Shown here piece by piece: positions 1-64,000 of a stretch of DNA of 64,000 bases. Each line of letters opens with the position of its first letter. Position 1 is the stretch's first letter. The position numbers and the translations under genes are program-made. The DNA is from an uncultured Litoreibacter sp. (lineage in GTDB: Bacteria > Pseudomonadota > Alphaproteobacteria > Rhodobacterales > Rhodobacteraceae), in assembly GCF_947501785.1 (NCBI RefSeq), contig NZ_CANMXB010000001.1, positions 1,507,048-1,571,047 of the forward strand, written 5' to 3'. Under the pieces are notes generated by a model that saw only the letters and a program-made list of their open reading frames with translations, was not told where the DNA came from and did not search any database.

Positions 1-35
1 ATTTACACAATTTTCTCATTACTACCTCCGCGACC

Positions 36-1754
36 CTATTGAGTCAGCTTCAAGCGCTGAATGGTCTGGGCAATCTTGCCAAACGCTTCAGAAATTTCAG
101 TACCTTCAACTCGGAAGAAGTCACTCGGCGTACTCGCGCAGTTCTCCATCACGACGGCGGAGGCATCAGACACCTCGAACCCGATCGAGTAGATGATCAC
201 GCCTTCGTCCTTGGCGGCGGTACAGGCGTTGTTCAAACGCGTGTTCTTCTCCGACGCATAGACGTAGTCGAGGATGTCGTCGCGGGTGTCGTAATACTCG
301 TTGGCATCCCAGTCGCGGACGTAGTTGTAGTAGTAGGCGAAGTATTTCACGCCGACCTGCTTCCACAGCTCAGGATATGTCAGCCGCTCGTCGCCGCCCT
401 GATTGTACCGGTTGCCGCTGAAATAGTCATAGCTGGTTGAGCCATAAGACATGAAGTAGTTGTTGTCGGGGCCGGCGCGCCATTTGTAGTGCGACAACCA
501 GGACGAATTCGGGTCCAGCCAGATGTCGGAGTCCCCGGAGTCGTAATCCTCGTCAAGCATGTATTGCGTCGTGTTCACGCCGTCGGTCATCACAACCATG
601 ATCTTGATCGTGTTCTCGCGGTCATACTCGTATGGGCGATCTTGAAAGGCCACGGGAACGCCGCCAGATGTCAGGTTGGTCGAGTCGTCGGCTAGCGCGT
701 CCACCAGCGGCTCTGCATTGGGGTTCAGGAAGAACGAGCCCCATTTTACGCCAAGGTCGATGGATGTGTTGCCGCCAGCGGTCAGGCTGTTGATCATGGT
801 CTTCAGCTCGGACTTGTTTTGCGACATCAATGTGATTTCGGATTCCTCGGACGTCGGGCAGTTGAACAACCGTGTGGCCCCGTCATCGGACGAGATGTGG
901 TCCAGATCCTTGGTCGTGTAGAACGGATCAAAATGGCCCGAGCGTTGCAGCTCGTCGCGGGTCCCCATCACGGTTGTGCCGTCCAGGCTCAGGTCGCCCA
1001 GCGACGCGCCTTCGGCAACATCCGCACTGATTTCCACAGTTGCGAAGTCTTCAGATTTGAAGTCGATGCAATGCGAATAATCGTGCTCGTTGGAGACGTT
1101 CAATTCGTTGAGGATATCCTCGCCCGCATTCACCTGCATGTTGTAGGGAATGACGTTGACCGAGATACGGTCCAGGTTGTCATTGGTCAGCAATTCGTCC
1201 AGGAACTCACCCGCTGCGGTCTGCAGCGCGGCCAATTTGGTCTGTGTCCCGGTGGCGTCGTCCCAGCCCATCGAGCCGGAGACGTCCAGCACCATGCTGA
1301 TTTCGACGTCCTTGATGCTTTCTTCGGCAGTACTTGTGCCGGCGGCGGTCATCGACTCGATACCCATCAGGTTGATGAAGAAGCTCTTCACCGTGGTTTC
1401 GGCGCTGACGGTCACGATAGAAGACAGGTCCGTGCATGTGCCGGTCACGGTTACCTGATTGCTGTCGATGCCAGATTTTTCGAAATAGTCGCGCGCCACG
1501 TCTTCACATGGCAGCGGCTGATTGAGGGAGGCCGCGGCAAGTGCTGCGCGGTCCAGCGTGTATTGCACTTTGGCCCGTTCATGTTCGAACCGCATGAAGT
1601 CAACCGCCATGCCGCCCATCCAGAGCATGATCACGAAGATATAGAGGCCGAATATGATCATCCCGCCGCCTTCGTTGCGACGGAACCCCGCCACACGCTG
1701 CCAGATGCGGCGTAAGCCGCTGCAATCTGCAGTTGAATTTTTCAAGCCACTCAT
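36..1754 (-). CDS. TadE/TadG-like membrane protein with VWA domain
   Basis: The protein is probably an envelope-anchored component or partner of a Tad-type (Flp) pilus. The chosen start, at 1754, gives 572 residues; an upstream in-frame start at 1895 would add 47 residues without similarity to anything I know. An N-terminal RRNEGG motif runs into one membrane segment at about residues 32-50, followed by the acidic/hydrophobic pseudo-pilin-like stretch usual in TadE/TadG proteins. A von Willebrand factor A domain follows, with a MIDAS motif DVSGSMG (Asp157, Ser159, Ser161), and a later MTDGVNTT strand also fits VWA. The rest should lie in the periplasm. The gene stands alone and diverges from the dehydrogenase gene at 2090, and a CtrA-type box lies upstream. 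The family call is secure; the link to a Tad system is inferred because no other tad genes are in view. Confidence 0.85.
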   Translation of the reverse strand: MSGLKNSTADCSGLRRIWQRVAGFRRNEGGGMIIFGLYIFVIMLWMGGMAVDFMRFEHERAKVQYTLDRAALAAASLNQPLPCEDVARDYFEKSGIDSNQVTVTGTCTDLSSIVTVSAETTVKSFFINLMGIESMTAAGTSTAEESIKDVEISMVLDVSGSMGWDDATGTQTKLAALQTAAGEFLDELLTNDNLDRISVNVIPYNMQVNAGEDILNELNVSNEHDYSHCIDFKSEDFATVEISADVAEGASLGDLSLDGTTVMGTRDELQRSGHFDPFYTTKDLDHISSDDGATRLFNCPTSEESEITLMSQNKSELKTMINSLTAGGNTSIDLGVKWGSFFLNPNAEPLVDALADDSTNLTSGGVPVAFQDRPYEYDRENTIKIMVVMTDGVNTTQYMLDEDYDSGDSDIWLDPNSSWLSHYKWRAGPDNNYFMSYGSTSYDYFSGNRYNQGGDERLTYPELWKQVGVKYFAYYYNYVRDWDANEYYDTRDDILDYVYASEKNTRLNNACTAAKDEGVIIYSIGFEVSDASAVVMENCASTPSDFFRVEGTEISEAFGKIAQTIQRLKLTQ

Positions 1755-2089
1755 GACTGCCCTTCCCTGCGCCAGCACGCGCAAATACATACAACGAACG
1801 AGATTCGTCCGTCGCTCAATTGACCTGAGCAGTGTGGCTAGAATTGGGCGAAAAATGTTCAAAAAAGGGCAAATTAACCCTTTGTTAATATACAATTAAT
1901 CGGAATATCGGGGGTTGTTTCCCAACCGTGTCCAATAGCCTGCAAATGGGCAGAATCCAGGGGCAAACGGGCGCAATCTTCTGGCAGCACACTATTTTGG
2001 TTACGTTTGCAACCGGCCCGTGTTTATATTTTGCTATATATTTGATCCTACAGATCATCGAATAGCCTTTGACACGTCAGGGAGACGTC
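1755..2089. promoter_or_regulatory. Divergent intergenic region with a full CtrA-type box
   Basis: This AT-rich stretch separates the VWA gene from the amino-acid dehydrogenase gene. At 1874-1888 it holds TTAACCCTTTGTTAA, which is an exact TTAA-N7-TTAA match to the CtrA consensus known from Caulobacter and Rhodobacterales. The box lies about 120 bases ahead of the VWA start and about 200 ahead of the dehydrogenase start, so the VWA gene is the likelier target. No gene is visible here. Confidence 0.55.
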
Positions 2090-3520
2090 ATGTCCACAAC
2101 TCAAGAGCCATCCTTCCGCGATTCAGTCGAACTCATGTACAGCCGGGCCGTCAAGCTCATGGACCTGTCCCCTGGTCTTGAGGAAAAAATTCGGGTCTGC
2201 AACGCGACCTACACGGTGCGCTTCGGGGTCCGGCTGCGCGGCGACCTGCACACATTCACCGGCTACCGCGCCGTGCATTCGGAACATATGGAGCCCGTCA
2301 AAGGTGGCATCCGCTTCGCCATGGCTGTGCATCAGGACGAGGTCGAAGCGCTCGCTGCGCTCATGACATTCAAATGCGCGCTGGTGGAGACGCCCTTTGG
2401 CGGCTCCAAGGGCGGGCTGCGCATCGACCCCAACGAATGGGAGGAGCACGAGCTGGAACAGATCACCCGCCGCTTCGCCTATGAGCTGGCCAAGCGCGAC
2501 CTGATCCACCCTTCGCAAAACGTACCTGCGCCAGACATGGGCACGGGGGAGCGCGAAATGGCGTGGATGGCCGATCAATATGCGCGGATGAACACCACCG
2601 ACATCAACGCGCGCGCCTGCGTAACAGGCAAGCCAATCAATGCGGGCGGCATCCAGGGCAGGACGGAGGCCACTGGCCGCGGCGTCGAATACGCGCTGCA
2701 GGAATTCTTCCGCTACCCCGAAGATATGGAAAAGGCCGGGCTCAGCGGCACGTTGGCGGGCAAACGCGTGGTGGTACAAGGCCTGGGCAATGTGGGCTTT
2801 CACGCGGCCAAGTTCCTCAGCGAGGAGGACGGCTCCCTGATCACTGCCGTGATCGAACGCGACGGCGCGATCATCAATGACGAAGGCCTCGACGTTGAGG
2901 CACTGTCGGCCCATATCCGTGCCAATGGCGGGGTGAAGGGCTTTGCAGGCGGCACCTACACGGAGGACGGCAGCGCGGTGCTGGAGAAGGAATGCGACAT
3001 CCTGATCCCGGCGGCGCTGGAAGGCGTGATCCACATGGGCAACGCAAAAAATATCAAAGCCCCCCTGATTATCGAGGCCGCGAACGGTCCCGTCACCGCT
3101 GGCGCAGACGAAATCCTGCGTAAGAAGGGCTGCGTCATCATCCCCGACCTCTATGCCAATGCCGGCGGTGTGACCGTGTCCTACTTCGAATGGGTCAAAA
3201 ACCTCAGCCACATCCGCTTCGGCCGGATGGAAAAACGCCAGGAAGAGGCGCAACACCGCTTGCTGATCGAAGAGCTGGAGCGGCTGTCTTCCGACAAGGG
3301 TCTCGGTTGGGAGCTCAGCCCCGATTTCAAGGCCAAGTTCATGAAGGGCGCGGGGGAGCTGGAACTGGTCCGTTCCGGCCTCGACGACACGATGCGCACG
3401 GCCTATCAGGCGATGCGCAAGGTCTGGCACGAACGCGACGAAGTCGAAGACTTGCGCATGGCAGCCTATCTGGTCTCGATCGAACGCATCGCCAGCAGCT
3501 ACCGCGCGAAGGGTCTCTAG
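2090..3520 (+). CDS. Glu/Leu/Phe/Val dehydrogenase, probably glutamate dehydrogenase
   Basis: This cytosolic enzyme should interconvert glutamate and 2-oxoglutarate with an NAD(P) cofactor, linking ammonia and carbon metabolism. The 476-residue protein has the family's substrate-binding stretch PVKGGIRFA, the GGSKGG motif with the catalytic lysine, the PAPDMGT segment, and a Rossmann nucleotide-binding motif VVVQGLGNVG in the second half. The length matches the larger hexameric family members. The ATG at 2090 is chosen because GGAG lies a few bases upstream; a TTG start 21 bases earlier lacks this. The substrate could in principle be another amino acid, but the overall pattern favours glutamate. 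Confidence 0.93.
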   Translation: MSTTQEPSFRDSVELMYSRAVKLMDLSPGLEEKIRVCNATYTVRFGVRLRGDLHTFTGYRAVHSEHMEPVKGGIRFAMAVHQDEVEALAALMTFKCALVETPFGGSKGGLRIDPNEWEEHELEQITRRFAYELAKRDLIHPSQNVPAPDMGTGEREMAWMADQYARMNTTDINARACVTGKPINAGGIQGRTEATGRGVEYALQEFFRYPEDMEKAGLSGTLAGKRVVVQGLGNVGFHAAKFLSEEDGSLITAVIERDGAIINDEGLDVEALSAHIRANGGVKGFAGGTYTEDGSAVLEKECDILIPAALEGVIHMGNAKNIKAPLIIEAANGPVTAGADEILRKKGCVIIPDLYANAGGVTVSYFEWVKNLSHIRFGRMEKRQEEAQHRLLIEELERLSSDKGLGWELSPDFKAKFMKGAGELELVRSGLDDTMRTAYQAMRKVWHERDEVEDLRMAAYLVSIERIASSYRAKGL

Positions 3521-3525
3521 GCTTC

Positions 3526-3543
3526 TTTCTGCCAAAAATATGC
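3526..3543. repeat. Dispersed gene-end repeat, copy 1
   Basis: The bases TTTCTGCCAAAAATATGC match the recurring element whose consensus is about GAGTATTTTTGCCAAAATGAAAC. It sits five bases behind the dehydrogenase stop codon. Confidence 0.55.
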
Positions 3544-3849
3544 AAATGCGTTGCGCCATTCACAGGTGCTGCGCCCGCATGGTTAACCACCCGCTAAATT
3601 TCACGGGCTAAACCCGTCCCCGGATCCAGCGACGGCGAACACCCGTCGCACAACGGCACAGAGGGATTGCGGCAATTCGCATTGGGCTGCCTTGCGATCA
3701 CCGGTGACAAGGCAAGGCCGCTGGCGGGCAATACCGCTGGGGGAACCGCAAAACCCGTGATGCCAAATAGGGTGGCGCCACCTTTCTTTATTCAGAATAC
3801 CGAGACACCTTAGCCCGCGCGGCCCAACGGCTGTGACGGGCGCAGGTGC

Positions 3850-3873
3850 AAGAATTTTCGATCGAAAATTCTT
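3850..3873. repeat. Perfect 24-bp palindrome
   Basis: The left arm is AAGAATTTTCGA and the right arm is its exact reverse complement, with no loop. It lies six bases before a second hairpin, between two convergent genes. It could be part of a terminator pair or a protein-binding site. Confidence 0.7.
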
Positions 3874-3878
3874 CCGTC

Positions 3879-3902
3879 AAAACTCTTCGGAGAAGAGTTT
3901 TT
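3879..3902. terminator. Bidirectional terminator hairpin
   Basis: A perfect 10-bp stem, AAAACTCTTC paired with GAAGAGTTTT, closes a three-base loop, and the arms give A/T runs on both sides. It is placed to end transcripts of both the dehydrogenase (from the left) and the small membrane protein (from the right). Confidence 0.7.
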
Positions 3903-3922
3903 GCGCTACGGGTCGGCACCTC

Positions 3923-4390
3923 TCAGCTTCGCGTCGCGACCATCGCCGCTAACGTGTCGGCCATGACCTTGCTCTGCGATCCCGGCGTCACGCCGCCAAC
4001 GCCGATCCGCTTGCCAAACCGCCACCACAAGCCCGGGGCCCATGCGGTCGGGTAGCTGACATTGGTGGTCACCAGAAACCCGTTCGACGGCTTGAACGCG
4101 AAAAACGAGCGGTCCACTTTCTGGATATCCTCGGTTTTGCAAATCAGCGTGCCGTCCGACAGCCGCAGCTCGTCCTCGGTCAGCTCGATCACGCGCCCCG
4201 TCACCTGCCACATCTTGTAGCCCCCAAAAACCGACAGCGCGCCCATGCCTACCAGAAACAGCGCCAAGGCGGGGGATGGCGGGTTGGTCACCGACACGAA
4301 GAGCAACGTCGCGCCAAGCGCGTACAAAACGCCCGTGCCGAACGCGCGCCGCGGGGCGGAGGGGATGATCCCGGTGATAACCTCAGACAT
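3923..4390 (-). CDS. Small hydrophobic membrane protein, unknown function
   Basis: The 155-residue protein begins MSEVITGI and has two hydrophobic stretches at about residues 20-60 (ALGATLLFVSV and LALFLVGMGALSVFGGY), then a soluble C-terminal half that looks like a small beta-rich, PH-like domain (ELTEDELRLSDGTLICKTEDI). I do not recognise a named family. The start at 4390 is preferred over 4405, which adds only five residues. The gene follows the oxidoreductase gene on the same strand after a 54-base gap, so the two may be co-transcribed. Confidence 0.65.
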   Translation of the reverse strand: MSEVITGIIPSAPRRAFGTGVLYALGATLLFVSVTNPPSPALALFLVGMGALSVFGGYKMWQVTGRVIELTEDELRLSDGTLICKTEDIQKVDRSFFAFKPSNGFLVTTNVSYPTAWAPGLWWRFGKRIGVGGVTPGSQSKVMADTLAAMVATRS

Positions 4391-4444
4391 ATGCGCCGCC
4401 TCCAAAAACGTCAGCCCACGCCATAGCGCCTGTGCGGGCCGGTC

Positions 4445-5407
4445 TCAACCGCGATTGGGCACAACCTCGTAGCCCGGCTCCTCCGGCTCGTCATCCACCA
4501 GCTCCGCCGGGAAGCCCGGCGCACGGATATCCAGCCCCGTGGCTTCCTCCAATCGGCGGATGATGTCATCCGATTGCGCCCGCTCGCCGTAGCGCGCCTG
4601 CCCGTCCTTGAAAATGTCGATCAGCTTGGGCGACAGCTCCAGCGGCACCCCATTGCGGTCGGCAATTTCCTGGAACAGCCCGATATCCTTCAGCACCAGA
4701 TCCATGGTGAAATCGACGCAGCGCGACCCGTTCAGGATCACTTGGCTCTCCGTCTCATGCGCAAAGGAGGTGCCACTGGAAATCTTGATCGCCTCATAGG
4801 TCGTCGCCAAATCCATGCCCGCCGCTTTTGACACCACCAAAGCCTCGCACACGCTCAGCAGGTTCGCCGTCGCCAGATAGTTGGTCATCACCTTCAACAT
4901 GGACGCCGTGCCCAGATCGCCGGTATGCAGCACCCGCCGCCCCATTGTGGTCAGAAGTGGCAACACCCGCTCAAAGGTCGCGCGGTCACAGCCCGCGAAG
5001 ATCGAGATATTGCCGGTATCCGCCCTATGGCAGCCCCCCGACACCGGGCAATCCACCGCTGCGGCGCCAGTGGCGATCACCTTCGCGCCCAGCCGCTTGA
5101 TCTCCGCCTCGTCTGTTGTGGACATCTCCAACCAGATCTTGCCCGGCCCGCTGGCCTCCAGTAGCCCGTCTTGGCCTTCAACCACCGCCGCCGAAATCGT
5201 GGGATGCGGCAGGCAGGTGATCACCACGTCGCAGATCTCCATCATCTCGCGCGGTGACGCCGCCGATTTGGCCCCGCGCGCCACCGCGTCCGCCACCAGT
5301 CCGTCGTCCAAATCCCGCACCGTCACGTCCAAGCCGTTGCGGATCAATGACCCCGACAGCTTGCCGCCCACATTGCCCAACCCGATAAACCCGATCTTCA
5401 TGGCCAT
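4445..5407 (-). CDS. NAD(P)-dependent oxidoreductase, 3-hydroxyisobutyrate dehydrogenase family
   Basis: This 320-residue enzyme belongs to the beta-hydroxyacid dehydrogenase family, which oxidises 3-hydroxyisobutyrate, tartronate semialdehyde and related short hydroxyacids. The N-terminus has the Rossmann motif GFIGLGNVGG, followed by the family strand DVVITCLPHP. The substrate-binding motif DCPVSGG lies near residue 120, and the catalytic lysine is in SMLKVMTNYL near residue 175. The C-terminal tail of about 20 residues (acidic and proline-rich) is longer than in well-studied members. The exact substrate cannot be told from the sequence and no pathway neighbours help. Confidence 0.88.
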   Translation of the reverse strand: MAMKIGFIGLGNVGGKLSGSLIRNGLDVTVRDLDDGLVADAVARGAKSAASPREMMEICDVVITCLPHPTISAAVVEGQDGLLEASGPGKIWLEMSTTDEAEIKRLGAKVIATGAAAVDCPVSGGCHRADTGNISIFAGCDRATFERVLPLLTTMGRRVLHTGDLGTASMLKVMTNYLATANLLSVCEALVVSKAAGMDLATTYEAIKISSGTSFAHETESQVILNGSRCVDFTMDLVLKDIGLFQEIADRNGVPLELSPKLIDIFKDGQARYGERAQSDDIIRRLEEATGLDIRAPGFPAELVDDEPEEPGYEVVPNRG

Positions 5408-5561
5408 TCCTCCCTCGCCCGTTCAGCCCACCCTGCCCGCTATGGCGCACCCGTCTTGCCCGAAACCGACCCTCTGTGCGTCGCAGAACTGCCCCCGTGC
5501 GCCCATGCGATTGTTCCGCGTCGCGCAAGGCCCTACCTAGGGGGCAAAGGAGGACGCAATC

Positions 5562-6473
5562 ATGTCCATCAGACCCGTCAAAGAAACCTCGCAAGCGATG
5601 CCCACAATGGAGGGCGCCGGCGTGCATCTGCACCGCGCCTTCGGCTTTACTGATCCCACCATGCTGGACCCGTTCCTGATGATGGATGATTTCCGCAACG
5701 ATATCCCTGCGCATTACGAACGCGGCTTCCCGTGGCATCCCCATCGCGGCATCGAGACCATCACCTATGTGCTGAAGGGCGAGGTTGAACATAGCGACAG
5801 CCTGGGTAACACCGGCAAGCTGCGGGACGGCGCGGTGCAGTGGATGACGGCGGGCTCCGGCATTCTCCATCAGGAGATGCCGAAGGGGAACGCGCAAGGC
5901 CAGATGCACGGCTTCCAGCTCTGGGCCAACCTGCCGGGCTCGCTCAAAATGACCGCGCCCCGCTATCAGGACGTCGAAGGAGGCGAAATTCCGGAGATCA
6001 TCGACGATGACGGCACCAAGGTGCGGGTGGTTATCGGCGAGTTCTGGGGCAAGAAAGGCCCTGTGGACGGCATCGCCGCCGATCCGCAATTCCTCGACAT
6101 CACGGTGCCGGCCGGCGTGCGCAAGACCTTCAAGGTCGACACCTACCGCCGCGCGTTTGCCTATGTGTTCGAGGGCGCGGGCAATTTCCGCGACGCCTCC
6201 CAACCCGCAGGCATCTTGTTGGAGAAAGAGGTGCGCGGCGAAGAAGTCAACATCCGCGACCTCTCCGGCGACCGCACGCTGATCCAATTCGGCACGGGCG
6301 ACGAGGTCACCGTGCAAGCAGGTGAACAAGGGGTCCGCTTCCTGCTGATCTCAGGCGCGCCGATTGAGGAACCTGTCGCTTGGCACGGCCCCATCGTGAT
6401 GAACACGCAAGAGGAATTGCGCCAGGCCATGGCCGACCTGCGCAACGACACGTTCATCAAACCGGCGCACTAA
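5562..6473 (+). CDS. Pirin family protein
   Basis: The 303-residue bicupin carries the pirin N-terminal domain, with the metal-ligand cluster PWHPHRGIETITY and the later TAGSGILHQEMP strand, which supply the His and Glu ligands. Bacterial pirins are reported as quercetinase-like oxygenases or as protein regulators, so the role here is uncertain. The start has GGAGG in front. The gene is alone; the GC-rich inverted repeat at 6483-6508 and a copy of the dispersed repeat follow it. Confidence 0.9.
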   Translation: MSIRPVKETSQAMPTMEGAGVHLHRAFGFTDPTMLDPFLMMDDFRNDIPAHYERGFPWHPHRGIETITYVLKGEVEHSDSLGNTGKLRDGAVQWMTAGSGILHQEMPKGNAQGQMHGFQLWANLPGSLKMTAPRYQDVEGGEIPEIIDDDGTKVRVVIGEFWGKKGPVDGIAADPQFLDITVPAGVRKTFKVDTYRRAFAYVFEGAGNFRDASQPAGILLEKEVRGEEVNIRDLSGDRTLIQFGTGDEVTVQAGEQGVRFLLISGAPIEEPVAWHGPIVMNTQEELRQAMADLRNDTFIKPAH

Positions 6474-6525
6474 ATAGAGAACGGCCGCCTCTCAAGCGGG
6501 GGGCGGCCTCATACGGAACACTCAT

Positions 6526-6550
6526 GTTTCGTTTTGGCAAAAATACTCAG
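6526..6550. repeat. Dispersed gene-end repeat, copy 2
   Basis: The sequence GTTTCGTTTTGGCAAAAATA followed by CTCAG is the element in reverse orientation. It lies between the convergent pirin gene and the gene ending at 6563. Confidence 0.6.
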
Positions 6551-6562
6551 ATCCGACCTTAG

Positions 6563-6934
6563 TCAAATGTATCCAAGCCAGACCAGCAGCGCGACCAAAG
6601 CCCCCACAACCAGCAGAAACTGCGCCGCAACCGCCGCCATGACGTTGTAGCGCTTGCGGGATTTCTCCGCCGCCACATCCAGCTCTTTCAGGTAACGTTC
6701 AATCTCGTCATAGGCGGCGCTGACCGTTTCGCTGTCCAGCTGCATCGCCAGCCGGGGGCTGTCCGCCATACCCTGGGCACTGACCAACACCGCGCCGGCG
6801 CGCTTGACCCGCCCAGGCAGCTTGCGCTGCACATAGGTAAGCCGCTTTTCCAATGTCCGCCCCTTGGCGCCCATCGTTTCCTCAAGCAGCTCAAACACGC
6901 GCTTGGTCAGTTGCTGAATGACGATGGGTTCCAC
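6563..6934 (-). CDS. Hypothetical protein with C-terminal membrane anchor
   Basis: The 123-residue protein is helical and charged for about 90 residues, with runs such as RYLKELDVAAEKSRKRYN. It ends in a single hydrophobic segment VAAQFLLVVGALVALLVWLG close to the C-terminus, so it looks tail-anchored in the inner membrane. No domain is recognised. It diverges from the hydrolase gene at 7018. Confidence 0.7.
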   Translation of the reverse strand: MEPIVIQQLTKRVFELLEETMGAKGRTLEKRLTYVQRKLPGRVKRAGAVLVSAQGMADSPRLAMQLDSETVSAAYDEIERYLKELDVAAEKSRKRYNVMAAVAAQFLLVVGALVALLVWLGYI

Positions 6935-7017
6935 GACTCTCTCACCTAAGAAGACGCCCCTCCTTACAACCCCACCCCTGCGCTTTCCAAGCCCCCCGCG
7001 CCCGTGTTACGCCGCTC

Positions 7018-7773
7018 GTGATGCTGAAAACCGTCACATATGGCGACCCCGCCCTGCCCCGCCTCCTGATCGCCCACGGGCTGTTCGGCTCCGCCCGCAA
7101 TTGGGGGGTGATCGCCAAACGCCTGTCCGACCAGTTCCACGTCACCGCGGTCGACATGCGCAACCACGGCGAAAGCCCGCGCGGGCAGACGCAAAGCTAC
7201 GCGGATATGGCGGGCGATCTGGCGGAGGTGTTGCGCGACATCGGCCCGTCGCACGTTTTGGGCCACTCCATGGGCGGCAAATCCGCGATGGTGCTGGCCC
7301 TTGCTCACCCGGAGCTGGTTGAAAAGCTGGTGATTGCCGACATTGCACCTGTGGGCTACGGCCACACGCAGGCGCATCTGATCGAGGCGATGCGCAAGAT
7401 CGACCTGTCGCAGGTTGCAACCCGGGGCGACGCCGACCGCCAATTGGCGCAGTTCGTCGAAGAAGACGGTATCCGCGCCTTCCTGCTGCAATCCCTCGAC
7501 GTGAAGGCCAAGGAATGGCGGCTGAACTTCGATGTTTTGGAGGCGGAGATGCCCAAAATCATCGGCTTCCCCGAGGTTTCCGGCAGCTTTGACAAGCCGG
7601 TGCTGTTTCTGTCGGGTGGCAGCTCTGACTACGTCCTGCGGGAACATCGACCTATCATCAAGCCGCTCTTCCCATCGGCGCGCTTCGCCAAGCTACCTGG
7701 CACGGGCCACTGGCTGCACGCCGAAAAGCCGCGCGAGTTTGAGGCGACGGTGCGCGTCTTCCTGTCAGCTTGA
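7018..7773 (+). CDS. Alpha/beta hydrolase (YbfF-like esterase)
   Basis: The 251-residue protein has the alpha/beta hydrolase hallmarks: an oxyanion strand IAHGLFGSARNW, the nucleophile elbow GHSMGGKSAM with the serine, an acid-bearing strand VLFLSGGSSDYV, and the C-terminal histidine in GTGHWLHAEKP. This arrangement is that of YbfF and human ABHD11-like esterases acting on short acyl esters. The C-terminus overlaps the convergent gene at 7765 by nine bases. Confidence 0.9.
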   Translation: MMLKTVTYGDPALPRLLIAHGLFGSARNWGVIAKRLSDQFHVTAVDMRNHGESPRGQTQSYADMAGDLAEVLRDIGPSHVLGHSMGGKSAMVLALAHPELVEKLVIADIAPVGYGHTQAHLIEAMRKIDLSQVATRGDADRQLAQFVEEDGIRAFLLQSLDVKAKEWRLNFDVLEAEMPKIIGFPEVSGSFDKPVLFLSGGSSDYVLREHRPIIKPLFPSARFAKLPGTGHWLHAEKPREFEATVRVFLSA

Positions 7774-8448
7774 GCGTGGGAAGAACTTCGCCATCTGCTG
7801 GCGATAGAAGGCCAGACTGATCGTAGCCCGGTTCCCGGCATATCCGTCATAGTAGCTCTTGCCGTTGGACGTCGGCAGCCCCGCCCAAATGCGGGCAAGG
7901 TTGTTCATGAACCGCTTGCGCGAGATGCGCCCCTTCTGGAATTTCTGCAACCCCGCATCGGCCAACAAAATGTCGGCAAAGGCGTCCTGCACCTGCGGCG
8001 AGTACCGCGTCTGAGGGGAGAAGCCGGACCGCCGGATCAGCTCTTTCATCGTCGACGGGATGATCTGGTATCGCCCAATTGCATGTGGCTGGCCGGGGGT
8101 GGCCTTCACCCAGGCGGCGATCTCGCGCAGGGTCATCTGCGTCGGGCGTTTCGGCGGCTTCTTCGGCCCGCCCACATGCACCGCGTCATAGCCCTTGGGG
8201 CCCGCCTCCGCGACCGCAATCAGCGATTTCAGCCGCGCCACGGGGGTGTCGCCGCCGATACTGTTCAGCTCAAAGGTCTGCACGCGGCCCCGCCCCGCCC
8301 GCGCGCGTTCAATCGGGTCGCCCGTCACCCAGTCCTCAACGCCAAAGCTCTTCCACTTGGCGCGGTCGCGCAGCGAGTTGTCCAACTCGTATCGCGACTG
8401 CGCGACAGCGGGTTGGCACAGCAAGAGAAGGATCACGAAAAGCCGCAT
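7765..8448 (-). CDS. Secreted lysozyme-like / transglycosylase-like protein
   Basis: The 227-residue protein starts with a signal peptide (MRLFVILLLLCQPAVAQ) predicted to be cut after AQ. The middle has IAVAEAGPKGYDAV and later HAIGRYQIIPSTMKELIR, which read like the E-A-G and G-x-Y-Q-I/P segments of a lysozyme-like fold that cleaves or binds peptidoglycan. The start at 8448 is chosen because it begins the signal peptide; an in-frame start at 8613 would add 55 unrelated residues. The enzymatic call is inference from short motifs. Confidence 0.7.
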   Translation of the reverse strand: MRLFVILLLLCQPAVAQSRYELDNSLRDRAKWKSFGVEDWVTGDPIERARAGRGRVQTFELNSIGGDTPVARLKSLIAVAEAGPKGYDAVHVGGPKKPPKRPTQMTLREIAAWVKATPGQPHAIGRYQIIPSTMKELIRRSGFSPQTRYSPQVQDAFADILLADAGLQKFQKGRISRKRFMNNLARIWAGLPTSNGKSYYDGYAGNRATISLAFYRQQMAKFFPRSS

Positions 8449-8548
8449 GGCCGCAACTCTGCCCCAGCGCAGGCATCGCGGCAAATCAATAACACTCAAG
8501 CGATGAGGCCTTGGGCAAATCGAGGGCGCAAACCGGGCCCCGCACGGG

Positions 8549-8617
8549 TCAAACAACCAAAACCAAGGCCGCGAGGGCAATAATGCCGGCAACAAGATAT
8601 GAGGTCGAAACAAGCAT
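8549..8617 (-). CDS. 22-residue hydrophobic membrane peptide
   Basis: A short frame of 22 codons starts MLVSTSYLVAG and ends with a run of Ala, Leu and Val, enough for one membrane helix. A strong Shine-Dalgarno sequence, GGGAGGATACGC, stands directly in front of the ATG, which is unusual for a chance frame of this size. The function is unknown. It may be a small membrane regulator or a leader peptide; the next gene on this strand, 100 bases further, is the secreted lysozyme-like protein. Confidence 0.5.
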   Translation of the reverse strand: MLVSTSYLVAGIIALAALVLVV

Positions 8618-9324
8618 TGCGTATCCTCCCAAATGTGATGCGCCCTGTCTCGGCTGATTTGGATCGAAAAATAAGGGGGAAAACCGTCGCGGAAATGACG
8701 TGACGCAGGGTAATTTCACGAAATTTGGGGGTAAAACAAGAAAAAGCGCCAGGTGCTCCGGCCGAAACCTTCGCGTTCGTGCCTTGCGGCACACCCTGAC
8801 GCCTTCCTTGAACCTATCATCCCCCCAGAGGGCGATTGCCGGCCCAGCTTGCCTTCAAGGGTCACCCCTTTCAGCCGAAACCACCGATCCGAAAACCTGC
8901 GATCCCCCGCGCCGCCCCTGCTGACACCGCCCTTCCGTTTCGAGACTTTCGCCCCCATACAGTCCGACCTGCGTCTCTGTGGTCTTTACGCTTGGGGCCT
9001 GAAACCGAAGCTCCTATCCCCTTGCGCCAGTTCCCCCAGAGGGTCTTTGCGTCCACCGCGTCGTTCAAAGAACTCTGCTGCGGTAGGGTCAGATTGGGCT
9101 TGGTGAGGCGTTCGGGCAAATGAAATCTGTCCGCGGCGGCGCATTTCTTGGGGATGAAAACCTGCACGGGCGGGGGACAGGCCTGTGGATGAATTGGGGA
9201 TGGTCCCGGATTTCCCTGCGCCCCGGCCCGGTTGCCGCAAGAGCAAATTTGGGCGCGGCAGCGCGGCGTCGGTTGGCGCGGATGTTTCAGATTTTCACGG
9301 AATTTTCGCGGGTGTGGTGGCGAC
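8618..9324. other. 700-base stretch without a convincing gene
   Basis: Open frames exist on both strands, but none has family motifs or a good ribosome site. The part from 9110 to 9300 contains CCTGTGGATGA, one base away from a DnaA box, but only once. An untranslated RNA cannot be excluded; I do not see the conserved cores of RNase P RNA, SRP RNA or tmRNA. Confidence 0.4.
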
Positions 9325-9660
9325 TCAGTCGCGATGCACCATCACAATCACCGTCGCCCGCTCGGTGAAATCGGGGAAGGAGGCTACCTCTTCGATCTCG
9401 CGGCGGACCTTCTCGCGGTGGTCCACCGGTAGTGTCGCCAGCAATTCATCGGTCACTGGCCCTTGGAAGCCTTCCGCGCGCATCGCGGCGGCGTTGGTGG
9501 CGATCCAGCTTTTGACCGCGCGCCGTTGGCTGTTGTAGCTGGCATTCTCCAAGGCTGAGGCCAGGCCTCTGACCGGCAACGTCAGCGGGTTGCCCAGATG
9601 GTTCGGTCCTGCGCAGCCCGTCAGGACTGCAAGGCTTAGCAGCCCCGCCCGCAGGATCAG
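9325..9660 (-). CDS. Small lipoprotein, probable CTG start coupled to upstream gene
   Basis: Read from a CTG at 9660, the frame gives 111 residues beginning with a lipoprotein signal sequence: hydrophobic ILRAGLLSLAVLTGC, with the lipobox LTGC. There is no ATG, GTG or TTG at the proper place: a TTG further in (9576) would cut off the whole signal peptide. The CTG overlaps the TGA of the preceding gene (CTGA), and a purine-rich GAAAAGG lies eight bases before it, so start by translational coupling is likely. The mature part is helical and charged, with no known domain. Confidence 0.55.
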   Translation of the reverse strand: MILRAGLLSLAVLTGCAGPNHLGNPLTLPVRGLASALENASYNSQRRAVKSWIATNAAAMRAEGFQGPVTDELLATLPVDHREKVRREIEEVASFPDFTERATVIVMVHRD

Positions 9661-9956
9661 GCGGCGGCCTTTTCTTCTTCTGCGTCGTCTTTGGCCTCGG
9701 TGTCCGGCTCTGGCTCGGTGGTGTCGACCTCAGGCTCCGGCGTGTCCTCGGGCGCGGGCAGCGCAAGCGCCTCGTCCGGCATCTGCTCCGGCAGCACGAT
9801 GTGGACCAACCCGGTGTTGAGATCCACTGACACATTCGGCTTCTCGGCCATCAGGGCGAGGATGTCGTTCACCTCCCCCATCGCGCGGGTCACGGTCTCC
9901 CGCTGGGTCTCTTTGACGGCTTCAACGGATTTCTTGCCAAACAGGAATTTGAACAT
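9657..9956 (-). CDS. Small acidic-tailed protein of unknown function
   Basis: The 99-residue protein begins MFKFLFGKKSVEAVKETQRE, a short amphipathic head, and ends in a strongly acidic, proline-rich tail (PEDTPEPEVDTTEPEPD). The ATG at 9956 is preferred over an upstream start at 10001 that adds 15 residues. Its stop codon overlaps the proposed CTG start of the lipoprotein gene, so the two probably form an operon. No family is recognised. Confidence 0.6.
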   Translation of the reverse strand: MFKFLFGKKSVEAVKETQRETVTRAMGEVNDILALMAEKPNVSVDLNTGLVHIVLPEQMPDEALALPAPEDTPEPEVDTTEPEPDTEAKDDAEEEKAAA

Positions 9957-10099
9957 GGGCGGCGTCCCCTCAAGAATTGCGGTGTGTTGTGGATACCTCA
10001 ATGTAGGGAGGGGGTCAGGGGGAAACGAGGGGGTAAGATGTCACGCCGAAAGCCGTTTTAGATGAAAGCAGCTCCTATGGAAGGGTCATCAAGATCAAT

Positions 10100-11365
10100 T
10101 TACTGCCTTTGGAACGGATAAGGTGGAAGGAAAGGAAGAGCCTGACGCATTTGTTCATAGTATTTTTGAATAAGACCCGGCTTTCCTTGTTCAATGAAGC
10201 CAAGTATTGACGCAATCGACCCCGCGACCCCGATTGCGACAAGCGGGTCTACTGCAACTAAAAAACCCGCAAAGATGACAAACCGTCCAACGAGGATAGC
10301 ACCATTTTTCACGGCCTGCCCCTTTCTTTTCCGCACGATTTCTTTCGTTGCCGCCGTATCAGCTAGGATCTCATCTGATTCCAGCTCTTGAACCTCAGAT
10401 GAGATATCAATCAAAAGGTTTGAAATTTCGGGGTCAAATATCTTATTTCCGTCTTTATCTTTGGCCTTTTCAATTTCCTCTGCAAAGTTCCGGAAGTCCT
10501 GCCCTGAAGGTAAATCAAATTGCTCGACTATTTCCAACTCATCAATTGATTGTAGCTTCAGCAACGCTTCTCGGTAGTAGAGACGCATTAGTTCTTGGTG
10601 GTCTTGCCGAAAACCATTTAACTCCGACAAATCTTCTTCCGAGACAATTTCGACAACTTGCCTATTTGTACTGGCTCTAGAAATAGTCAATCCGAGGCGA
10701 TAGAGCCTTCTTGGATTTGCACGAACCTTTGCACACTCCAATTCATAACTCTTGAGTGACGAGACGAGCCGTCTAAGACCGCCAATATTGGAGTTACTTA
10801 GAGAGTTTGAGATGTCTGCAGCGTGTTCTCGGAGTGCGGATGCGAGGTCGTTTCGATTCTGTTCCAACAGTTTGCTCGACCGATTATCTTCATCTTCAGC
10901 AAATGGAACTGGAACAATCTGTTGTACGGAAGGGTCAAATGAAAAATCTGTAAGGGAAGCCTCTAGAACGGTGTCACGCAACTTGTCTTTTGCTGCAAGG
11001 ACATCGATGTTTGTTCCAACTCTTTCCTCGGCAAGATCAATGGTTCGCTTTTGTTGGTCAATAAAGAATGATATTGCCTTTGCGATTTCTCGTCGTCGGC
11101 TCGCGTTTGGCGTAGTGAGATTTCTCTCATAATTGCCTACCGTTGCAGAAGATACACCGATGTGCTCGGCCCATTCTCCCTGTGAACCAGTCTCATAACG
11201 AACAGACTGGAAGTCACGGGGATTAAAAATGTCATCGACTTCAAGTTGTGTTTTAATTGCTTGAAGTCGTTCAATGCGATCTAGCGTTACAGAGTTTTGC
11301 CATTTCTTCATCTCTTGAAAAAAGTCAACGCCATCTTTAGAGAAATCTGGTTCGTAAATTCTCAT
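10100..11365 (-). CDS. HTH (XRE-like) protein with C-terminal membrane segments
   Basis: The 421-residue protein combines a helix-turn-helix near residues 55-98 (QGEWAEHIGVSSATVGNYER, of Xre/Cro type), a long charged helical middle that is likely coiled coil, and a hydrophobic region near residues 360-397 (ILVGRFVIFAGFLVAVDPLV and beyond) followed by a short cytosolic tail. Such an architecture suggests a DNA-binding or HTH-derived protein tethered to the membrane. The gene begins two bases behind the lepA stop and would be read through from lepA. GC content by hand count is about 42% on sample lines, far below the neighbours, which suggests acquisition by transfer. No function is assigned; a defence or toxin role is possible but unproven. 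Confidence 0.75.
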   Translation of the reverse strand: MRIYEPDFSKDGVDFFQEMKKWQNSVTLDRIERLQAIKTQLEVDDIFNPRDFQSVRYETGSQGEWAEHIGVSSATVGNYERNLTTPNASRRREIAKAISFFIDQQKRTIDLAEERVGTNIDVLAAKDKLRDTVLEASLTDFSFDPSVQQIVPVPFAEDEDNRSSKLLEQNRNDLASALREHAADISNSLSNSNIGGLRRLVSSLKSYELECAKVRANPRRLYRLGLTISRASTNRQVVEIVSEEDLSELNGFRQDHQELMRLYYREALLKLQSIDELEIVEQFDLPSGQDFRNFAEEIEKAKDKDGNKIFDPEISNLLIDISSEVQELESDEILADTAATKEIVRKRKGQAVKNGAILVGRFVIFAGFLVAVDPLVAIGVAGSIASILGFIEQGKPGLIQKYYEQMRQALPFLPPYPFQRQ

Positions 11366-11367
11366 TC

Positions 11368-13167
11368 TTACCCATCCATCTTCAACGCCGAAATAAACGC
11401 CTCTTGAGGAATATCCACCTTCCCAAACTGCCGCATCTTCTTTTTACCCGCCTTCTGCTTGTCCAGCAGCTTGCGCTTCCTTGACGCGTCCCCGCCATAA
11501 CACTTCGCCGTCACGTCCTTGCGCATGGCAGAGAGGGTCTCGCGGGCGATGATGCGGCCGCCGATGCTGGCTTGGATCGGGATCTTGAACATGTGGCGGG
11601 GGATGAGGTCTTTGAGCTTTTCGACCATCGCGCGGCCACGGGACTCGGCGCGGTCGAAATGGACCATGGTGGACAGCGCGTCTACCGGCTCGTCATTCAC
11701 CAAAATCTGCATCTTGACCAAGCGGTCCTCGCGGTAGCCGGTCATTTGATAATCAAACGACGCGTAGCCCTTGGTCACCGATTTCAGGCGGTCGTAGAAG
11801 TCGAACACCACCTCGTTCAGCGGCAGGTCGTAGACCACCATCGCGCGGGAGCCGGCATAGGTCAGGTCCTCCTGAATTCCGCGGCGGTCCTGGCAGAGCT
11901 TCAGCACGTCGCCAAGATATTCGTCAGGCACCAGAATGGTGGCCTTGATGCGCGGCTCCTCCAGATGGTCGACATGGGTCAGGTCCGGCATGTCGGCGGG
12001 GTTATGCAGCTCCATCATTTCGCCGTCGCGCATGTGGATGTGGTAGATCACCGACGGCGCGGTGGTGATCAGGTCGATGTCATATTCGCGCTCGATCCGG
12101 TCGCGGATCACTTCGAGGTGCAAGAGGCCCAGAAAGCCGCAGCGGAAGCCGAAGCCGAGGGCGGCGGAGGTTTCCATCTCGTAGCTGAAGGACGCGTCGT
12201 TCAGGGCCAGTTTCTCGATGGCGTCGCGCAGGTCCTCGAACTGGGCTGAGTCCACCGGGAAGAGGCCGCAGAACACCACCGGCTGGGACGGCTTGAAGCC
12301 CGGAAGCGGGGTTTCGCAGCCCTTTTTCTCATGCGTAATCGTGTCGCCGACGCGGGTGTCGCGCACCTGTTTGATCGACGCCGTCAGGAAGCCGATCTCG
12401 CCCGGGCCAAGCTCCGCGATATCCTCGCGCTCCGGCTTGAATACGCCGATGCGGTCCACGTGGTGGGTCGAGTTGTTCGACATCATCTTGATGCGCTCGC
12501 CCTTTTTCAGCACGCCGTCGATGATGCGGACCAGCACGATGACGCCGAGGTAACTGTCGTACCACGAATCCACCAGCATGGCCTTCAGGGGCGCGTCCCG
12601 GTTGCCCTTGGGGGCAGGCAGTTCCTTGACGATGGCCTCCAGCGTCTCGTGGATGCCCTGCCCCGTTTTGGCGGAAACCTGAATGGCGCCGGTGGCGTCG
12701 ATGCCGATCACGTCCTCGATCTGCTCCGCCACGCGGTCGCAGTCGGAGGCAGGCAGGTCGATCTTGTTGAGCACCGGCACGATGTCGTGGTCGGCGTCGA
12801 TGGCGTGGTAGACATTGGCCAGCGTCTGCGCCTCGACACCTTGCGAGGAGTCCACGACCAGCAGCGAGCCTTCGACGGCGCGCATGCTCCGGCTGACCTC
12901 ATAGGCAAAGTCCACGTGGCCGGGGGTGTCGATCAGGTTGAGCACATATTGCTCCCCGTCATCGGCGGTGTAGTCGATCCGGACCGTGTTGGCCTTGATG
13001 GTGATGCCGCGCTCCCGCTCGATATCCATGCTGTCGAGCATCTGCTCTTTCATGTCCCGCTCGGCCACGGTGTTGGTCTCTTGGATCAACCGGTCGGCCA
13101 GCGTGGATTTGCCGTGGTCGATATGGGCCACGATGGAGAAATTGCGGATATGTGCGAGGTCTGTCAT
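11368..13167 (-). CDS. lepA: Elongation factor 4 (LepA), ribosome back-translocase GTPase
   Basis: LepA binds ribosomes and affects translation initiation and elongation under stress. The 599-residue protein has all GTPase motifs: P-loop [19 protein letters not shown] (switch I), DTPGHVDF, and NKIDLP. The family-specific C-terminal domain ends with the typical [19 protein letters not shown] stretch. The ATG at 13167 ([16 protein letters not shown]) matches family starts; an upstream start at 13236 would add 23 residues. The length agrees with the family. Confidence 0.98.
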
Positions 13168-13481
13168 GGCGTTGATATGTAGGGCTTTGCGGGGTTGGTC
13201 AATGGGGGATGCGAGGTGGTCGTGCCTCATCCGCATCCCGCGGTCCTTGCGCCGCCGGGCGGGTGAATCACCTACGCCCCCAAGGTCTGAAATGTGGCGC
13301 TATTGCGGCGAGCGGCGTTTCCGGTGCGGAAACAATCATGGCAGGGATAGCGGTTTACATCATGCGACACACCAAATAACCGTCTTAACCCTTTGAAATA
13401 TGGCAATAACTTGACGGCATCAAAGGGTTAACGGATGGTAAGCAAATCTGTTCTGCCGCCCTCTGTAATAGGATGATTTTG
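13168..13481. promoter_or_regulatory. Divergent intergenic region with a perfect inverted repeat
   Basis: This stretch lies between lepA and a small secreted protein. At 13385-13396 and 13420-13431 the arms TTAACCCTTTGA and TCAAAGGGTTAA are exact reverse complements separated by 23 bases. Each arm contains the CtrA half-site TTAACC, and the 11 bases TTAACCCTTTG recur in the CtrA-type box at 1874. The pair may be a regulatory site for the gene at 13482 or a hairpin in its leader. Confidence 0.5.
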
Positions 13482-13784
13482 ATGTTCCGTATCGCCGCTG
13501 CCGCTCTCTGCCTGTCTGCCTCTGCCGCCTCTGCCGACCAATTGGTTAGCTATGTCCACACGCATGTGACGGGCTACACGGGCAGCTATTCCAACCCGAT
13601 CAACTACCGCCCGAACCGCGGCACCGGCATTGTGCGCGATGCGGGCTACAGCGAGGCCAACACGCTGTTCGTGCGACGCGACCGCGTGGGTGTGACAACC
13701 GGCAAAACCGTTTCCCCGCCCCAAGGCGTCACCGGCCCCACCAACGGCCAGTTCCTTCAGGTCGAGGCCAACGCCAACTATTAA
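13482..13784 (+). CDS. Small secreted protein of unknown function
   Basis: The 100-residue protein starts with a signal peptide, MFRIAAAALCLSASAASA, cut after ASA. The mature part is rich in Tyr, Asn and Gly (SYSNPINYRPN) and has no cysteine. I prefer the second ATG (13482), which has AGGA nine bases upstream; a first ATG at 13473 overlaps that site. The terminator at 13839 closes the gene. Confidence 0.7.
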   Translation: MFRIAAAALCLSASAASADQLVSYVHTHVTGYTGSYSNPINYRPNRGTGIVRDAGYSEANTLFVRRDRVGVTTGKTVSPPQGVTGPTNGQFLQVEANANY

Positions 13785-13838
13785 CCCGGAGCAGAGACGG
13801 CGAGCCCCCGCTTGCGCCCGCCTCTGCGCCAAAAAGTG

Positions 13839-13875
13839 AAAACCGCGGCGATTGCGTTTCGCCGTGGTTTTTTTG
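13839..13875 (+). terminator. Intrinsic terminator
   Basis: The arms AAAACCGCGGCG and CGCCGTGGTTTT close a nine-base loop and are followed by a run of T. It ends the small secreted protein gene at 13784. Confidence 0.8.
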
Positions 13876-13980
13876 TATGCTGCGCCCAATACGACCCGCA
13901 GACCAATAAGCGGGCGATGTGAGGTAACGCGGACCCGAGCCGGCACCGGCAGCAGGGTTTGCAATTGAGGGGCGGTACGC

Positions 13981-14349
13981 ATGACCCAACAAATGAAATT
14001 CGCGGCGGCCTGCGCGCTGTCGCTTGTGCTGGCAGGCTGCGGCGGCGGGCGGCTGGCGACGCCAACGGGCGGCAGCGGCTATCAGGCCAGCTTTGCCACC
14101 GGCCCCATTTCAAACGCCTGCAACAGGTCCGACCGCAAGGCGTCAAACCGCCAGCTCTGCGGCTGTATCCAGGCCGTGGCCAACACCCAGCTGTCTTCCA
14201 GCGACCAGTCTTTGGCGGCCAGCTTCTTCCCGAACCCGCAAAAGGCGCAGGATGTCCGCCAGTCGGACAACCCCCGCAACGAGGCCTTCTGGAAGCGCTA
14301 CAAAGTGTTTGCGTCGGACGCGGAGCGGTCCTGCTCGTCCTTGAGATAG
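13981..14349 (+). CDS. Small cysteine-containing lipoprotein
   Basis: The 122-residue protein has a lipoprotein signal, MKFAAACALSLVLAGC, with lipobox LAGC. The mature part holds NACNRSD, QLCGCIQAV and a final ERSC, so cysteines are spaced as in small disulfide-bonded periplasmic proteins; a NEAFWKRYKVF segment is typical of a Rhodobacteraceae family of unknown function. A GAGGGG lies ahead of the ATG at 13981. The last 52 bases overlap the convergent phosphatase gene. Confidence 0.75.
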   Translation: MTQQMKFAAACALSLVLAGCGGGRLATPTGGSGYQASFATGPISNACNRSDRKASNRQLCGCIQAVANTQLSSSDQSLAASFFPNPQKAQDVRQSDNPRNEAFWKRYKVFASDAERSCSSLR

Positions 14350-14789
14350 GCGATCAGCCCCGCCACGCAATCCTCGATCTTGGCAATCACCGGGTCGAAC
14401 TTGCCTGAATAATACGGATCAGCGATGTCCTCGCCCTGCGTACCGCTGCCAAATTTGGTGAGCATGTCGACCTTGGCCTCGTCGTCGGGAAGCCGGCGGG
14501 CTTCGACCTCGGTCATGTTGTCGTGATCCATCACCAGGATGTAGCAAAAGCGCGAGAAATCTTCCGAGCTGAACTGCCGCGCGCGTTGTGCAGAAATCTC
14601 GAAACCATGTTTGCGGGCCGCCACCATGGCGCGGGCATCCGGCGGGTCGCCCACATGCCAATCGCCGATGCCTGCACTGTCAACGAACAGATCAAGCCCG
14701 GCCTCTTCCGCGCGTCGGCGCAACACCCCCTCCGCGAGGGGGGAGCGGCAGATATTGCCGAGACATACGAAGAGGATGCGGTCGGTCAT
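14298..14789 (-). CDS. Low-molecular-weight protein tyrosine phosphatase
   Basis: The 163-residue cytosolic enzyme removes phosphate from tyrosine (or arginine) side chains. It carries the P-loop CLGNICRSP right at the N-terminus and the general acid in ADPYYSG near the C-terminus, the complete signature of the family. The ATG lies two bases from a perfect 44-bp palindrome, so its ribosome site is inside a potential hairpin. The last 17 codons overlap the convergent lipoprotein gene. Confidence 0.93.
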   Translation of the reverse strand: MTDRILFVCLGNICRSPLAEGVLRRRAEEAGLDLFVDSAGIGDWHVGDPPDARAMVAARKHGFEISAQRARQFSSEDFSRFCYILVMDHDNMTEVEARRLPDDEAKVDMLTKFGSGTQGEDIADPYYSGKFDPVIAKIEDCVAGLIAYLKDEQDRSASDANTL

Positions 14790-14790
14790 G

Positions 14791-14834
14791 GGTCATTCCA
14801 AAAGGTAAGGAATTCCTTACCTTTTGGAATGACC
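14791..14834. repeat. Perfect 44-bp palindrome in the phosphatase leader
   Basis: The left arm begins GGTCATTCCAAAAGGTAAGG and continues AA; the right arm is the exact reverse complement, with no loop and no mismatch over 22 bases per side. It ends one base before the phosphatase start codon, on the side where the ribosome binds. No T-run follows, so it is not a usual terminator. Confidence 0.9.
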
Positions 14835-14952
14835 GCTTGGGAAGAGCAAATCTTACGCTAAGGTTAAAGTGGTACTTAATTACCGTAGTTGTGTTGTGGT
14901 CGGGCCACGCAAGCCAATAGCGCCGGCGTGGCCGTATACGTTAACCCAAGCC

Positions 14953-15483
14953 TTAGCTGTCATCCGCCTTTTGCGTGTGCCCGTGGCCGGCCCCGTGATT
15001 TCCGTGATCACCGTGATCACCGTGACCGCTGTCGCCATGCGCCGGTTTGCGTTTCAGATCGACCGGAACGTCAACCGTCACCTCGCCCGCGTTCTCAAAC
15101 GTCAGGGTCAACGGCACCGTCGCGCCATCTTCCAGCGGGCCGGTCAGCCCCATCAACATCACATGCTTGCCGCCACGCGCGAAGGTGACGGAGTCTTCTG
15201 CAGGGACCTCGAAGCCCTCTTCGATATGGAGCATTTTCATAACGCCATTGGCGTCTTCCTGATGGGTGTGCAGCTGCGCCTCATTGGCGGCGGGGGTGGA
15301 GGCGGCGATCAGCCGGTCGGCGGGGCCGTGGTTCATCAGCTCGAAGAAGATCGCCCCCGATTTGGAGCTGGGCGTGGAGCTGCGCGCGTAGGGGTCCATG
15401 ACCATGATCTTGGCGTCTTCGGCCAAGGCCGCGAAAGGCGCCAGCGTCAGCGCGGCAGCAAAGAGGGTGGATTTGAAAGACAT
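14953..15483 (-). CDS. Periplasmic copper chaperone PCu(A)C
   Basis: The 176-residue protein delivers copper to the CuA site of cytochrome oxidase in the periplasm. After a signal peptide (MSFKSTLFAAALTLAPFAALA) it has the family's YARSSTPSSKSGAIFFEL start of the mature domain, then the copper ligands: His in AQLHTHQED, two Met in VMKMLHIEEG, His-Met in GGKHVMLMGL. The C-terminal tail is an added His/Gly/Asp-rich run (GHGDHGDHGNHGAGHGH) that could store or scavenge metal. The gene is upstream of the phosphatase gene, 160 bases away on the same strand. Confidence 0.92.
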   Translation of the reverse strand: MSFKSTLFAAALTLAPFAALAEDAKIMVMDPYARSSTPSSKSGAIFFELMNHGPADRLIAASTPAANEAQLHTHQEDANGVMKMLHIEEGFEVPAEDSVTFARGGKHVMLMGLTGPLEDGATVPLTLTFENAGEVTVDVPVDLKRKPAHGDSGHGDHGDHGNHGAGHGHTQKADDS

Positions 15484-15528
15484 CTGTGTCGTCCTTTGAA
15501 AAGTTGTATTTGGTGGGCCGGGTGCGAG

Positions 15529-15873
15529 TTACGCACCAGCAGGCGGCCCGCGGGCCGCGGCCTGCACCGCTTCAAAGGAGAAGGTGAGCTGCGCCGCCGG
15601 GGTCGGGTGCAGCAGCGTCAGCTTACTTGTAGGGCCCGAGACGCGCGGCCCATTTTCCAGCACCGCTACGGCGTGGATGACGCAATCGGGACAGATTGGC
15701 GGGGCGTCCATCGGTTCGCCATTGGCGTCAAGCGTGACCGTTTCCACGCCCATGCCGGTGCAGATCACCATGGTCTGCCCGTCAGGGGCGGTGCGGGCAA
15801 CCGCCATCCCCCCGGAGGTGAGGATCATCGCGGCGGCCAGAAAGCCCATCAGGAAGGTGCGCAGCATGCTCAT
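15529..15873 (-). CDS. Secreted/membrane protein with CPDC motif, DUF2946-like
   Basis: The 114-residue protein has an N-terminal hydrophobic helix (MLRTFLMGFLAAAMILTSGG) and a periplasmic part with ICTG and ICPDCVIH, i.e. a CxxC motif, then a C-terminal region with hydrophobic/aromatic residues. Small proteins of this kind (DUF2946-like) commonly accompany copper-handling genes, and here the gene lies 45 bases before the copper chaperone on the same strand, so the two are likely an operon for copper handling. The family call is by eye and moderate. Confidence 0.6.
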   Translation of the reverse strand: MSMLRTFLMGFLAAAMILTSGGMAVARTAPDGQTMVICTGMGVETVTLDANGEPMDAPPICPDCVIHAVAVLENGPRVSGPTSKLTLLHPTPAAQLTFSFEAVQAAARGPPAGA

Positions 15874-15964
15874 ATCCGGTTCGGGATACGGGGCGTTGTG
15901 GGGATTGTGAAGGGGCAATGGCGTCGCAGCCCGGCAGGCTCACGCAGATGTGGGGTGCGCAACA

Positions 15965-16001
15965 GAAAACGGCCCCGCCCGAGTGGGCCGAGGCCGTTTT
16001 C
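15965..16001 (-). terminator. Terminator of rpmB
   Basis: The arms GAAAACGGCC and GGCCGTTTTC form a perfect 10-bp stem with a GC-rich inner loop that can fold further; a short T-run sits at the end of the stem in the rpmB direction. Confidence 0.75.
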
Positions 16002-16023
16002 AAATCCGGTCGTCGCGCGGGGC

Positions 16024-16311
16024 TTAGGCGGCTGCCTGCGCCTTTGCGATGTCCTTTTTGACTTTCAGCGCCTTGGTGGACAGCTCGGCGTCTTTGGCTT
16101 TCGCCATGAAGCCGTCGAGGCCGCCGCGGTGATCCACGGTGCGCAGCGCCGCTGCCGAGATGCGGAATTTGAAGGACTGACCCAGCGTGTCGGAGGTCAG
16201 CGTCACATCATTGAGGTTCGGCAGAAAACGACGACGGGTTCTGTTGTTGGCGTGGCTGACATTGTTGCCAGTCATCGGGCCTTTACCAGTAAGTTCGCAA
16301 ACGCGAGACAT
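16024..16311 (-). CDS. rpmB: 50S ribosomal protein L28
   Basis: The 95-residue basic protein begins [33 protein letters not shown], which is the L28 signature almost in full. It belongs to the large ribosomal subunit. The C-terminal tail is Ala/Lys-rich, as usual in alphaproteobacteria. A terminator lies 23 bases behind it. Confidence 0.98.
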
Positions 16312-16458
16312 GACGTTTCCTTTTCATAACGTAAAAGGGCCGGTCACGACCCTCTGAATTCTGTCCGCGCGGTTTAGCCAGTGAGTCTGTGGGCGTCAAG
16401 CGGGGAATGGGGCGTGGGCGGATCAAAATGGGCCGCTGCGCGGCGCATCATGCTTTAT

Positions 16459-16504
16459 GGGGGCTCTGCCCCCGTCGCTACGCTCCTCCCCCGAGGTATT
16501 TTTG
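16459..16504 (+). repeat. GC-hairpin plus gene-end repeat, copy A
   Basis: The hairpin GGGGGCTCTGCCCCC is followed by GTCGCTACGCTCCTCCCCCG and then AGGTATTTTTG. A second copy with the same order lies at 18356. It is in the gap between rpmB and meaB. Confidence 0.75.
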
Positions 16505-16518
16505 AAACAGTGATGGGG

Positions 16519-17547
16519 TCACGGATCGCTTTGGCGCAGGGTGCTCAGCAGCGTTTCTGCGGCGCTTGCCGGCGTTGTGGCGCGTGATTGAACCTGCGCT
16601 GACAGGGTTTCCATCTGCGCTTTGATCGCTGGGTCGGTCGTCAGCCGCGACAGCAGCCTTGTGCGGACCTCTTCTTCGAACCAATGCACGGCCTGCCGGG
16701 CGCGGTTTTTGTCCCAGTGTCCTTGGGCCTTGCGCCAATCGGCCAGCGTGGTCATGTCCTGCCAGACCTGCGTCAGCCCGTCTTCCTCCAGCGCGGAGAC
16801 AGGTTGCGCCTTGGGGAAGCCTTCGGGGTCTTGCGCACGCTTTCTGAGCAACCTCAGCGCACCGGCGTAATCTGCCGTGGTGCGGATGGCTTGCGGTTTC
16901 AACTCCCCATCGGCCTTGTTCACCAGAATAAGGTCGGCAATCTCCATGATGCCGCGTTTGACGCCTTGCAGCTCATCCCCGCCTGCGGGGGCCAGCAGCA
17001 GGGTGAAGATGTCCGACATCTCGGCCACCATGGTTTCCGATTGGCCGACGCCCACCGTCTCGATCAGGATCACGTCGAAACCTGCCGCTTCGCACAGCGC
17101 CACGACCGCGCGGGTACGCCGCCCGACCCCGCCCAGATGCGATTGCGACGGTGAGGGCCGGATGAAAGCGTTTTTGTCGCGCGACAGCCGGTCCATGCGG
17201 GTTTTGTCGCCCAGGATCGAGCCGCCGGAGCGGGTTGAGCTGGGATCGACCGCCAGCACGGCAACTTTCAGGTCTTGAGCCGTCAGATGCGTGCCAAAGG
17301 CCTCGATAAAGGTGGATTTGCCGACGCCGGGGGTGCCAGAGAGGCCAATGCGCAGGGCCTGCCTGCCCTTTTGGCCTGCCAATTGCAGCAGGGCCTGCGC
17401 GTCCTGTTGATGATCGGCGCGGCCGCTTTCGACAAGCGTGATGGCGCGCGCGAGCGCACGGCGCTCCCCGCTGGTGACTTTGGCGGCCAATTCTTCAATA
17501 TGTTTCAACGCTGCGCGGTCTTTCGCTTGTTTTTTCGCCCCATTCAC
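16519..17547 (-). CDS. meaB: Methylmalonyl-CoA mutase-associated G-protein chaperone MeaB
   Basis: This G3E GTPase protects and reloads the B12-dependent methylmalonyl-CoA mutase. The protein of 342 residues has the P-loop GTPGVGKST, a Walker B-like VAVLAVDPSSTRSGGSILGDKTRM, which is the typical MeaB/ArgK stretch, DVILIETVGVGQSE, and NKAD. The start is set at a GTG (17547) because no ATG is present between the signature start and the divergent gene's region; the ribosome site is weak. No mutase gene is in the window. Confidence 0.92.
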   Translation of the reverse strand: MNGAKKQAKDRAALKHIEELAAKVTSGERRALARAITLVESGRADHQQDAQALLQLAGQKGRQALRIGLSGTPGVGKSTFIEAFGTHLTAQDLKVAVLAVDPSSTRSGGSILGDKTRMDRLSRDKNAFIRPSPSQSHLGGVGRRTRAVVALCEAAGFDVILIETVGVGQSETMVAEMSDIFTLLLAPAGGDELQGVKRGIMEIADLILVNKADGELKPQAIRTTADYAGALRLLRKRAQDPEGFPKAQPVSALEEDGLTQVWQDMTTLADWRKAQGHWDKNRARQAVHWFEEEVRTRLLSRLTTDPAIKAQMETLSAQVQSRATTPASAAETLLSTLRQSDP

Positions 17548-17625
17548 CGTGAAGGGGGTGGTTCCCCTTTGTGGAAGCCCCAATATGAAGGAGCAAGCAA
17601 GAATTGCATCTGCGAGGTAAGAGTA

Positions 17626-18327
17626 ATGAAGCGTATTTTGTTTGGTTTGGCCTCTGTTGCCTGCCTGAGCGGCACCCCTGCCCTGTCTGACGGGTCTACC
17701 AACGCGGTGTTCAGCGTGGCCATTCGTGGGATCACCGCCGGCACCCTGACGGTCAAAGGGTCGGAACAGGGGGGCAGCTATTCCACCACCGGCGTTTTGC
17801 AATCGGGCGGGCTGGTTGGGCTGGTGAAATCGCTGAAATACACCGCATCGGCCAAAGGTGCGGTGAAGGGGTCGTCGTTCCGGCCCTGGCGCTATGACGA
17901 GAACGCCGATACCGGCAAGCGCAAATCCAAGACCACCATGACCTATTCGGGCGGCGTGCCAAAGGTGGTGGCGGGATCAACCGGCGACCTGAACCCCGCC
18001 TCGCAAAAGGGCACGGTGGACCCGCAGACAGCGATTTATGCGGCGTTTCGCGACGTCGATCAGGCGGATGTGTGCAAGCTGAATGTGCAGATGTTTGACG
18101 GCAAGCGCCGGTCCCAGGTGAAGCTGGCCAGCCCGCGCGCGGATGGCAACATGATCAAATGCGACGGCGAGTACCGGCGGCTGAAGGGCTTTTCCGCCGA
18201 GGACATGGCCGAGAAGACGCGGTTCCCGTTCAACCTGTATTACGCCAAGACGGCTGACGGGCGGTACCGGGTGGAGAAGGTGGTCACGCAAACGCTTTAT
18301 GGCAATGCGACGATGACGCGGCGGTAA
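17626..18327 (+). CDS. Periplasmic DUF3108-type protein
   Basis: The 233-residue protein starts with a signal peptide (MKRILFGLASVACLSGTPALS) and continues with beta-rich strands such as FSVAIRGITAGTLTVKG, YSTTGVLQSGGLVGLVKSLK and YAAFRDV, characteristic of DUF3108 envelope proteins. Two cysteines (CKLNVQMFDG, KCDGEYRR) could form a disulfide. GAGGT lies nine bases before the ATG. Function is unknown; it diverges from meaB. Confidence 0.75.
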   Translation: MKRILFGLASVACLSGTPALSDGSTNAVFSVAIRGITAGTLTVKGSEQGGSYSTTGVLQSGGLVGLVKSLKYTASAKGAVKGSSFRPWRYDENADTGKRKSKTTMTYSGGVPKVVAGSTGDLNPASQKGTVDPQTAIYAAFRDVDQADVCKLNVQMFDGKRRSQVKLASPRADGNMIKCDGEYRRLKGFSAEDMAEKTRFPFNLYYAKTADGRYRVEKVVTQTLYGNATMTRR

Positions 18328-18355
18328 GGAGGGGCTCTGCCCCGGTTTTCATTTA

Positions 18356-18410
18356 GGGGGCTCTGCCCCCGTCGCTGACGCTCCTCCCCCGGCATATTTT
18401 TGGCAAAAAG
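18356..18410 (+). repeat. GC-hairpin plus gene-end repeat, copy B
   Basis: The order is the same as at 16459: GGGGGCTCTGCCCCC hairpin, a near-identical spacer (one extra base), then ATATTTTTGGCAAAAAG. An imperfect extra GGGGCTCTGCCCC lies just before it at 18331-18343. Confidence 0.8.
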
Positions 18411-18448
18411 AAGCTGTGCCTTGGAGACGTGGGCGCTAGACAGGGGCC

Positions 18449-20833
18449 ATGAGCCGCTTGCCGATAGAAGATGTGATAGACGCCCTTGCCCGTCAGATGA
18501 CCGGCGGGGGCGTTTGTGTTTTGCAAGCCCCACCGGGGGCGGGCAAGACAACGCGGGTGCCGTTGGCTTTGCTGGAGGCCGGGGCCTTTTCGGGCCGGTT
18601 GATCATGCTGGAGCCGCGCCGCCTGGCGGCGCGGGCGGCGGCGGAGCGGATGGCGCAGGTCTTGGGGGAGCGCGTGGGCGAAACCGTCGGCTACCGGATG
18701 CGCGGCGAGAGCAAGACTTCCAAAGCCACGCGCATCGAGGTCGTGACCGAAGGCGTTTTGACCCGCATGGTGCAGGCTGACCCCGAATTGCCGGGCGTGG
18801 GCTGCGTGGTGTTTGACGAGTTTCACGAGCGGTCCCTCAATGGCGATCTGGGGCTGGCGCTGGTGTGGGAGACGCGCGGGGCGCTGCGCGAGGACCTGAA
18901 GGTGCTGGTGATGTCGGCGACCTTGGATGCAGCCCCCGTGGCCGCGTTGCTGGGCGGCGCGCGGGTGGTGACCTCGGAAGGGCGCAGTTTTCCGGTGGAA
19001 ACCCGTTGGCTGGACACACCCCGCCGCGCCGGCGCGCGGCTGGACGCAGATATGGCCGCGCTGATCGCGCTGGCCGTGGCGGAGACGGAGGGCGGCGTGC
19101 TGGCCTTCCTGCCCGGCGCGCGGGAGATTGAGCGGGTGGCGGGCGCGTTGAGCCTGCCTGCGGGCGTTGTGGTGCGCCCGCTTTATGGCGCCCTGCCCTT
19201 TGCCGCCCAACGCGCGGCGATTGCGCCTGCTGAAGGCGGCGCGCGCAAAGTGGTGCTGGCAACGTCCATTGCCGAGACCTCGCTGACCATTGAGGACGTG
19301 CGGGTGGTGGTCGATGCCGGGCTGGCGCGCCGCGCGCGCTACGATGCCGGGTCCGGCATGTCACGGCTGGTGACGGAGCGGGCGTCAAAAGCGGAGGCCA
19401 CGCAGCGGCAGGGCCGCGCGGGGCGCGTGGCGGAGGGGGTGTGCTACCGGCTGTGGACCAAAGCCGAGGAAGGCGTGATGGGCGCGTTTGCCCCGCCCGA
19501 GATCGAGACGGCGGATTTGGCGGGGCTGGCGCTGGATCTGGCGGCATGGGGCGCGGAGCCTGCTGATTTGAGCTTTTTGAGCATGCCGCCCGAGGGCGCA
19601 TTTGCCGCCGCGCGCCGCGTGTTGGCGATGCTGGGCGCGTTGGATACCCAAGGCAGGATCACTGAGCATGGGCGCGCCCTGGCACGGGTGCCGCTGCATC
19701 CGAGGCTGGCGCATATGCTGGCCTTGTCGGGGGCTGAGGCGGCCTCGGTCGCGGCTGTGTTGGCGGCCCGGCCAGGGGCGGCGCGCACGCTTGATCTGGC
19801 GGCGCGGATGCGGGACGCGCAGAGCCGCGAAGTGAACGCGGAGGCCAAGCGGCTGGCGCGGTTTGCCAAGGGCGAAAGGCGGTCCTTGGGCGAGATGGTG
19901 GCACTGGCCTACCCCGACCGCGTGGCCTTGCGCCGCAAGGGCGCGGATGCGCGGTATCATCTATCAGGCGGCAAGGGCGCGGTGGTGCCGGCCGAGGACG
20001 CATTGGCCAGCCAGCGGCTGCTGGCCGTGGCCGATCTGGACGGCGACGCGCGGGAGGCGCGGGTGCGCGCAGCCGCCGTGGTCAGCGAGGCAGAGCTGCG
20101 CGGGCTTTTTGCAGACCAGATCGCTTGGCGCGACGTCTGCGCATGGTCTCGCCGCGAGGGGCGCGTTTTGACGCGCAAGCAGGAGATGCTGGGCGCCTTG
20201 GTGCTGGATGACCGCATCTGGCAGGACCCCGACCCCGACGCCGTGGCACGGGCCTTGCTGGAGGGTGTGCGCGATCTGGGTTTGGGCGCGTTGAACTGGT
20301 CAAAGCCTGCCTCCTTGCTGCGGGCGCGGGGGCGGTATTTGGGCGACGCGGTGGATTGGTCGGATGCGGGGCTTCTGGCCTCGCTGGAGGATTGGCTGCT
20401 GCCTTATCTGGCGGGCAAGAAGACGGCTGCGGACCTGAAATCGGTCAATCTGGCCGAGGCCTTGCGCAACTCGCTGAGCTGGGAGGCGCTGCAGGACATC
20501 GACCGGCTGGCCCCCGCCGCGATCACCACGCCGCTGGGCCGCAAGGCACAGGTGGATTACGCAGGCGACGTGCCGGGGATCGAGGTGCGGCTGCAGGAAA
20601 TGTTTGGTTGCACCGTGCACCCCACAGTGGGGCCAGACCGCCTGCCGGTGAAAATCACCCTGCTCTCGCCCGGCCAGAAGCCGGTGCAGGTGACGCAGGA
20701 CCTGCCTGGGTTTTGGACCAACTCCTACGCCGATGTGCGCAAGGACATGCGTGGGCGCTACCCGCGCCACCCCTGGCCGGAGGACCCGACACAGGCGGAG
20801 CCCACTGTTCGGGCCAAACCGCGCGGGACGTGA
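18449..20833 (+). CDS. hrpB: ATP-dependent RNA helicase HrpB
   Basis: The 794-residue DExH-box helicase has Walker A APPGAGKTT near residue 30, motif II DEFHERS near 130, SATLDAAP (motif III), ATSIAETSLTI (motif V) and QRQGRAGRVAEG (motif VI). The C-terminal half matches the HrpB extension, ending DMRGRYPRHPWPEDP, a very typical HrpB end. The substrate RNA is unknown; it may act in RNA processing. A repeat follows the stop codon. Confidence 0.96.
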   Translation: MSRLPIEDVIDALARQMTGGGVCVLQAPPGAGKTTRVPLALLEAGAFSGRLIMLEPRRLAARAAAERMAQVLGERVGETVGYRMRGESKTSKATRIEVVTEGVLTRMVQADPELPGVGCVVFDEFHERSLNGDLGLALVWETRGALREDLKVLVMSATLDAAPVAALLGGARVVTSEGRSFPVETRWLDTPRRAGARLDADMAALIALAVAETEGGVLAFLPGAREIERVAGALSLPAGVVVRPLYGALPFAAQRAAIAPAEGGARKVVLATSIAETSLTIEDVRVVVDAGLARRARYDAGSGMSRLVTERASKAEATQRQGRAGRVAEGVCYRLWTKAEEGVMGAFAPPEIETADLAGLALDLAAWGAEPADLSFLSMPPEGAFAAARRVLAMLGALDTQGRITEHGRALARVPLHPRLAHMLALSGAEAASVAAVLAARPGAARTLDLAARMRDAQSREVNAEAKRLARFAKGERRSLGEMVALAYPDRVALRRKGADARYHLSGGKGAVVPAEDALASQRLLAVADLDGDAREARVRAAAVVSEAELRGLFADQIAWRDVCAWSRREGRVLTRKQEMLGALVLDDRIWQDPDPDAVARALLEGVRDLGLGALNWSKPASLLRARGRYLGDAVDWSDAGLLASLEDWLLPYLAGKKTAADLKSVNLAEALRNSLSWEALQDIDRLAPAAITTPLGRKAQVDYAGDVPGIEVRLQEMFGCTVHPTVGPDRLPVKITLLSPGQKPVQVTQDLPGFWTNSYADVRKDMRGRYPRHPWPEDPTQAEPTVRAKPRGT

Positions 20834-20847
20834 GCGTGTGTCCTGAC

Positions 20848-20867
20848 TATTTTTGCCAAAACGAAAC
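20848..20867 (+). repeat. Dispersed gene-end repeat, copy 3
   Basis: TATTTTTGCCAAAACGAAAC stands 14 bases behind the hrpB stop codon in the direct orientation. Confidence 0.65.
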
Positions 20868-20933
20868 AGCCATCTCTGGACAGCGGCCCCCCGCCCGCTA
20901 GTGTCAGATCAATTCAGCAAGGAGAGCGCCCCC

Positions 20934-23225
20934 ATGAACCAGCAAAGCAGCAAGTTCGGCACATCCCAACCCGTGCGCCGGTTTGAGGATGACCGTTTCC
21001 TGACCGGCACCGGCGGCTACCTTGACGACATCGTGCCAGCGGGCGCGCTGTATCTGTATGTTTTGCGGTCCTCTGTGGCACATGGCGAGATCACCGTGCT
21101 TGATATCAGCGACGCGCAGGACGCGGACGGCGTGCATATGGTGATGACGGCGGCCGAATTTGAGGCGGCGGGCGTGACCAACAACATGGGCGCGTCGATC
21201 ATCAACAATCAGGACGGCACGAAAGGCGCGGCCCCGGGGCGCCCCATTCTGGCCAAAGGCCGGGTGCGCTTTGTGGGCGAGCCGCTGGCCTTCATCGTGG
21301 CCGATACCATGGCGCAGGCGAAAGACGCCGCTGACCTGATCATGTTCGACTATGACGATCTGGAGGCCTCCATGGTGGTCGAGCCGGGCGGACCCGCGAT
21401 CCACCCTGAAGCGCCGGACAATGTGGCCTATGACTGGGCCGTAGGCGACAAGGACGCGACGGAGGCCGCCTTTGCGGCGGCGGCCCATACCACCAGCGTG
21501 GTGATTGCCGACAACCGGGTGATTGCCAATTCGATGGAGCCTCGCGGCTGCTTTGCCGAAATGAACGGCGACCGGCTGCACATGGCCTATTCGGGCCAAG
21601 GGGTGTGGGGGCTGAAGGGCTCCCTGTCGTCCACGCTGGGGATCGACAAGGAAAGCGTACATGTCACGACGCCCGATGTGGGTGGCGGCTTCGGCATGAA
21701 AGCCTTTGATTACCCTGAATATTTCATGGTTGGTCATGCGGCTCATGCGTTGGGTAAACCCGTCCGTTGGCAGGCGGAACGCACTGAATCCATGCTCAGC
21801 GACAATGCGGGGCGTGATCTGGTTTCCACCGTGGAAATGGCGTTTGACGAGAACCTGAAGATGACCGGCTACCGCGTTGATACCACGTCAAATATGGGGG
21901 CCTACAACTCGGGCTTTGCGCAGTTCATCCAGTCCGATCTGGCCAGCCGCGTGCTGATGGGGGTCTATGACGTACAGGCCGCGTGGTTCCGCAATGTGGG
22001 CATCTACACCAACACCACCCAAGTCGACGCATACCGCGGCGCGGGGCGGCCAGAGGCGATCTACAAGCTGGAACGCGCCATTGATCATGCCGCCCGCCAA
22101 TTGGGCGTGGACGGACATGAACTGCGGCGGCGCAACTTCATCCCGGCTGGCAACTTCCCCTACACCACCGTGACGGGCGAGATTTACGATGTGGGCGATT
22201 TCAACAAGGTGCTGACCCGCGCCGAACAGGAAGCCGATATGGCGGGGTTCGCGGCGCGCAGGGCGGCGTCGGCCAAGGCGGGCAAGCTGCGCGGCATCGG
22301 CACCTGCTACTATATCGAGAGCATTTTGGGCGACCCGTCCGAGACCGCCAAGATCGCCTTCACCGAAGGGGGCGCGACGCTGTATGTCGGCACCCAGTCC
22401 AACGGTCAGGGGCATGAAACCGTCTACCGCCAGCTGACCCACGACTATACCGGCATCCCGCTGGACAAGATCACCATTGTGCAGGGCGACAGCGACCTGA
22501 TTGCCAAGGGCGGCGGCACCGGGGGGTCTCGGTCGGTTACCACCCAAGGAACCGCGATCAAGGCCACCGGCGAGGCGATTGTCGAGAAATTCAAGCCTTT
22601 CGTGGCCGATCAGCTGGGCGTCCCAGACGTGGCGTTTGAGGATGGTGCCTTCCGCGCCGAAGGCTCCAACACGGTGATGACGCTGATCGAGGCGGCGGAT
22701 CTGGCGCGCGAGGCGGGCAATGATGACCTGCTGGTGACGTCCGAGACCACCACCCTGCCCGGCCGCTCCTTCCCCAATGGCTGCCACATCGCCGAGGTGG
22801 AGATCGACCGCGACACCGGCGTCACGCAGGTGGCAAAATACACGGTGGTGGATGATTTCGGGGTGCTGATGAACCCGATGCTGGCCGAAGGACAGGTGCA
22901 TGGCGGCGTGGTGCAAGGCATCGGCCAGGCGATCAGCGAGCATGTGGTGTTTGACGAGGACGGCCAGCTTTTGACCGCGACCTTCATGGATTACGGCCTG
23001 CCGCGCGCGGGCGACGTGCCGATGATTGCGTTTTATTCCGAACCCGTGCCCTCAACAGCCAATGATCTGGGCATGAAAGGCTGCGGGGAAGCCGGAACCG
23101 TGGGCGCGCTTGCCGCCGTGGCCAATGCCGCACTTGACGCGCTTTGGGAGGAAGGCGTGCGCCATGTCGACATGCCCTTCACCCCGCACCGCGTGTGGGG
23201 CTGGATGAATGATGCGGCGGAGTAG
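20934..23225 (+). CDS. Form II CoxL-like molybdenum hydroxylase large subunit, orphan
   Basis: The 763-residue protein belongs to the xanthine oxidase/CO dehydrogenase large-subunit family, which binds molybdopterin cytosine dinucleotide and hydroxylates small organic substrates. The N-terminal RRFEDDRFLTGTGGYLDDI is the family start; the active-site loop is AYRGAGR (residues 366-372), the form II variant, not the AYXCSFR of genuine CO dehydrogenase. The catalytic glutamate lies in KGCGEAGT (Glu719). AAGGAG stands in front of the ATG at 20934. No FAD or iron-sulfur subunit gene lies beside it; instead a AAA ATPase follows after nine bases. The real substrate is unknown. Confidence 0.9.
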   Translation: MNQQSSKFGTSQPVRRFEDDRFLTGTGGYLDDIVPAGALYLYVLRSSVAHGEITVLDISDAQDADGVHMVMTAAEFEAAGVTNNMGASIINNQDGTKGAAPGRPILAKGRVRFVGEPLAFIVADTMAQAKDAADLIMFDYDDLEASMVVEPGGPAIHPEAPDNVAYDWAVGDKDATEAAFAAAAHTTSVVIADNRVIANSMEPRGCFAEMNGDRLHMAYSGQGVWGLKGSLSSTLGIDKESVHVTTPDVGGGFGMKAFDYPEYFMVGHAAHALGKPVRWQAERTESMLSDNAGRDLVSTVEMAFDENLKMTGYRVDTTSNMGAYNSGFAQFIQSDLASRVLMGVYDVQAAWFRNVGIYTNTTQVDAYRGAGRPEAIYKLERAIDHAARQLGVDGHELRRRNFIPAGNFPYTTVTGEIYDVGDFNKVLTRAEQEADMAGFAARRAASAKAGKLRGIGTCYYIESILGDPSETAKIAFTEGGATLYVGTQSNGQGHETVYRQLTHDYTGIPLDKITIVQGDSDLIAKGGGTGGSRSVTTQGTAIKATGEAIVEKFKPFVADQLGVPDVAFEDGAFRAEGSNTVMTLIEAADLAREAGNDDLLVTSETTTLPGRSFPNGCHIAEVEIDRDTGVTQVAKYTVVDDFGVLMNPMLAEGQVHGGVVQGIGQAISEHVVFDEDGQLLTATFMDYGLPRAGDVPMIAFYSEPVPSTANDLGMKGCGEAGTVGALAAVANAALDALWEEGVRHVDMPFTPHRVWGWMNDAAE

Positions 23226-23234
23226 ACTGATTTA

Positions 23235-24572
23235 ATGGGATTTTTGTCTAACCTTTTCAATTCCGAACCGCAGATGGACGACCGGCTGGAAGAGCTGATC
23301 GGCCCGTTGAAGTCTCTGTTGGTCTGCAGCGCGCTGGAGCTGCCGGAATACCGCTATCTCGACCTCTACCACGCAGCGGCGGCCCGTGCGGGCGACCACG
23401 CCAAAGTCATCGAATCCGAGCTGATGGAAGAGCTGACGCAGCTGCTGCATACCGGCCGCAACCAATGGACCGTGCGTGCCATCGGCAAGGCCAACCGGGT
23501 GCCTTTCGCAAACGGCCCCGGCAGCGAGGAGTTCCTGCCCAACGGCTGCTTTTGGGTGTATCGCAGCGGCGACAATAGCAGCGCATTTGTGATCCGGCTG
23601 CTGCGCAACCGGGTGACCGGCAAAGCGCATCTGGAGGCCGCCGCCCCCAGCCCGGAGCTGGCCGAAGGGATCATCAACGACATCGTTGAGGCGAGCAGCC
23701 GAAACTCCGTCTATCGTGGCAAGATCCTGCATCTGTCCTATAGCAGCGAACGGCGTGACGAATATGGCGACGTGGAGAAGCAGGAAATGCTGCGGGTTCT
23801 CTTCTCTCCGATCACCCCGGTGGGCAGCGCGGACATTGTGCTGAGCGAGCAGCACCGCGCCCTGCTGAAACGCAATGTCATCGATTTGGCGACTCGGCGG
23901 GAGCTGCTGAAGGCCAACGGCGTCCCTCCAAAACGAGGCGTGTTGCTGCACGGCCCGCCCGGCACCGGCAAAACCTATGCCTGCCGCCATCTGTGCAACG
24001 AGATGCCCGAGGTCACCCATATCTTTGTCACCGGCTCGTCTTTGGCCAATGTGGGGGCCGTGTTCTCGCTGGCGCGGCTGTTCCAGCCATCGGTGGTCTT
24101 TGTCGAAGACGCGGACCTGATGTTCAACAACCGCGACGTAAACATGAACACCGGCATATTGGGCGAGCTGATGGACCAGATGGACGGGCTGCGGGTGCAT
24201 GAAGCCATCAGCGTGGTGATGACCACCAACGCCATCGACCGCATGGAAGACGCGCTGAAGGACCGGCCCGGGCGTATCAGCCAGTGCATCTACATGGGCG
24301 CCCCGGATGCGGACCTGCGGGCGCGGTTCATCCGCCATCAGCTGCGCGACTATGACAGCGGCCATCTTGATATCGGCACCCTGAGCGCGGAAACGGACGG
24401 TGCCAGCCAGGCCTTTATCAAGGAATGGGTATTCCGCGCCGTCCAGATCGGCTGCGAACGGCTGAGCGGTGAGAACGGAACCGTCGCGCTGCAGCAGACC
24501 GACTTTTCGGAGGCCCTGTCCGAGATGCGGCTGTCCGAAGACCGCTCGGCCGGCAAGATCATCGGGTTTTGA
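23235..24572 (+). CDS. AAA family ATPase, probable partner of the CoxL-like enzyme
   Basis: The 445-residue protein has an N-terminal region of about 200 residues with no family I recognise, then a single classical AAA module: Walker A GPPGTGKT (residues 240-247), Walker B VVFVEDAD (287-294 region), sensor I MTTNAID, and an arginine-finger-like DRPGR. The gene starts nine bases behind the CoxL-like gene, so both are expected in one message. CoxD, another AAA protein, inserts metal into CO dehydrogenase in Oligotropha; a maturation or chaperone role here is an inference from this analogy, not a homology claim. Confidence 0.8.
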   Translation: MGFLSNLFNSEPQMDDRLEELIGPLKSLLVCSALELPEYRYLDLYHAAAARAGDHAKVIESELMEELTQLLHTGRNQWTVRAIGKANRVPFANGPGSEEFLPNGCFWVYRSGDNSSAFVIRLLRNRVTGKAHLEAAAPSPELAEGIINDIVEASSRNSVYRGKILHLSYSSERRDEYGDVEKQEMLRVLFSPITPVGSADIVLSEQHRALLKRNVIDLATRRELLKANGVPPKRGVLLHGPPGTGKTYACRHLCNEMPEVTHIFVTGSSLANVGAVFSLARLFQPSVVFVEDADLMFNNRDVNMNTGILGELMDQMDGLRVHEAISVVMTTNAIDRMEDALKDRPGRISQCIYMGAPDADLRARFIRHQLRDYDSGHLDIGTLSAETDGASQAFIKEWVFRAVQIGCERLSGENGTVALQQTDFSEALSEMRLSEDRSAGKIIGF

Positions 24573-24706
24573 CCTTCAGGCGGCCGGGCCGCCCCGAATT
24601 TCGGGCGAGTTGCGGCGCAAATCAGCGGCAGTTATTCGCGCGGCCACCATAATTCGGCCAAAATTTGCAAAAATATTGGGGGCCACTGACGTTCAACGAG
24701 GCCCCG

Positions 24707-25048
24707 ATGGCGAATACCGATTTCAACGACCGCGTCGCGCAACCACCGCGCAAGACGGTGTCAAAGTGGATGATCTTGCTGGGTATGGCGCTGGGTTTGC
24801 TGCTTGTGCCACTTGCCTTCAGCGCCCGCGTGGTGACCGAGGTCGTGCTGGAGCCCGGTTTCGGGCCGGACGCCTATTACTACTTCTCCGCGGCGGCTTT
24901 TGCCGCCGGGTTCCACCTGCTGTTATGTGCGCTGGCCATTGTGGCACTTGCCCATCGTTTCCGGCAGATGATGCTCAACGTCATGGTGTTGGAGCTGCTG
25001 ATTGGCTACGGCCTGGCCTCGGTCATGTTTGCAACGATCATCACCTGA
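24707..25048 (+). CDS. Small membrane protein, three predicted helices
   Basis: The 113-residue protein has hydrophobic stretches at about residues 22-42 (MILLGMALGLLLVPLAFSA), 55-80 (YYYFSAAAFAAGFHLLLCAL) and 90-113, so it should sit in the inner membrane. No family is recognised. The ATG at 24707 is preferred over 24665. It follows the AAA gene by 134 bases. Confidence 0.65.
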   Translation: MANTDFNDRVAQPPRKTVSKWMILLGMALGLLLVPLAFSARVVTEVVLEPGFGPDAYYYFSAAAFAAGFHLLLCALAIVALAHRFRQMMLNVMVLELLIGYGLASVMFATIIT

Positions 25049-25128
25049 TCCCGCGCGCGGCGCTTCCCCCGCCCCGCGACCTGCCCTAACGTGACGCGAC
25101 TTGATGTTGCCGAAAGGACCAGACGACC

Positions 25129-26262
25129 GTGCGCCTGCCTAACGTGATGAAAAGACTTTTGGGGCATGGGTTGTCCATGTCGGGGCGTCTCAAACATCTG
25201 GCGGGCTTTGGGCCCGGAGAGCAGACGGTCCACCCGTCCGCCGCCGCCGCGCGCGGTCCGGTCACCCATGTCATTATTCTCGACGGCACCATGTCCTCGC
25301 TGGAGGAAGGGTTTGAAACAAATGCGGGACGCACGTTCCGGCTGCTTTCCGAGATGGGGCCAAACAAAGCGGTGTCGTTGAAATACGAGGCGGGCATTCA
25401 GTGGCAGGGCCTGTCGCGGGCGGTCGACGTGCTGGCGGGGGTTGGCATCAACCGCCAGATCAGGCGCGCCTACGGGTTCATCGCCTCGCGCTACCGGCCT
25501 GGCGACAAAATCTTTCTGTTTGGCTATTCGCGCGGGGCCTATGCGGTGCGGTCACTGGCGGGTGTCATCGACCGCGTGGGCCTGCTGCGCGCCGAGGACG
25601 CGACCGAGCGGAACGTTCGCCAGGCCTTTCGCCATTACCGCATCGACCCTGACAGCCTGATCGCCACTTCCTTCCGCGCCGCCCATTGCTATGACAGCGC
25701 GCCGGTCGAAATGGTCGGCGTCTGGGATACGGTGCGCGCGCTGGGGTTTCGCGCACCGGTTTTGTGGCGCTTTTCGCCGGTGGAGCATGAATTTCATTCC
25801 CACGCGCTGGGCAACACGGTGCGCAACGGCTTCCACGCGCTCGCGCTGAACGAGACGCGCAAGGCGTTCTCGCCGGTGCTGTGGAACTGCCGCCCTGACT
25901 TTACCGGCACGCTGAAGCAGGTCTGGTTCCCCGGCAGCCATGGCGATGTGGGCGGGCATCTGACGGGGTTTGAGCCGGCGCGCGGTCTGTCCAACATCCC
26001 GCTGGTCTGGATGCTGGAAAACGCGTCCAGATGTGGCCTGCCGCTGCCTGAGGGCTGGCAGGACCGCTACCCGCGCGACGTCAACGCGCCGTCGGTCGGC
26101 ACGTTTCGCGGCTGGGGCAAGCTGTTTTTGCAACGCCGGGCGCGGGTGGTTGGCCGCGACCCATCCGAGACGGCCCATGAAAGCGTGTTCGAGCGCAAAC
26201 GCGGCATGGCGCGGCGCCTGCCCTGGGTACGCCACCCGGATATGAAAAGGCTGCGCGGGTAG
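25129..26262 (+). CDS. DUF2235 hydrolase (alpha/beta fold, Tle1-like domain)
   Basis: The 377-residue protein has VTHVIILDGTMSSLEEG at the start of the domain, the nucleophile elbow FLFGYSRGAYAVRSLAG with serine, and later VEMVGVWDTVRALG and WFPGSHGDVGGHL, which are the usual acid and histidine regions of DUF2235. This family includes type VI lipase effectors of the Tle1 group, but here no VgrG, PAAR or immunity gene is present, so a housekeeping esterase is at least as likely. The start is a GTG at 25129; an ATG at 25147 is possible. Confidence 0.85.
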   Translation: MRLPNVMKRLLGHGLSMSGRLKHLAGFGPGEQTVHPSAAAARGPVTHVIILDGTMSSLEEGFETNAGRTFRLLSEMGPNKAVSLKYEAGIQWQGLSRAVDVLAGVGINRQIRRAYGFIASRYRPGDKIFLFGYSRGAYAVRSLAGVIDRVGLLRAEDATERNVRQAFRHYRIDPDSLIATSFRAAHCYDSAPVEMVGVWDTVRALGFRAPVLWRFSPVEHEFHSHALGNTVRNGFHALALNETRKAFSPVLWNCRPDFTGTLKQVWFPGSHGDVGGHLTGFEPARGLSNIPLVWMLENASRCGLPLPEGWQDRYPRDVNAPSVGTFRGWGKLFLQRRARVVGRDPSETAHESVFERKRGMARRLPWVRHPDMKRLRG

Positions 26263-26280
26263 GCCAGCGGCCGGATGTGC

Positions 26281-26302
26281 ATATTTTTGCCAAGATGAAA
26301 CG
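26281..26302 (+). repeat. Dispersed gene-end repeat, copy 4
   Basis: ATATTTTTGCCAAGATGAAA followed by CG lies 18 bases behind the DUF2235 stop codon. Confidence 0.65.
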
Positions 26303-26390
26303 AGGATGGATCGCGACATGGCCCCGTGTCGCATTTTGAAAAGACCTGCGCGCTTCAAACGGGTTGTCTTGATGCAGGAGGTACCTAACC

Positions 26391-27266
26391 ATGCTTGCAT
26401 CCCTGCCCCTGGATCACGGCACGCTGCCGGCCGCCCTTCGCACACAATACTGGCAGGACGGGTTCTTGTTCCCGGTTCCCGTCATGGACCCGGCCGAGGC
26501 CGCAGAGATGCGCGCGGAGCTGCAACAGATCGAACGCGACTGGCTGGACGCAGACCTTCCGCTGCCGCTCAACACTTACAAACGCGTCAACGCCAACATC
26601 GTGATGCCGCTGGCCCACCGCATTGCCATGCACCCCGGCGTGCTCGACGTGGTCGAGGGCGTTTTGGGGCCGGACATCCTGGTGTTTTCCGCCGAATTTT
26701 TCATCAAGGAGCCGCGCACCACGCAGATTGTGTCGATGCATCAGGATCTGACCTATTGGGGCCTTGGCGCGGTGGACGGGCTGGTCACGGCCTGGGTCGC
26801 GCTGTCGCCCGCCACGCCCGCCTCGGGATGCATGGATTTTGTGCGCGGCTCCCACAAAGACGCGATCTTGCCGCATGAGGACACGTTTGACGCCAACAAC
26901 CTGCTGTCGCGCGGGCAGGAGGTGGCGGTGGATGTGGACGAGGCCGACAAGGTCAACATTGAAATTCACCCCGGCCAGATGAGCCTGCATCACGGCCTGA
27001 CGATCCACGGATCCGGCCCGAATGTGTCGGATGACCGCCGCATCGCCGCCGTCATCCGCTATATGCGCCCCGACATTGTCCCCGCCGAGGGCCGGACCGA
27101 GGCGATGCTGGCGCGCGGGTCCGACACATCCGGGCGGGCCACTTTGCTACCCGCCCCACAAGCCAATTTTGAGCCCGCGGCCCTGGCGCTTTACGAGGAC
27201 GTCCGCCAGGCGCAGGCAAAGGTGATGATGGACGGCGCTGCCACTAATAAGGGCATCTACGCCTGA
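26391..27266 (+). CDS. PhyH-family 2-oxoglutarate dioxygenase, PhnY-like candidate
   Basis: The 291-residue protein is a non-heme iron/2-oxoglutarate dioxygenase of the phytanoyl-CoA hydroxylase family. The iron ligands are visible: H-x-D in SMHQDLTYWG and the distal histidine in LTIHGSGPN, with DDRRIA supplying the arginine that holds 2-oxoglutarate. The lipid substrate name of the family is not informative for bacteria. PhnY, which hydroxylates 2-aminoethylphosphonate, belongs here and its partner PhnZ is an HD-domain oxygenase; an HD protein lies 1.1 kb downstream. AGGAGG precedes the ATG. The gene overlaps the next, convergent gene by 10 bases. Confidence 0.85.
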   Translation: MLASLPLDHGTLPAALRTQYWQDGFLFPVPVMDPAEAAEMRAELQQIERDWLDADLPLPLNTYKRVNANIVMPLAHRIAMHPGVLDVVEGVLGPDILVFSAEFFIKEPRTTQIVSMHQDLTYWGLGAVDGLVTAWVALSPATPASGCMDFVRGSHKDAILPHEDTFDANNLLSRGQEVAVDVDEADKVNIEIHPGQMSLHHGLTIHGSGPNVSDDRRIAAVIRYMRPDIVPAEGRTEAMLARGSDTSGRATLLPAPQANFEPAALALYEDVRQAQAKVMMDGAATNKGIYA

Positions 27267-27709
27267 TCAATCGGGTGGGTCACCTGAAAGCCAACCGACA
27301 GCCGGTTCCAGATGTTGATCGTGCCGATCGCGACCGTCAGTTTGGTGATCTCTTCATCGGTGAAATGGGCCCGCATGCCGTCAAAAATCTCGTCCGGCAC
27401 CGCCTCATCGGCAACCAGGGTCACGGCCTCTACCCAAGCCAGCAAAGCGCGTTCGCGGGCGTCGAAAAGGGGCGATTCCCGCCAGACGCAGACCAGCGCG
27501 ATCCATTGTTCGCTCAACCCGTCGCGCCGCGCCTCTTTGGTATGCAAATCAACGCAGTAGGCGCAGTGGTTGATCTGCGACGCCCGCAGCTTCAGCAGAT
27601 GGATCAGCCGCGGCTCGATCCCGGATTGCTCGGACACATAGCGTTCCAACGCGTAGACCGCCTGAAACGCATCAGGGGCGGCTTTGGTGTAATCCAGACG
27701 AGGGTGCAT
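27257..27709 (-). CDS. Carboxymuconolactone decarboxylase family protein (AhpD-like)
   Basis: The 150-residue protein carries CAYCVDLHTKEA, the AhpD-type CxxC plus histidine that works in peroxidase or disulfide reduction. The rest is the usual all-helical fold. AAAGGA precedes the ATG at 27709. It is directly behind an Rrf2 regulator gene (18-base gap), a common arrangement in which the regulator senses a redox or nitrosative signal and controls the AhpD-like enzyme. Confidence 0.88.
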   Translation of the reverse strand: MHPRLDYTKAAPDAFQAVYALERYVSEQSGIEPRLIHLLKLRASQINHCAYCVDLHTKEARRDGLSEQWIALVCVWRESPLFDARERALLAWVEAVTLVADEAVPDEIFDGMRAHFTDEEITKLTVAIGTINIWNRLSVGFQVTHPIDQA

Positions 27710-27727
27710 GGGGTGTCCTTTCAAGGG

Positions 27728-28234
27728 TTAGGTTTGTCGGTTTGAGGGGCGCATGTGCAGCTCCACGAAGGCGCAGCCGCGCGCGGCGATGGACCCGTCG
27801 TCGCTGGCCTCAACCTCCCGGGCGAGCTGGGCGATGGTGACGCGTCCAAGCTCCCGGCGGTAGGCGCGTTCGGCCCGCAACATCGCGGCGTTGATCTGGC
27901 AGGGGGCGGTGAAGCTGCCATCCGGCATGGGGTTCGGCCCGTTGCGCCGGATTTCGCGGCACCTGAAGGCGGGCTCCGGCCCCTCGACCGCCAGCACAAT
28001 ATCCAGCAGGGATATGGCGTCGGGCGACTTGGCGATCTTGTACCCGCCGGTTGGCCCCGGCTCGCTGGCGATAATGCCGGCGCGCGACAACGATTGCAGG
28101 TGCTTCAACAGATAGCTGGCAGAGACGCCGTGAAACTCCGCCAGGGCGGCCGCCGACAGCAGCCCGCCATCCGGCAGCGCCGCCAGCATGGCCACGGCAT
28201 GAATAGCCTGCTCTACACCGTCGCCAAGTTTCAT
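27728..28234 (-). CDS. Rrf2 family transcriptional regulator
   Basis: The 168-residue winged-helix regulator has the Rrf2 pattern: AAALAEFHGVSASYLLKHLQSLSRAGII for the recognition helix and GPTGGYKIAKSP for the wing. Cysteines at 92, 112 and 154 do not have the IscR spacing (C-x5-C-x5-C), so a conventional iron-sulfur cluster is doubtful. It diverges from the HD-domain gene and probably controls its own operon and perhaps that gene. Confidence 0.9.
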   Translation of the reverse strand: MKLGDGVEQAIHAVAMLAALPDGGLLSAAALAEFHGVSASYLLKHLQSLSRAGIIASEPGPTGGYKIAKSPDAISLLDIVLAVEGPEPAFRCREIRRNGPNPMPDGSFTAPCQINAAMLRAERAYRRELGRVTIAQLAREVEASDDGSIAARGCAFVELHMRPSNRQT

Positions 28235-28378
28235 ATATGGCCCTCTGCTCGAATCATGGACTAACCTTATCCGCGATTATAGTGACGTCAACCACCCGAT
28301 CGAACGGCGCAGAAAAATGCTACCCACAGCCCCGGGTTTGCGCCAAGGTGGGCTTGGCAAACCGGGGAGGACGCCGCG

Positions 28379-28981
28379 ATGGACACCGTCAAATTCACCG
28401 CCATGAAGGATGGCGACAAAGCCGATTACGACCTGCTGCACCCGCTAGAGGTCGAATATGCCTCGGGCACCGCCGACCGGCTGCTGACGGCCTTGGTGTC
28501 GTTGGATGAAACGCTGTCGGGGTATCAGGTCACCCGGCTGGGCCATTCGCTGCAATCGGCGACGCGGGCGCATCGCGACGGGGCCGACATCGACTGGGTG
28601 GTCTCCGCCCTGCTGCACGACATCGGCGACATCTTCGCGCCCTACAACCACGACGAATACGCGGCCTCGATCCTGAAACCCTTCGTGCGGGAGCAATGCA
28701 CCTGGGTGGTCGAAAAGCACGGGGATTTCCAGATGCTGTATTACGGCCACCATGTGGGCGGGAACCAGCACAAGCGCGACGCCTATAAGGGTCATATCTA
28801 CTTCGACGATTGCGCGACGTTTTGCGAGCGGTGGGACCAGTCGTCATTCGACCCCGACTACCCCCACGAGGACGTCGCGTTCTTCCGCGACATGGTGCGC
28901 GCCGTCTTCGCGCGGGACCCGTATGACCCGGCCGTGATCCGTCCGGGGGAAAGGGTGCCGCTGACGTCAGCCGTCGCATGA
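28379..28981 (+). CDS. HD-domain protein, candidate PhnZ-type diiron oxygenase
   Basis: The 200-residue protein has an HD core: His56 (RLGHSLQS), His80-Asp81 (ALLHDIGD), further histidines at 91, 114 and 124-125, and Asp153 (ERWDQSS). The 24-residue distance between the first two His ligands equals that in PhnZ, a mixed-valent diiron oxygenase that cleaves hydroxylated aminoethylphosphonate to glycine and phosphate; the later spacings differ. A plain phosphohydrolase remains possible. It diverges from the Rrf2 gene and lies near the PhyH-family dioxygenase gene. The stop codon overlaps a copy of the dispersed repeat. Confidence 0.8.
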   Translation: MDTVKFTAMKDGDKADYDLLHPLEVEYASGTADRLLTALVSLDETLSGYQVTRLGHSLQSATRAHRDGADIDWVVSALLHDIGDIFAPYNHDEYAASILKPFVREQCTWVVEKHGDFQMLYYGHHVGGNQHKRDAYKGHIYFDDCATFCERWDQSSFDPDYPHEDVAFFRDMVRAVFARDPYDPAVIRPGERVPLTSAVA

Positions 28982-29002
28982 GTATTTTTGCCAAAACGAA
29001 GC
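28980..29002 (+). repeat. Dispersed gene-end repeat, copy 5
   Basis: GAGTATTTTTGCCAAAACGA followed by AGC overlaps the TGA stop of the HD-domain gene. Confidence 0.7.
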
Positions 29003-29145
29003 CCAAGTGAAGACGCCCTGATCAGCCGGGCGATGAAACATCGAGGCCTTCTGACCAGGGCGGCTTCGTCTTGGACGGCCATCGGCGCTCCCGCCTGTAC
29101 CGCGCCGCCTCATTACCCTGCGAAACGTTACAATTGGGTATACGG

Positions 29146-29169
29146 GTTTCGTTTTGGCCCAAATACTCA
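29146..29169 (-). repeat. Dispersed gene-end repeat, copy 6 (inverted)
   Basis: GTTTCGTTTTGGCCCAAATA followed by CTCA is the reverse complement of copy 5, 144 bases away, so the two could pair in a long hairpin before valS. Confidence 0.65.
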
Positions 29170-29247
29170 AAATCCCGGTCCCAACCGCCTTCCCCTCCGC
29201 CAGCCCATTGGGTAGACCGTGCGCAAAGCGGATTGGGATATTCTGAC

Positions 29248-32200
29248 ATGGCGATGGAAAAGACATTCAATGCGGCCGAGGCCGAGGCGCGGCTGTCGGC
29301 GGCTTGGGAAAAAGCGGGCTGCTTCAAGGCCGGCGCAAATGCGAGCCGGTCCGAGACCTTCTGCATCATGATCCCACCCCCCAATGTGACGGGCGTTTTG
29401 CACATGGGCCACGCCTTCAACAACACGTTGCAGGACATTCTGATCCGCTGGCACCGGATGCGCGGCTTCGACACGCTGTGGCAGCCGGGCACCGACCACG
29501 CGGGCATCGCCACCCAGATGGTGGTGGAGCGCCAGCTGATGGAAACCCAGCAGCCCAAGCGCACCGAGATGGGGCGCGAAAAGTTCCTTGAAAAGGTCTG
29601 GGACTGGAAGGCCGAAAGCGGCGGCACCATCATCAACCAGCTCAAGCGGCTGGGCGCGTCCTGCGACTATTCCCGCGAGGCCTTCACCATGTCCGGCGCC
29701 CCGGGTGCGCCTGACGGAAACGAAGGCAATTTCCACGACGCCGTCATCAAGGTCTTTGTCGAGATGTACAACAAGGGCTTGATCTACCGCGGCAAGCGGC
29801 TGGTCAATTGGGACCCGCATTTCGAGACGGCGATCTCCGATCTGGAGGTCGAGAACATCGAGACGCCGGGCCATATGTGGCACTTCAAATACCCGTTGGC
29901 GGGCGGCGAAACCTATGAATATGTCGAGAAGGATGAGGATGGGAACGTCACCCTGCGCGAGACCCGCGACTACATCTCCATCGCCACGACCCGCCCCGAA
30001 ACCATGCTCGGCGACGGCGCGGTTGCCGTCCATCCCGAAGACGCGCGCTACGCGCCTATTGTCGGCAAGCTCTGCGAAATCCCCGTCGGCCCGAAAGAGC
30101 ATCGCCGCCTGATCCCGATCATCACGGATGAATATCCCGATATGACGTTCGGCTCGGGTGCCGTCAAAATCACCGGCGCGCATGACTTCAACGACTATGA
30201 GGTCGCCAAGCGCGGCGGCATCCCGATGTATTCGCTGATGGACACCAAAGGCGCGATGCGCGCCGACGGCAAACCCTATGCGGAGGAAGCCGAAGCCGCA
30301 CAGAAAATCGCCAATGGCGACGTGCCAATGCCGGACGAGTCCGTGATCGCCGCGATGAACTTGGTGCCTGAGGCCTATCGCGGCTTGGATCGGTTCGAGG
30401 CGCGTAAGGCTGTCGTTCAAGACATCACCGACGAAGGCCTCGCCGTCATGCACTCCGTACCTGTCATTGACGAGGAAGACGGCCAAGAAAGCTCCCGCCT
30501 TGAGCCCTATGTCGAGAGCAAACCGATCATGCAGCCCTTCGGCGATCGCTCGAAGGTGGTGATCGAGCCGATGCTGACGGATCAATGGTTCGTCGACACG
30601 TCCCAAATCGTCCAGCCCGCGCTGGACGCGGTCAATGATGGCCGCACCCGGATCATGCCCGAGGGCGACAAGAAGGTGTATTTCCACTGGCTGGAAAACA
30701 TCGAGCCTTGGTGTATTTCACGGCAGCTGTGGTGGGGTCATCAGATCCCGGTTTGGTATGCTGGAGATTTCGAATACATCAACGGCGAAGTCGTGCCAAA
30801 AGCAAATCAGAACGAAGGATTTGTATACCGTGACAATCAGAAAATGAAATTCTGCGCAGTGTCGCGCTGCGAAGCGGAAAACTTGGCACGCAAAACCGTC
30901 GCATCAAGGTTGGGCGAAGAACCAGAAAATATCTACTTCTTTGACTTTTTCAGTCCCGACAACGCGAAGCAATACGAAGAAATTTCGGGTGAAACACTTC
31001 CAATTGATGAAAAGTCCGGGTTACGCGTGACGCCTGACATACTGCTTAGAACGCTAATTGCGCCGCAAAAACTAGCCAACGGTCGATGGATATATACTCT
31101 TTTGCGCGACCCCGACGTCCTCGACACATGGTTTTCCTCCGGCCTTTGGCCCATCGGCACGCTCGGCTGGCCCGAGGAAACCGACGAATACAAAAAATAC
31201 TTCCCGACCTCGACGCTGATCACCGGCCAGGACATCCTGTTCTTCTGGGTCGCCCGCATGATGATGATGCAGCTGGCCGTCGTCGATCAGGTCCCATTCG
31301 ACACCGTCTACCTCCACGGTCTCGTCCGCGACGCCAAGGGCAAGAAGATGTCGAAATCCACCGGCAACGTGGTGGACCCGCTCGACATCATCGACGAGTT
31401 CGGCGCCGACGCGCTGCGCTTCACAAACGCGGCCATGGCCTCGCTTGGGGGCGTGCTGAAACTCGACACCCAGCGCATCGCGGGCTACCGCAATTTCGGC
31501 ACCAAACTGTGGAACGCCGTGCGTTTTGCAGAGCTTAACGAATGCTTCGCTGATGGCGCGCGTCAGTACGGGGTGTGTACGGATGGTGTACGCGATGTGC
31601 ACATCACTCAGACCGTTAACAAATGGATCATCGGGGAGACCGCCAAGGTCCGCGAAACGGTGGATGCGGCGCTTGAGGCCTACCGCTTCAACGACGCCGC
31701 CGACGCGTTGTACAAGTTCGTCTGGGGCAAGGTCTGCGACTGGTATGTCGAACTGTCCAAGCCCTTGTTTTACGACGGCACTGACGCGCAAAAGGCCGAG
31801 ACGCGGGAGGTCATGAGCTGGGTTCTGGACCAATGCATGATCATGCTGCACCCCACCATGCCCTTCATCACCGAAGAGCTGTGGGGAGAGACCTACAAGC
31901 GCGACGAGCTGCTGGCCGTCACCGACTGGCCCACCTACCAAGCCTCTGATTTGGTTGACGAAAACGCCGACCGCGAAATGAACTGGGTCATCACGTTGAT
32001 CGAATCCGTCCGCTCCGCCCGCGGCGAAATGAACGTGCCTGCCTCGCTGGAAGTGCCGCTGGTGCAGGTTGATCTGGACGACGCGGGCCAAACCGCTTTC
32101 GCCAATAACGAAGCGCTGATCAAGAAGCTCGCGCGGTTGGGTGAGGTCAGCACCGGCGAGGCTCCGAAGGGCTCCGTTTCCATCCCAGTGGCGGGCGGCA

Positions 32201-32439
32201 ACTTCGCCCTGCCGCTGGCCGGCATTGTCGACGTCAGCGCCGAAAAAGCGAGGTTGGAGAAGAGCTTAGCAAAACTCGCCAAAGAGCTCGGCGGTTTGCG
32301 TGGCCGGTTGAACAACCCCAAATTCGTGGCCTCCGCGCCTGACGAGGTGGTGGCCGAAGCCAAAGAAAACCTCGCCGCCCGCGAAGAGGAAGAAGGCAAG
32401 TTGAAAGCCGCCCTCGCGCGGTTGGCTGAACTGGGATAA
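29248..32439 (+). CDS. valS: Valine-tRNA ligase with an unusual internal insertion
   Basis: ValS charges tRNA-Val in the cytosol. The protein has the class I signatures [12 protein letters not shown] (HIGH-type) and KKMSKSTGN (KMSKS), the [16 protein letters not shown] editing region, and a C-terminal coiled coil. At 1063 residues it is longer than most alphaproteobacterial ValS. The extra length lies mainly at residues about 505-613, between WGHQIPVWY and [16 protein letters not shown], where only some 35 residues are usual. That DNA stretch (about 30760-31090) is only about 47% GC against about 60% around it. The ATG at 29248 fits family starts; an upstream in-frame start is unlikely. Confidence 0.95.
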
Positions 32440-32445
32440 ACCCCT

Positions 32446-32526
32446 GTTTCCATTTGGTTTTCAAATACTCAATTCTCACGCCTGCGGTAAGCGCTTCGAT
32501 ATGAGTATTTTTAACCAAATGGAAAC
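32446..32526. terminator. Long inverted repeat behind valS, made of two gene-end repeats
   Basis: The left arm GTTTCCATTTGGTTTTCAAA (32446 onward, to ATACTCA) and the right arm TGAGTATTTTTAACCAAATG (from 32502, ending GAAAC at 32526) are reverse complements over about 25 bases with few mismatches, with a 30-base spacer. They are a variant of the dispersed element arranged head to head seven bases after the valS stop, and they probably end its message. Confidence 0.75.
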
Positions 32527-32639
32527 GAGATGGCGTTAATCAGAAGATCCGGTACAGGCTGGAGAGCCGATGACCGGACCGGATGGAGACCGCATTGAAT
32601 GCGATCTTTACCAAGGCGGCCGGGGGCAACTCTGGTCGC

Positions 32640-33407
32640 CTATTTCTTTGCAATGCCGCGCGCGATTGCGGCCATTTGGTCGGGTGTTCCGATCAAGGCG
32701 GCTTGTTCTACCGATTCCGACATCAGCACATCGGCGCGTCCCTCGGTTTCCGCCTCCCCGATCAACCGCTTCGCCGCGCGGATGGCGCTGGGACTTTGAC
32801 CTGCAATCCGGATGGCCAGCTCCATGGCCTGCGCCAGTGGATCATCCGCTATTTCGGTCACCAACCCCCAGTCCAGCGCTTGGGCCGCGTCGATGATCTC
32901 GGCCGTGTAGGTCAGGCGGCGCAGGATGTCGCCGCGCACCAGCGGCGGCAGCAACACCATGCCGCCCATATCGGGGACCAGCCCCCATTTCATCTCCATC
33001 ACGGACAGTTTCGCGTCGGGCGCAGCCACCCGAATATCGGCCCCCAAGGCCAGCTGCAGCCCCGCCCCGAAACACGCGCCGTGCAACGCTGCAATGACCG
33101 GAACGTCGAGGTCCCGCCAGGCAAGCGCGAATTCCTGAAACCGGTTGGTGTCGCCATGGGTGCGTTTGACCAACACCTCCTCCATGTCCTGCCCCAGCAG
33201 GCTGGAGAGCGACATGATGTCGATGCCCGCGCAAAACGCGCGCCCCGCGCCAGCCAGCACCACACAACCAATATCTGCGCCTTTCAACGCATGGGCGGCG
33301 TCGATCACCGCGTCCAGCATATCGAGGCTGATAGCGTTCAACTTATCAGGTCGGTTCAAGGTGACCACGGCGATGCGGTCGGCAATCTCGGTAGTTACAA
33401 GGCTCAT
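32640..33407 (-). CDS. Enoyl-CoA hydratase/isomerase family protein
   Basis: The 255-residue crotonase-fold protein has LNRPDKLNAIS, GAGRAFCAGIDI (oxyanion hole), and ALHGACFGAGLQLALGADIR (second oxyanion segment). The glutamate expected for hydration lies in the KWGLVPDMGG region, where only an Asp is visible, so isomerase or other crotonase activity is possible. The substrate is unknown. It stands next to a small Tat-signal gene on the same strand. Confidence 0.88.
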   Translation of the reverse strand: MSLVTTEIADRIAVVTLNRPDKLNAISLDMLDAVIDAAHALKGADIGCVVLAGAGRAFCAGIDIMSLSSLLGQDMEEVLVKRTHGDTNRFQEFALAWRDLDVPVIAALHGACFGAGLQLALGADIRVAAPDAKLSVMEMKWGLVPDMGGMVLLPPLVRGDILRRLTYTAEIIDAAQALDWGLVTEIADDPLAQAMELAIRIAGQSPSAIRAAKRLIGEAETEGRADVLMSESVEQAALIGTPDQMAAIARGIAKK

Positions 33408-33446
33408 GCCTTGCAGCGTAGAAGCGCGCGGGCCGTGAGGCCAGCG

Positions 33447-33611
33447 TTACCTTACGACCCGCTCCACGGCGCGCACTGCGCCAACGGACTTATCATAGAC
33501 CAACGTCAGGATGCGCCGCGCAGGCGGGGCTTTGGCGATCTGCGGCAGCGCTCGGACCGAGCCTGCGGCGACGGTGGCCGCGATAAAGCCGCGACGGGTG
33601 AGGTTGGGCAT
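33447..33611 (-). CDS. 54-residue protein with twin-arginine signal
   Basis: A short frame begins MPNLTRRGFIAATVAAGSVR, a twin-arginine translocation signal (TRRGFIA with a hydrophobic core and Ala). The mature part is only some 30 residues, rich in Lys, Arg and Val. AAGGGGG lies ten bases before the ATG, which makes it a good gene candidate although it is tiny. It may be a small exported protein whose partner is not in view, or a remnant of a larger Tat substrate. Confidence 0.6.
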   Translation of the reverse strand: MPNLTRRGFIAATVAAGSVRALPQIAKAPPARRILTLVYDKSVGAVRAVERVVR

Positions 33612-33708
33612 GATGTTGGCCCCCTTAGTTGCGAGTGATTTGCATGTGGGCGTTACCCGGGCTCATTTCAAGCTTGCGTTGCCCAGCGCTTCTGGTTTGA
33701 TCGCGGCC

Positions 33709-34812
33709 ATGACAGGCTCCAGATACACCCCGCTCGCCCAATCTTTGCCCGCCTCAGTCCCTTTTGTCGGCCCCGAGGCTCACGAACGCGCCCGAGGCGC
33801 GGCATTCGACGCAAGACTTGGCGCCAATGAGAGCATCTTCGGCCCCTCCCCCAAGGCGATCGCCGCGATGCAAAAGGCCGCCAGCGAGGTTTGGATGTAT
33901 GGCGATCCGGAAAGCCATGACCTGCGCCACGCAGTGGCGGCCCATCACGACGTGGACCCTGCCAACGTGATGATTGGCGAAGGCATCGACTGCCTGCTGG
34001 GGTACCTGGTCCGCTTGCTTATCGGTCCGGGCGACGCCGTCGTCACAAGCGACGGGGCCTACCCGACGTTCAACTACCATGTCGCAGGTTTTGGCGGCGC
34101 GCTGCACAAAGTGCCTTACGTGGACGACAAAGAGGACCCGGACAGCCTGCTCGCCATGGCGCGCGAAACCAACGCCAAGCTGATCTACTTCGCCAACCCC
34201 GACAACCCGATGGGCAGCTGGCATGACCCCGCCGCCGTGCAGCACATGATCGACGCGGTGCCCGAGGGCTGCCTGCTGGTACTGGACGAGGCCTATGTAG
34301 AGCTGGCACCGGGCAGCGTCTCGCCGCCGATTGACACCTCGAACGCAAATGTGATCCGCATGCGCACGTTTTCCAAGGGCTACGGCATGGCCGGCGCGCG
34401 GGTGGGGTACTCGATTGGCGAGGCCGGGCTGATCGACGCCTTCAACAAGATCCGCAACCATTTCGGCATGTGCCGCATCAGCCAGGCCGGGGCCTTGGCC
34501 GCGCTGCAAGACCAAGGCTATCTGGCGGATGTGCAGGCCAAAGTCGCCGCCGCGCGCGACCGTATCTCATTGATTGCGCAAGAAAACGGGCTGACCCCGC
34601 TGCCCTCCGCCACCAACTTTGTCGCGATTGATTGCGGCAAAGACGGAGACCATGCCCGCGCGGTGCTGGCCGCGCTGATCCAGCAAGGCGTCTTCGTGCG
34701 CATGCCCTTCGTGGCCCCGCAAGACCGCTGCATCCGCATCAGCTGCGGGCCAGAGGCCGATCTGGACATATTCGCAGCCGCCCTTCCCAAGGCCCTGAGC
34801 GCCCTTCCCTAA
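33709..34812 (+). CDS. Class I/II aminotransferase, HisC-like
   Basis: The 367-residue PLP enzyme resembles histidinol-phosphate aminotransferase: ARLGANESIFGPSP at the N-terminus, YFANPDNPMGSW (the substrate/PLP loop), VLDEAYVEL, and RTFSKGYGMAGARVGY with the PLP lysine. Its job may be histidine, phenylalanine or another aromatic transamination; no his gene lies near. The ATG at 33709 is preferred: an earlier start at 33511 would run over the Tat-signal gene. Confidence 0.88.
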   Translation: MTGSRYTPLAQSLPASVPFVGPEAHERARGAAFDARLGANESIFGPSPKAIAAMQKAASEVWMYGDPESHDLRHAVAAHHDVDPANVMIGEGIDCLLGYLVRLLIGPGDAVVTSDGAYPTFNYHVAGFGGALHKVPYVDDKEDPDSLLAMARETNAKLIYFANPDNPMGSWHDPAAVQHMIDAVPEGCLLVLDEAYVELAPGSVSPPIDTSNANVIRMRTFSKGYGMAGARVGYSIGEAGLIDAFNKIRNHFGMCRISQAGALAALQDQGYLADVQAKVAAARDRISLIAQENGLTPLPSATNFVAIDCGKDGDHARAVLAALIQQGVFVRMPFVAPQDRCIRISCGPEADLDIFAAALPKALSALP

Positions 34813-34839
34813 CCCGAAAATCCCGCTAACATCGACGCT

Positions 34840-35028
34840 ATGAGAGAGTACCAACCCAGACGCCCGGCGGGCCGCGTCGAGAATTACACCACAGCCTTTC
34901 TGTGGTCGGCCGGGCTGGTGCTGTTCATGGGGCTGGTCGCGCTTTGGGCCAGCTTCGGGTATCTTGCGGCCCTGCTCGGGGCGGGCGTGATCCGCCTTGC
35001 GATCGGGCTGCTGCCACGCGCGGACTAG
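34840..35028 (+). CDS. 62-residue small membrane protein
   Basis: The protein has a basic N-terminus (MREYQPRRPAGR) and two hydrophobic segments, TTAFLWSAGLVLFMGLVALW and YLAALLGAGVIRLAIGLL, joined by a short turn. It follows the aminotransferase by 27 bases on the same strand and overlaps the convergent gene by four bases. No family is recognised. Confidence 0.65.
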   Translation: MREYQPRRPAGRVENYTTAFLWSAGLVLFMGLVALWASFGYLAALLGAGVIRLAIGLLPRAD

Positions 35029-36275
35029 CCGCAGCAACTTCCTGACGCGCCAACGGTCAAATCAGCAGTGTCGTCGGCACCGGCTGCACAGACCTGCGCC
35101 GCCGCCTCCAATGCGCCGCCGCCATGCGGGATCTGGAGGGCATTGAGCCCGGCCTGAATGCTGCCCAGCGTGCCAAGCAGCATGTGGGAATTGAGATGCC
35201 CCATATGGCCCACGCGGAAGAACCCGTCTGATTGCGGGTCCTCCTCTGTGGCCATGCCCAAACCGATGCCCAGCGTGACGCCCGCCTGCTCCGTCAGCCA
35301 ATTGCGCAGCTGCGTGCCCGTCGGCGCCCCAATGCGGACTGACGTCACGGCGTTTGACCGGATGGCCCGGTTCGCCAAGTTCAGCTCCAAAGGACCGCCC
35401 ACTTCCCAGGCCTCAAACGCGGCCCAAACCGCGCGGGCCAGCGTCGCGTGGCGCGCCCAAACGGCCTCCAGCCCTTCCTCATGCACAATCATGTCCAGCG
35501 CCACGCGCAAGCCATACAAGTGATGGGTCGGCGCAGTGCCACACCAATATTGGTAGAACTGCTCTGGGTCGGCGCGTGGGGTCCAGTCCCAATAGCTCGA
35601 CACGCGTTCCATTTTGGCGCGGATCTCGGCAGCTTTGTCGTTGAAGAACACGAAAGACATGCCCGGCGGGGTCATCAGCCCCTTCTGGCAGCCCGCCACC
35701 ATCACGTCGACGCCCCAATCGTCCATCTGCATCTCGTCGCAGCCAAGGCAGGCGATGCAATCGACCATCAGCAGCGCCGGGTGGCCGGTGGCATCCATCG
35801 CAGCGCGCAAGGCCGCCACATCCGATTTGGCCGAGGTCGCAGTGTCCGTCTGCACGCACAGCACCGCTTTGATCTTATGGCCTTTGTCAGCGTCCAACGC
35901 CTCGGCCACCAAAGCCGGTTCCAAGGCCGACCGCCGTCCGAACTCAATGACCTGAGTAGTGATCCCCAGCCGCTCAGCCATACCGGCCCAGCCATGCGAA
36001 AAATTGCCCGTGGCAGGCACCAAGGCCGTATCACCGGGGGCCAGCACATTGACCAGCGATGCCTCCCAAGCGGCGTGGCCATTGCCGATATACATTGCGA
36101 CCTTGTGCTTGGTGCGGGCAATCGTCTTGAGGTCTGGCACCAACGTGGCCGCCAGATCAATCAACTCGCCAGTATAGATGTTGGGCGCGGCGCGGTGCAT
36201 GGCCTGCAGCACCCGGTCCGGCATGATCGAGGGGCCCGGAATGGCGAGGGTATGGCGGCCATGGTTCAACGTCAT
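35025..36275 (-). CDS. Class V aminotransferase (serine/alanine-glyoxylate type)
   Basis: The 416-residue PLP enzyme begins MTLNHGRHTLAIPGPSIMPD, has GNGHAAWEASLVN, then VAGCQKGLMTPPGMSF with the PLP lysine, and ends with MGHLNSHMLLGTL, typical of the serine-glyoxylate/alanine-glyoxylate group, which links serine and glyoxylate metabolism. An extra C-terminal tail of about 25 residues contains CC. The start at 36275 is preferred over 36296 on the basis of AAAGGA. Confidence 0.92.
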   Translation of the reverse strand: MTLNHGRHTLAIPGPSIMPDRVLQAMHRAAPNIYTGELIDLAATLVPDLKTIARTKHKVAMYIGNGHAAWEASLVNVLAPGDTALVPATGNFSHGWAGMAERLGITTQVIEFGRRSALEPALVAEALDADKGHKIKAVLCVQTDTATSAKSDVAALRAAMDATGHPALLMVDCIACLGCDEMQMDDWGVDVMVAGCQKGLMTPPGMSFVFFNDKAAEIRAKMERVSSYWDWTPRADPEQFYQYWCGTAPTHHLYGLRVALDMIVHEEGLEAVWARHATLARAVWAAFEAWEVGGPLELNLANRAIRSNAVTSVRIGAPTGTQLRNWLTEQAGVTLGIGLGMATEEDPQSDGFFRVGHMGHLNSHMLLGTLGSIQAGLNALQIPHGGGALEAAAQVCAAGADDTADLTVGASGSCCG

Positions 36276-36356
36276 CGCAGAGGTCCTTTCCAACAATGCG
36301 ACCAGAGGTAGGCTGGCCCCTGGCCGGGGTCAATCGCAGACATGTGACAGGTACAA

Positions 36357-37040
36357 TCACCGTTTGTGATAACGCGCGGCCAGCTGCTTTGGGTCAGCCC
36401 CTGCAAGATAGCGTGTCAGTGTCCACAAATTGCGGGTACCGCGCCGCAGCCAGCCCCCTGCAACGTAGCGGCCTGCGTCGGTGGTGACGGTTTCATCCAG
36501 CACCGTGATGCGCCCCTTCAGGGCCCGGGCCATGGCCACATCCTCCATCAACGCGAGGTCGGCAAACCCGCCAACCGCGTCATAAAGCCCGCGCGAGATC
36601 AGCAGCCCCTGATCGCCATATGGCAGACCGAACAGCCTTGTGCGCAGATTTGCCCAGCCCGCCGTGACCCGTGCCATGATCCCGCTTGCGCGGAAAGACA
36701 GCCGAAACACTGCCGCGCCCTCACAGCGGTCCATATGGGTGCAGACCGCGCCGACCCAACCCGGCGGCAAATGCGTGTCAGCATGGACAAACAACAGCCA
36801 GTCCCCGCGCGCCGTGGCCGCGCCGCGCGCAAGCTGCCCGCCCCGGCCTGCGCGGCCGGTCACAATCTCGGCCCCTGCATCATCAGCCAGGATAACCGTG
36901 GCGTCCTGACTGCCCCCATCCGTGACGATCAGCTCCCGGATCACCCCCTGCGCCACGCCCGGCAACAGAGCGTCCAGTGTCGCGGGCAAATCGGCCTCGG
37001 CGTTCAAGGTTGGGATGATGATGGATAGTCTTGCGGCCAT
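36357..37040 (-). CDS. Family 2 glycosyltransferase, TIGR04283 type
   Basis: The 227-residue GT-A protein starts SIIIPTLNAEADLPATLDAL, has VTDGGSQDAT and GRGGQLARGAATARGDWLLFVHADTHLP, which is the family's nucleotide-sugar and metal site (HADT). This family often sits near arsenosugar genes (arsS), but none is in view here, so the sugar acceptor is unknown. It diverges from the YgfZ gene. Confidence 0.88.
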   Translation of the reverse strand: MAARLSIIIPTLNAEADLPATLDALLPGVAQGVIRELIVTDGGSQDATVILADDAGAEIVTGRAGRGGQLARGAATARGDWLLFVHADTHLPPGWVGAVCTHMDRCEGAAVFRLSFRASGIMARVTAGWANLRTRLFGLPYGDQGLLISRGLYDAVGGFADLALMEDVAMARALKGRITVLDETVTTDAGRYVAGGWLRRGTRNLWTLTRYLAGADPKQLAARYHKR

Positions 37041-37107
37041 GTTGCCCCTGTTGGCGGCGGTCCCGACCTCCTATATGTCACCCACACCCAAAGCGGGAGA
37101 GCAAATT

Positions 37108-37869
37108 TTGACCGGCGAACTGATCGAGCACCGCCAAATCCTCACCGTCACGGGCGAGGACCGTATCCCCTTCCTGCAAGGGCTGGTGACCAATGATGTG
37201 GACAAGCTCTCAGACGGGCTGGTCTACGCCGCCCTTTTGTCGCCGCAGGGCAAATATCTGGCCGATTTCTTTCTGGCCCCCCAGCCCGAGGCGATCTTGA
37301 TCGACGTGGCCGACACGCTCGCGCCCGCGCTTCTGAAACGCCTGACCATGTACCGCCTGCGCGCCAAGGTGGACGTCACCCCCGCCGATATTGCCGTGAC
37401 CGGCGGCACTGGCCCCGCCCCGGACGGCGGTTTCGCTGATCCCAGACATCCCGCGCTGGGTTGGCGCGCCTATGGCCCATCAGGCGACACCCCGCAGACC
37501 GATTGGGCATCCCTCTATGTCACCCACCAAATCCCCGCCTCAGGCGCGGAACTGATCCCGGATGCCAGCTACATCCTTGAAATGGGGTTCGAGCGGCTGA
37601 ATGGCGTCGATTTCAAAAAGGGCTGCTATGTCGGCCAGGAGGTCACCGCCCGCATGAAACACAAGACAGAGCTGCGCAAAGGTCTTGCAAAAGTCACCCT
37701 TGACGGCTCCGCGGCGCAAGGCACCGAGATCACGGCAGATGGCAAACCCGTCGGCACGCTGCACACGGTTGCGGGCAACCAGGCCCTCGCCTATCTGCGT
37801 TTTGACCGCGCCAAGGGCACAATGCAAGCCGGGGCGGCCACGCTCACCCTGACCCCTCCAACTGGTTGA
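37108..37869 (+). CDS. ygfZ: YgfZ/GcvT-like folate-binding Fe-S repair protein
   Basis: The 253-residue protein resembles YgfZ, which aids iron-sulfur cluster assembly or repair with folate. FLQGLVTNDVDKL and the hallmark KGCYVGQEVTARM (K-G-C-Y-x-G-Q-E) are present. I prefer a TTG start at 37108, because GGGAG lies eight bases upstream and it gives MTGELIEHRQILTVTGEDR; an ATG at 37075 is possible and adds 11 residues. It diverges from the glycosyltransferase gene. Confidence 0.9.
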   Translation: MTGELIEHRQILTVTGEDRIPFLQGLVTNDVDKLSDGLVYAALLSPQGKYLADFFLAPQPEAILIDVADTLAPALLKRLTMYRLRAKVDVTPADIAVTGGTGPAPDGGFADPRHPALGWRAYGPSGDTPQTDWASLYVTHQIPASGAELIPDASYILEMGFERLNGVDFKKGCYVGQEVTARMKHKTELRKGLAKVTLDGSAAQGTEITADGKPVGTLHTVAGNQALAYLRFDRAKGTMQAGAATLTLTPPTG

Positions 37870-37947
37870 AAATACTCCGGGGTTTGGGGCAGCGCCCCAA
37901 GTCTGCGCGACAGCGCAAAAACATCATGCGCGGCGCAGCCGCACAAT

Positions 37948-38742
37948 TTAGTCGCGCGCGCGGATCACTTTGGAAAACGCCGGGAAAATATCGGGGTTGG
38001 CGCAGATCAGGTGGCCGTCCTCCAAAAGGTTCTGCCCCTCGCGGATCGGCTCCACAAAGCCGCCAGCTTCCTTAACCAGCAACACGCCGCCCGCAATGTC
38101 CCAGATATGCAGCCCGCGTTCCCAATAACCGTCATAACGGCCGGCCGCGACATAGGCCAAATCCAGCGCCGCAGCACCCCAGCGGCGTACGCCGGCGCAT
38201 TCGGGCATCAGCCCCGCAAGGTCCTGCAAGGTGGCGGGCAAATATTTGCCGCCGCCAAATGGCACGCCCGTGGCAAACACGCTTTCAATCATCCGCGACC
38301 GGCCCGAGACGCGCAAACGCGTCTTGTCGTTTAGCCAGCAGCCCTGCCCCTTTTCGGCAAAAAACATCTCGTCCTTGGCGGGGTCGTAGACCACCGCAGA
38401 AACGATCTCGCCCTTATGCTCCAACGCAATCGAAACCGCCCAATGCGGCATGCCGTGCAGAAAGTTGGTGGTGCCATCCAGCGGGTCGACGATCCAGCGG
38501 CGCGTCGGGTCCTTGCCCTCTTCCTCCGCGCTTTCCTCGCCCAGCCAGCCATAAGTCGGACGCGCGCCCATCAGCTCTTCTTTCAGGATCGCCTCGGCGG
38601 CAATGTCGGCCTTCGAGACGAAATCCCCCGCGCCCTTCATCGAGACCTGCAGGTTTTCCACCTCGCGGAAGTCCTTCACCAGGGACCGGCCCGCCGCCCG
38701 GGCGGCTTTCACCATGATGTTGAGATTGGCGCTGCCTTGCAT
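37948..38742 (-). CDS. suhB: Inositol-1-monophosphatase family protein (SuhB-like)
   Basis: The 264-residue phosphatase has the family's metal-binding motifs: GEES (in YGWLGEESAEEEG), WIVDPLDGTTNFLHG, and WERGLHIWDIAGG near the C-terminus. It hydrolyses inositol or related phosphates in the cytosol; SuhB also assists rRNA transcription in enterobacteria. It diverges from the transporter gene at 38927. Confidence 0.92.
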   Translation of the reverse strand: MQGSANLNIMVKAARAAGRSLVKDFREVENLQVSMKGAGDFVSKADIAAEAILKEELMGARPTYGWLGEESAEEEGKDPTRRWIVDPLDGTTNFLHGMPHWAVSIALEHKGEIVSAVVYDPAKDEMFFAEKGQGCWLNDKTRLRVSGRSRMIESVFATGVPFGGGKYLPATLQDLAGLMPECAGVRRWGAAALDLAYVAAGRYDGYWERGLHIWDIAGGVLLVKEAGGFVEPIREGQNLLEDGHLICANPDIFPAFSKVIRARD

Positions 38743-38926
38743 GTCAGAGACTCCGTGAAAAGATCAGCGCGACCCATAGGCGGTGCGGCGGGGAATGTGA
38801 ACCCCCGCCAAAAATTTCCGGGGCCAACAGCCTCGGTGCATGCTGGTCAACCCACGCCCCCGACGTCAAAGCAGGCCGGGAGAGCACCCATTGCGGGTCG
38901 CCAATTTAGGGCATAACCTCTTACCT

Positions 38927-39835
38927 ATGACGCAAACCACAACAGCAGACCGCCCGTCGCTCGGCATTCTTTTGATGCTGGGCTTTTGCGTGCTCGCGCC
39001 CATGGGCGATGCTTTGGCCAAGCTCTTGGGCGAAACCATCCCGCTTGGCCAATTGCTGCTGACACGCTTCGGCGTGCAGGCACTCCTGCTGATCCCGTTA
39101 GTCCTCTTCACGGCGCGCAGCTTCGCCATGTCTGCCCGCGTGCTCAAGCTGACCGCGCTGCGCACGGTGCTGCACATTGTGGGCATTGGCGCGATGTTCA
39201 CCGCGCTGCGCTACATGCCGCTGGCCGACACGGTGGCCATTGCCTTCGTTATGCCCTTCATCATGCTGCTCTTGGGCAAATACGTGCTGGGCGAGGAGGT
39301 CGGCCCCCGCCGCCTCATCGCCTGCATCGTGGGCTTCATCGGCACACTTTTTGTGATCCAGCCCAGCTTCGCCGCCGTGGGCGCGCCTGCGCTTTTGCCC
39401 CTGCTGGTCGCGGTAGTCTTTGCGCTGTTCATGCTGGTCACACGGCAGGTGGCCAAGGATGTTGACCCGATTTCGATGCAAGCGGTGTCCGGCGTCATGG
39501 CCTGCGTGATCCTCGGCGCACTCTACCCGCTCTTTGGCGGCATGATGGGCGGGGCCTTGGCCATCGTCACCCCGTCGCAAAGTGAACTGATGCTGCTTTT
39601 GCTGATCGGCTCACTGGGCACGTTCGCGCATCTCTTAATGACATGGTCGCTGCGCTTCGCGCCCTCAGCAACGCTGGCACCCATGCAATATCTTGAAATT
39701 CCCGTCGCCACGGTGATCGGCTACCTGATCTTCCGCGACTGGCCCAACGGGTTGGCCCAATTGGGCATCGCCATCACCATCGCCGCTGGCCTCTACATCA
39801 TCTTCCGCGAGAACCGGACAGCGCGCGCGGCTTAG
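38927..39835 (+). CDS. DMT-superfamily (EamA) transporter
   Basis: The 302-residue inner-membrane protein has ten hydrophobic segments in two EamA repeats, with GFCVLAPMGDALAKLLGE at the start and RDWPNGLAQLGIAITIAAGLYIIF at the end. It exports or imports an unknown metabolite. The last four bases overlap the convergent LysR-type gene. Confidence 0.88.
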   Translation: MTQTTTADRPSLGILLMLGFCVLAPMGDALAKLLGETIPLGQLLLTRFGVQALLLIPLVLFTARSFAMSARVLKLTALRTVLHIVGIGAMFTALRYMPLADTVAIAFVMPFIMLLLGKYVLGEEVGPRRLIACIVGFIGTLFVIQPSFAAVGAPALLPLLVAVVFALFMLVTRQVAKDVDPISMQAVSGVMACVILGALYPLFGGMMGGALAIVTPSQSELMLLLLIGSLGTFAHLLMTWSLRFAPSATLAPMQYLEIPVATVIGYLIFRDWPNGLAQLGIAITIAAGLYIIFRENRTARAA

Positions 39836-40740
39836 CCTGTGCGCTGCAGCTTCACGGGCTCGGTCCGCGCCAGCCGGATCACGTTGGACATGAACGGCTT
39901 ATGCGTGTCCTCGCTGCGGGTGGCCGCGTAAAGCCGCTTGGTCTTGCCCCCTTTGGTCAAGGGCCGCGTCACATAGTCCGAGTTATACCGCACCTCCCGC
40001 ACAACCCAGTCGGGCAGAACCGCAACGCCCCTGTTGGAGGCCACCAACAGCAAGATCACAGCCGTCAACTCCACCTGCCGCATCGCGCGCGGCTCGACGC
40101 CTGCGGGGATCAGCAATTCGGTAAACACATCCAGCCGCGTGCGGTCCACCGGGTAGGTGATCAGCATCTGGTCCTTCAGGTCCTCCGCCTCAATAAAGTC
40201 TTTCTGTGCCAAAGGGTTGGCGCTTGAGGCCACAAAAACCGGCTCATAGTCAAACAGCGGCGTAAAATCGACGCCCGGCAGATCCTCAGGGTCGGACGAG
40301 ACAACCAAATCCACCTCTTCGCGCATCAGCGCAGGCAGCCCGTCAAACGACAAGCCGGGCCGGATATCGACATCAATATCGGGCCAGCTTTGGCGGAACC
40401 CTTCGAGCACCGGAAACAGCCATTCAAAGCAGGCGTGACACTCAATCGCGATATGCAGCCGCCCAGTTTTGCCCATCCTGAGCGACAGGAACTCCTCCTG
40501 CAGCGCCGCGACTTCCGGCAATATGCGTTCCGCGGCGCGCAGCAGCTTCATCCCGGCAGGCGACAGCTTCATCGGCTTTGAGCGGCGGATAAACAGCTCA
40601 ACCCCCGCCTGGTCCTCCAGCCCTTTGATCTGATGGCTCAACGCCGACTGGGTGATGTTGAGCTGGTCTGCCGCCTTGGCCAACCCGCCGCATTCATGGA
40701 TGGCTTTGACGGTGCGCAGGTGGCGAAATTCGATATGCAC
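39832..40740 (-). CDS. metR: LysR-type regulator, probable MetR
   Basis: The 302-residue regulator has an N-terminal HTH (GLAKAADQLNITQSALSHQIKGLEDQAG) and a C-terminal co-inducer domain. In other bacteria MetR senses homocysteine and controls methionine genes including metF and metE. It diverges from metF with a 92-base gap that has an exact TGAA-N5-TTCA MetR box. The GTG start at 40740 is set because GAGG is five bases ahead of it. A start further upstream at 40872 would overlap the MetF start. Confidence 0.88.
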   Translation of the reverse strand: MHIEFRHLRTVKAIHECGGLAKAADQLNITQSALSHQIKGLEDQAGVELFIRRSKPMKLSPAGMKLLRAAERILPEVAALQEEFLSLRMGKTGRLHIAIECHACFEWLFPVLEGFRQSWPDIDVDIRPGLSFDGLPALMREEVDLVVSSDPEDLPGVDFTPLFDYEPVFVASSANPLAQKDFIEAEDLKDQMLITYPVDRTRLDVFTELLIPAGVEPRAMRQVELTAVILLLVASNRGVAVLPDWVVREVRYNSDYVTRPLTKGGKTKRLYAATRSEDTHKPFMSNVIRLARTEPVKLQRTG

Positions 40741-40768
40741 ATGAACCTCATGTTTATCTTGAATGTTA

Positions 40769-40781
40769 TGAATTTGTTTCA
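40769..40781. promoter_or_regulatory. MetR box
   Basis: TGAATTTGTTTCA is an exact match to TGAA-N5-TTCA, the MetR consensus from enterobacteria. Two further TGAA half-sites lie at 40742 and 40760. The box is between divergent metR and metF. Confidence 0.75.
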
Positions 40782-40832
40782 CAAAGCGGCCTGTGGGACA
40801 ACCCTGACAGACCTTTGAAAGGAATCTCCGCA

Positions 40833-41696
40833 ATGCCCGCCCCCACCGTTTCCTACGAATTCTTCCCGCCAAAGGACCTCGCAGGCTCCTTCCGGCTCTG
40901 GGACACGCTCAATGTGCTGGCCCCTTACGCGCCGGAATTTGTCTCGGTAACCTACGGCGCAGGCGGCACCACGCGGCAGCTGACCCATGAGGCGGTGACC
41001 ACCATCCGAAAATCCACCGGCCTGAAGGTTGCCGCGCATCTGACTTGCGTCGATGCCACCAAGGCCGAGACGCTGCAGATCGCGCAGCGCTACGCCGATG
41101 CAGGCGTCACCGATATCGTTGCCCTGCGCGGCGATGCGCCGGGCGGCGGGCTGTTCCAACCCACCAAAGACGGGTTCAAATCCTCGGTGGAACTGATCTC
41201 CGCCCTGAAAAACACCGGCAATTTCACGCTACGGGTGGGTGCCTACCCGGACCCGCACCCTGAGGCGATCAACACCGCGCAAGATATCGACTACCTCAAG
41301 GCCAAATTTGATGCAGGCGCCGACGCCGCCATCACGCAGTTCTTCTTCGAGGCCGACACCTTTTTCCGGTTCCGCGATGCCTGCGTCAAAGCCGGGATCG
41401 ACAAGCCAATCCTGCCAGGCATCCTGCCCATTGAAAACTGGGCCGGCACCCGCAAATTCGCCGCCCGCTGCGGCGCGCAAATCCCTACCTGGCTGGAGGA
41501 AGCCTATGCTGCTGCCATCCGTGACGGCCGCGCTGACCTGCTCTCAACGGCAATCGCGACCGAGCTGTGCACCGATCTGATGGAAGGCGGCGTGGATCAC
41601 TTGCACTTCTACACTCTCAACCGCCCCGAACTGACCCGCGACGTCTGCGTCGCGCTTGGCCTATCCCCTCAGGTGGAGCTTGCTCAAGTCGCGTGA
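40833..41696 (+). CDS. metF: Methylenetetrahydrofolate reductase
   Basis: The 287-residue flavin enzyme reduces 5,10-methylene- to 5-methyl-tetrahydrofolate for methionine synthesis. It has SYEFFPPKD, EFVSVTYGAGG, ALRGDAPGGG, and AAITQFFFEADTFFRF, all family motifs. AAAGGA precedes the ATG at 40833. It is directly divergent from metR. Confidence 0.97.
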   Translation: MPAPTVSYEFFPPKDLAGSFRLWDTLNVLAPYAPEFVSVTYGAGGTTRQLTHEAVTTIRKSTGLKVAAHLTCVDATKAETLQIAQRYADAGVTDIVALRGDAPGGGLFQPTKDGFKSSVELISALKNTGNFTLRVGAYPDPHPEAINTAQDIDYLKAKFDAGADAAITQFFFEADTFFRFRDACVKAGIDKPILPGILPIENWAGTRKFAARCGAQIPTWLEEAYAAAIRDGRADLLSTAIATELCTDLMEGGVDHLHFYTLNRPELTRDVCVALGLSPQVELAQVA

Positions 41697-41786
41697 CCCA
41701 CACGTGGCCCATCGCCTGAGATATGCTGCTTGCGCAGCATGTGCCTGCCTCCTAACGTCTCCCCGACCATAGGAGGCAGGCACAAA

Positions 41787-42272
41787 TTGACCGATATTTT
41801 CTTTGCAAACAATGCCGCAGAGCTGCCCGACCGCGACACTGTACTGTCCTTGTCCGGCTTCGACTTCATGCGCGCCATTCTGGAGGGCAAAATCCCCTCC
41901 GCCCCCATCGCGCAAACGCTGGGCTTCCAGCTGCACGCCGTCGAGGACGGATCGGTCACCTTCCGCGGCACGCCTGCGTTCGACCACATGAACCCCGTCG
42001 GCACAATTCATGGCGGCTGGTACGCCACCATCCTCGACAGTGCCATGGCCTGCGCGATCATGACGAAGGTGCCCAAGGGATCGCTCTACACAACGCTGGA
42101 GCTCAAACTCAACATCATCCGTCCGATCCCCGAAGGCATGCAGGTCGACTGCATCGGTACCACCGAGCACGCTGGCCGCTCCACCGGTGTCTCAACGGGC
42201 CAAGTCGTGGGTGTCAGCGACCAAAAACTCTACGCCACAGGCTCCACCACCTGCATCATCATGACGCCGTAA
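41787..42272 (+). CDS. PaaI-type hotdog thioesterase
   Basis: The 161-residue hotdog-fold protein has MNPVGTIHGGWYATILDSAMACA, the HGG-x(3)-DSAMA motif with the catalytic aspartate, and acts on acyl-CoA thioesters. The start is taken as TTG at 41787 because AGGAGG lies ten bases in front; ATGs further upstream (41730, 41739) overlap this site. Its acyl-CoA is unknown. Confidence 0.88.
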   Translation: MTDIFFANNAAELPDRDTVLSLSGFDFMRAILEGKIPSAPIAQTLGFQLHAVEDGSVTFRGTPAFDHMNPVGTIHGGWYATILDSAMACAIMTKVPKGSLYTTLELKLNIIRPIPEGMQVDCIGTTEHAGRSTGVSTGQVVGVSDQKLYATGSTTCIIMTP

Positions 42273-42275
42273 GCC

Positions 42276-42299
42276 GTTTCATCTTGGCAAAAATATGCG
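42276..42299 (-). repeat. Dispersed gene-end repeat, copy 7
   Basis: GTTTCATCTTGGCAAAAATA followed by TGCG lies four bases behind the thioesterase stop codon. Confidence 0.65.
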
Positions 42300-42361
42300 A
42301 AAACCGCCGCAAACCCGAAGGCGCGGCGGTCCATCTGGCTGGGTCGGCCAGCCAAGGCTTT

Positions 42362-42380
42362 CCTCCCCCTAAGGGGGAGG
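42362..42380. terminator. Hairpin CCTCCCCC/GGGGGAGG
   Basis: CCTCCCCCTAAGGGGGAGG forms an 8-bp stem with a three-base loop between the convergent thioesterase and fasciclin genes. No clear T-run follows. Confidence 0.55.
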
Positions 42381-42474
42381 CCCAGGAGGGGGGCACACGC
42401 ATCATGCGCGGCCCCCCGCCGCCCAATGCTTCAGTGGCGCTTTAGTGGCTAGGCCGGGCGGGTAGCCGCTTTTA

Positions 42475-42981
42475 TCAATGGCACGCTGGACGCGTGCCGG
42501 GCAGCAGCACTTTGTCGATCACATGAATCACGCCGTTGCTGGCCTGGATGTTGGCAATCACCACATTGGCCGACTCGCCGGTGCCATCTGCGATCGACAC
42601 GCCGGAGGCATCCTTGGTAATGCACAGACGCTCAGAGGCCAGAACCGGCTTGAAATAGTTCGACCCGCCCGGGATTTTTTCAGCGGTCAGGTTGCGGTCG
42701 TCCACATGGTACAGCAGCACGTCGGTCAGCTGGCCTTTGTTCTCAGGTTTCAGCAGCGTTTCCACAGTCCCCTCCGGCAACGCGGCAAACGCGTCGTTTA
42801 CAGGCGCAAACACGGTGAACGGGCCTTCGCTGTTCAGCGTATCAACAAGCCCGGCGGCGCTGACGGCGGCCACAAGCGTCGTGAACCGCTCATCGCCCGA
42901 GGCGATTTCGGCGATGGTGGCCGCCTGCGCGGCGCCAGCGGTTGCGGCGGCAATGGCGGCGGCCTTGATCAGAGTTTTCAT
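42475..42981 (-). CDS. Secreted fasciclin-domain protein
   Basis: The 168-residue protein has a signal peptide (MKTLIKAAAIAAATAGAAQA) and one FAS1 domain: GPFTVFAPVNDAFAAL, LLYHVDDRN, and NGVIHVIDKVLLP. FAS1 proteins act in adhesion or matrix contacts in the periplasm or outside. Two cysteines (one near the C-terminus) may form a disulfide. Confidence 0.92.
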   Translation of the reverse strand: MKTLIKAAAIAAATAGAAQAATIAEIASGDERFTTLVAAVSAAGLVDTLNSEGPFTVFAPVNDAFAALPEGTVETLLKPENKGQLTDVLLYHVDDRNLTAEKIPGGSNYFKPVLASERLCITKDASGVSIADGTGESANVVIANIQASNGVIHVIDKVLLPGTRPACH

Positions 42982-43155
42982 GAGTTTGTCTCCCTAAATG
43001 TCCCCATGCCCAATCGGCATGTGATAAGGGATACGCGGCAATGCGCGAAAGGATCACTCATCTAACAAACCTGTTACACAGCTGTTTTTACGTGAAATAT
43101 TTGATCCAATGGCACGGTGACGCCGTACGCGCCGCGCGAACTGTTTCATACGTCT

Positions 43156-43851
43156 TTACACGTAAGACACGTCGTCGCCCTCGATGATCTGCATAATGCC
43201 AGACGGAAGGGTCAGGTCAGCGGACAGCTCGGCATCCAACGCTTCCTCGGCGGCACGGACCGAGCCGAGCGCCGCAATCACCGCATCAATCCGGGCAAAT
43301 GGCACGACAACGACGCCGTCGCGATCCGCCACGATCATGTCGCCAGTCTCCACCCGCACGCCGCCAATATCGACCGGCAGCCCCACAGTTGCGGGCCCAG
43401 AGGCATAGGGCGAGTTCGGCGTCAGCCCTGTGCACCAGCACGGCAGCCCCACCTCGACGACCCCCGCGTAATCGCGCATCGGCCCGTCGGTCACATAGCC
43501 TGCGCCGCCCCTATTCTTGATCATCTGCGACACCCGATCGCCAGCCGAGGCGCAGCCCTGAAACCCGGCAAACCCGGCGACCATCACGTCGCCATCTTGC
43601 AAAAAATTCAGCGCCGCCAAAGTCCCCATAATGTCCGAGGGCCGGTTGTCTGCCGTAAACGCAGGCCCAGCCGCCACGCAGTCAATGTCACGCCCAAAGC
43701 CAATCGGCGCAATTGTCCCCGACAACGCGCCCTTGCCATGCATCGCGTCCACAACAAATCCCGTGGGCACCCCCTGAAACGCCGCAATCTGCGCCGCCGT
43801 GGGTCTCTTCCGATTGGAATTAACTGTCAGCCGTGGCGGTTCTTCGATCAT
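43156..43851 (-). CDS. RraA-like protein / 4-hydroxy-4-methyl-2-oxoglutarate aldolase family
   Basis: The 231-residue protein has the RraA fold: PSDIMGTLAALNFLQDGDVMVAG, GYVTDGPMRDYAGV, GDMIVADRDGVVVVP. Members either inhibit RNase E or act as class II pyruvate aldolases. The G-x-D-x(n)-R-D pair of the aldolase site (TDGPMRDY, ADRDG) is visible, so aldolase activity is more likely. Its start overlaps the NADAR gene's stop by four bases (ATGA), so it is translated from the same message. Confidence 0.88.
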   Translation of the reverse strand: MIEEPPRLTVNSNRKRPTAAQIAAFQGVPTGFVVDAMHGKGALSGTIAPIGFGRDIDCVAAGPAFTADNRPSDIMGTLAALNFLQDGDVMVAGFAGFQGCASAGDRVSQMIKNRGGAGYVTDGPMRDYAGVVEVGLPCWCTGLTPNSPYASGPATVGLPVDIGGVRVETGDMIVADRDGVVVVPFARIDAVIAALGSVRAAEEALDAELSADLTLPSGIMQIIEGDDVSYV

Positions 43852-44291
43852 GGCATTTTCTCCCTCAGCCGGTCTCTGACCACCATGAGGATTTTTCCCA
43901 GCTTGTTAAGCCCCTGCCCGTCCGGCCCGCAGCCCCAATAGGCGTCCATTGGGGCATTTTCGACGATCTGCTGATTGCCAGTGCCCAGCAGCAAGTCCCG
44001 CGGCACTTCATGCGTGCGAAACTTCACTTCCACGGCGTCCAGCATAATCGCGTCCTTGATGTCTTCCCAATCCGGGCGCACCGGCAGGGCACGGGTCATG
44101 CCCAAGGCCTTGGCATCCTTGGGCTTATTGGCCTTGCGAATTTTCTCGGCATATCCGGAATCCCCGAATTTCTGCGCCTGGAAGTAATGCTCCACGGTGG
44201 GCCACCAGACCCCATCCATGGCCACACCATAGGGCGCAAAGTTGGAAAATTCGGAATAGGCGTCGGTTTGCGCGTAAAAATAGATCGTCAT
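43848..44291 (-). CDS. NADAR-domain protein (YbiA-like)
   Basis: The 147-residue protein contains the NADAR/COG3236 fold: EFSNFAPYGV, WWPTVEHYFQAQKF, ALPVRPDWEDIKDAIM, GTGNQQIVENAPMDAYWGCGPDG. Such proteins cleave riboflavin-pathway intermediates, and some remove ADP-ribose from guanine in toxin-antitoxin systems. It is placed between argF (7-base gap) and the RraA-like gene (4-base overlap), so it is part of an arginine-type operon. No DarT-like toxin is in view. Confidence 0.9.
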   Translation of the reverse strand: MTIYFYAQTDAYSEFSNFAPYGVAMDGVWWPTVEHYFQAQKFGDSGYAEKIRKANKPKDAKALGMTRALPVRPDWEDIKDAIMLDAVEVKFRTHEVPRDLLLGTGNQQIVENAPMDAYWGCGPDGQGLNKLGKILMVVRDRLREKMP

Positions 44292-44298
44292 GCGGAGT

Positions 44299-45204
44299 TC
44301 AACTCTCCAAGCACCACTTCATCACCGCCTTTTGCGCGTGCAGCCGGTTTTCCGCCTCGTCAAAGATCACGGAATTCGGCCCGTCCATCACCTCGGACGT
44401 CGCCTCGTCATCGCGGTGCGCGGGCAGGCAATGCATAAACAACGCGTCCGGCTTGGCGCTGTCCATCAGCGCCCGGTTCACCTGATAGCCGCGCAATTGG
44501 TTGTGCCGACGTTCCCGCGCCGATTGCGGGTCATGCATCGACACCCAGGTGTCCGTCACCACCAAATCCGCGCCGTCCACGGCCTCATGCGGATCGCGCA
44601 CTGTCGTATAAAGCCCGTCCAATGACGCCTCAGGGTCCAACGGCGGAGGCCCCGTGAACACCAGATCAAACTCGAACTGTTTGGCGGCATGGGCGAAGCT
44701 GGCAAAGACGTTGTTGCCGTCGCCGGACCACACCACCTTCTTGCCTTTGATCGGGCCGTTATGTTCCTCAAATGTCAGGATATCGGCCATGATCTGGCAG
44801 GGATGCGTGCGGTTGGTCAGCCCGTTGATCACCGGCACCGTGGCGTGTTCCGCCATCTCCAGCAGGGTGTCTTCTTCAAAGGTCCGCATCATGATCAGAT
44901 CCACGTAGCGCGACAGCACCTGCGCGGTGTCGGCAATCGTCTCGCCATGCCCCAGTTGCATATCGGCGCCCGACAAAACCATGGTGGAGCCGCCCATTTG
45001 CCGCACGCCCACGTCAAATGATACGCGCGTCCGGGTGGAGGGCTTTTCAAAGATCAGCGCCACCACATGGTCCTTCAGCGGCGTGTCCTGATCCAGCGCG
45101 CCTTTGGGCTTGCCCGCCCGCGCCTCTTTGATGATCCTGCCCGTGTCGATGATCTTGCGCAGATCAGCGGGAGAGGTCGTGTGAATGTCCAGAAAATGCT
45201 TCAC
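44299..45204 (-). CDS. argF: Ornithine carbamoyltransferase
   Basis: The 301-residue enzyme joins ornithine and carbamoyl phosphate to citrulline in arginine synthesis. It has [12 protein letters not shown] (carbamoyl phosphate site), [12 protein letters not shown] (HPxQ-type), WSGDGNNV, and [10 protein letters not shown] (ornithine site). Its start overlaps the argD stop by four bases. Confidence 0.97.
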
Positions 45205-46379
45205 AACGCCGCCTCCAACGCAGTCGCCGCCCGGTCCAACCGCGCCACACCTTCCGCAATCTCGTCATCGCCGATGTTGAGAGCAGGCAAAATCCTGATC
45301 ACATTGTCACCACCGGGGATGGACAAAATCTCTTGCTCATACCCCGCCGCGATCACGTCCATATTGGGCACCTTGCATTTCAAGCCAATCATCAAGCCTG
45401 CCCCACGCACCAGCTCGAAGATGTCAGGGTGGGAGGCCACCAGCCCTTCCAGTTTCTGCCGCATCAGACCGGCCTTGCGGCTCACCTCCGCCAAAAATTC
45501 CTCATCCGCGATATGGTCCATCACCGCCGATCCCACGGAACAGGCCAACGGGTTGCCGCCATAGGTCGAGCCGTGCGAGCCCGCCGTCATGCCGCTTGCG
45601 GCGTCTTCCGTCGCCAAGCAAGCGCCCAACGGAAACCCGTTCCCGATGCCCTTGGCCACGGCCATAATGTCAGGCGTCACGCCCGCCCATTCATGGGCAA
45701 ACAGTTTGCCCGTCCGCCCCATACCGCATTGAATTTCATCACAAATCATCAGCGCGCCAGTCAGGTCGCACAGGTCACGCAGCCCCTTCAGGCAGGCGTC
45801 GGGCAGCGGGATGATCCCGCCCTCGCCCTGTACCGGCTCCACAACGACAGCGGCAATAGTGTCGTCCATCGCGGCTGTCAAAGCGTCATGATCACCCGTC
45901 TCAAGGTTGATAATCCCGGGCAATAACGGACCAAACCCGTCGGTCAACTTCTCAGACGCCGCGGCCGAGATCGTGGCCAGCGTCCGCCCGTGAAACGAGC
46001 CGGTAAAGGTGATGATATTCACCCGCTCCGGCTGGCCCTTGCTGGACCAATATTTCCGCGCCGTTTTCAACGCGCATTCCATGGCTTCCGCGCCTGAGTT
46101 GGTGAAGAAACAGGTATCGGCAAAGGTCTCCGCCACCAACTTGTCGGCCAGCTCTTGCTGCGCGGGAATGTTGTACAAGTTCGACGTATGCCACAAAGAC
46201 GCCGCCTGATCTTGCACGACCCGAACCAGATCAGGATGCGCGTGGCCCAATCCCGTCACGGCAATCCCGCCGCCGAAATCAAGGTAGCGCGTCCCGTCTC
46301 GCTCGATCAGCCAGCTGCCTTCGCCTTTTTCAAAAGTCATCTTGGCGCGGCCGTAGGTCGGCATAATGGACGGGATCAT
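45201..46379 (-). CDS. argD: Acetylornithine aminotransferase
   Basis: The 392-residue PLP enzyme transaminates N-acetylornithine in arginine synthesis, and may also act in lysine synthesis. It has [44 protein letters not shown], and [15 protein letters not shown] with the PLP lysine. It is the first gene of the argD-argF-NADAR-rraA operon on the minus strand. Confidence 0.97.
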
Positions 46380-46670
46380 GAGCGTGTTCCTTTACGCATA
46401 AAACGAAGTCCTGACTGTCAGGATATTCGAAGGTGGTGTCAATTTCAGAAAACGGGTGCCTGGCAAAGCCCAGGCGGGATCAATCGCGGACGGTCTTAGC
46501 GTCGGCGTCGCAATACGGTGATATGTGCGGTCTTGATCATGGCCGCGACTTAGCCGCAAACCTCCGGCGAACGCAAGAGCCTTGTATCCGCCGCCCACCA
46601 CCCTTAAAATATAGAGCAACACGCCGCTCCGTCACGGGGCGGCTTCTCGATTCAAGCAGAAGGCACACAC

Positions 46671-47234
46671 ATGTCCTGGACAGAAGACCGCGTAGACGTT
46701 CTGAAAAAAATGTGGGGCGAGGGCAAATCCGCGTCCCAAATCGCCAAGGAGCTTGGCGGCGTGACCCGCAACGCCGTGATCGGCAAAGTGCATCGCCTGG
46801 GCCTGTCCAATCGCTCCGGCGGCGCGTCGCCCGCAAAAACCGCCAAGGAAAAGGCACCGGCCAAGCCCAAGGCGCCCGAAAAGCCCAAGGTCGCGGCCTC
46901 GACCCCCGACCCCAAACCCACCACTTTGGAGCCGGCGAAAATCATCCCGCGCCCCAAACTGGTTGTGACTGCGGGCAAACCGCTGCCGCCGCAGCCCTCT
47001 GCAAATGAAATTAGCCCCGAAGCGCTCGCTTCGGTGCGCGAGGTCGAAAAGAAGGCCAAGAAGCTTACGGTGATGCAGTTGACCGAACGGACCTGCAAAT
47101 GGCCTGTTGGTGATCCCGCCACGGATGACTTCTGGTTCTGCGGGCTGACCGTGCAACAGGGCAAACCCTATTGCGAGGCCCATGTTGGCGTCGCCTTCCA
47201 ACCCATGTCCGCCCGCCGCGACCGCCGCCGGTAG
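46671..47234 (+). CDS. gcrA: GcrA cell-cycle regulator
   Basis: The 187-residue protein begins MSWTEDRVDVLKKMWGEGKSASQIAKELGGVTRNAVIGKVHRLGL, the GcrA HTH signature, followed by a Lys/Pro/Ala-rich linker and a conserved C-terminal domain (CKWPVGDPATDDFWFCGL). GcrA is an alphaproteobacterial sigma70-dependent activator that works at CcrM-methylated GANTC sites. One such site (GATTC, 46649-46653) lies 18 bases ahead of the ATG. The terminator at 47259 ends the gene. Confidence 0.96.
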   Translation: MSWTEDRVDVLKKMWGEGKSASQIAKELGGVTRNAVIGKVHRLGLSNRSGGASPAKTAKEKAPAKPKAPEKPKVAASTPDPKPTTLEPAKIIPRPKLVVTAGKPLPPQPSANEISPEALASVREVEKKAKKLTVMQLTERTCKWPVGDPATDDFWFCGLTVQQGKPYCEAHVGVAFQPMSARRDRRR

Positions 47235-47258
47235 GGAACCGACCCTGACAGTTATCAG

Positions 47259-47289
47259 GCCCGCGCAAAGGTATCTGCGCGGGCTTTTT
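47259..47289 (+). terminator. Terminator of gcrA
   Basis: GCCCGCGCA and TGCGCGGGC form a perfect 9-bp stem followed by TTTTT. Confidence 0.88.
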
Positions 47290-47367
47290 CGTGTCTGGCC
47301 GTTTTTGGCGTTTCCGTAATATGTAGGCCCTTCGTCCGATGCAGCAGACCGCCCGAATGCCTGCGTT

Positions 47368-47682
47368 CTAGTCAGTGTCCCAAGTCAGCGCTTCTGCTGT
47401 TGCGCAGATGGCTTTGAGGACATCCAGGTACGCCCGGAATGCGACCGAGCCGCTATCGGAGAGGCAATAGACCGTATGCGGCCGTCCCTCCAAAACCATC
47501 CGGCTGTGCAGATAGCCCGCAGCGCCAAGCTTCTTGAGATGGGCGTCCAGATTTCCATCTGTGATTGAAAGGGACGCCTTCAGCTGGGAAAAACTTGGCT
47601 CGCCGACATAAAGCAACAGCCCAAGCCGCGTCCTTACCGGCTGATGGAACATTGCATCGGGGACAGGCGGTACCGGCGCCAT
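47368..47682 (-). CDS. Winged-helix transcriptional regulator (HTH_34-like)
   Basis: The 104-residue protein is a single winged-helix domain: HQPVRTRLGLLLYVGEPSFSQLKASLSITDGNLDAHLKKLGAAGYL is the helix-turn-helix of the HTH_34/PadR-MarR-like group, and GRPHTVYCLSDSG is the wing. The start at 47682 is chosen because it overlaps the stop of the DUF1835 gene by one base (TGATG); an upstream start at 47724 would add 14 residues. It may control this operon through the tandem operators at 48708. Confidence 0.75.
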   Translation of the reverse strand: MAPVPPVPDAMFHQPVRTRLGLLLYVGEPSFSQLKASLSITDGNLDAHLKKLGAAGYLHSRMVLEGRPHTVYCLSDSGSVAFRAYLDVLKAICATAEALTWDTD

Positions 47683-48686
47683 CAGATGCCCCGCCGCAAG
47701 AAATGCGCGGCGTCCTTGTGCCATGTCCAGATGGTGCCGGACTGCTGCAGCTCGACCCCGCCCAGCCAGCCATCACGTCTCATCAAACCCGTCGCGTCTT
47801 GCGCACCGTCCAGGACGCGGCGGCCAACCTCCGTCAGGCTCAGAACTTGGGTTTTGAATGCCGCATGTTCCGTCGTTGTGAAGGAAGGAAAACGAAATGG
47901 GTTTGGGTCGCACGTGACAAGGCCCCCCCTACAAAGGGCGTCGATTGTCCTGAAGGTCGGCCAGTCGCCGATATAGAGAGCTGTTTCCAAATCCATATTC
48001 TGCAAGAAGAGCTGCCCCGGCGTTTGAACGCCTGCGCCAATGAGGCTGAGCAATTGGGCCTCCGTCCTGCTCAGCCCTGTTTTCGCATTGGGGAATTCCT
48101 CAACATGACGACGCAGGGCGGCACCCAAAAAGGGCAATGCGCTCAGGTCCCCATTGATATAGGCCAGCAGATCATTTGGGTCGCTTGATCGGAATGCCGC
48201 CCATCCGGACGCCGCCAATCTCAGCATCTGCTTCGTGATGGGACGTTTAAGGCTGGTAAGGGTGGCCATTTGATCGGCACTAAGTTGGCCGATACCGCGG
48301 AAGTTTGGCTCTCCGGGAAATCGGTCAATGCAAATCATTTCAAGCTTGGGTCCCGTCGCCTTCGCATGATGGAACCAGTCGAGAATTTGCAGAACCTGAA
48401 GTTGATCCAACAGGTCATGCTCGAACCACAGGATGACGGTGTCGTAGCCGGACGACGTCGTGAGATGTTGATCTCTGATTTGAAAGTCTCTTTCGGCCTC
48501 TGTCGGATCTGCATCAGGCCCCACCAGATAGCGGGCCCGCAGATTGCTCAGTTCGGAAAGGGGCAGGTTTGCAGGAAATGGCCCGTGATGCATCGGATCT
48601 CGCCACGGCAACACGTCCCCAACAATGGCGCTTTGTTTGATGATGTTCGCCGCACCATCTCCGTTTGTGATGTTGAGTATCTTCAT
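47682..48686 (-). CDS. DUF1835 domain protein
   Basis: The 334-residue protein starts MKILNITNGDGAANIIKQSA and has DPMHHGPFP and WFEHDLLDQLQVLQIL, which are characteristic of DUF1835. The role of this domain is not established. GAGG stands five bases before the ATG. The gene is first in an operon with the winged-helix gene, and tandem operators lie only 20-56 bases upstream of it. Confidence 0.78.
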   Translation of the reverse strand: MKILNITNGDGAANIIKQSAIVGDVLPWRDPMHHGPFPANLPLSELSNLRARYLVGPDADPTEAERDFQIRDQHLTTSSGYDTVILWFEHDLLDQLQVLQILDWFHHAKATGPKLEMICIDRFPGEPNFRGIGQLSADQMATLTSLKRPITKQMLRLAASGWAAFRSSDPNDLLAYINGDLSALPFLGAALRRHVEEFPNAKTGLSRTEAQLLSLIGAGVQTPGQLFLQNMDLETALYIGDWPTFRTIDALCRGGLVTCDPNPFRFPSFTTTEHAAFKTQVLSLTEVGRRVLDGAQDATGLMRRDGWLGGVELQQSGTIWTWHKDAAHFLRRGI

Positions 48687-48707
48687 TTTTCCTCGCAGCT
48701 CTCAACT

Positions 48708-48742
48708 ACTCTGTAACGCAGAGTTACTCTGAAGTACAGAGC
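48708..48742. promoter_or_regulatory. Two tandem operators
   Basis: ACTCTGTAACGCAGAGT (48708-48724) and ACTCTGAAGTACAGAGC (48726-48742) are two copies of ACTCTG-N5-CAGAGT spaced by 18 bases, centre to centre. They lie between the divergent DUF1835 operon and the membrane-protein/XRE operon. Two such sites on the same face of the DNA would suit a dimeric regulator. Confidence 0.7.
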
Positions 48743-48875
48743 GAATGTGATGCCGCGATTCACGGGATCGAAGCAGATCAGAACCAACCCGGCAGGTTCT
48801 GCAACGCACAATACGGCTTTACTCCGGCATCAATTGGTGACAAGTTTGCTTTGCATAATGAAAAGGAAGCTTGAT

Positions 48876-49295
48876 ATGATTCGCACCGGACGCGCCCAAG
48901 TCGCTGCACTCTTTGCCATCTTTCTTGGCACAGCCTGTTTGCTCTTCTTCAATCCACCTTTCATCGTTCAGATCATCTTTGTGCTTGTCTGTTTCTCTTG
49001 GGCGGCGTGGTACTTTATGGAAATTTTTCGGGGGCCGGACGAGGTTGAATCCGCAAGTGTGAGATATGCTCTCGCATTCGCAAGCGGTCTTGGTGCCCCC
49101 CTTTCGATAACATTTGTCATGGTAATGAGCGCCGTCCCGGCTATCCAAGACGCGATCACATTCATGGCGAGTTCTGCAGAAAACAATCTAAGCCCCGCTG
49201 CTGCAGGGTTTGGTTTGGGGGTGGCCTTTGCCGTATTCGCCCTGTGCACCTCTCTTTGTGTCGGCTCGACCATCTGGTGGGCCTCAAAGCGATGA
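48876..49295 (+). CDS. Membrane protein, partner of an XRE regulator
   Basis: The 139-residue protein has four hydrophobic segments (e.g. VAALFAIFLGTACLLFF, QIIFVLVCFSWAAWYFM) and is expected to be in the inner membrane. AAAAGGA precedes the ATG at 48876; a second start at 48858 has none. Its stop overlaps the start of the XRE gene (ATGA), so the two work as a pair. The pairing of a small membrane protein with an XRE repressor recurs in bacteria; its function is poorly known. Confidence 0.7.
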   Translation: MIRTGRAQVAALFAIFLGTACLLFFNPPFIVQIIFVLVCFSWAAWYFMEIFRGPDEVESASVRYALAFASGLGAPLSITFVMVMSAVPAIQDAITFMASSAENNLSPAAAGFGLGVAFAVFALCTSLCVGSTIWWASKR

Positions 49296-49486
49296 AGAAT
49301 AGTATCAGGGTCCTGCGTGCCGAACGTCGATGGACCCAAGCCGACCTTGCAAAGGAATTGGGGGTTTCGAGAAATTCGGTCAACGCCATCGAGAACGGAA
49401 AATACGACCCGTCCTTGCCTCTGGCGCTTCGCATCGCCGGGCTGTTCGGAAAGACGGTAGAAGAGATTTTTGAAGCAGAGGCATAG
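49292..49486 (+). CDS. XRE-type HTH regulator
   Basis: The 64-residue protein is one Cro/CI-like HTH: IRVLRAERRWTQADLAKELG followed by VSRNSVNAIENGKYDPSLPLALRIAGLF, then EIFEAE at the C-terminus. The start overlaps the membrane protein stop (ATGA), and the in-frame start at 49244 is rejected. It is probably an autoregulator of its operon. Confidence 0.88.
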   Translation: MKNSIRVLRAERRWTQADLAKELGVSRNSVNAIENGKYDPSLPLALRIAGLFGKTVEEIFEAEA

Positions 49487-49525
49487 CTGGCAGTATGCAG
49501 AAAGGCGCCAGATATGGCCGCCATG

Positions 49526-51529
49526 TCAGTCGAACAGCTTGCGCAACGCGTCCTTGGCTTTGTCCTCCAACCCCTGCTTTAGCGCATCCTCTGCGCTTTG
49601 GCCGGTCTCGCGGGTCACGCCCAATTCATCTTCCAACTTGGCCGCGGCCTGGGCTTTCAGTTCAGCTTCGCGGGCCTTTGCGGCGGCGCGCAGCTCTGCC
49701 TCCTTGGCCTTTGCGGCCGCCTTCAGCTTCTCTTTCTCTTCTTCCAGCTCGCGGTCGATCAGGGACTTCAGGTCTGGGCGGAATTTGATGTTGCTCCATG
49801 GGCCCGTGATCAGCACCGGTACCGAGATCCCGTTGTCGATCTGCGTGGCCAAGGCCACAGGCACCACGCGGTAGTCAATCGTCTGCCCGCCAAGATCAAG
49901 CGCCCCCGCCCCGTCTGCGGTCAGCAGCGAGGCCTCAAACCGCAAGTCATCATTGCGCAAAATACCGTCGTTGATGTTGAAGCTGGCCGTGATGTCGTCA
50001 AACACCGTTTTCGACCCCTCGCCCTGATAGGACGCATCAAGATTGCGGATCATCCCGGCGATGTCGAGCCCCAGCAGCTCGCCCGCGCCCACATCCATGC
50101 GCCCCGACCCGCTGAGCGATTTCATGATCTGGTCCAACGTCTGCCCCACGCCCAGAAATTGAAGCGATAGCGCCGCGTCACCCACCAGCCGGTCAAACCC
50201 CGCGAAATCGTTCAGAACCTGCTGCATCGCCACGCCCGAGGCGGTCATGTCGCCGCCCACCGACAGCCCGCTGCGGTTGTTGACCACGAATTGGCCGGTC
50301 ACCGATCCGTCAAACGCGCTCAGCTGTTTGAAATCCAGAACCAGCCGGGAGCGGTCCAACGTCCCCGCAATTTCGCTTTGGCCAAGCTGGATCGACCCCA
50401 GATCAACGGCATTGGCCTTGAATGTGAAGGACCCTTCCGCCGCCGACAGCCCGCTGACGTCAATCCGGGCGTCCGACCAACCGCCCGCGCCGGCATTCGC
50501 CGCGCCGTCACCTTCCGTGGTGTCTGTGCTCATCGCGGAGAAATCCAATTGGTCGCCCGCCAGCCGCGCAGTCACCTGCGGCACCGATCCGCCCAGCGCG
50601 ACGTCCACGTCTCCCTTCAGGATGTTTTGATCCAAGGCGATGGTGGCTTGGCGAAGAAACACCTCCAGATCCGGCGTCAAGGTCAGGTCGCCGCGCAGCT
50701 CGACCTGCTGGCCCAGCCCCTCCGGGATACGAGGCGCGCTTTGTCCCAGCAGCCCAAAAAGCGCCGTTTGATCCTTGATGGCGACGTCCAGCGCGCCCTT
50801 GGCCTGCAACGGGGTCAACCCGGCCGCCCCGTCGAACTTCACCGTGTTGGGGCCTGAGGAGGCTGCGCCCACAACGCCCCGCACCTCGCCGTCAAGGAGT
50901 TGCTGAACCCCGTCAACGCGGGCGTCCAGCGCAAAGGCCTGCCCGTTGCGCAGCGCCGACATCGTCACCGTCGCCTCCCCGCCCAACCCGGTCAGCGAGA
51001 CCTCGGCATCCAGGTTTTCCAAGGTTTCCGACACGCCGGTCACCGCGTCGCGGTAGCGCACAATCGCGCCGGTGATCACGCCCTTGGGCAAAGACAGCGA
51101 GTTGATCCCGCTTCCGTCGCCCGCGTCCTCACTCCCGCCCAATTCGCTCAGAAATTCCCAATTTGCGACGCCGTCGGCGCGTTTTTCCAGCAAGATCACC
51201 GGGTTCTCGATAGAAAAACCCTGCACCTCGATATCGCCGCCCAGCAGCGCGGCGAGCCCCACGCCCACGTCCAGCTTGGCGGTCTGCACCATCGGCGCGT
51301 CCCCCGCCCAATCCGCGTTGGAAATGGTCACGCCCTCAAGCGTCACCCCCAGTCGGGGCCATAGGGTCGGGGACACACCGCCAGTGATCGACAAACTGCG
51401 ACCGGTGTTCTTTTCGAATTGGGTCTCGGCAATGCGTGCAATCTTTTCTGCCGGGATCAGGAACACCGCGGCTATGGCCACGACCACAAACGTCAAAAGG
51501 GTCAGAAAAATCCGAATGATCCACCGCAT
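49526..51529 (-). CDS. AsmA family protein
   Basis: The 667-residue envelope protein has an N-terminal membrane anchor (IIRIFLTLLTFVVVAIAAVFLI), the AsmA core with GRSLSITGGVSPTLWPRLGVTLEGV, repeated beta-strands, and DRLVGDAALSLQFLGVGQTLDQIMKSLSGSGRM near the C-terminal domain. AsmA-like proteins help lipid transport to the outer membrane. The end is an Ala/Glu/Lys-rich helix, about 60 residues long, that is likely coiled coil. Confidence 0.9.
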   Translation of the reverse strand: MRWIIRIFLTLLTFVVVAIAAVFLIPAEKIARIAETQFEKNTGRSLSITGGVSPTLWPRLGVTLEGVTISNADWAGDAPMVQTAKLDVGVGLAALLGGDIEVQGFSIENPVILLEKRADGVANWEFLSELGGSEDAGDGSGINSLSLPKGVITGAIVRYRDAVTGVSETLENLDAEVSLTGLGGEATVTMSALRNGQAFALDARVDGVQQLLDGEVRGVVGAASSGPNTVKFDGAAGLTPLQAKGALDVAIKDQTALFGLLGQSAPRIPEGLGQQVELRGDLTLTPDLEVFLRQATIALDQNILKGDVDVALGGSVPQVTARLAGDQLDFSAMSTDTTEGDGAANAGAGGWSDARIDVSGLSAAEGSFTFKANAVDLGSIQLGQSEIAGTLDRSRLVLDFKQLSAFDGSVTGQFVVNNRSGLSVGGDMTASGVAMQQVLNDFAGFDRLVGDAALSLQFLGVGQTLDQIMKSLSGSGRMDVGAGELLGLDIAGMIRNLDASYQGEGSKTVFDDITASFNINDGILRNDDLRFEASLLTADGAGALDLGGQTIDYRVVPVALATQIDNGISVPVLITGPWSNIKFRPDLKSLIDRELEEEKEKLKAAAKAKEAELRAAAKAREAELKAQAAAKLEDELGVTRETGQSAEDALKQGLEDKAKDALRKLFD

Positions 51530-51697
51530 GGCCTGCTCCGCCTTGTATTTTTGTCAATGCTAGGCCGAACCCCGCCTTCGCTCAAGCGTACCGCGCTGAA
51601 GGCCGGAAAAAATGTCGCAATCGCGGGCTTGGGTTTGCCTTGCGCGTGGTAGGGCGGCGTGGTCACTGGCCGCATCTGCGCAACACAGGAAACCGCC

Positions 51698-51991
51698 ATG
51701 CCCAACCGCCCCGCCATCCGCCACATCGTGTTCTTCTCCGCAAAGGACAAATCCGACGTCCCCGCAATCGTGGCCGGGCTGTCGGAGCTCGGAAATATCC
51801 CGCATTCTCAGGTTTTTGAAGTGCGTGAAAACACCCAATCCGACGCCTTGTCGGGAGAGGTCGACGTGGTGGTATACGCCGAATTTGCCAGTGCCGCCGA
51901 CATGGCCGCCTACAAGGCGCACCCGATCTACGCCGAGGCCATCACCGTCGTGCGCCCGCTGCGCGAATTGCGCATCGCCGCCGATATCTGA
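51698..51991 (+). CDS. Dabb (stress-responsive alpha/beta barrel) domain protein
   Basis: The 97-residue protein has HIVFFSAKDKSD, DVVVYAEFASAADMAAYKAHPIYAEAI, the typical ferredoxin-like Dabb pattern. It usually dimerises; the function is unclear. The ATG at 51698 has AGGA ahead. It is three bases in front of pabB, so likely in one operon with it. Confidence 0.85.
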   Translation: MPNRPAIRHIVFFSAKDKSDVPAIVAGLSELGNIPHSQVFEVRENTQSDALSGEVDVVVYAEFASAADMAAYKAHPIYAEAITVVRPLRELRIAADI

Positions 51992-51994
51992 CCC

Positions 51995-53110
51995 ATGTCC
52001 CCGCGCGTCCTTTTTGACCACGGCCCACTTGCGGGCGGGACCGCGTTCCGCGCCCCTGGAGCAGTGATCCGAGCAGACGCCGCGCAGGACGTGCCCGCTG
52101 CCCTGTCCGCGCTGCAAGAGGCTCAGTCCGACGGCAAATGGCTGGCGGGGTTCGCCAGCTACGAGCTTGGCTACCTGTTTTCGCGCAAGCTGCATGATCT
52201 GCTGCCCCAAACCCGTGGCGCGCCGCTGCTGCAGTTTGGCGTGTTCGACGCGCCCGAACCTACGCCTCGTGACACCGATGAGGACGCCACCCTGACCCCG
52301 CCCCGCGCCCAATGGGGGCTGGACGACTACGCGCCCGCCTTCGCGGCGTTGCAGGACTTCATTGCCGCGGGCGACATCTATCAGGCCAACCTCACCTTCC
52401 CGCTGACGGCACGGCGCAGCGGTTCGATTGACGCGCTGTATGCAAGGCTGCGTGCCAAGCAGCCCGCCCCGCACGGGGCGCTGGTCGATCTGGGGGACGG
52501 AACGCTTTTGTCGCGCTCGCCCGAGCTGTTCTTCCGCATCGATGAGCATGGGGGCCTCACCGCTCGCCCGATGAAAGGCACCGCCCGGCGCGGCGGCACG
52601 CCCGCGCAGGATGCGCAAAACGTGGACTGGCTGCGCAGGTCCGAGAAAAACCGTGCCGAGAACCTGATGATCACCGACCTGCTGCGCAACGACATCTCGC
52701 GCGTGGCCCGCATCGGGACTGTGAAGGTGCCGCGCCTGTTCGAGATCGAAACCTATGCCACGCTCCACCAGATGACCTCTACCATCACCGCGCGGTTGAA
52801 CGCGGGCACCACCCTTGCGGAGATCTTCAGGGCGCTTTTCCCCTGCGGCTCGATCACGGGTGCGCCAAAAATCCGCGCCATGCAAATCCTGCGCGATCTG
52901 GAACCCGCACCCCGCGACGCCTATTGCGGCGCCATCGGCTGGATCGCGCCGTCGGGGGCGATGTCCTTCAACGTCGCTATCCGCACCCTGATCTGCGACG
53001 CCACCGACCAGGTACGCCTCAACGTCGGCGGCGGCATCGTGCATGACAGCACGCTGGAAGACGAATACAACGAGGCGCTGCTAAAGGCCCGTTTCGCGGT
53101 GTTGGACTGA
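51995..53110 (+). CDS. pabB: Aminodeoxychorismate synthase component I
   Basis: The 371-residue enzyme converts chorismate to 4-amino-4-deoxychorismate for folate synthesis. FIAAGDIYQANLTFPL, NRAENLMITDLLRNDISRV, FPCGSITGAPKIRAM and GAIGWIAP are the chorismate-binding signatures; N-terminal EL-G-Y segments fit PabB rather than anthranilate synthase. It is shorter than fused PabB proteins; no pabC or pabA gene is next to it. Confidence 0.92.
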   Translation: MSPRVLFDHGPLAGGTAFRAPGAVIRADAAQDVPAALSALQEAQSDGKWLAGFASYELGYLFSRKLHDLLPQTRGAPLLQFGVFDAPEPTPRDTDEDATLTPPRAQWGLDDYAPAFAALQDFIAAGDIYQANLTFPLTARRSGSIDALYARLRAKQPAPHGALVDLGDGTLLSRSPELFFRIDEHGGLTARPMKGTARRGGTPAQDAQNVDWLRRSEKNRAENLMITDLLRNDISRVARIGTVKVPRLFEIETYATLHQMTSTITARLNAGTTLAEIFRALFPCGSITGAPKIRAMQILRDLEPAPRDAYCGAIGWIAPSGAMSFNVAIRTLICDATDQVRLNVGGGIVHDSTLEDEYNEALLKARFAVLD

Positions 53111-53169
53111 GCGCCCCACTGCAAGCAGGAGCACTTTCCTTCCCCCCAGTCCCCGCGTAGAAGCCGTGC

Positions 53170-54567
53170 ATGGCTCAGAACCCCCCAAACCTCCGCCCCG
53201 ACCTCGCCCGCGCTCAGGTCCCAGAGACCCGCAATAACCAGCCCAAAATCGGCATGGTCTCCCTCGGCTGCCCCAAGGCGCTGGTCGACAGCGAACGCAT
53301 CCTCACCCGCCTGCGCGCGGAGGGCTACGCGATCTCCCCCGACTACCAAGGGGCCGAGGCCGTCATCGTGAACACATGCGGCTTCCTGGACAGCGCCAAG
53401 GCGGAATCCCTCGATGCCATCGGGGAGGCGCTGACAGAAAACGGCCGCGTCATCGTCACCGGCTGCCTGGGCGCGGAGGAGGACTACATCCGCGGCACCC
53501 ACCCCTCCGTGCTGGCCGTCACCGGCCCGCACCAATACGAACAGGTCCTCGACGCCGTCCACCAAGCTGTGCCGCCCAGCCCAGACCCGTTCATCGACCT
53601 GCTGCCCGCCACCGGCGTCAGCCTGACCCCGCGCCACTACAGCTACCTCAAGATCTCCGAGGGCTGTAACCACAAGTGCAAGTTCTGCATCATCCCCGAC
53701 ATGCGCGGCAAGCTCGCCTCCCGCCCCGCCCACGCCATCCTGCGCGAGGCCGAAAAGCTGGTGGACAACGGCGTCAAGGAACTGCTGGTCATCTCGCAGG
53801 ACACCTCCGCCTACGGCCTCGACCGCCGCTATGACCTGAACCCGTGGAAGGACCGCGAGGTCCGCTCCCACATCACCGATCTGTCGCGCGAGCTGGGCCA
53901 GTTGGCGCATCAAAACGACCTCTGGGTGCGGCTGCACTACGTCTACCCCTACCCCCATGTCCGCGAGCTGATCCCGCTGATGGCCGACCCCGCGAACGCA
54001 GTGCTGCCCTATCTCGATATCCCGTTCCAACACGCCCATCCCGACACGCTCAAACGCATGGCCCGCCCCGCGCATGGGGCCAAAACCCTCGATGAAATCG
54101 CCGCATGGCGCGCGGATTGCCCCGACATCACGCTGCGGAGCACCTTCATCGTGGGCTACCCCGGCGAGACGGAGGCCGAGTTCCAAACCCTCCTGGATTG
54201 GCTTGACGAGGCCCAGCTCGACCGCGTCGGCTGCTTCCAATACGAAAATGTCGACGGCGCCCGCTCCAACGCCCTGCCGGACCACGTCGCCCCGGAGGTC
54301 AAACAAGACCGCTGGGACCGTTTCATGAAGAAGGCACAAGCCATATCCGAGACCAAGCTCGCCGCCAAAGTCGGCCGCACGATCCAAGTGATCGTCGATG
54401 AGGTTGACGCCGACGCCGCCACCTGCCGCACCATGTCAGACGCCCCCGAGATCGACGGAAACCTGTTTATCGACGAAGGGTTCGAAGGGCTGAAGCCGGG
54501 GGATTTTGTGACGGTCGAGGTGGATGAAGCTGGGGAGTATGATTTGTGGGGTCGAATGACCTCCTAG
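53170..54567 (+). CDS. rimO: Ribosomal protein S12 methylthiotransferase
   Basis: The 465-residue radical-SAM enzyme adds a methylthio group to Asp88 of ribosomal protein S12. [16 protein letters not shown] (N-terminal MTTase domain), the cluster motif [18 protein letters not shown] (CxxxCxxC), and a C-terminal TRAM domain ending EYDLWGRM are all present. The last codons and stop codon are inside a hairpin (54551-54601). Confidence 0.97.
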
Positions 54568-54601
54568 GAACCGATCCGGGGGATCGTTTCGGTCATTCGA
54601 C
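54551..54601 (+). terminator. Hairpin spanning the rimO stop codon
   Basis: GTCGAATGACC (54551-54561) pairs perfectly with GGTCATTCGAC (54591-54601), and the inner bases also pair in part (GATCC/GGATC). The rimO TAG stop at 54565 is inside the loop side. It can act as a terminator or as a stability element at the message end. Confidence 0.6.
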
Positions 54602-55274
54602 GGGCGGAGCCCCGAGGGCCAGCCCCCTTCTTGATCCCATCTCGCGATCCAACACCACCCCAAGCCGGGCCACCACCTGACCGGGGGCTGGTGTTCCCAC
54701 CCCCTTCGACAGCGCTTAATGGCAGCCAAACACACTCCACAAAATTTCGGAACGGCACGGCAACCAAAACACCAGCCCGCCGGACGCCTCTCGGGCATCA
54801 CTAAGCGATACCCTGCCGGTAATGGTCAGGTTTTGGCCCGGCGGCTTCGCCTTGTTCCGGGCTCGTCAGCGCAATGAATTTAGGTCTGGTTTGAGCCCCT
54901 GCCTGCCGACTTGAGTTCTTTGCACCAGCCCGGTTAACAGGCCGTAGGCCCCGGGCATCGCCAGACCGCCCGACAGGGCTGGCGATTTTGTTGATCTTGG
55001 CGCGTCGAATGTGTGGAAGATGACCTTGCTGCCATAAAGTGCTGCCGAATGGCTGTTGGGCCGCCACCCCGCGGTCCGGCTATGCCCTCACCAAACAGCA
55101 GCTTCGTCCCGCAGAACGGGCATCACAATCCCCTTTCTTCAAGGTTCATTGGAACGACACTATCATCATCGCTGGGCATTCCCCTCAATGGCGCAAAGAT
55201 GAACGAACCCACCCCGATTGAACCGCCCCCACCCGCTGGCTACGCTCCCCAAAACGCGCAGCAAGGCCCCCCAC
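54602..55274. other. Stretch of about 670 bases without a convincing gene
   Basis: Several open frames exist on both strands but none shows family motifs, and codon use looks random. The part between 54820 and 55170 has lower GC than the sides and could be a decayed gene or mobile-element remnant; no terminal repeats were found. Confidence 0.4.
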
Positions 55275-56099
55275 ATGACCGAACTCTCCAATTTCGACCG
55301 CATTGGCCTCCGCTACGAGGACCTTGAAAACGGTATCGACCCGGAGGCCAACCCGCGGCTCGCGCACAGCGAAGTCATGGGCCCCGTCAAATGGTACAAT
55401 GTCTTCACCGGCCCCAACTCGGAGGCCGTCTGGGTCGGCGATGACGGCAATGGCAATATGCTGACCGCGAACCCGATGTTCTCCAAGGGCAGCCTTTTTG
55501 CCGCCACGGTGGACGCGGTGCTGGAGGGGCAGGAAACTTACGCGTTCCTTGAGGCCGACGTGCACCTTTCCATCCTTGAGGACGGCGAGGTCGCGACCCG
55601 TACGCAGGCGCTGATGGTGAACCTGTCGTCACGCGCATTGGAAGACCAAAAGGGCTGGTTCGGCCGCACCAAACAGGTGTCCGCTCCTTTCGAGATGTTC
55701 ACCGGCAAAACCGTGCAGGCCCGCATCGCCGTTTTCGCCCATGAGGTCGCCCTCTACCCGACTGACGAGGCGTTCTACGCCGACACCACATCCACCCTCG
55801 AGGGCGAGGAACAAATCAGCTACGGCTCTACCTCCTTCATGCCGTCGGGGATGTTTCCGAACGAAGACGGTCAAACCGCGCCTTACGGCTTCGGCACGGG
55901 GCCAGTCCAGGACTGCGGCACTGCGCCGTCTGCGTTCAACGGGCCGGAATACCACTGGGCCGTGGTCACCGCCATTGGCGGTAATTTCGGCGTTGTCTGG
56001 TCCCCGCAACAGGCGGGCGCGGCGGTCAAAGGCGGGTATCTCAGCTATTCCGGCATGATCACCGCGCAATGGGAACATGTAGATGGCATCGACACGTAA
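55275..56099 (+). CDS. Conserved-looking protein of unknown function
   Basis: The 274-residue protein begins MTELSNFDRIGLRYEDLENG and has no signal peptide or membrane segment. It is rich in Gly, Phe and acidic residues with many beta-type strands (VVTAIGGNFGVVWSPQQAG). I do not recognise a family. The ATG at 55275 is preferred; an earlier in-frame start at 55218 adds 19 residues of low-quality sequence. Confidence 0.65.
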   Translation: MTELSNFDRIGLRYEDLENGIDPEANPRLAHSEVMGPVKWYNVFTGPNSEAVWVGDDGNGNMLTANPMFSKGSLFAATVDAVLEGQETYAFLEADVHLSILEDGEVATRTQALMVNLSSRALEDQKGWFGRTKQVSAPFEMFTGKTVQARIAVFAHEVALYPTDEAFYADTTSTLEGEEQISYGSTSFMPSGMFPNEDGQTAPYGFGTGPVQDCGTAPSAFNGPEYHWAVVTAIGGNFGVVWSPQQAGAAVKGGYLSYSGMITAQWEHVDGIDT

Positions 56100-56244
56100 C
56101 CCCCTTCGCAAACCTTTCTTTTTGACCCAGCAGGCCCTCTGGTAGGCCTGCGGGCAATCCGCCAGCCAGCCCGTCTGCGACGGTCTCAGACCAATCGGTA
56201 GGACGGGGTTCACCCCGCCGCCTGGCTGTGCAAGTTTCATTGCC

Positions 56245-56664
56245 ATGACGACATTCGCCCAAATCGCCGCAGGCTCCGCCGTTCTTGGCCTTTGCTCCGC
56301 CGTGCATCTGATCCTGCTGATCCGGTCGGTCAATGTGCTGGGCAGGTTCCACAAACACCACAGCCGCCTTCATTGGGGGTGGTTCATCGCAGGCGCCTTC
56401 ACAGCGGTGGTGCTGGGGCACACCATTCAGGTCTGGATTTGGGCCATCTGTTTCGTAATGCTCGAGGCGTTTGCCACGCTTGATCAAGCGCTCTATTTCT
56501 CGCTCACCACCTACACCACGCTGGGCTACGGCGACATTATCGTGGGCGAGGACATCCGCATCTTTGCCGCCATGGGGGCGGTCACAGGGCTGCTGAACTT
56601 CGGACTTTCAACGGCCTTTCTGGTAGAGTTGGTGATCCGCTACCTGCCAGATGACGAGGCCTGA
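56245..56664 (+). CDS. Two-TM potassium-channel-like protein
   Basis: The 139-residue membrane protein has the potassium selectivity filter TTLGYGD in TTYTTLGYGDIIVG, with a pore helix before (LYFSLTTY) and a final membrane segment (GLLNFGLSTAFLVELVI) after. Two earlier hydrophobic stretches make three or four helices in all. No cytosolic gating domain follows, so it would be a minimal channel subunit. Confidence 0.85.
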   Translation: MTTFAQIAAGSAVLGLCSAVHLILLIRSVNVLGRFHKHHSRLHWGWFIAGAFTAVVLGHTIQVWIWAICFVMLEAFATLDQALYFSLTTYTTLGYGDIIVGEDIRIFAAMGAVTGLLNFGLSTAFLVELVIRYLPDDEA

Positions 56665-56680
56665 GACACCCAGGCCCCCG

Positions 56681-57400
56681 TCAGTTTGGCAGCATGATCT
56701 TGTTGGTCACCTTGGCATAATGGGTGTCCACCCATTCCTCGCGGTACCCAAACGCGTCAAACATCCCCATGACCTCGTCCATATTTTCGTTCGAGATTTC
56801 GACAAAAATGACCGGGCGGTGCCGGGTGATGGTCTGGCGTAAGCCGTTCAGACAAGGGATTTCATGCCCCTCCACGTCGATCTTGAGGAAGTCGACCCCG
56901 CTCTCGAGGAAGACCTCGTCGCCGGTGGTCAGCTTTGTGTAATGGAATTTGTCGGGATGCGCCTTGACCATGTCAGCATGGCTCAGGTCCACCACGCGGG
57001 AGCCGCCAAGATTGTTGTCGCCGCCCCGCCAGCTGATGGCGTCGCCGGGCTCGTCGGACAGGCCGTAGCCGATAAAGTCCTGAACCACATTGGTGCAGTT
57101 GTTTTCCTCAAGATTGCGTTGCAGCAGGAACATGGCCTCCTCATTCGGTTCAAAGCACACAATCTCGGAGGCCGGGAAGCGCTTGGAGAAGAACACCGCG
57201 TGATTGCCGATATTGGCCCCGATATCGGCGATGCGGTCCCCGTCGGAGATGTATTTCGCAACCGTCATCAGCTCGTTTTGGTCAAACAGGCGGCCGTCCA
57301 GCAGCGTGGCCTGAATGGCGTCGGTGGGGGTCGAGCACACAAAGCGGTACTGGACGCCGTCCACCTCGAATTCGGTTGTCTGAAGGGCCTCTGGGTCCAT
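56681..57400 (-). CDS. FkbM family methyltransferase
   Basis: The 239-residue SAM-dependent methyltransferase has the SAM-binding motif IADIGANIGNHAVFFSKRF, EPNEEAMFLLQRNL, and LKIDVEGHE, the FkbM pattern. It likely O-methylates a sugar or polyketide-like substrate. GAGGATT is ahead of the ATG at 57400; starts further upstream (57478) add a basic stretch without homology. Confidence 0.9.
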   Translation of the reverse strand: MDPEALQTTEFEVDGVQYRFVCSTPTDAIQATLLDGRLFDQNELMTVAKYISDGDRIADIGANIGNHAVFFSKRFPASEIVCFEPNEEAMFLLQRNLEENNCTNVVQDFIGYGLSDEPGDAISWRGGDNNLGGSRVVDLSHADMVKAHPDKFHYTKLTTGDEVFLESGVDFLKIDVEGHEIPCLNGLRQTITRHRPVIFVEISNENMDEVMGMFDAFGYREEWVDTHYAKVTNKIMLPN

Positions 57401-57583
57401 TCTAAATCCTCGCAAACGTCTCAGCAGAGACCATATTCTGTGTCGCACCTTACGGCCCCTCTTTTGTCGCCCCGGCACCGCCCCCGGTTACGGGAAAGCG
57501 GCGCGCTTGCGCGCGACCATGCTTGCTTTGTTACGGGAATTCAACATCGCAGCGCCGGCGGGCGGCATTGGCGCACCAAATCG

Positions 57584-58156
57584 CTAGGGCTCGACGATCG
57601 AGATCAGCTTGAAGCCGCGTTTCTGACCGAGGTTGTTCTCATATTCCTGCGCCACCCGGATGTTGTATTTGCCCAGCTCAAACGGAAACTCGCGCACTGT
57701 CCCGTCCGACAGCACCATGCCGAAATAGAACACGCCGCCCTCCAGCCGGTTCACATGCCGCCGGGTGCTCTCAAGAAAGCCGTCATTACTTGGTGAGTAG
57801 ACGTTGGGGATCTTGCTCTCATGGGTGCATTCACCCACGGCGTAACGGCACGAGAAGGGCAAGGTCGTGTTCGCCGCCCCGTCGCGCTCCCCTTTGACCA
57901 GTCGCCCCTCCGCGTCATACGAACGCTTGAAAATGACCCGCCGTTCGCCGGTCGGCTTGATGCCGACATATTCGGTGATGTGGAAGTCGCCCTCCCGGCC
58001 AAGATAGGTTTCCTCGCGGCGCGCCTGATCATCGAGATATTCAATGGTCCATTGGGTGCCAACGGGCATCTCGTCAAATTGAAGGCCCACATCTTGCGCC
58101 GCCGCGCCTTGCGCCAAGCAGAGCACCCCTACGCTGATCAGAACTTTCATCGCCAC
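57584..58156 (-). CDS. Secreted protein of unknown function
   Basis: The 190-residue protein has a signal peptide (MKVLISVGVLCLAQGAAAQ) and a beta-rich mature part with two cysteines (SCRYAVGEC), likely a disulfide. A start at 58150 is equally possible. No family is recognised. Confidence 0.7.
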   Translation of the reverse strand: MAMKVLISVGVLCLAQGAAAQDVGLQFDEMPVGTQWTIEYLDDQARREETYLGREGDFHITEYVGIKPTGERRVIFKRSYDAEGRLVKGERDGAANTTLPFSCRYAVGECTHESKIPNVYSPSNDGFLESTRRHVNRLEGGVFYFGMVLSDGTVREFPFELGKYNIRVAQEYENNLGQKRGFKLISIVEP

Positions 58157-58224
58157 CCCCTGATATGTCTATGCGGTTTGCACAAGGGCTGAATACGATG
58201 TCCAGACGCCCGCGTCGCGGGGAA

Positions 58225-58578
58225 TTAGTCGCGATGCTCGACGTAATGGCGCACGCAGTCCTGCACCCGGCGGAACCGGTCCCCGCCCAGCTTGGTGCCG
58301 CCAAACCAGCGGGTGACCACGACAATTTCGCCCCTTATCTCCTCGCGCTCCAGCATCCTGAGGATCACCATCCCCGCCCCGCTTTCCCCGTCATCGTTTT
58401 TGACAGGCGTGCCGTCGGGCAGGATAACCGCCCAGGTGTTATGCGTGGCCTTGGAAAATTTCTTGTTTCGGCATAGAGACTTAACAAAATCCACAGCCGC
58501 GGCCTTGGTCACTGCGGGGCCACCCGAAACCGCATATTTTGAGCCACGGTCGGTCAAAAATCCTTCGAAAATCTGCAT
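58225..58578 (-). CDS. YigZ/IMPACT family protein, N-terminal domain only
   Basis: The 117-residue protein carries the UPF0029 N-terminal domain: FSKATHNTWAVIL, DDGESGAGMVILRML and VVVTRWFGGTKLGGDRF, the hallmark. Full-length YigZ has about 200 residues, so the C-terminal domain is absent here, a form known from alphaproteobacteria. It may bind nucleotide or act in translation control. Confidence 0.88.
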   Translation of the reverse strand: MQIFEGFLTDRGSKYAVSGGPAVTKAAAVDFVKSLCRNKKFSKATHNTWAVILPDGTPVKNDDGESGAGMVILRMLEREEIRGEIVVVTRWFGGTKLGGDRFRRVQDCVRHYVEHRD

Positions 58579-58652
58579 ATCGCCACATAAGCGCGACGGA
58601 ACCCGGAAGGCCAGCCGTTAGAACGGAAGATAACGACAAAGGACCCAGGGAC

Positions 58653-59405
58653 ATGAACTCCAAAGCACTCCTGCTCGCCGCCGTCGCGGTTGCCACCCTC
58701 ACGACAGCTGTTTACGCGCTGACCAACCGTGTGGCCCTGGCCAAATCCGCCAACGAGATATGCATCACCTCCAACGGGATCCCCGACCATGCCGTCGGGC
58801 AGTTCCCCAACCGCGGCAATCCGCACAGCATCAAGAGCCAGAACATCAAGGTCTGCGTGACCTCCAACCCGCAAAAGGGAAACCGCGCACAAGAGGTGGA
58901 AACGGTTGGCATTGCCAAGAACGGTATCATCATCCGCCCTGGCACGGCGGATTACTACGATGCCTCCAGCCCGCGGGGGCATTCGCGGGACCGCTCCAGC
59001 GGGTGGAACCTCGATGGCATGGGGCCGGGCAACACGCTTGGGCTGGATGCCAATAACGCGCATGTCGATAACCGCGGCATTTACCATTACCACGGCGTGC
59101 CGGAGGCTTTGGCCAAGACGTCCGATGACACGTTGATCGGCTGGGCCGCTGACGGGTTTGAGATTCACTATGTCGGCGGCTCAGCCAAACCGTCCTACAT
59201 GCTCAAAAACGGCACACGCCCCACCGCGCCGGGCGGGGCGTATGACGGGTCCTACAACGAGGATTTCGAATACGTGCGCGGCTATGGAAACCTGGACCAA
59301 TGCAACGGCGCCATGCTGGACGGCGAATACGTCTATTTCGCGACTGACGCCTACCCGTTCTACCCGCGCTGCCTTTACGGCACGGATATCACGCGCATTC
59401 GTTGA
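58653..59405 (+). CDS. Secreted YHYH-domain protein
   Basis: The 250-residue protein starts with a membrane-anchor or signal segment (MNSKALLLAAVAVATLTTAVY) and contains the YHYH motif, in NRGIYHYHGVPEAL, with several cysteines and Gly/Asn-rich loops. The motif may bind metal; the function is unknown. Its end overlaps the convergent Hint gene by 17 bases. Confidence 0.85.
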   Translation: MNSKALLLAAVAVATLTTAVYALTNRVALAKSANEICITSNGIPDHAVGQFPNRGNPHSIKSQNIKVCVTSNPQKGNRAQEVETVGIAKNGIIIRPGTADYYDASSPRGHSRDRSSGWNLDGMGPGNTLGLDANNAHVDNRGIYHYHGVPEALAKTSDDTLIGWAADGFEIHYVGGSAKPSYMLKNGTRPTAPGGAYDGSYNEDFEYVRGYGNLDQCNGAMLDGEYVYFATDAYPFYPRCLYGTDITRIR

Positions 59406-60006
59406 CCTTCTCGCTGGCAGGAATCTGGCTCAGCAGGCCTTCGGTTTCGACGATCTCGGGCTTGTCGAACACAAGGTAGAAATAGGTCACCGACTTGCAG
59501 TGCAGATCGCGCTCTGCGCGGTCTTGCTCGATCAGTTTGGCGGCGGACACGAAACAACCCGCCTCGTTCATATCGGGTTCGTTGATCCAGTCATCCACCA
59601 GCAGGTTCAGGCGCGGCGGGATGCGGATGTCGCGCAACGGTGCGCCTGGCCGCAACGCGTCCTTGCGCAGCAATACCGGACGGCGGGCAAAGCACCTCTT
59701 GCTCAGCCGGATGGTGGACCGGCCCATGGCGCGCAGCGGCTGGAAGCCGTTTTGCAGGGTCCAGACCATTTTGCCCGCGCTCAGACGCTCAACCGGCAAC
59801 CGGCCTTCGCGGGTGATCAGGCGGGTGCCCGCGACAAAGCAAAGGTGCGTCTCAAGTTCAACGCCCGCGTCGCCTGCGACGGGCGCATGCACCGGGGTCT
59901 TGGCCCAACGCGCATGGGCCGGCAGGGTAAGGCGCGGGTGGAAACTGAAAGTGACCGGCGCTTGCGCGTCGGAGGGAGGGATTGGCAGTGTGGTCATATG
60001 TGTCAT
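59389..60006 (-). CDS. Hint-domain protein (Hint_2, stand-alone)
   Basis: The 205-residue protein has CFVAGTRLITREGRLPVERLSAGKMVWT, the N-terminal block of a hedgehog/intein (Hint) domain with a nucleophilic cysteine. No typical C-terminal HN-C/S splice junction is seen. Such Hint_2 proteins are common in Roseobacters and may process other secreted proteins, but no substrate is known. GAGG precedes the ATG at 60006; a second start lies at 59997. Confidence 0.82.
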   Translation of the reverse strand: MTHMTTLPIPPSDAQAPVTFSFHPRLTLPAHARWAKTPVHAPVAGDAGVELETHLCFVAGTRLITREGRLPVERLSAGKMVWTLQNGFQPLRAMGRSTIRLSKRCFARRPVLLRKDALRPGAPLRDIRIPPRLNLLVDDWINEPDMNEAGCFVSAAKLIEQDRAERDLHCKSVTYFYLVFDKPEIVETEGLLSQIPASEKVNECA

Positions 60007-60239
60007 GGTTTGCCTCGGGTTCGTGGTTGGACGCGGGCCGGAATGAAACAACAGAGGAGATCGGGCTCGCAGGAACGCACTGAGGACAAAAATACGGACG
60101 AATGCGTCTTCCCGAAATTACGGGAACACTTACTTTATTACGAATATTGTCGCCGAAACAGGGCCAGTGTCCGCTAGCAGCCTGTGATTAAACACGAATT
60201 TCGAACAATGTCGGGATCTATCCACTGCTCCGGGGCGAC

Positions 60240-60599
60240 TCAGCCGATCAAAATCACCAGCCACGCGATGCCGCCTCCAACGGCCGTGACAGCCACGGCC
60301 GCGCTGCCCGCATCCTTGGCGGCTTTGGCCAAGGGATGGATGTCCTCGCTGATGTAGTCGATGGCGCGCTCAATGGCGGAATTCATCAACTCCATCGCCA
60401 GAATGAGCACGCCCAACGACAGGATCAACGCCCGCTCCGCGCCGGTGAGATCGACCATCACCGCAAAGATCGCCGAGATCAGGTTGATCAGCACCCAGGT
60501 CCTAAAACTCGCCTCGGTGCGCCAAATTTCGGCGACGCCCTGCCAGGACCAGATGCAGCGGTTCACGAACCGCGCCCATTCCAGCAGGACAAGCTTCAT
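60240..60599 (-). CDS. dgkA: Diacylglycerol kinase (prokaryotic, DgkA)
   Basis: The 119-residue inner-membrane enzyme phosphorylates diacylglycerol to phosphatidic acid for lipid recycling. It has three membrane segments and the active-site stretch LAMELMNSAIERAIDYI with later KAAKDAGSAAVAV, the family signature. It follows the M48 protease gene with a one-base gap, so the two are probably one operon. Confidence 0.95.
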   Translation of the reverse strand: MKLVLLEWARFVNRCIWSWQGVAEIWRTEASFRTWVLINLISAIFAVMVDLTGAERALILSLGVLILAMELMNSAIERAIDYISEDIHPLAKAAKDAGSAAVAVTAVGGGIAWLVILIG

Positions 60600-60600
60600 C

Positions 60601-61317
60601 TCAAAGCTGCGAATTCACGCGGCGTACCGTCTCAATACGCTGGCGGTTGGGCGGATGGGTGCCCAGGAACCTGTCGCCCGGGTCGGGGATCCGTGTGAAG
60701 AACTGCGCGCCTTTGACCGGGTCAAACCCGGCACGTTTGGCGATCACGGTGCCTAGCGCGTCAGCCTCCAGCTCGTTGTCCTTGGAATAGGCCCGGGCGC
60801 CCACGGTGCCGCCCAGCTGCTGACCGGCATCGACGTCAAGGCCAAGCCCAGCGGCGACCAGCCCCCCCAGAATGGCGCCGCCCACGGCCGACTGGCGTTG
60901 TTTTTCAAGGTGGCGCGCGATGTGGTGCGCCGTTTCATGCCCCATGACGAAGGCGATCTCGTCGCGGTTGCGCGCGTCTTTGATCAGGGCAAGGGTGAAG
61001 CCGATAATCGGCCGCCCCGTGCGGTCCAGCGTCTGGAACGCGTTCGGCGGCAGGCGAGGGTCGCTTTGCACGACGATCTTGAAATCGCAATTCAGATCAG
61101 GCGCGCGGCGGCGGCATTCGCGCTCCGCGACCGGCTCGACCTGGCGCACGACGGCGGCGAAGTTTGCCTGTGCCTGACGCGTTGACACCTTTGGCGGCGC
61201 TGGGGTTTGCGTTGCGACTGGGGTTGCCTCGCTGCCGGACGGGCTGCTGGTCTCGGTGGGGATCGGTTCGCACGCGGCAAGTGCCAGCACAGCGGCGAAG
61301 ATGACTGCTATTCTCAT
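60601..61317 (-). CDS. M48-family metalloprotease lipoprotein
   Basis: The 238-residue protein has a lipoprotein signal (MRIAVIFAAVLALAAC, lipobox LAAC), a Pro/Thr-rich linker, and a M48 catalytic region: MGHETAHHIARH (HExxH) and NELEADALGTVIAKRAGFDP with the third ligand (Glu). It should be anchored to the outer membrane or periplasmic face and act on misfolded proteins. The start at 61317 is preferred. Confidence 0.92.
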   Translation of the reverse strand: MRIAVIFAAVLALAACEPIPTETSSPSGSEATPVATQTPAPPKVSTRQAQANFAAVVRQVEPVAERECRRRAPDLNCDFKIVVQSDPRLPPNAFQTLDRTGRPIIGFTLALIKDARNRDEIAFVMGHETAHHIARHLEKQRQSAVGGAILGGLVAAGLGLDVDAGQQLGGTVGARAYSKDNELEADALGTVIAKRAGFDPVKGAQFFTRIPDPGDRFLGTHPPNRQRIETVRRVNSQL

Positions 61318-61453
61318 TTTGACCTCATGTGTTGCCCCACACCTAACGCCCCCGGCGGGCCGCGCCAAGTCCCCAGCCGATCACGACAGGCGGCGTTTGC
61401 ACTTTTCCGCGTTCGCTGCTTTCATCAACCCGACGCAAAGGAGGCCCGCGCCC

Positions 61454-61696
61454 ATGTTCACCATCGAGCACGAATTTGATTCAACCGTCATCACCTTGGT
61501 CGATGAGGGCGGCCCGCATCTGACAGATGATGTCGCCGTCAACGTGTTCGAGGATTGTGTCACGCTGGAACAACACGACACGGTGACCGACCGGCTGCAA
61601 CGCATCACCTTTTCCTTGCGGCAGGCCAGCGACCTTGCCGCCGCGCTGAACCTGCCCGAGGGAAGCTACCGGATTGAAAAGCGGGAAGTGACATGA
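61454..61696 (+). CDS. 80-residue protein of unknown function
   Basis: The protein begins MFTIEHEFDSTVITLVDEGG and has alternating beta and acidic segments. GGAGG lies upstream of the ATG. Its stop overlaps the start of the deacetylase-family gene (ATGA), so the two are coupled and may act together. No family is recognised. Confidence 0.7.
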   Translation: MFTIEHEFDSTVITLVDEGGPHLTDDVAVNVFEDCVTLEQHDTVTDRLQRITFSLRQASDLAAALNLPEGSYRIEKREVT

Positions 61697-62796
61697 GCAC
61701 CGCCTTCTTCTGGGATGAACGCTGCTTCTGGCATGGCGGCGGCAATTACGCGTTTACGCTGCCCTTGGGCGGGTTGGTCCAGCCACTGGCCGCAGGCGGG
61801 CTGCCCGAAAGCCCAGAGACCAAGCGCCGCCTGAAAAACCTGCTCGACGTCACCGGCCTGATCCACGACCTCAAACCGAAATCCGCGCCCGAGGCCACGT
61901 GGGACGATCTCGCCCGCGTCCACCCCGACGCCTTCCTGCGCAAGTTCAAGGACCTGTCAGACAATGGCGGCGGCGAAGTTGGCCTGCGCACCCCCTTCGC
62001 CCAGGGCGGGTTCGAGGCCGCAACCCTTTCGGCAGGTTTGGCCAAAGGCGCGTTGTTTGATGTCCTGAAGGGCCGCGTCGACAACGCCTACGCCCTGTCC
62101 CGCCCGCCCGGCCATCACTGCCTGCCGGACTTCCCCAACGGTTTCTGCCTGCTCGCCAATATCGCAATCGCGGTCGAGGCCGCTTTGGCCGAGGGCCTGA
62201 CCGAACGCGTCGCCGTCATCGATTGGGACGTGCACCATGGCAACGGGACGGAGGCGATATTCTACGACCGGGACGACGTGCTGACGATCTCGCTGCATCA
62301 GGAACATAACTATCCTGTAGATACCGGCGACGCGGAAGATCGTGGGGTTGGCGCAGGCGAAGGCTACAACATGAACATCCCGCTGCCGCCGGGCGGCGGG
62401 CATGCGCTGTACCTCGACGCCATGGACCGCTTGGTGCTGCCGGCGCTCGCCCAATATCAGCCCGATGTCATCATCATCGCCTGCGGCTATGACGCGGCGG
62501 CCATCGACCCGTTGTCACGCATGCTGGCCACGGCAGAGACCTTCCGCGCCATGACCGAACAGGTGATGGAGGCCGCGGACAACCTGTGCGACGGGCGTCT
62601 CGTGCAGGTGCACGAGGGCGGCTATTCCGAGGTCTACGTCCCCTTCTGCGGCCACGCCGTGCTGCAACAAATGTCGGGCAGCGGCATTGCCGCCCCCGAC
62701 CCGCTGGCCGAAACGTTTGAGGCCCGCCAACCCTCCCAACGGCTACAACGCTTGCACAGCGGCTTCATAGACGATCTGGAGGGTCTATTTTTCTGA
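61693..62796 (+). CDS. Histone deacetylase/acetylpolyamine amidohydrolase family protein
   Basis: The 367-residue zinc enzyme has RPPGHH, DWDVHHGNGTEAIFY with the zinc ligands (Asp, His), and CGYDAAAIDPL with the final aspartate, the complete catalytic signature. In bacteria such enzymes deacetylate small amines or proteins. Its end overlaps the convergent rhodanese gene by 12 bases. Confidence 0.92.
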   Translation: MSTAFFWDERCFWHGGGNYAFTLPLGGLVQPLAAGGLPESPETKRRLKNLLDVTGLIHDLKPKSAPEATWDDLARVHPDAFLRKFKDLSDNGGGEVGLRTPFAQGGFEAATLSAGLAKGALFDVLKGRVDNAYALSRPPGHHCLPDFPNGFCLLANIAIAVEAALAEGLTERVAVIDWDVHHGNGTEAIFYDRDDVLTISLHQEHNYPVDTGDAEDRGVGAGEGYNMNIPLPPGGGHALYLDAMDRLVLPALAQYQPDVIIIACGYDAAAIDPLSRMLATAETFRAMTEQVMEAADNLCDGRLVQVHEGGYSEVYVPFCGHAVLQQMSGSGIAAPDPLAETFEARQPSQRLQRLHSGFIDDLEGLFF

Positions 62797-63189
62797 CTTG
62801 GCCACCCGCTCCACCGGCCCGCCCTGCTCTTCCCAGGTGGAAAACCCTTCCCGGATATGCGCGGCCTCAAACCCCATATCCTGCAATGTCGCCACGCTTA
62901 GCGCGGACCGCCAACCTGACGCGCAGTGGAAGACGAATTTCTTGTCTTGCCCGAACACCTCTTTGAAATAGGGGCTGTCGGGGTCCACCCAAAACTCCAC
63001 CATCCCGCGCGGGCAGTGAAAGCTGCCGGGGATGAAACCGCCCCGCTCCCGTTCGCGCACGTCGCGGATGTCGACGATAACCACCTCCGGGTCGCCCACC
63101 ATTTTGATCGCGTCCGCCGTCTCGACTTCTTCGATCCGCGCCCTTGCCGCCGCCACCATCTCGGCAGCCGATGTTTTCAGTTTAGCCAT
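62785..63189 (-). CDS. Rhodanese-like protein
   Basis: The 134-residue protein is one rhodanese domain: VVIVDIRDVRERERGGFIPGSFHCPRG, and the active-site loop HCASGWRS with the catalytic cysteine. It may transfer sulfur or protect against cyanide; no partner is visible. Confidence 0.9.
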   Translation of the reverse strand: MAKLKTSAAEMVAAARARIEEVETADAIKMVGDPEVVIVDIRDVRERERGGFIPGSFHCPRGMVEFWVDPDSPYFKEVFGQDKKFVFHCASGWRSALSVATLQDMGFEAAHIREGFSTWEEQGGPVERVAKSEK

Positions 63190-63268
63190 GGGTCCACCCT
63201 TTGTTGACCGCTGCAGGGTTACACGCCTTGACCTGACATGGAAATGCGGGGGTTAGCGCTACCGTTTT

Positions 63269-63284
63269 TTGCAACCGGTTGCAA
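63269..63284. promoter_or_regulatory. LacI-like perfect palindrome TTGCAACCGGTTGCAA
   Basis: This 16-bp palindrome has the central CCGG/CG and TGCAAC arms typical of LacI-family operators. It lies 94 bases ahead of the CoA-transferase start and about 80 from the divergent rhodanese gene. Confidence 0.55.
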
Positions 63285-63377
63285 TTTTTTCCGCATCGCA
63301 GCAATCTCGTTGACTCTGCTGAAAGCAACGTCACAATGCCGCGAAATTCATCAGACATTCGGGAGACGCGACGTCAC

Positions 63378-64000
63378 ATGAAAAAAGTCTACAACTCCGC
63401 AGCCGAGGCCCTGGACGGCCTGCTGCATGACGGGATGTTTATCGCTGCTGGCGGCTTTGGCCTTTGCGGCATTCCCGAGCTGCTGCTCGACGCCATCAAG
63501 GACGCGGGCACCAAGGATCTGACCTTTGCCTCCAACAACGCAGGCGTGGATGACTTCGGCATCGGCATCCTGCTGCAAACGCGGCAAGTGAAGAAGATGA
63601 TCTCTTCTTACGTCGGTGAAAACGCGGAATTCATGCGCCAGTACCTCTCGGGCGAGCTGGAGCTGGAATTCAACCCGCAGGGCACCTTGGCCGAACGCAT
63701 GCGCGCAGGCGGTTGCGGCATCCCGGGCTTCTACACCAAGACCGGCGTCGGCACCGTGATTGCCGAGGGCAAGGAGCACAAGGACTTCAACGGCGAAACC
63801 TACATCATGGAGGAAGGCATCTTCGCCGACCTGTCCATCGTGAAGGCGTGGAAAGCGGATGCCACCGGCAACCTCGTGTTCCGCAAAACCGCCCGCAATT
63901 TCAACCCGCCCGCCGCGATGTGCGGCAAAACCTGCGTGGTCGAGGTGGAGGAAATCGTGGAAACCGGATCGCTCGACCCTGACAGCATCCACCTGCCCGG
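63378..64000 (+). CDS. 3-oxoacid CoA-transferase subunit A (partial)
   Basis: The frame runs to the end of the window, giving 207 residues. MKKVYNSAAEALDGLLHDGMFIAAGGFGLCGIPELLLDAI is the alpha-subunit N-terminus, with GGFGLCGIPE, SNNAGVDDFGIG and later VGTVIAEGKEHK. Together with a beta subunit it transfers CoA from succinyl-CoA to a 3-oxoacid, in ketone-body or dicarboxylate use. A -35/-10-like pair (TTGACT-N16-CACAAT, 63310-63337) lies ahead. Confidence 0.93.
   Translation, partial: MKKVYNSAAEALDGLLHDGMFIAAGGFGLCGIPELLLDAIKDAGTKDLTFASNNAGVDDFGIGILLQTRQVKKMISSYVGENAEFMRQYLSGELELEFNPQGTLAERMRAGGCGIPGFYTKTGVGTVIAEGKEHKDFNGETYIMEEGIFADLSIVKAWKADATGNLVFRKTARNFNPPAAMCGKTCVVEVEEIVETGSLDPDSIHLP

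Follow-up and report, generated by a model that had tools for sequence, protein, structure and literature searches.

A tandem palindrome ahead of a DUF1835-type gene in Litoreibacter, very probably the operator of the HTH_34 winged-helix protein encoded in the same operon

The window analysed here, a stretch of 64,000 nucleotides from an uncultured Litoreibacter sp. (Rhodobacteraceae; contig NZ_CANMXB010000001.1, positions 1,507,048 to 1,571,047), carries two divergent gene pairs separated by a pair of short palindromes (Table 1). The leftward pair encodes a DUF1835-type protein and, behind it, a small HTH_34 winged-helix protein, the ATG of which overlaps the stop codon of the first gene (TGATG, 47684-47680); an alternative in-frame start of this second gene lies earlier, at 47724. 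The rightward pair encodes a hydrophobic, membrane protein and an XRE protein. The palindromes, hereafter boxes, occupy the 189-bp gap between the two facing gene starts, and the start codon of the DUF1835-type gene is found 21 to 56 bases downstream of them, in agreement with the preliminary description of this DNA. That description had also reported two copies of ACTCTG-N5-CAGAGT, 18 bases apart. The start-to-start spacing is indeed 18 bp and the proximal copy is perfect; the other copy, ACTCTGaagtaCAGAGc, departs from the motif by one mismatch, its last base being C instead of T.

Table 1. Features of the locus, in window coordinates unless indicated otherwise. The operator and repressor assignments are those proposed in the text.
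Feature	Position	Strand or direction	Remarks
Second gene of the putatively regulated operon, 104-aa HTH_34 winged-helix protein, proposed repressor	47368..47682	-	
First gene of the putatively regulated operon, 334-aa DUF1835-type protein	47682..48686	-	Predicted TOPRIM-like (~1-180) and winged-helix (~207-334) fold
Putative operator box 2, proximal to the regulated gene	48708-48724		Palindrome, 17 bp; ACTCTGtaacgCAGAGT, 0 mismatches, perfect 6-base arms
Putative operator box 1, distal to the regulated gene	48726-48742		Palindrome, 17 bp; ACTCTGaagtaCAGAGc; - strand reading GCTCTGtacttCAGAGT
Divergent hydrophobic (membrane) protein gene, 139 aa	Start put at 48876	Rightward	
Divergent XRE protein gene, 64 aa	49292-49486	Rightward	HTH_3 family, E 5.6e-16
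ACTCTTCG-type palindrome	3882-3898; own genome, C1 1237042, 1317259, 1716518, 3234387		

Both gene pairs lie between gcrA and an AsmA-like gene (47235-49525). The AsmA-like gene was located in 14 relatives of the same genus (L197-L210), with gcrA inside the fetched stretch in 11 of them, and none of the four window genes was matched in any of these 14 stretches. Between their gcrA and AsmA-like matches, six relatives have 27-175 bp and five others about 860-920 bp, compared with ~2.3 kb in the window. The four-gene cassette is accessory, and this gap is a variable spot within the genus. The DUF1835-type gene is itself sparse, being found in 3 of 394 genomes of the family. A defence-gene identity of the cassette was considered and dropped, as the PADLOC defence-gene search returned no match for the DUF1835-type protein, weak ones to Csa3 for the HTH_34 protein, at best E 1.6e-4, and ones of a generic HTH kind for the XRE protein.

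The count of boxes within the window alone is not decisive as to chance: three matches with up to two mismatches were found for 1.04 expected, and 8 of 100 shuffled sequences reached three. At the same tolerance, the whole genome (3,893,318 bp) holds 46 sites (65 when the pattern is reversed as a control), of which the two window boxes are the only ones with 0 or 1 mismatch. Since no other genomic site fits ACTCTG-N5-CAGAGT with at most one mismatch, the putative operator is local. Exact ACTCTG-N5-CAGAG sites are present somewhere in 87 of the 394 family genomes, so that lone exact sites must be regarded as common by chance, and the idea that the motif marks a large regulon was dropped. Three of these 87 genomes possess a DUF1835-type gene and each has an exact site directly ahead of it; in genome G028, one further exact site occurs elsewhere, besides that ahead of the DUF1835-type gene. 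A separate palindrome, of the ACTCTTCG-n-(C/A/G)GAAGAGT type and flanked by AAA/TTT, occurs five times in the genome, with a second inverted repeat close by in the four contexts read; such repeats are possibly paired intergenic palindromes or terminators.

Using a search profile made from four DUF1835-type proteins, we collected 48 loci from genome contigs and matches in 28 of 385 genomes of the class. Removal of repeats left 78 distinct DUF1835-type loci, in 16 of which an HTH_34 gene lies directly downstream (the duplicates dropped were L004, L005, L011 and L090, from the places of the window, L045 and L043, and L092, identical to L062; L007-L010, the same places as L094, L096, L097 and L102, were not entered in the count). 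All 16 HTH_34-linked loci, and none of the 62 others, have an exact CTCTG-N5-CAGAG core no more than 200 bp ahead of the first gene. When both flanks were required (at least 100 bp upstream and at least 330 bp downstream; 73 loci), the figures became 16 of 16 versus 0 of 57, for which Fisher's test gives 1.9e-16, a value to be taken as a guide only, as the box counts are not independent because the loci are related. The five loci left out for short flanks were L119, the gene of which begins before the contig, and L069, L070, L082 and L099, where the contig breaks off inside the DUF1835-type gene or shortly behind it. The 568,595 bases covered by these DUF1835-type loci contain no further exact core. 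The preliminary description had read the boxes as an operator of the DUF1835/winged-helix operon, a reading that it made dependent on conservation ahead of orthologous operons, and had suggested looking for the motif in front of other DUF1835 genes. The motif turned out to be conserved ahead of all 16 DUF1835-type operons that include the HTH_34 gene, in keeping with an operator, and to be missing ahead of the DUF1835-type genes that lack this partner, which rules it out as a property of DUF1835. In L095, L097, L100 and L102-L111, the DUF1835-type match lies inside longer open frames (444-546 codons) with extra sequence ahead.

On a tree of 75 of the 78 proteins (those over 250 aa), the presence of the HTH_34 gene requires seven changes, at least two of which are forced by starred branches, and box and gene always occur together, being gained and lost jointly. 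Genome G621 provides a natural control, as one of its copies has the HTH_34 gene and the boxes (L091) and the other has neither (L118). A member of the window's own genus (G016, L006) also has neither. As for the membrane and XRE genes, a search of L001-L011 and L042-L141 matched them at the window's own place only, and the boxes occur at 15 other loci where these two genes are missing; when the membrane protein was compared with 120 other genomes, a single marginal match was obtained (E 8.6e-4, 34% identity). The two-operon unit suggested in the preliminary description, which joined these divergent genes to the DUF1835/winged-helix operon, was consequently rejected, since it is absent from all other loci searched.

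The product of the second gene scores 54.5 bits against Pfam HTH_34 (PF13601; E 1.3e-14), above the curated cut-off of 27. Its profile matches 1ub9 (PH1061 of Pyrococcus horikoshii) in the PDB (E 2.4e-10), and its structural model (pLDDT 93.5) has the same 1ub9 as top Foldseek match (E 2.1e-5, 1.8 A), with many known repressors among the nearest solved structures. The protein is an HTH_34 regulator, similar to PH1061 in sequence and predicted to share its winged-helix fold.

HTH_34 genes of other contexts were collected from the class and the phylum (L122-L171). No DUF1835-type gene was detected in these 50 stretches, under conditions in which the positive controls L120 and L121 were detected. 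Thirty-five of the 50 loci were kept, the helix pattern T[DEQ]GNLxxH being required; we excluded repeats (L143, L144, L149), loci with the helix pattern more than 250 bp off centre (L126, L169) and loci without it (L133, L137, L140, L150, L151, L153, L157, L160, L162, L170). A palindrome of the form ACTnTn-N5-nAnAGT, in which base 4 is free but symmetric, was found at most 1400 bp upstream in 24 of the 35 loci, versus an average of 0.015 loci in block-shuffled sequence. The class of boxes found with these other partners can be written ACTyTr-N5-yArAGT, and its base 4 follows the recognition helix of the regulator: with TDGNL-S[V/R/T]-H helices, all 14 boxes carry T at this position, and with T[D/E]GNL-[G/D/E]A-H helices all 13 boxes, from 10 loci, carry C (the excluded locus L126 would have agreed). 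As for the DUF1835-linked regulators, the helix TDGNLDAHL is invariant in 16 of 16 and base 4 is C in 29 of their 30 boxes. In 16 of the 24 loci, the box and the regulator gene are separated by a frame for a hydrophobic protein of ~185-215 or 355 aa (membrane-like by eye). In three loci of another family of the phylum (f182; L154, L155, L168), tandem boxes 31-35 bp apart accompany a ~355-aa hydrophobic protein.

Of the 35 loci, 11 have no box in the upstream stretch: the helix is of the T-Q-GNL type in three and of the T-D-GNL-G-A type in five (L128, L147, L148, L152, L156), the others being L161 (DA), L165 and L136 (both SR). L136 has a downstream box only. The operators of some of the 11 may lie beyond the 1.5-kb flanks. 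In the downstream stretch that served as control, boxes were found in five of the 35 loci, all with SR helices and all with T at base 4, about 260-300 bp past the helix. These ACTTT[G/A]-type boxes of L135, L136, L159, L163 and L167 are perhaps operators of a second target. As judged from sequence comparison, the motif goes with HTH_34 regulators and not with DUF1835, and among relatives of the proposed repressor a simple rule seems to link the recognition helix of the protein to base 4 of the DNA box. From their co-occurrence and from this agreement between helix and base, we infer that the HTH_34 protein and the box form a pair. It is these comparative data, from the DUF1835-linked loci and from the HTH_34 loci with other partners, that rule out a chance origin of the boxes and are decisive in confirming that the box pair is real.

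The 16 HTH_34-linked loci yielded 30 boxes (counted at up to two mismatches), in which the ten core bases hardly vary. Base 1 is A, and base 17 T, in 25 boxes each, and A or T predominates at the five central positions. The spacing between box starts is 18 bp in eight loci, 20 bp in four, and 22 and 23 bp in one each; L048 and L050 have a single box. In six of the 16 loci, the last base of a -35-like TTGAC[A/G] is also the first of box 1, so that box 1 would fall in the spacer between -35 and -10 and box 2 would cover the -10 and the start. No TTGAC stands beside box 1 in the window, where a scan for sigma-70 promoters found one, which is not above chance (shuffle mean 1.0).

The DUF1835-type protein of the window scores 13.8 bits against Pfam DUF1835 (PF08874), below the cut-off of 21.1, and is linked to this family through its relatives only, 41 of the 69 members of its aligned family matching DUF1835 at E <= 0.001. 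Modelled with these 69 relatives (mean pLDDT 95.4), it has gyrase and topo IV core structures as top Foldseek matches (5npk_B, E 8.1e-6, probability 1.00, TMq 0.54). VIA-align superposed the model on topo IV 6waa_H over 285 residues (Z 12.9, 4.1 A), and its TOPRIM part on 4tma_B over 139 residues (Z 12.8, 2.6 A). The winged-helix part (residues 207-334) also weakly resembles PadR and MarR-type proteins (ranks 33 and 41). At the profile level, hhalign against GyrA and ParC of the same genome gave E 0.0022 at a probability of 13%, with the GyrA patterns P-DLRDGL and HPHGD aligned with P199, G204-L205 and G240-D241; the comparisons with GyrB/ParE (E 0.29) and with the HTH_34 profile (E 0.14) were not significant, and a sequence search of the PDB returned no match.

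The DUF1835-type protein is thereby predicted to adopt the TOPRIM plus winged-helix core fold of type IIA topoisomerases, in the same domain order (GyrB/ParE TOPRIM, then GyrA/ParC winged helix). It differs from these enzymes in its size of 334 residues, without ATPase or tail domains, and in lacking the motif-1 glutamate and a conserved tyrosine. The glutamate is absent in all 69 sequences, where column 8 of a by-eye alignment to GyrB VEGDSA is N in 48, C in 18, G in one and a gap in two; and no tyrosine column is conserved in at least 50 of the 69 over residues 186-334. Regarding the acidic DxD metal site, its first two acids have plausible counterparts in E89 (65 of 69) and D91 (68 of 69), and L93 does not agree with the third. 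The predicted protein resembles a DNA-gate core on paper; we do not class it as a topoisomerase, as a shared fold does not show function. Our guess is that it binds DNA without cleaving it.

Autorepressors of the PadR, ArsR and MarR types are small winged-helix proteins with a palindromic operator near their own promoter. The HTH_34 case is similar in these two respects and differs by its family, its box and the tandem arrangement of the boxes. The full-text literature search found no paper on HTH_34 or PF13601, and hence no reported operator or function for this family. Judged by title and start of abstract, nothing on ACTCTG/CAGAGT combined with operator terms concerned this family, nor did anything among the matches listed for ACTTTG/CAAAGT; PH1061 was not mentioned among the matches listed for that name. 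In Burkholderia cenocepacia, the DUF1835 gene BCAL0211 is co-transcribed with BCAL0210, which encodes the TetR-type regulator PaaR, and its leader has a 15-bp inverted repeat shared with the phenylacetate promoters; the role of this repeat in controlling BCAL0211 itself was left open in that report (PMC2770484). The Burkholderia operon is alike in combining a DUF1835 gene with a regulator gene and an inverted repeat in the leader, and differs in that its TetR-type regulator is unrelated to HTH_34 and its repeat is another one.

Which protein would bind the boxes? The preliminary description hesitated between the winged-helix and the XRE proteins. The XRE protein is an HTH_3-family DNA-binding protein (E 5.6e-16) encoded divergently from the boxes, and its gene pair shares with the other one a gcrA/AsmA-like gap that is short or otherwise filled in relatives; were it the binder, the two divergent operons would form one self-regulated unit. 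We regard this as hardly credible, given the 15 loci that have the boxes with no membrane or XRE match, and it is the winged-helix protein that, from the distribution of its gene, is the better candidate. A winged-helix part, weakly PadR/MarR-like, is also predicted in the DUF1835-type protein (residues 207-334), which might itself bind the boxes in a direct autoregulation by the first gene. Such self-binding is very improbable, as the 57 DUF1835-type loci devoid of an HTH_34 gene have no box, and HTH_34 loci devoid of DUF1835 do have one.

The HTH_34 protein might bind the boxes and activate the operon instead of repressing it, a possibility favoured by the four loci in which both boxes lie at least 64 bp (64-120 bp) from the start codon (L053, L054, L055, L060) and by the window, where no promoter consensus was recognised. 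Activation nonetheless seems unlikely in view of the six loci in which TTGAC[A/G] runs into box 1, a layout in which box 2 would cover the -10 and start positions expected from it, as for a repressor. Another reading sees the operon as a toxin-antitoxin module, with a DUF1835-type toxin and an HTH_34 antitoxin acting on a tandem self-operator, in line with the overlapping genes, the sparse distribution (3 of 394 family genomes) and the self-operator itself. Against it, the HTH_34 gene is missing at 57 of the 73 DUF1835-type loci with both sides available, and the regulator also occurs without DUF1835, usually behind the gene of a hydrophobic protein (16 of 24). As most DUF1835-type loci were found without an HTH_34 gene, the DUF1835-type protein does not need HTH_34, and we give a toxin-antitoxin module very little credence.

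We propose that the boxes are very probably the tandem operator of a two-gene operon repressed by the product of its own second gene, i.e., the landing sites of a small HTH_34 repressor encoded in the same operon. Binding, dimerisation, and repression rather than activation, are what we infer from the sequences. The second gene would yield the small winged-helix protein, which, presumably as a dimer, would bind each 17-bp palindrome. The two side-by-side sites would overlap or adjoin the first gene's promoter, and the bound protein would block RNA polymerase, thereby keeping the operon, regulator included, at a low level until some signal releases the repression. The product under control would be the predicted TOPRIM plus winged-helix protein resembling the DNA-gate core of type IIA topoisomerases. 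More speculatively, HTH_34 proteins may be widespread dedicated autorepressors with a readable code, in which base 4 of ACTyTr-N5-yArAGT is dictated by the residue pair that follows T[D/E]GNL; in the branch studied here, this code might guard an unrecognised relative of the gyrase/topo IV DNA gate, made as a single chain and having lost the cleavage residues, that once released would bind crossed or bent DNA, or gyrase. We hold this wider picture to be possible, though somewhat doubtful as a whole.

Our proposal provides the Pfam family HTH_34 with a candidate target sequence and a two-class specificity rule, through which operators and target genes could become predictable from the protein sequence of the regulator. 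It also supplies the DUF1835 family with a structural hypothesis, that of a protein built from a TOPRIM and a winged-helix part in the manner of the topoisomerase DNA gate.
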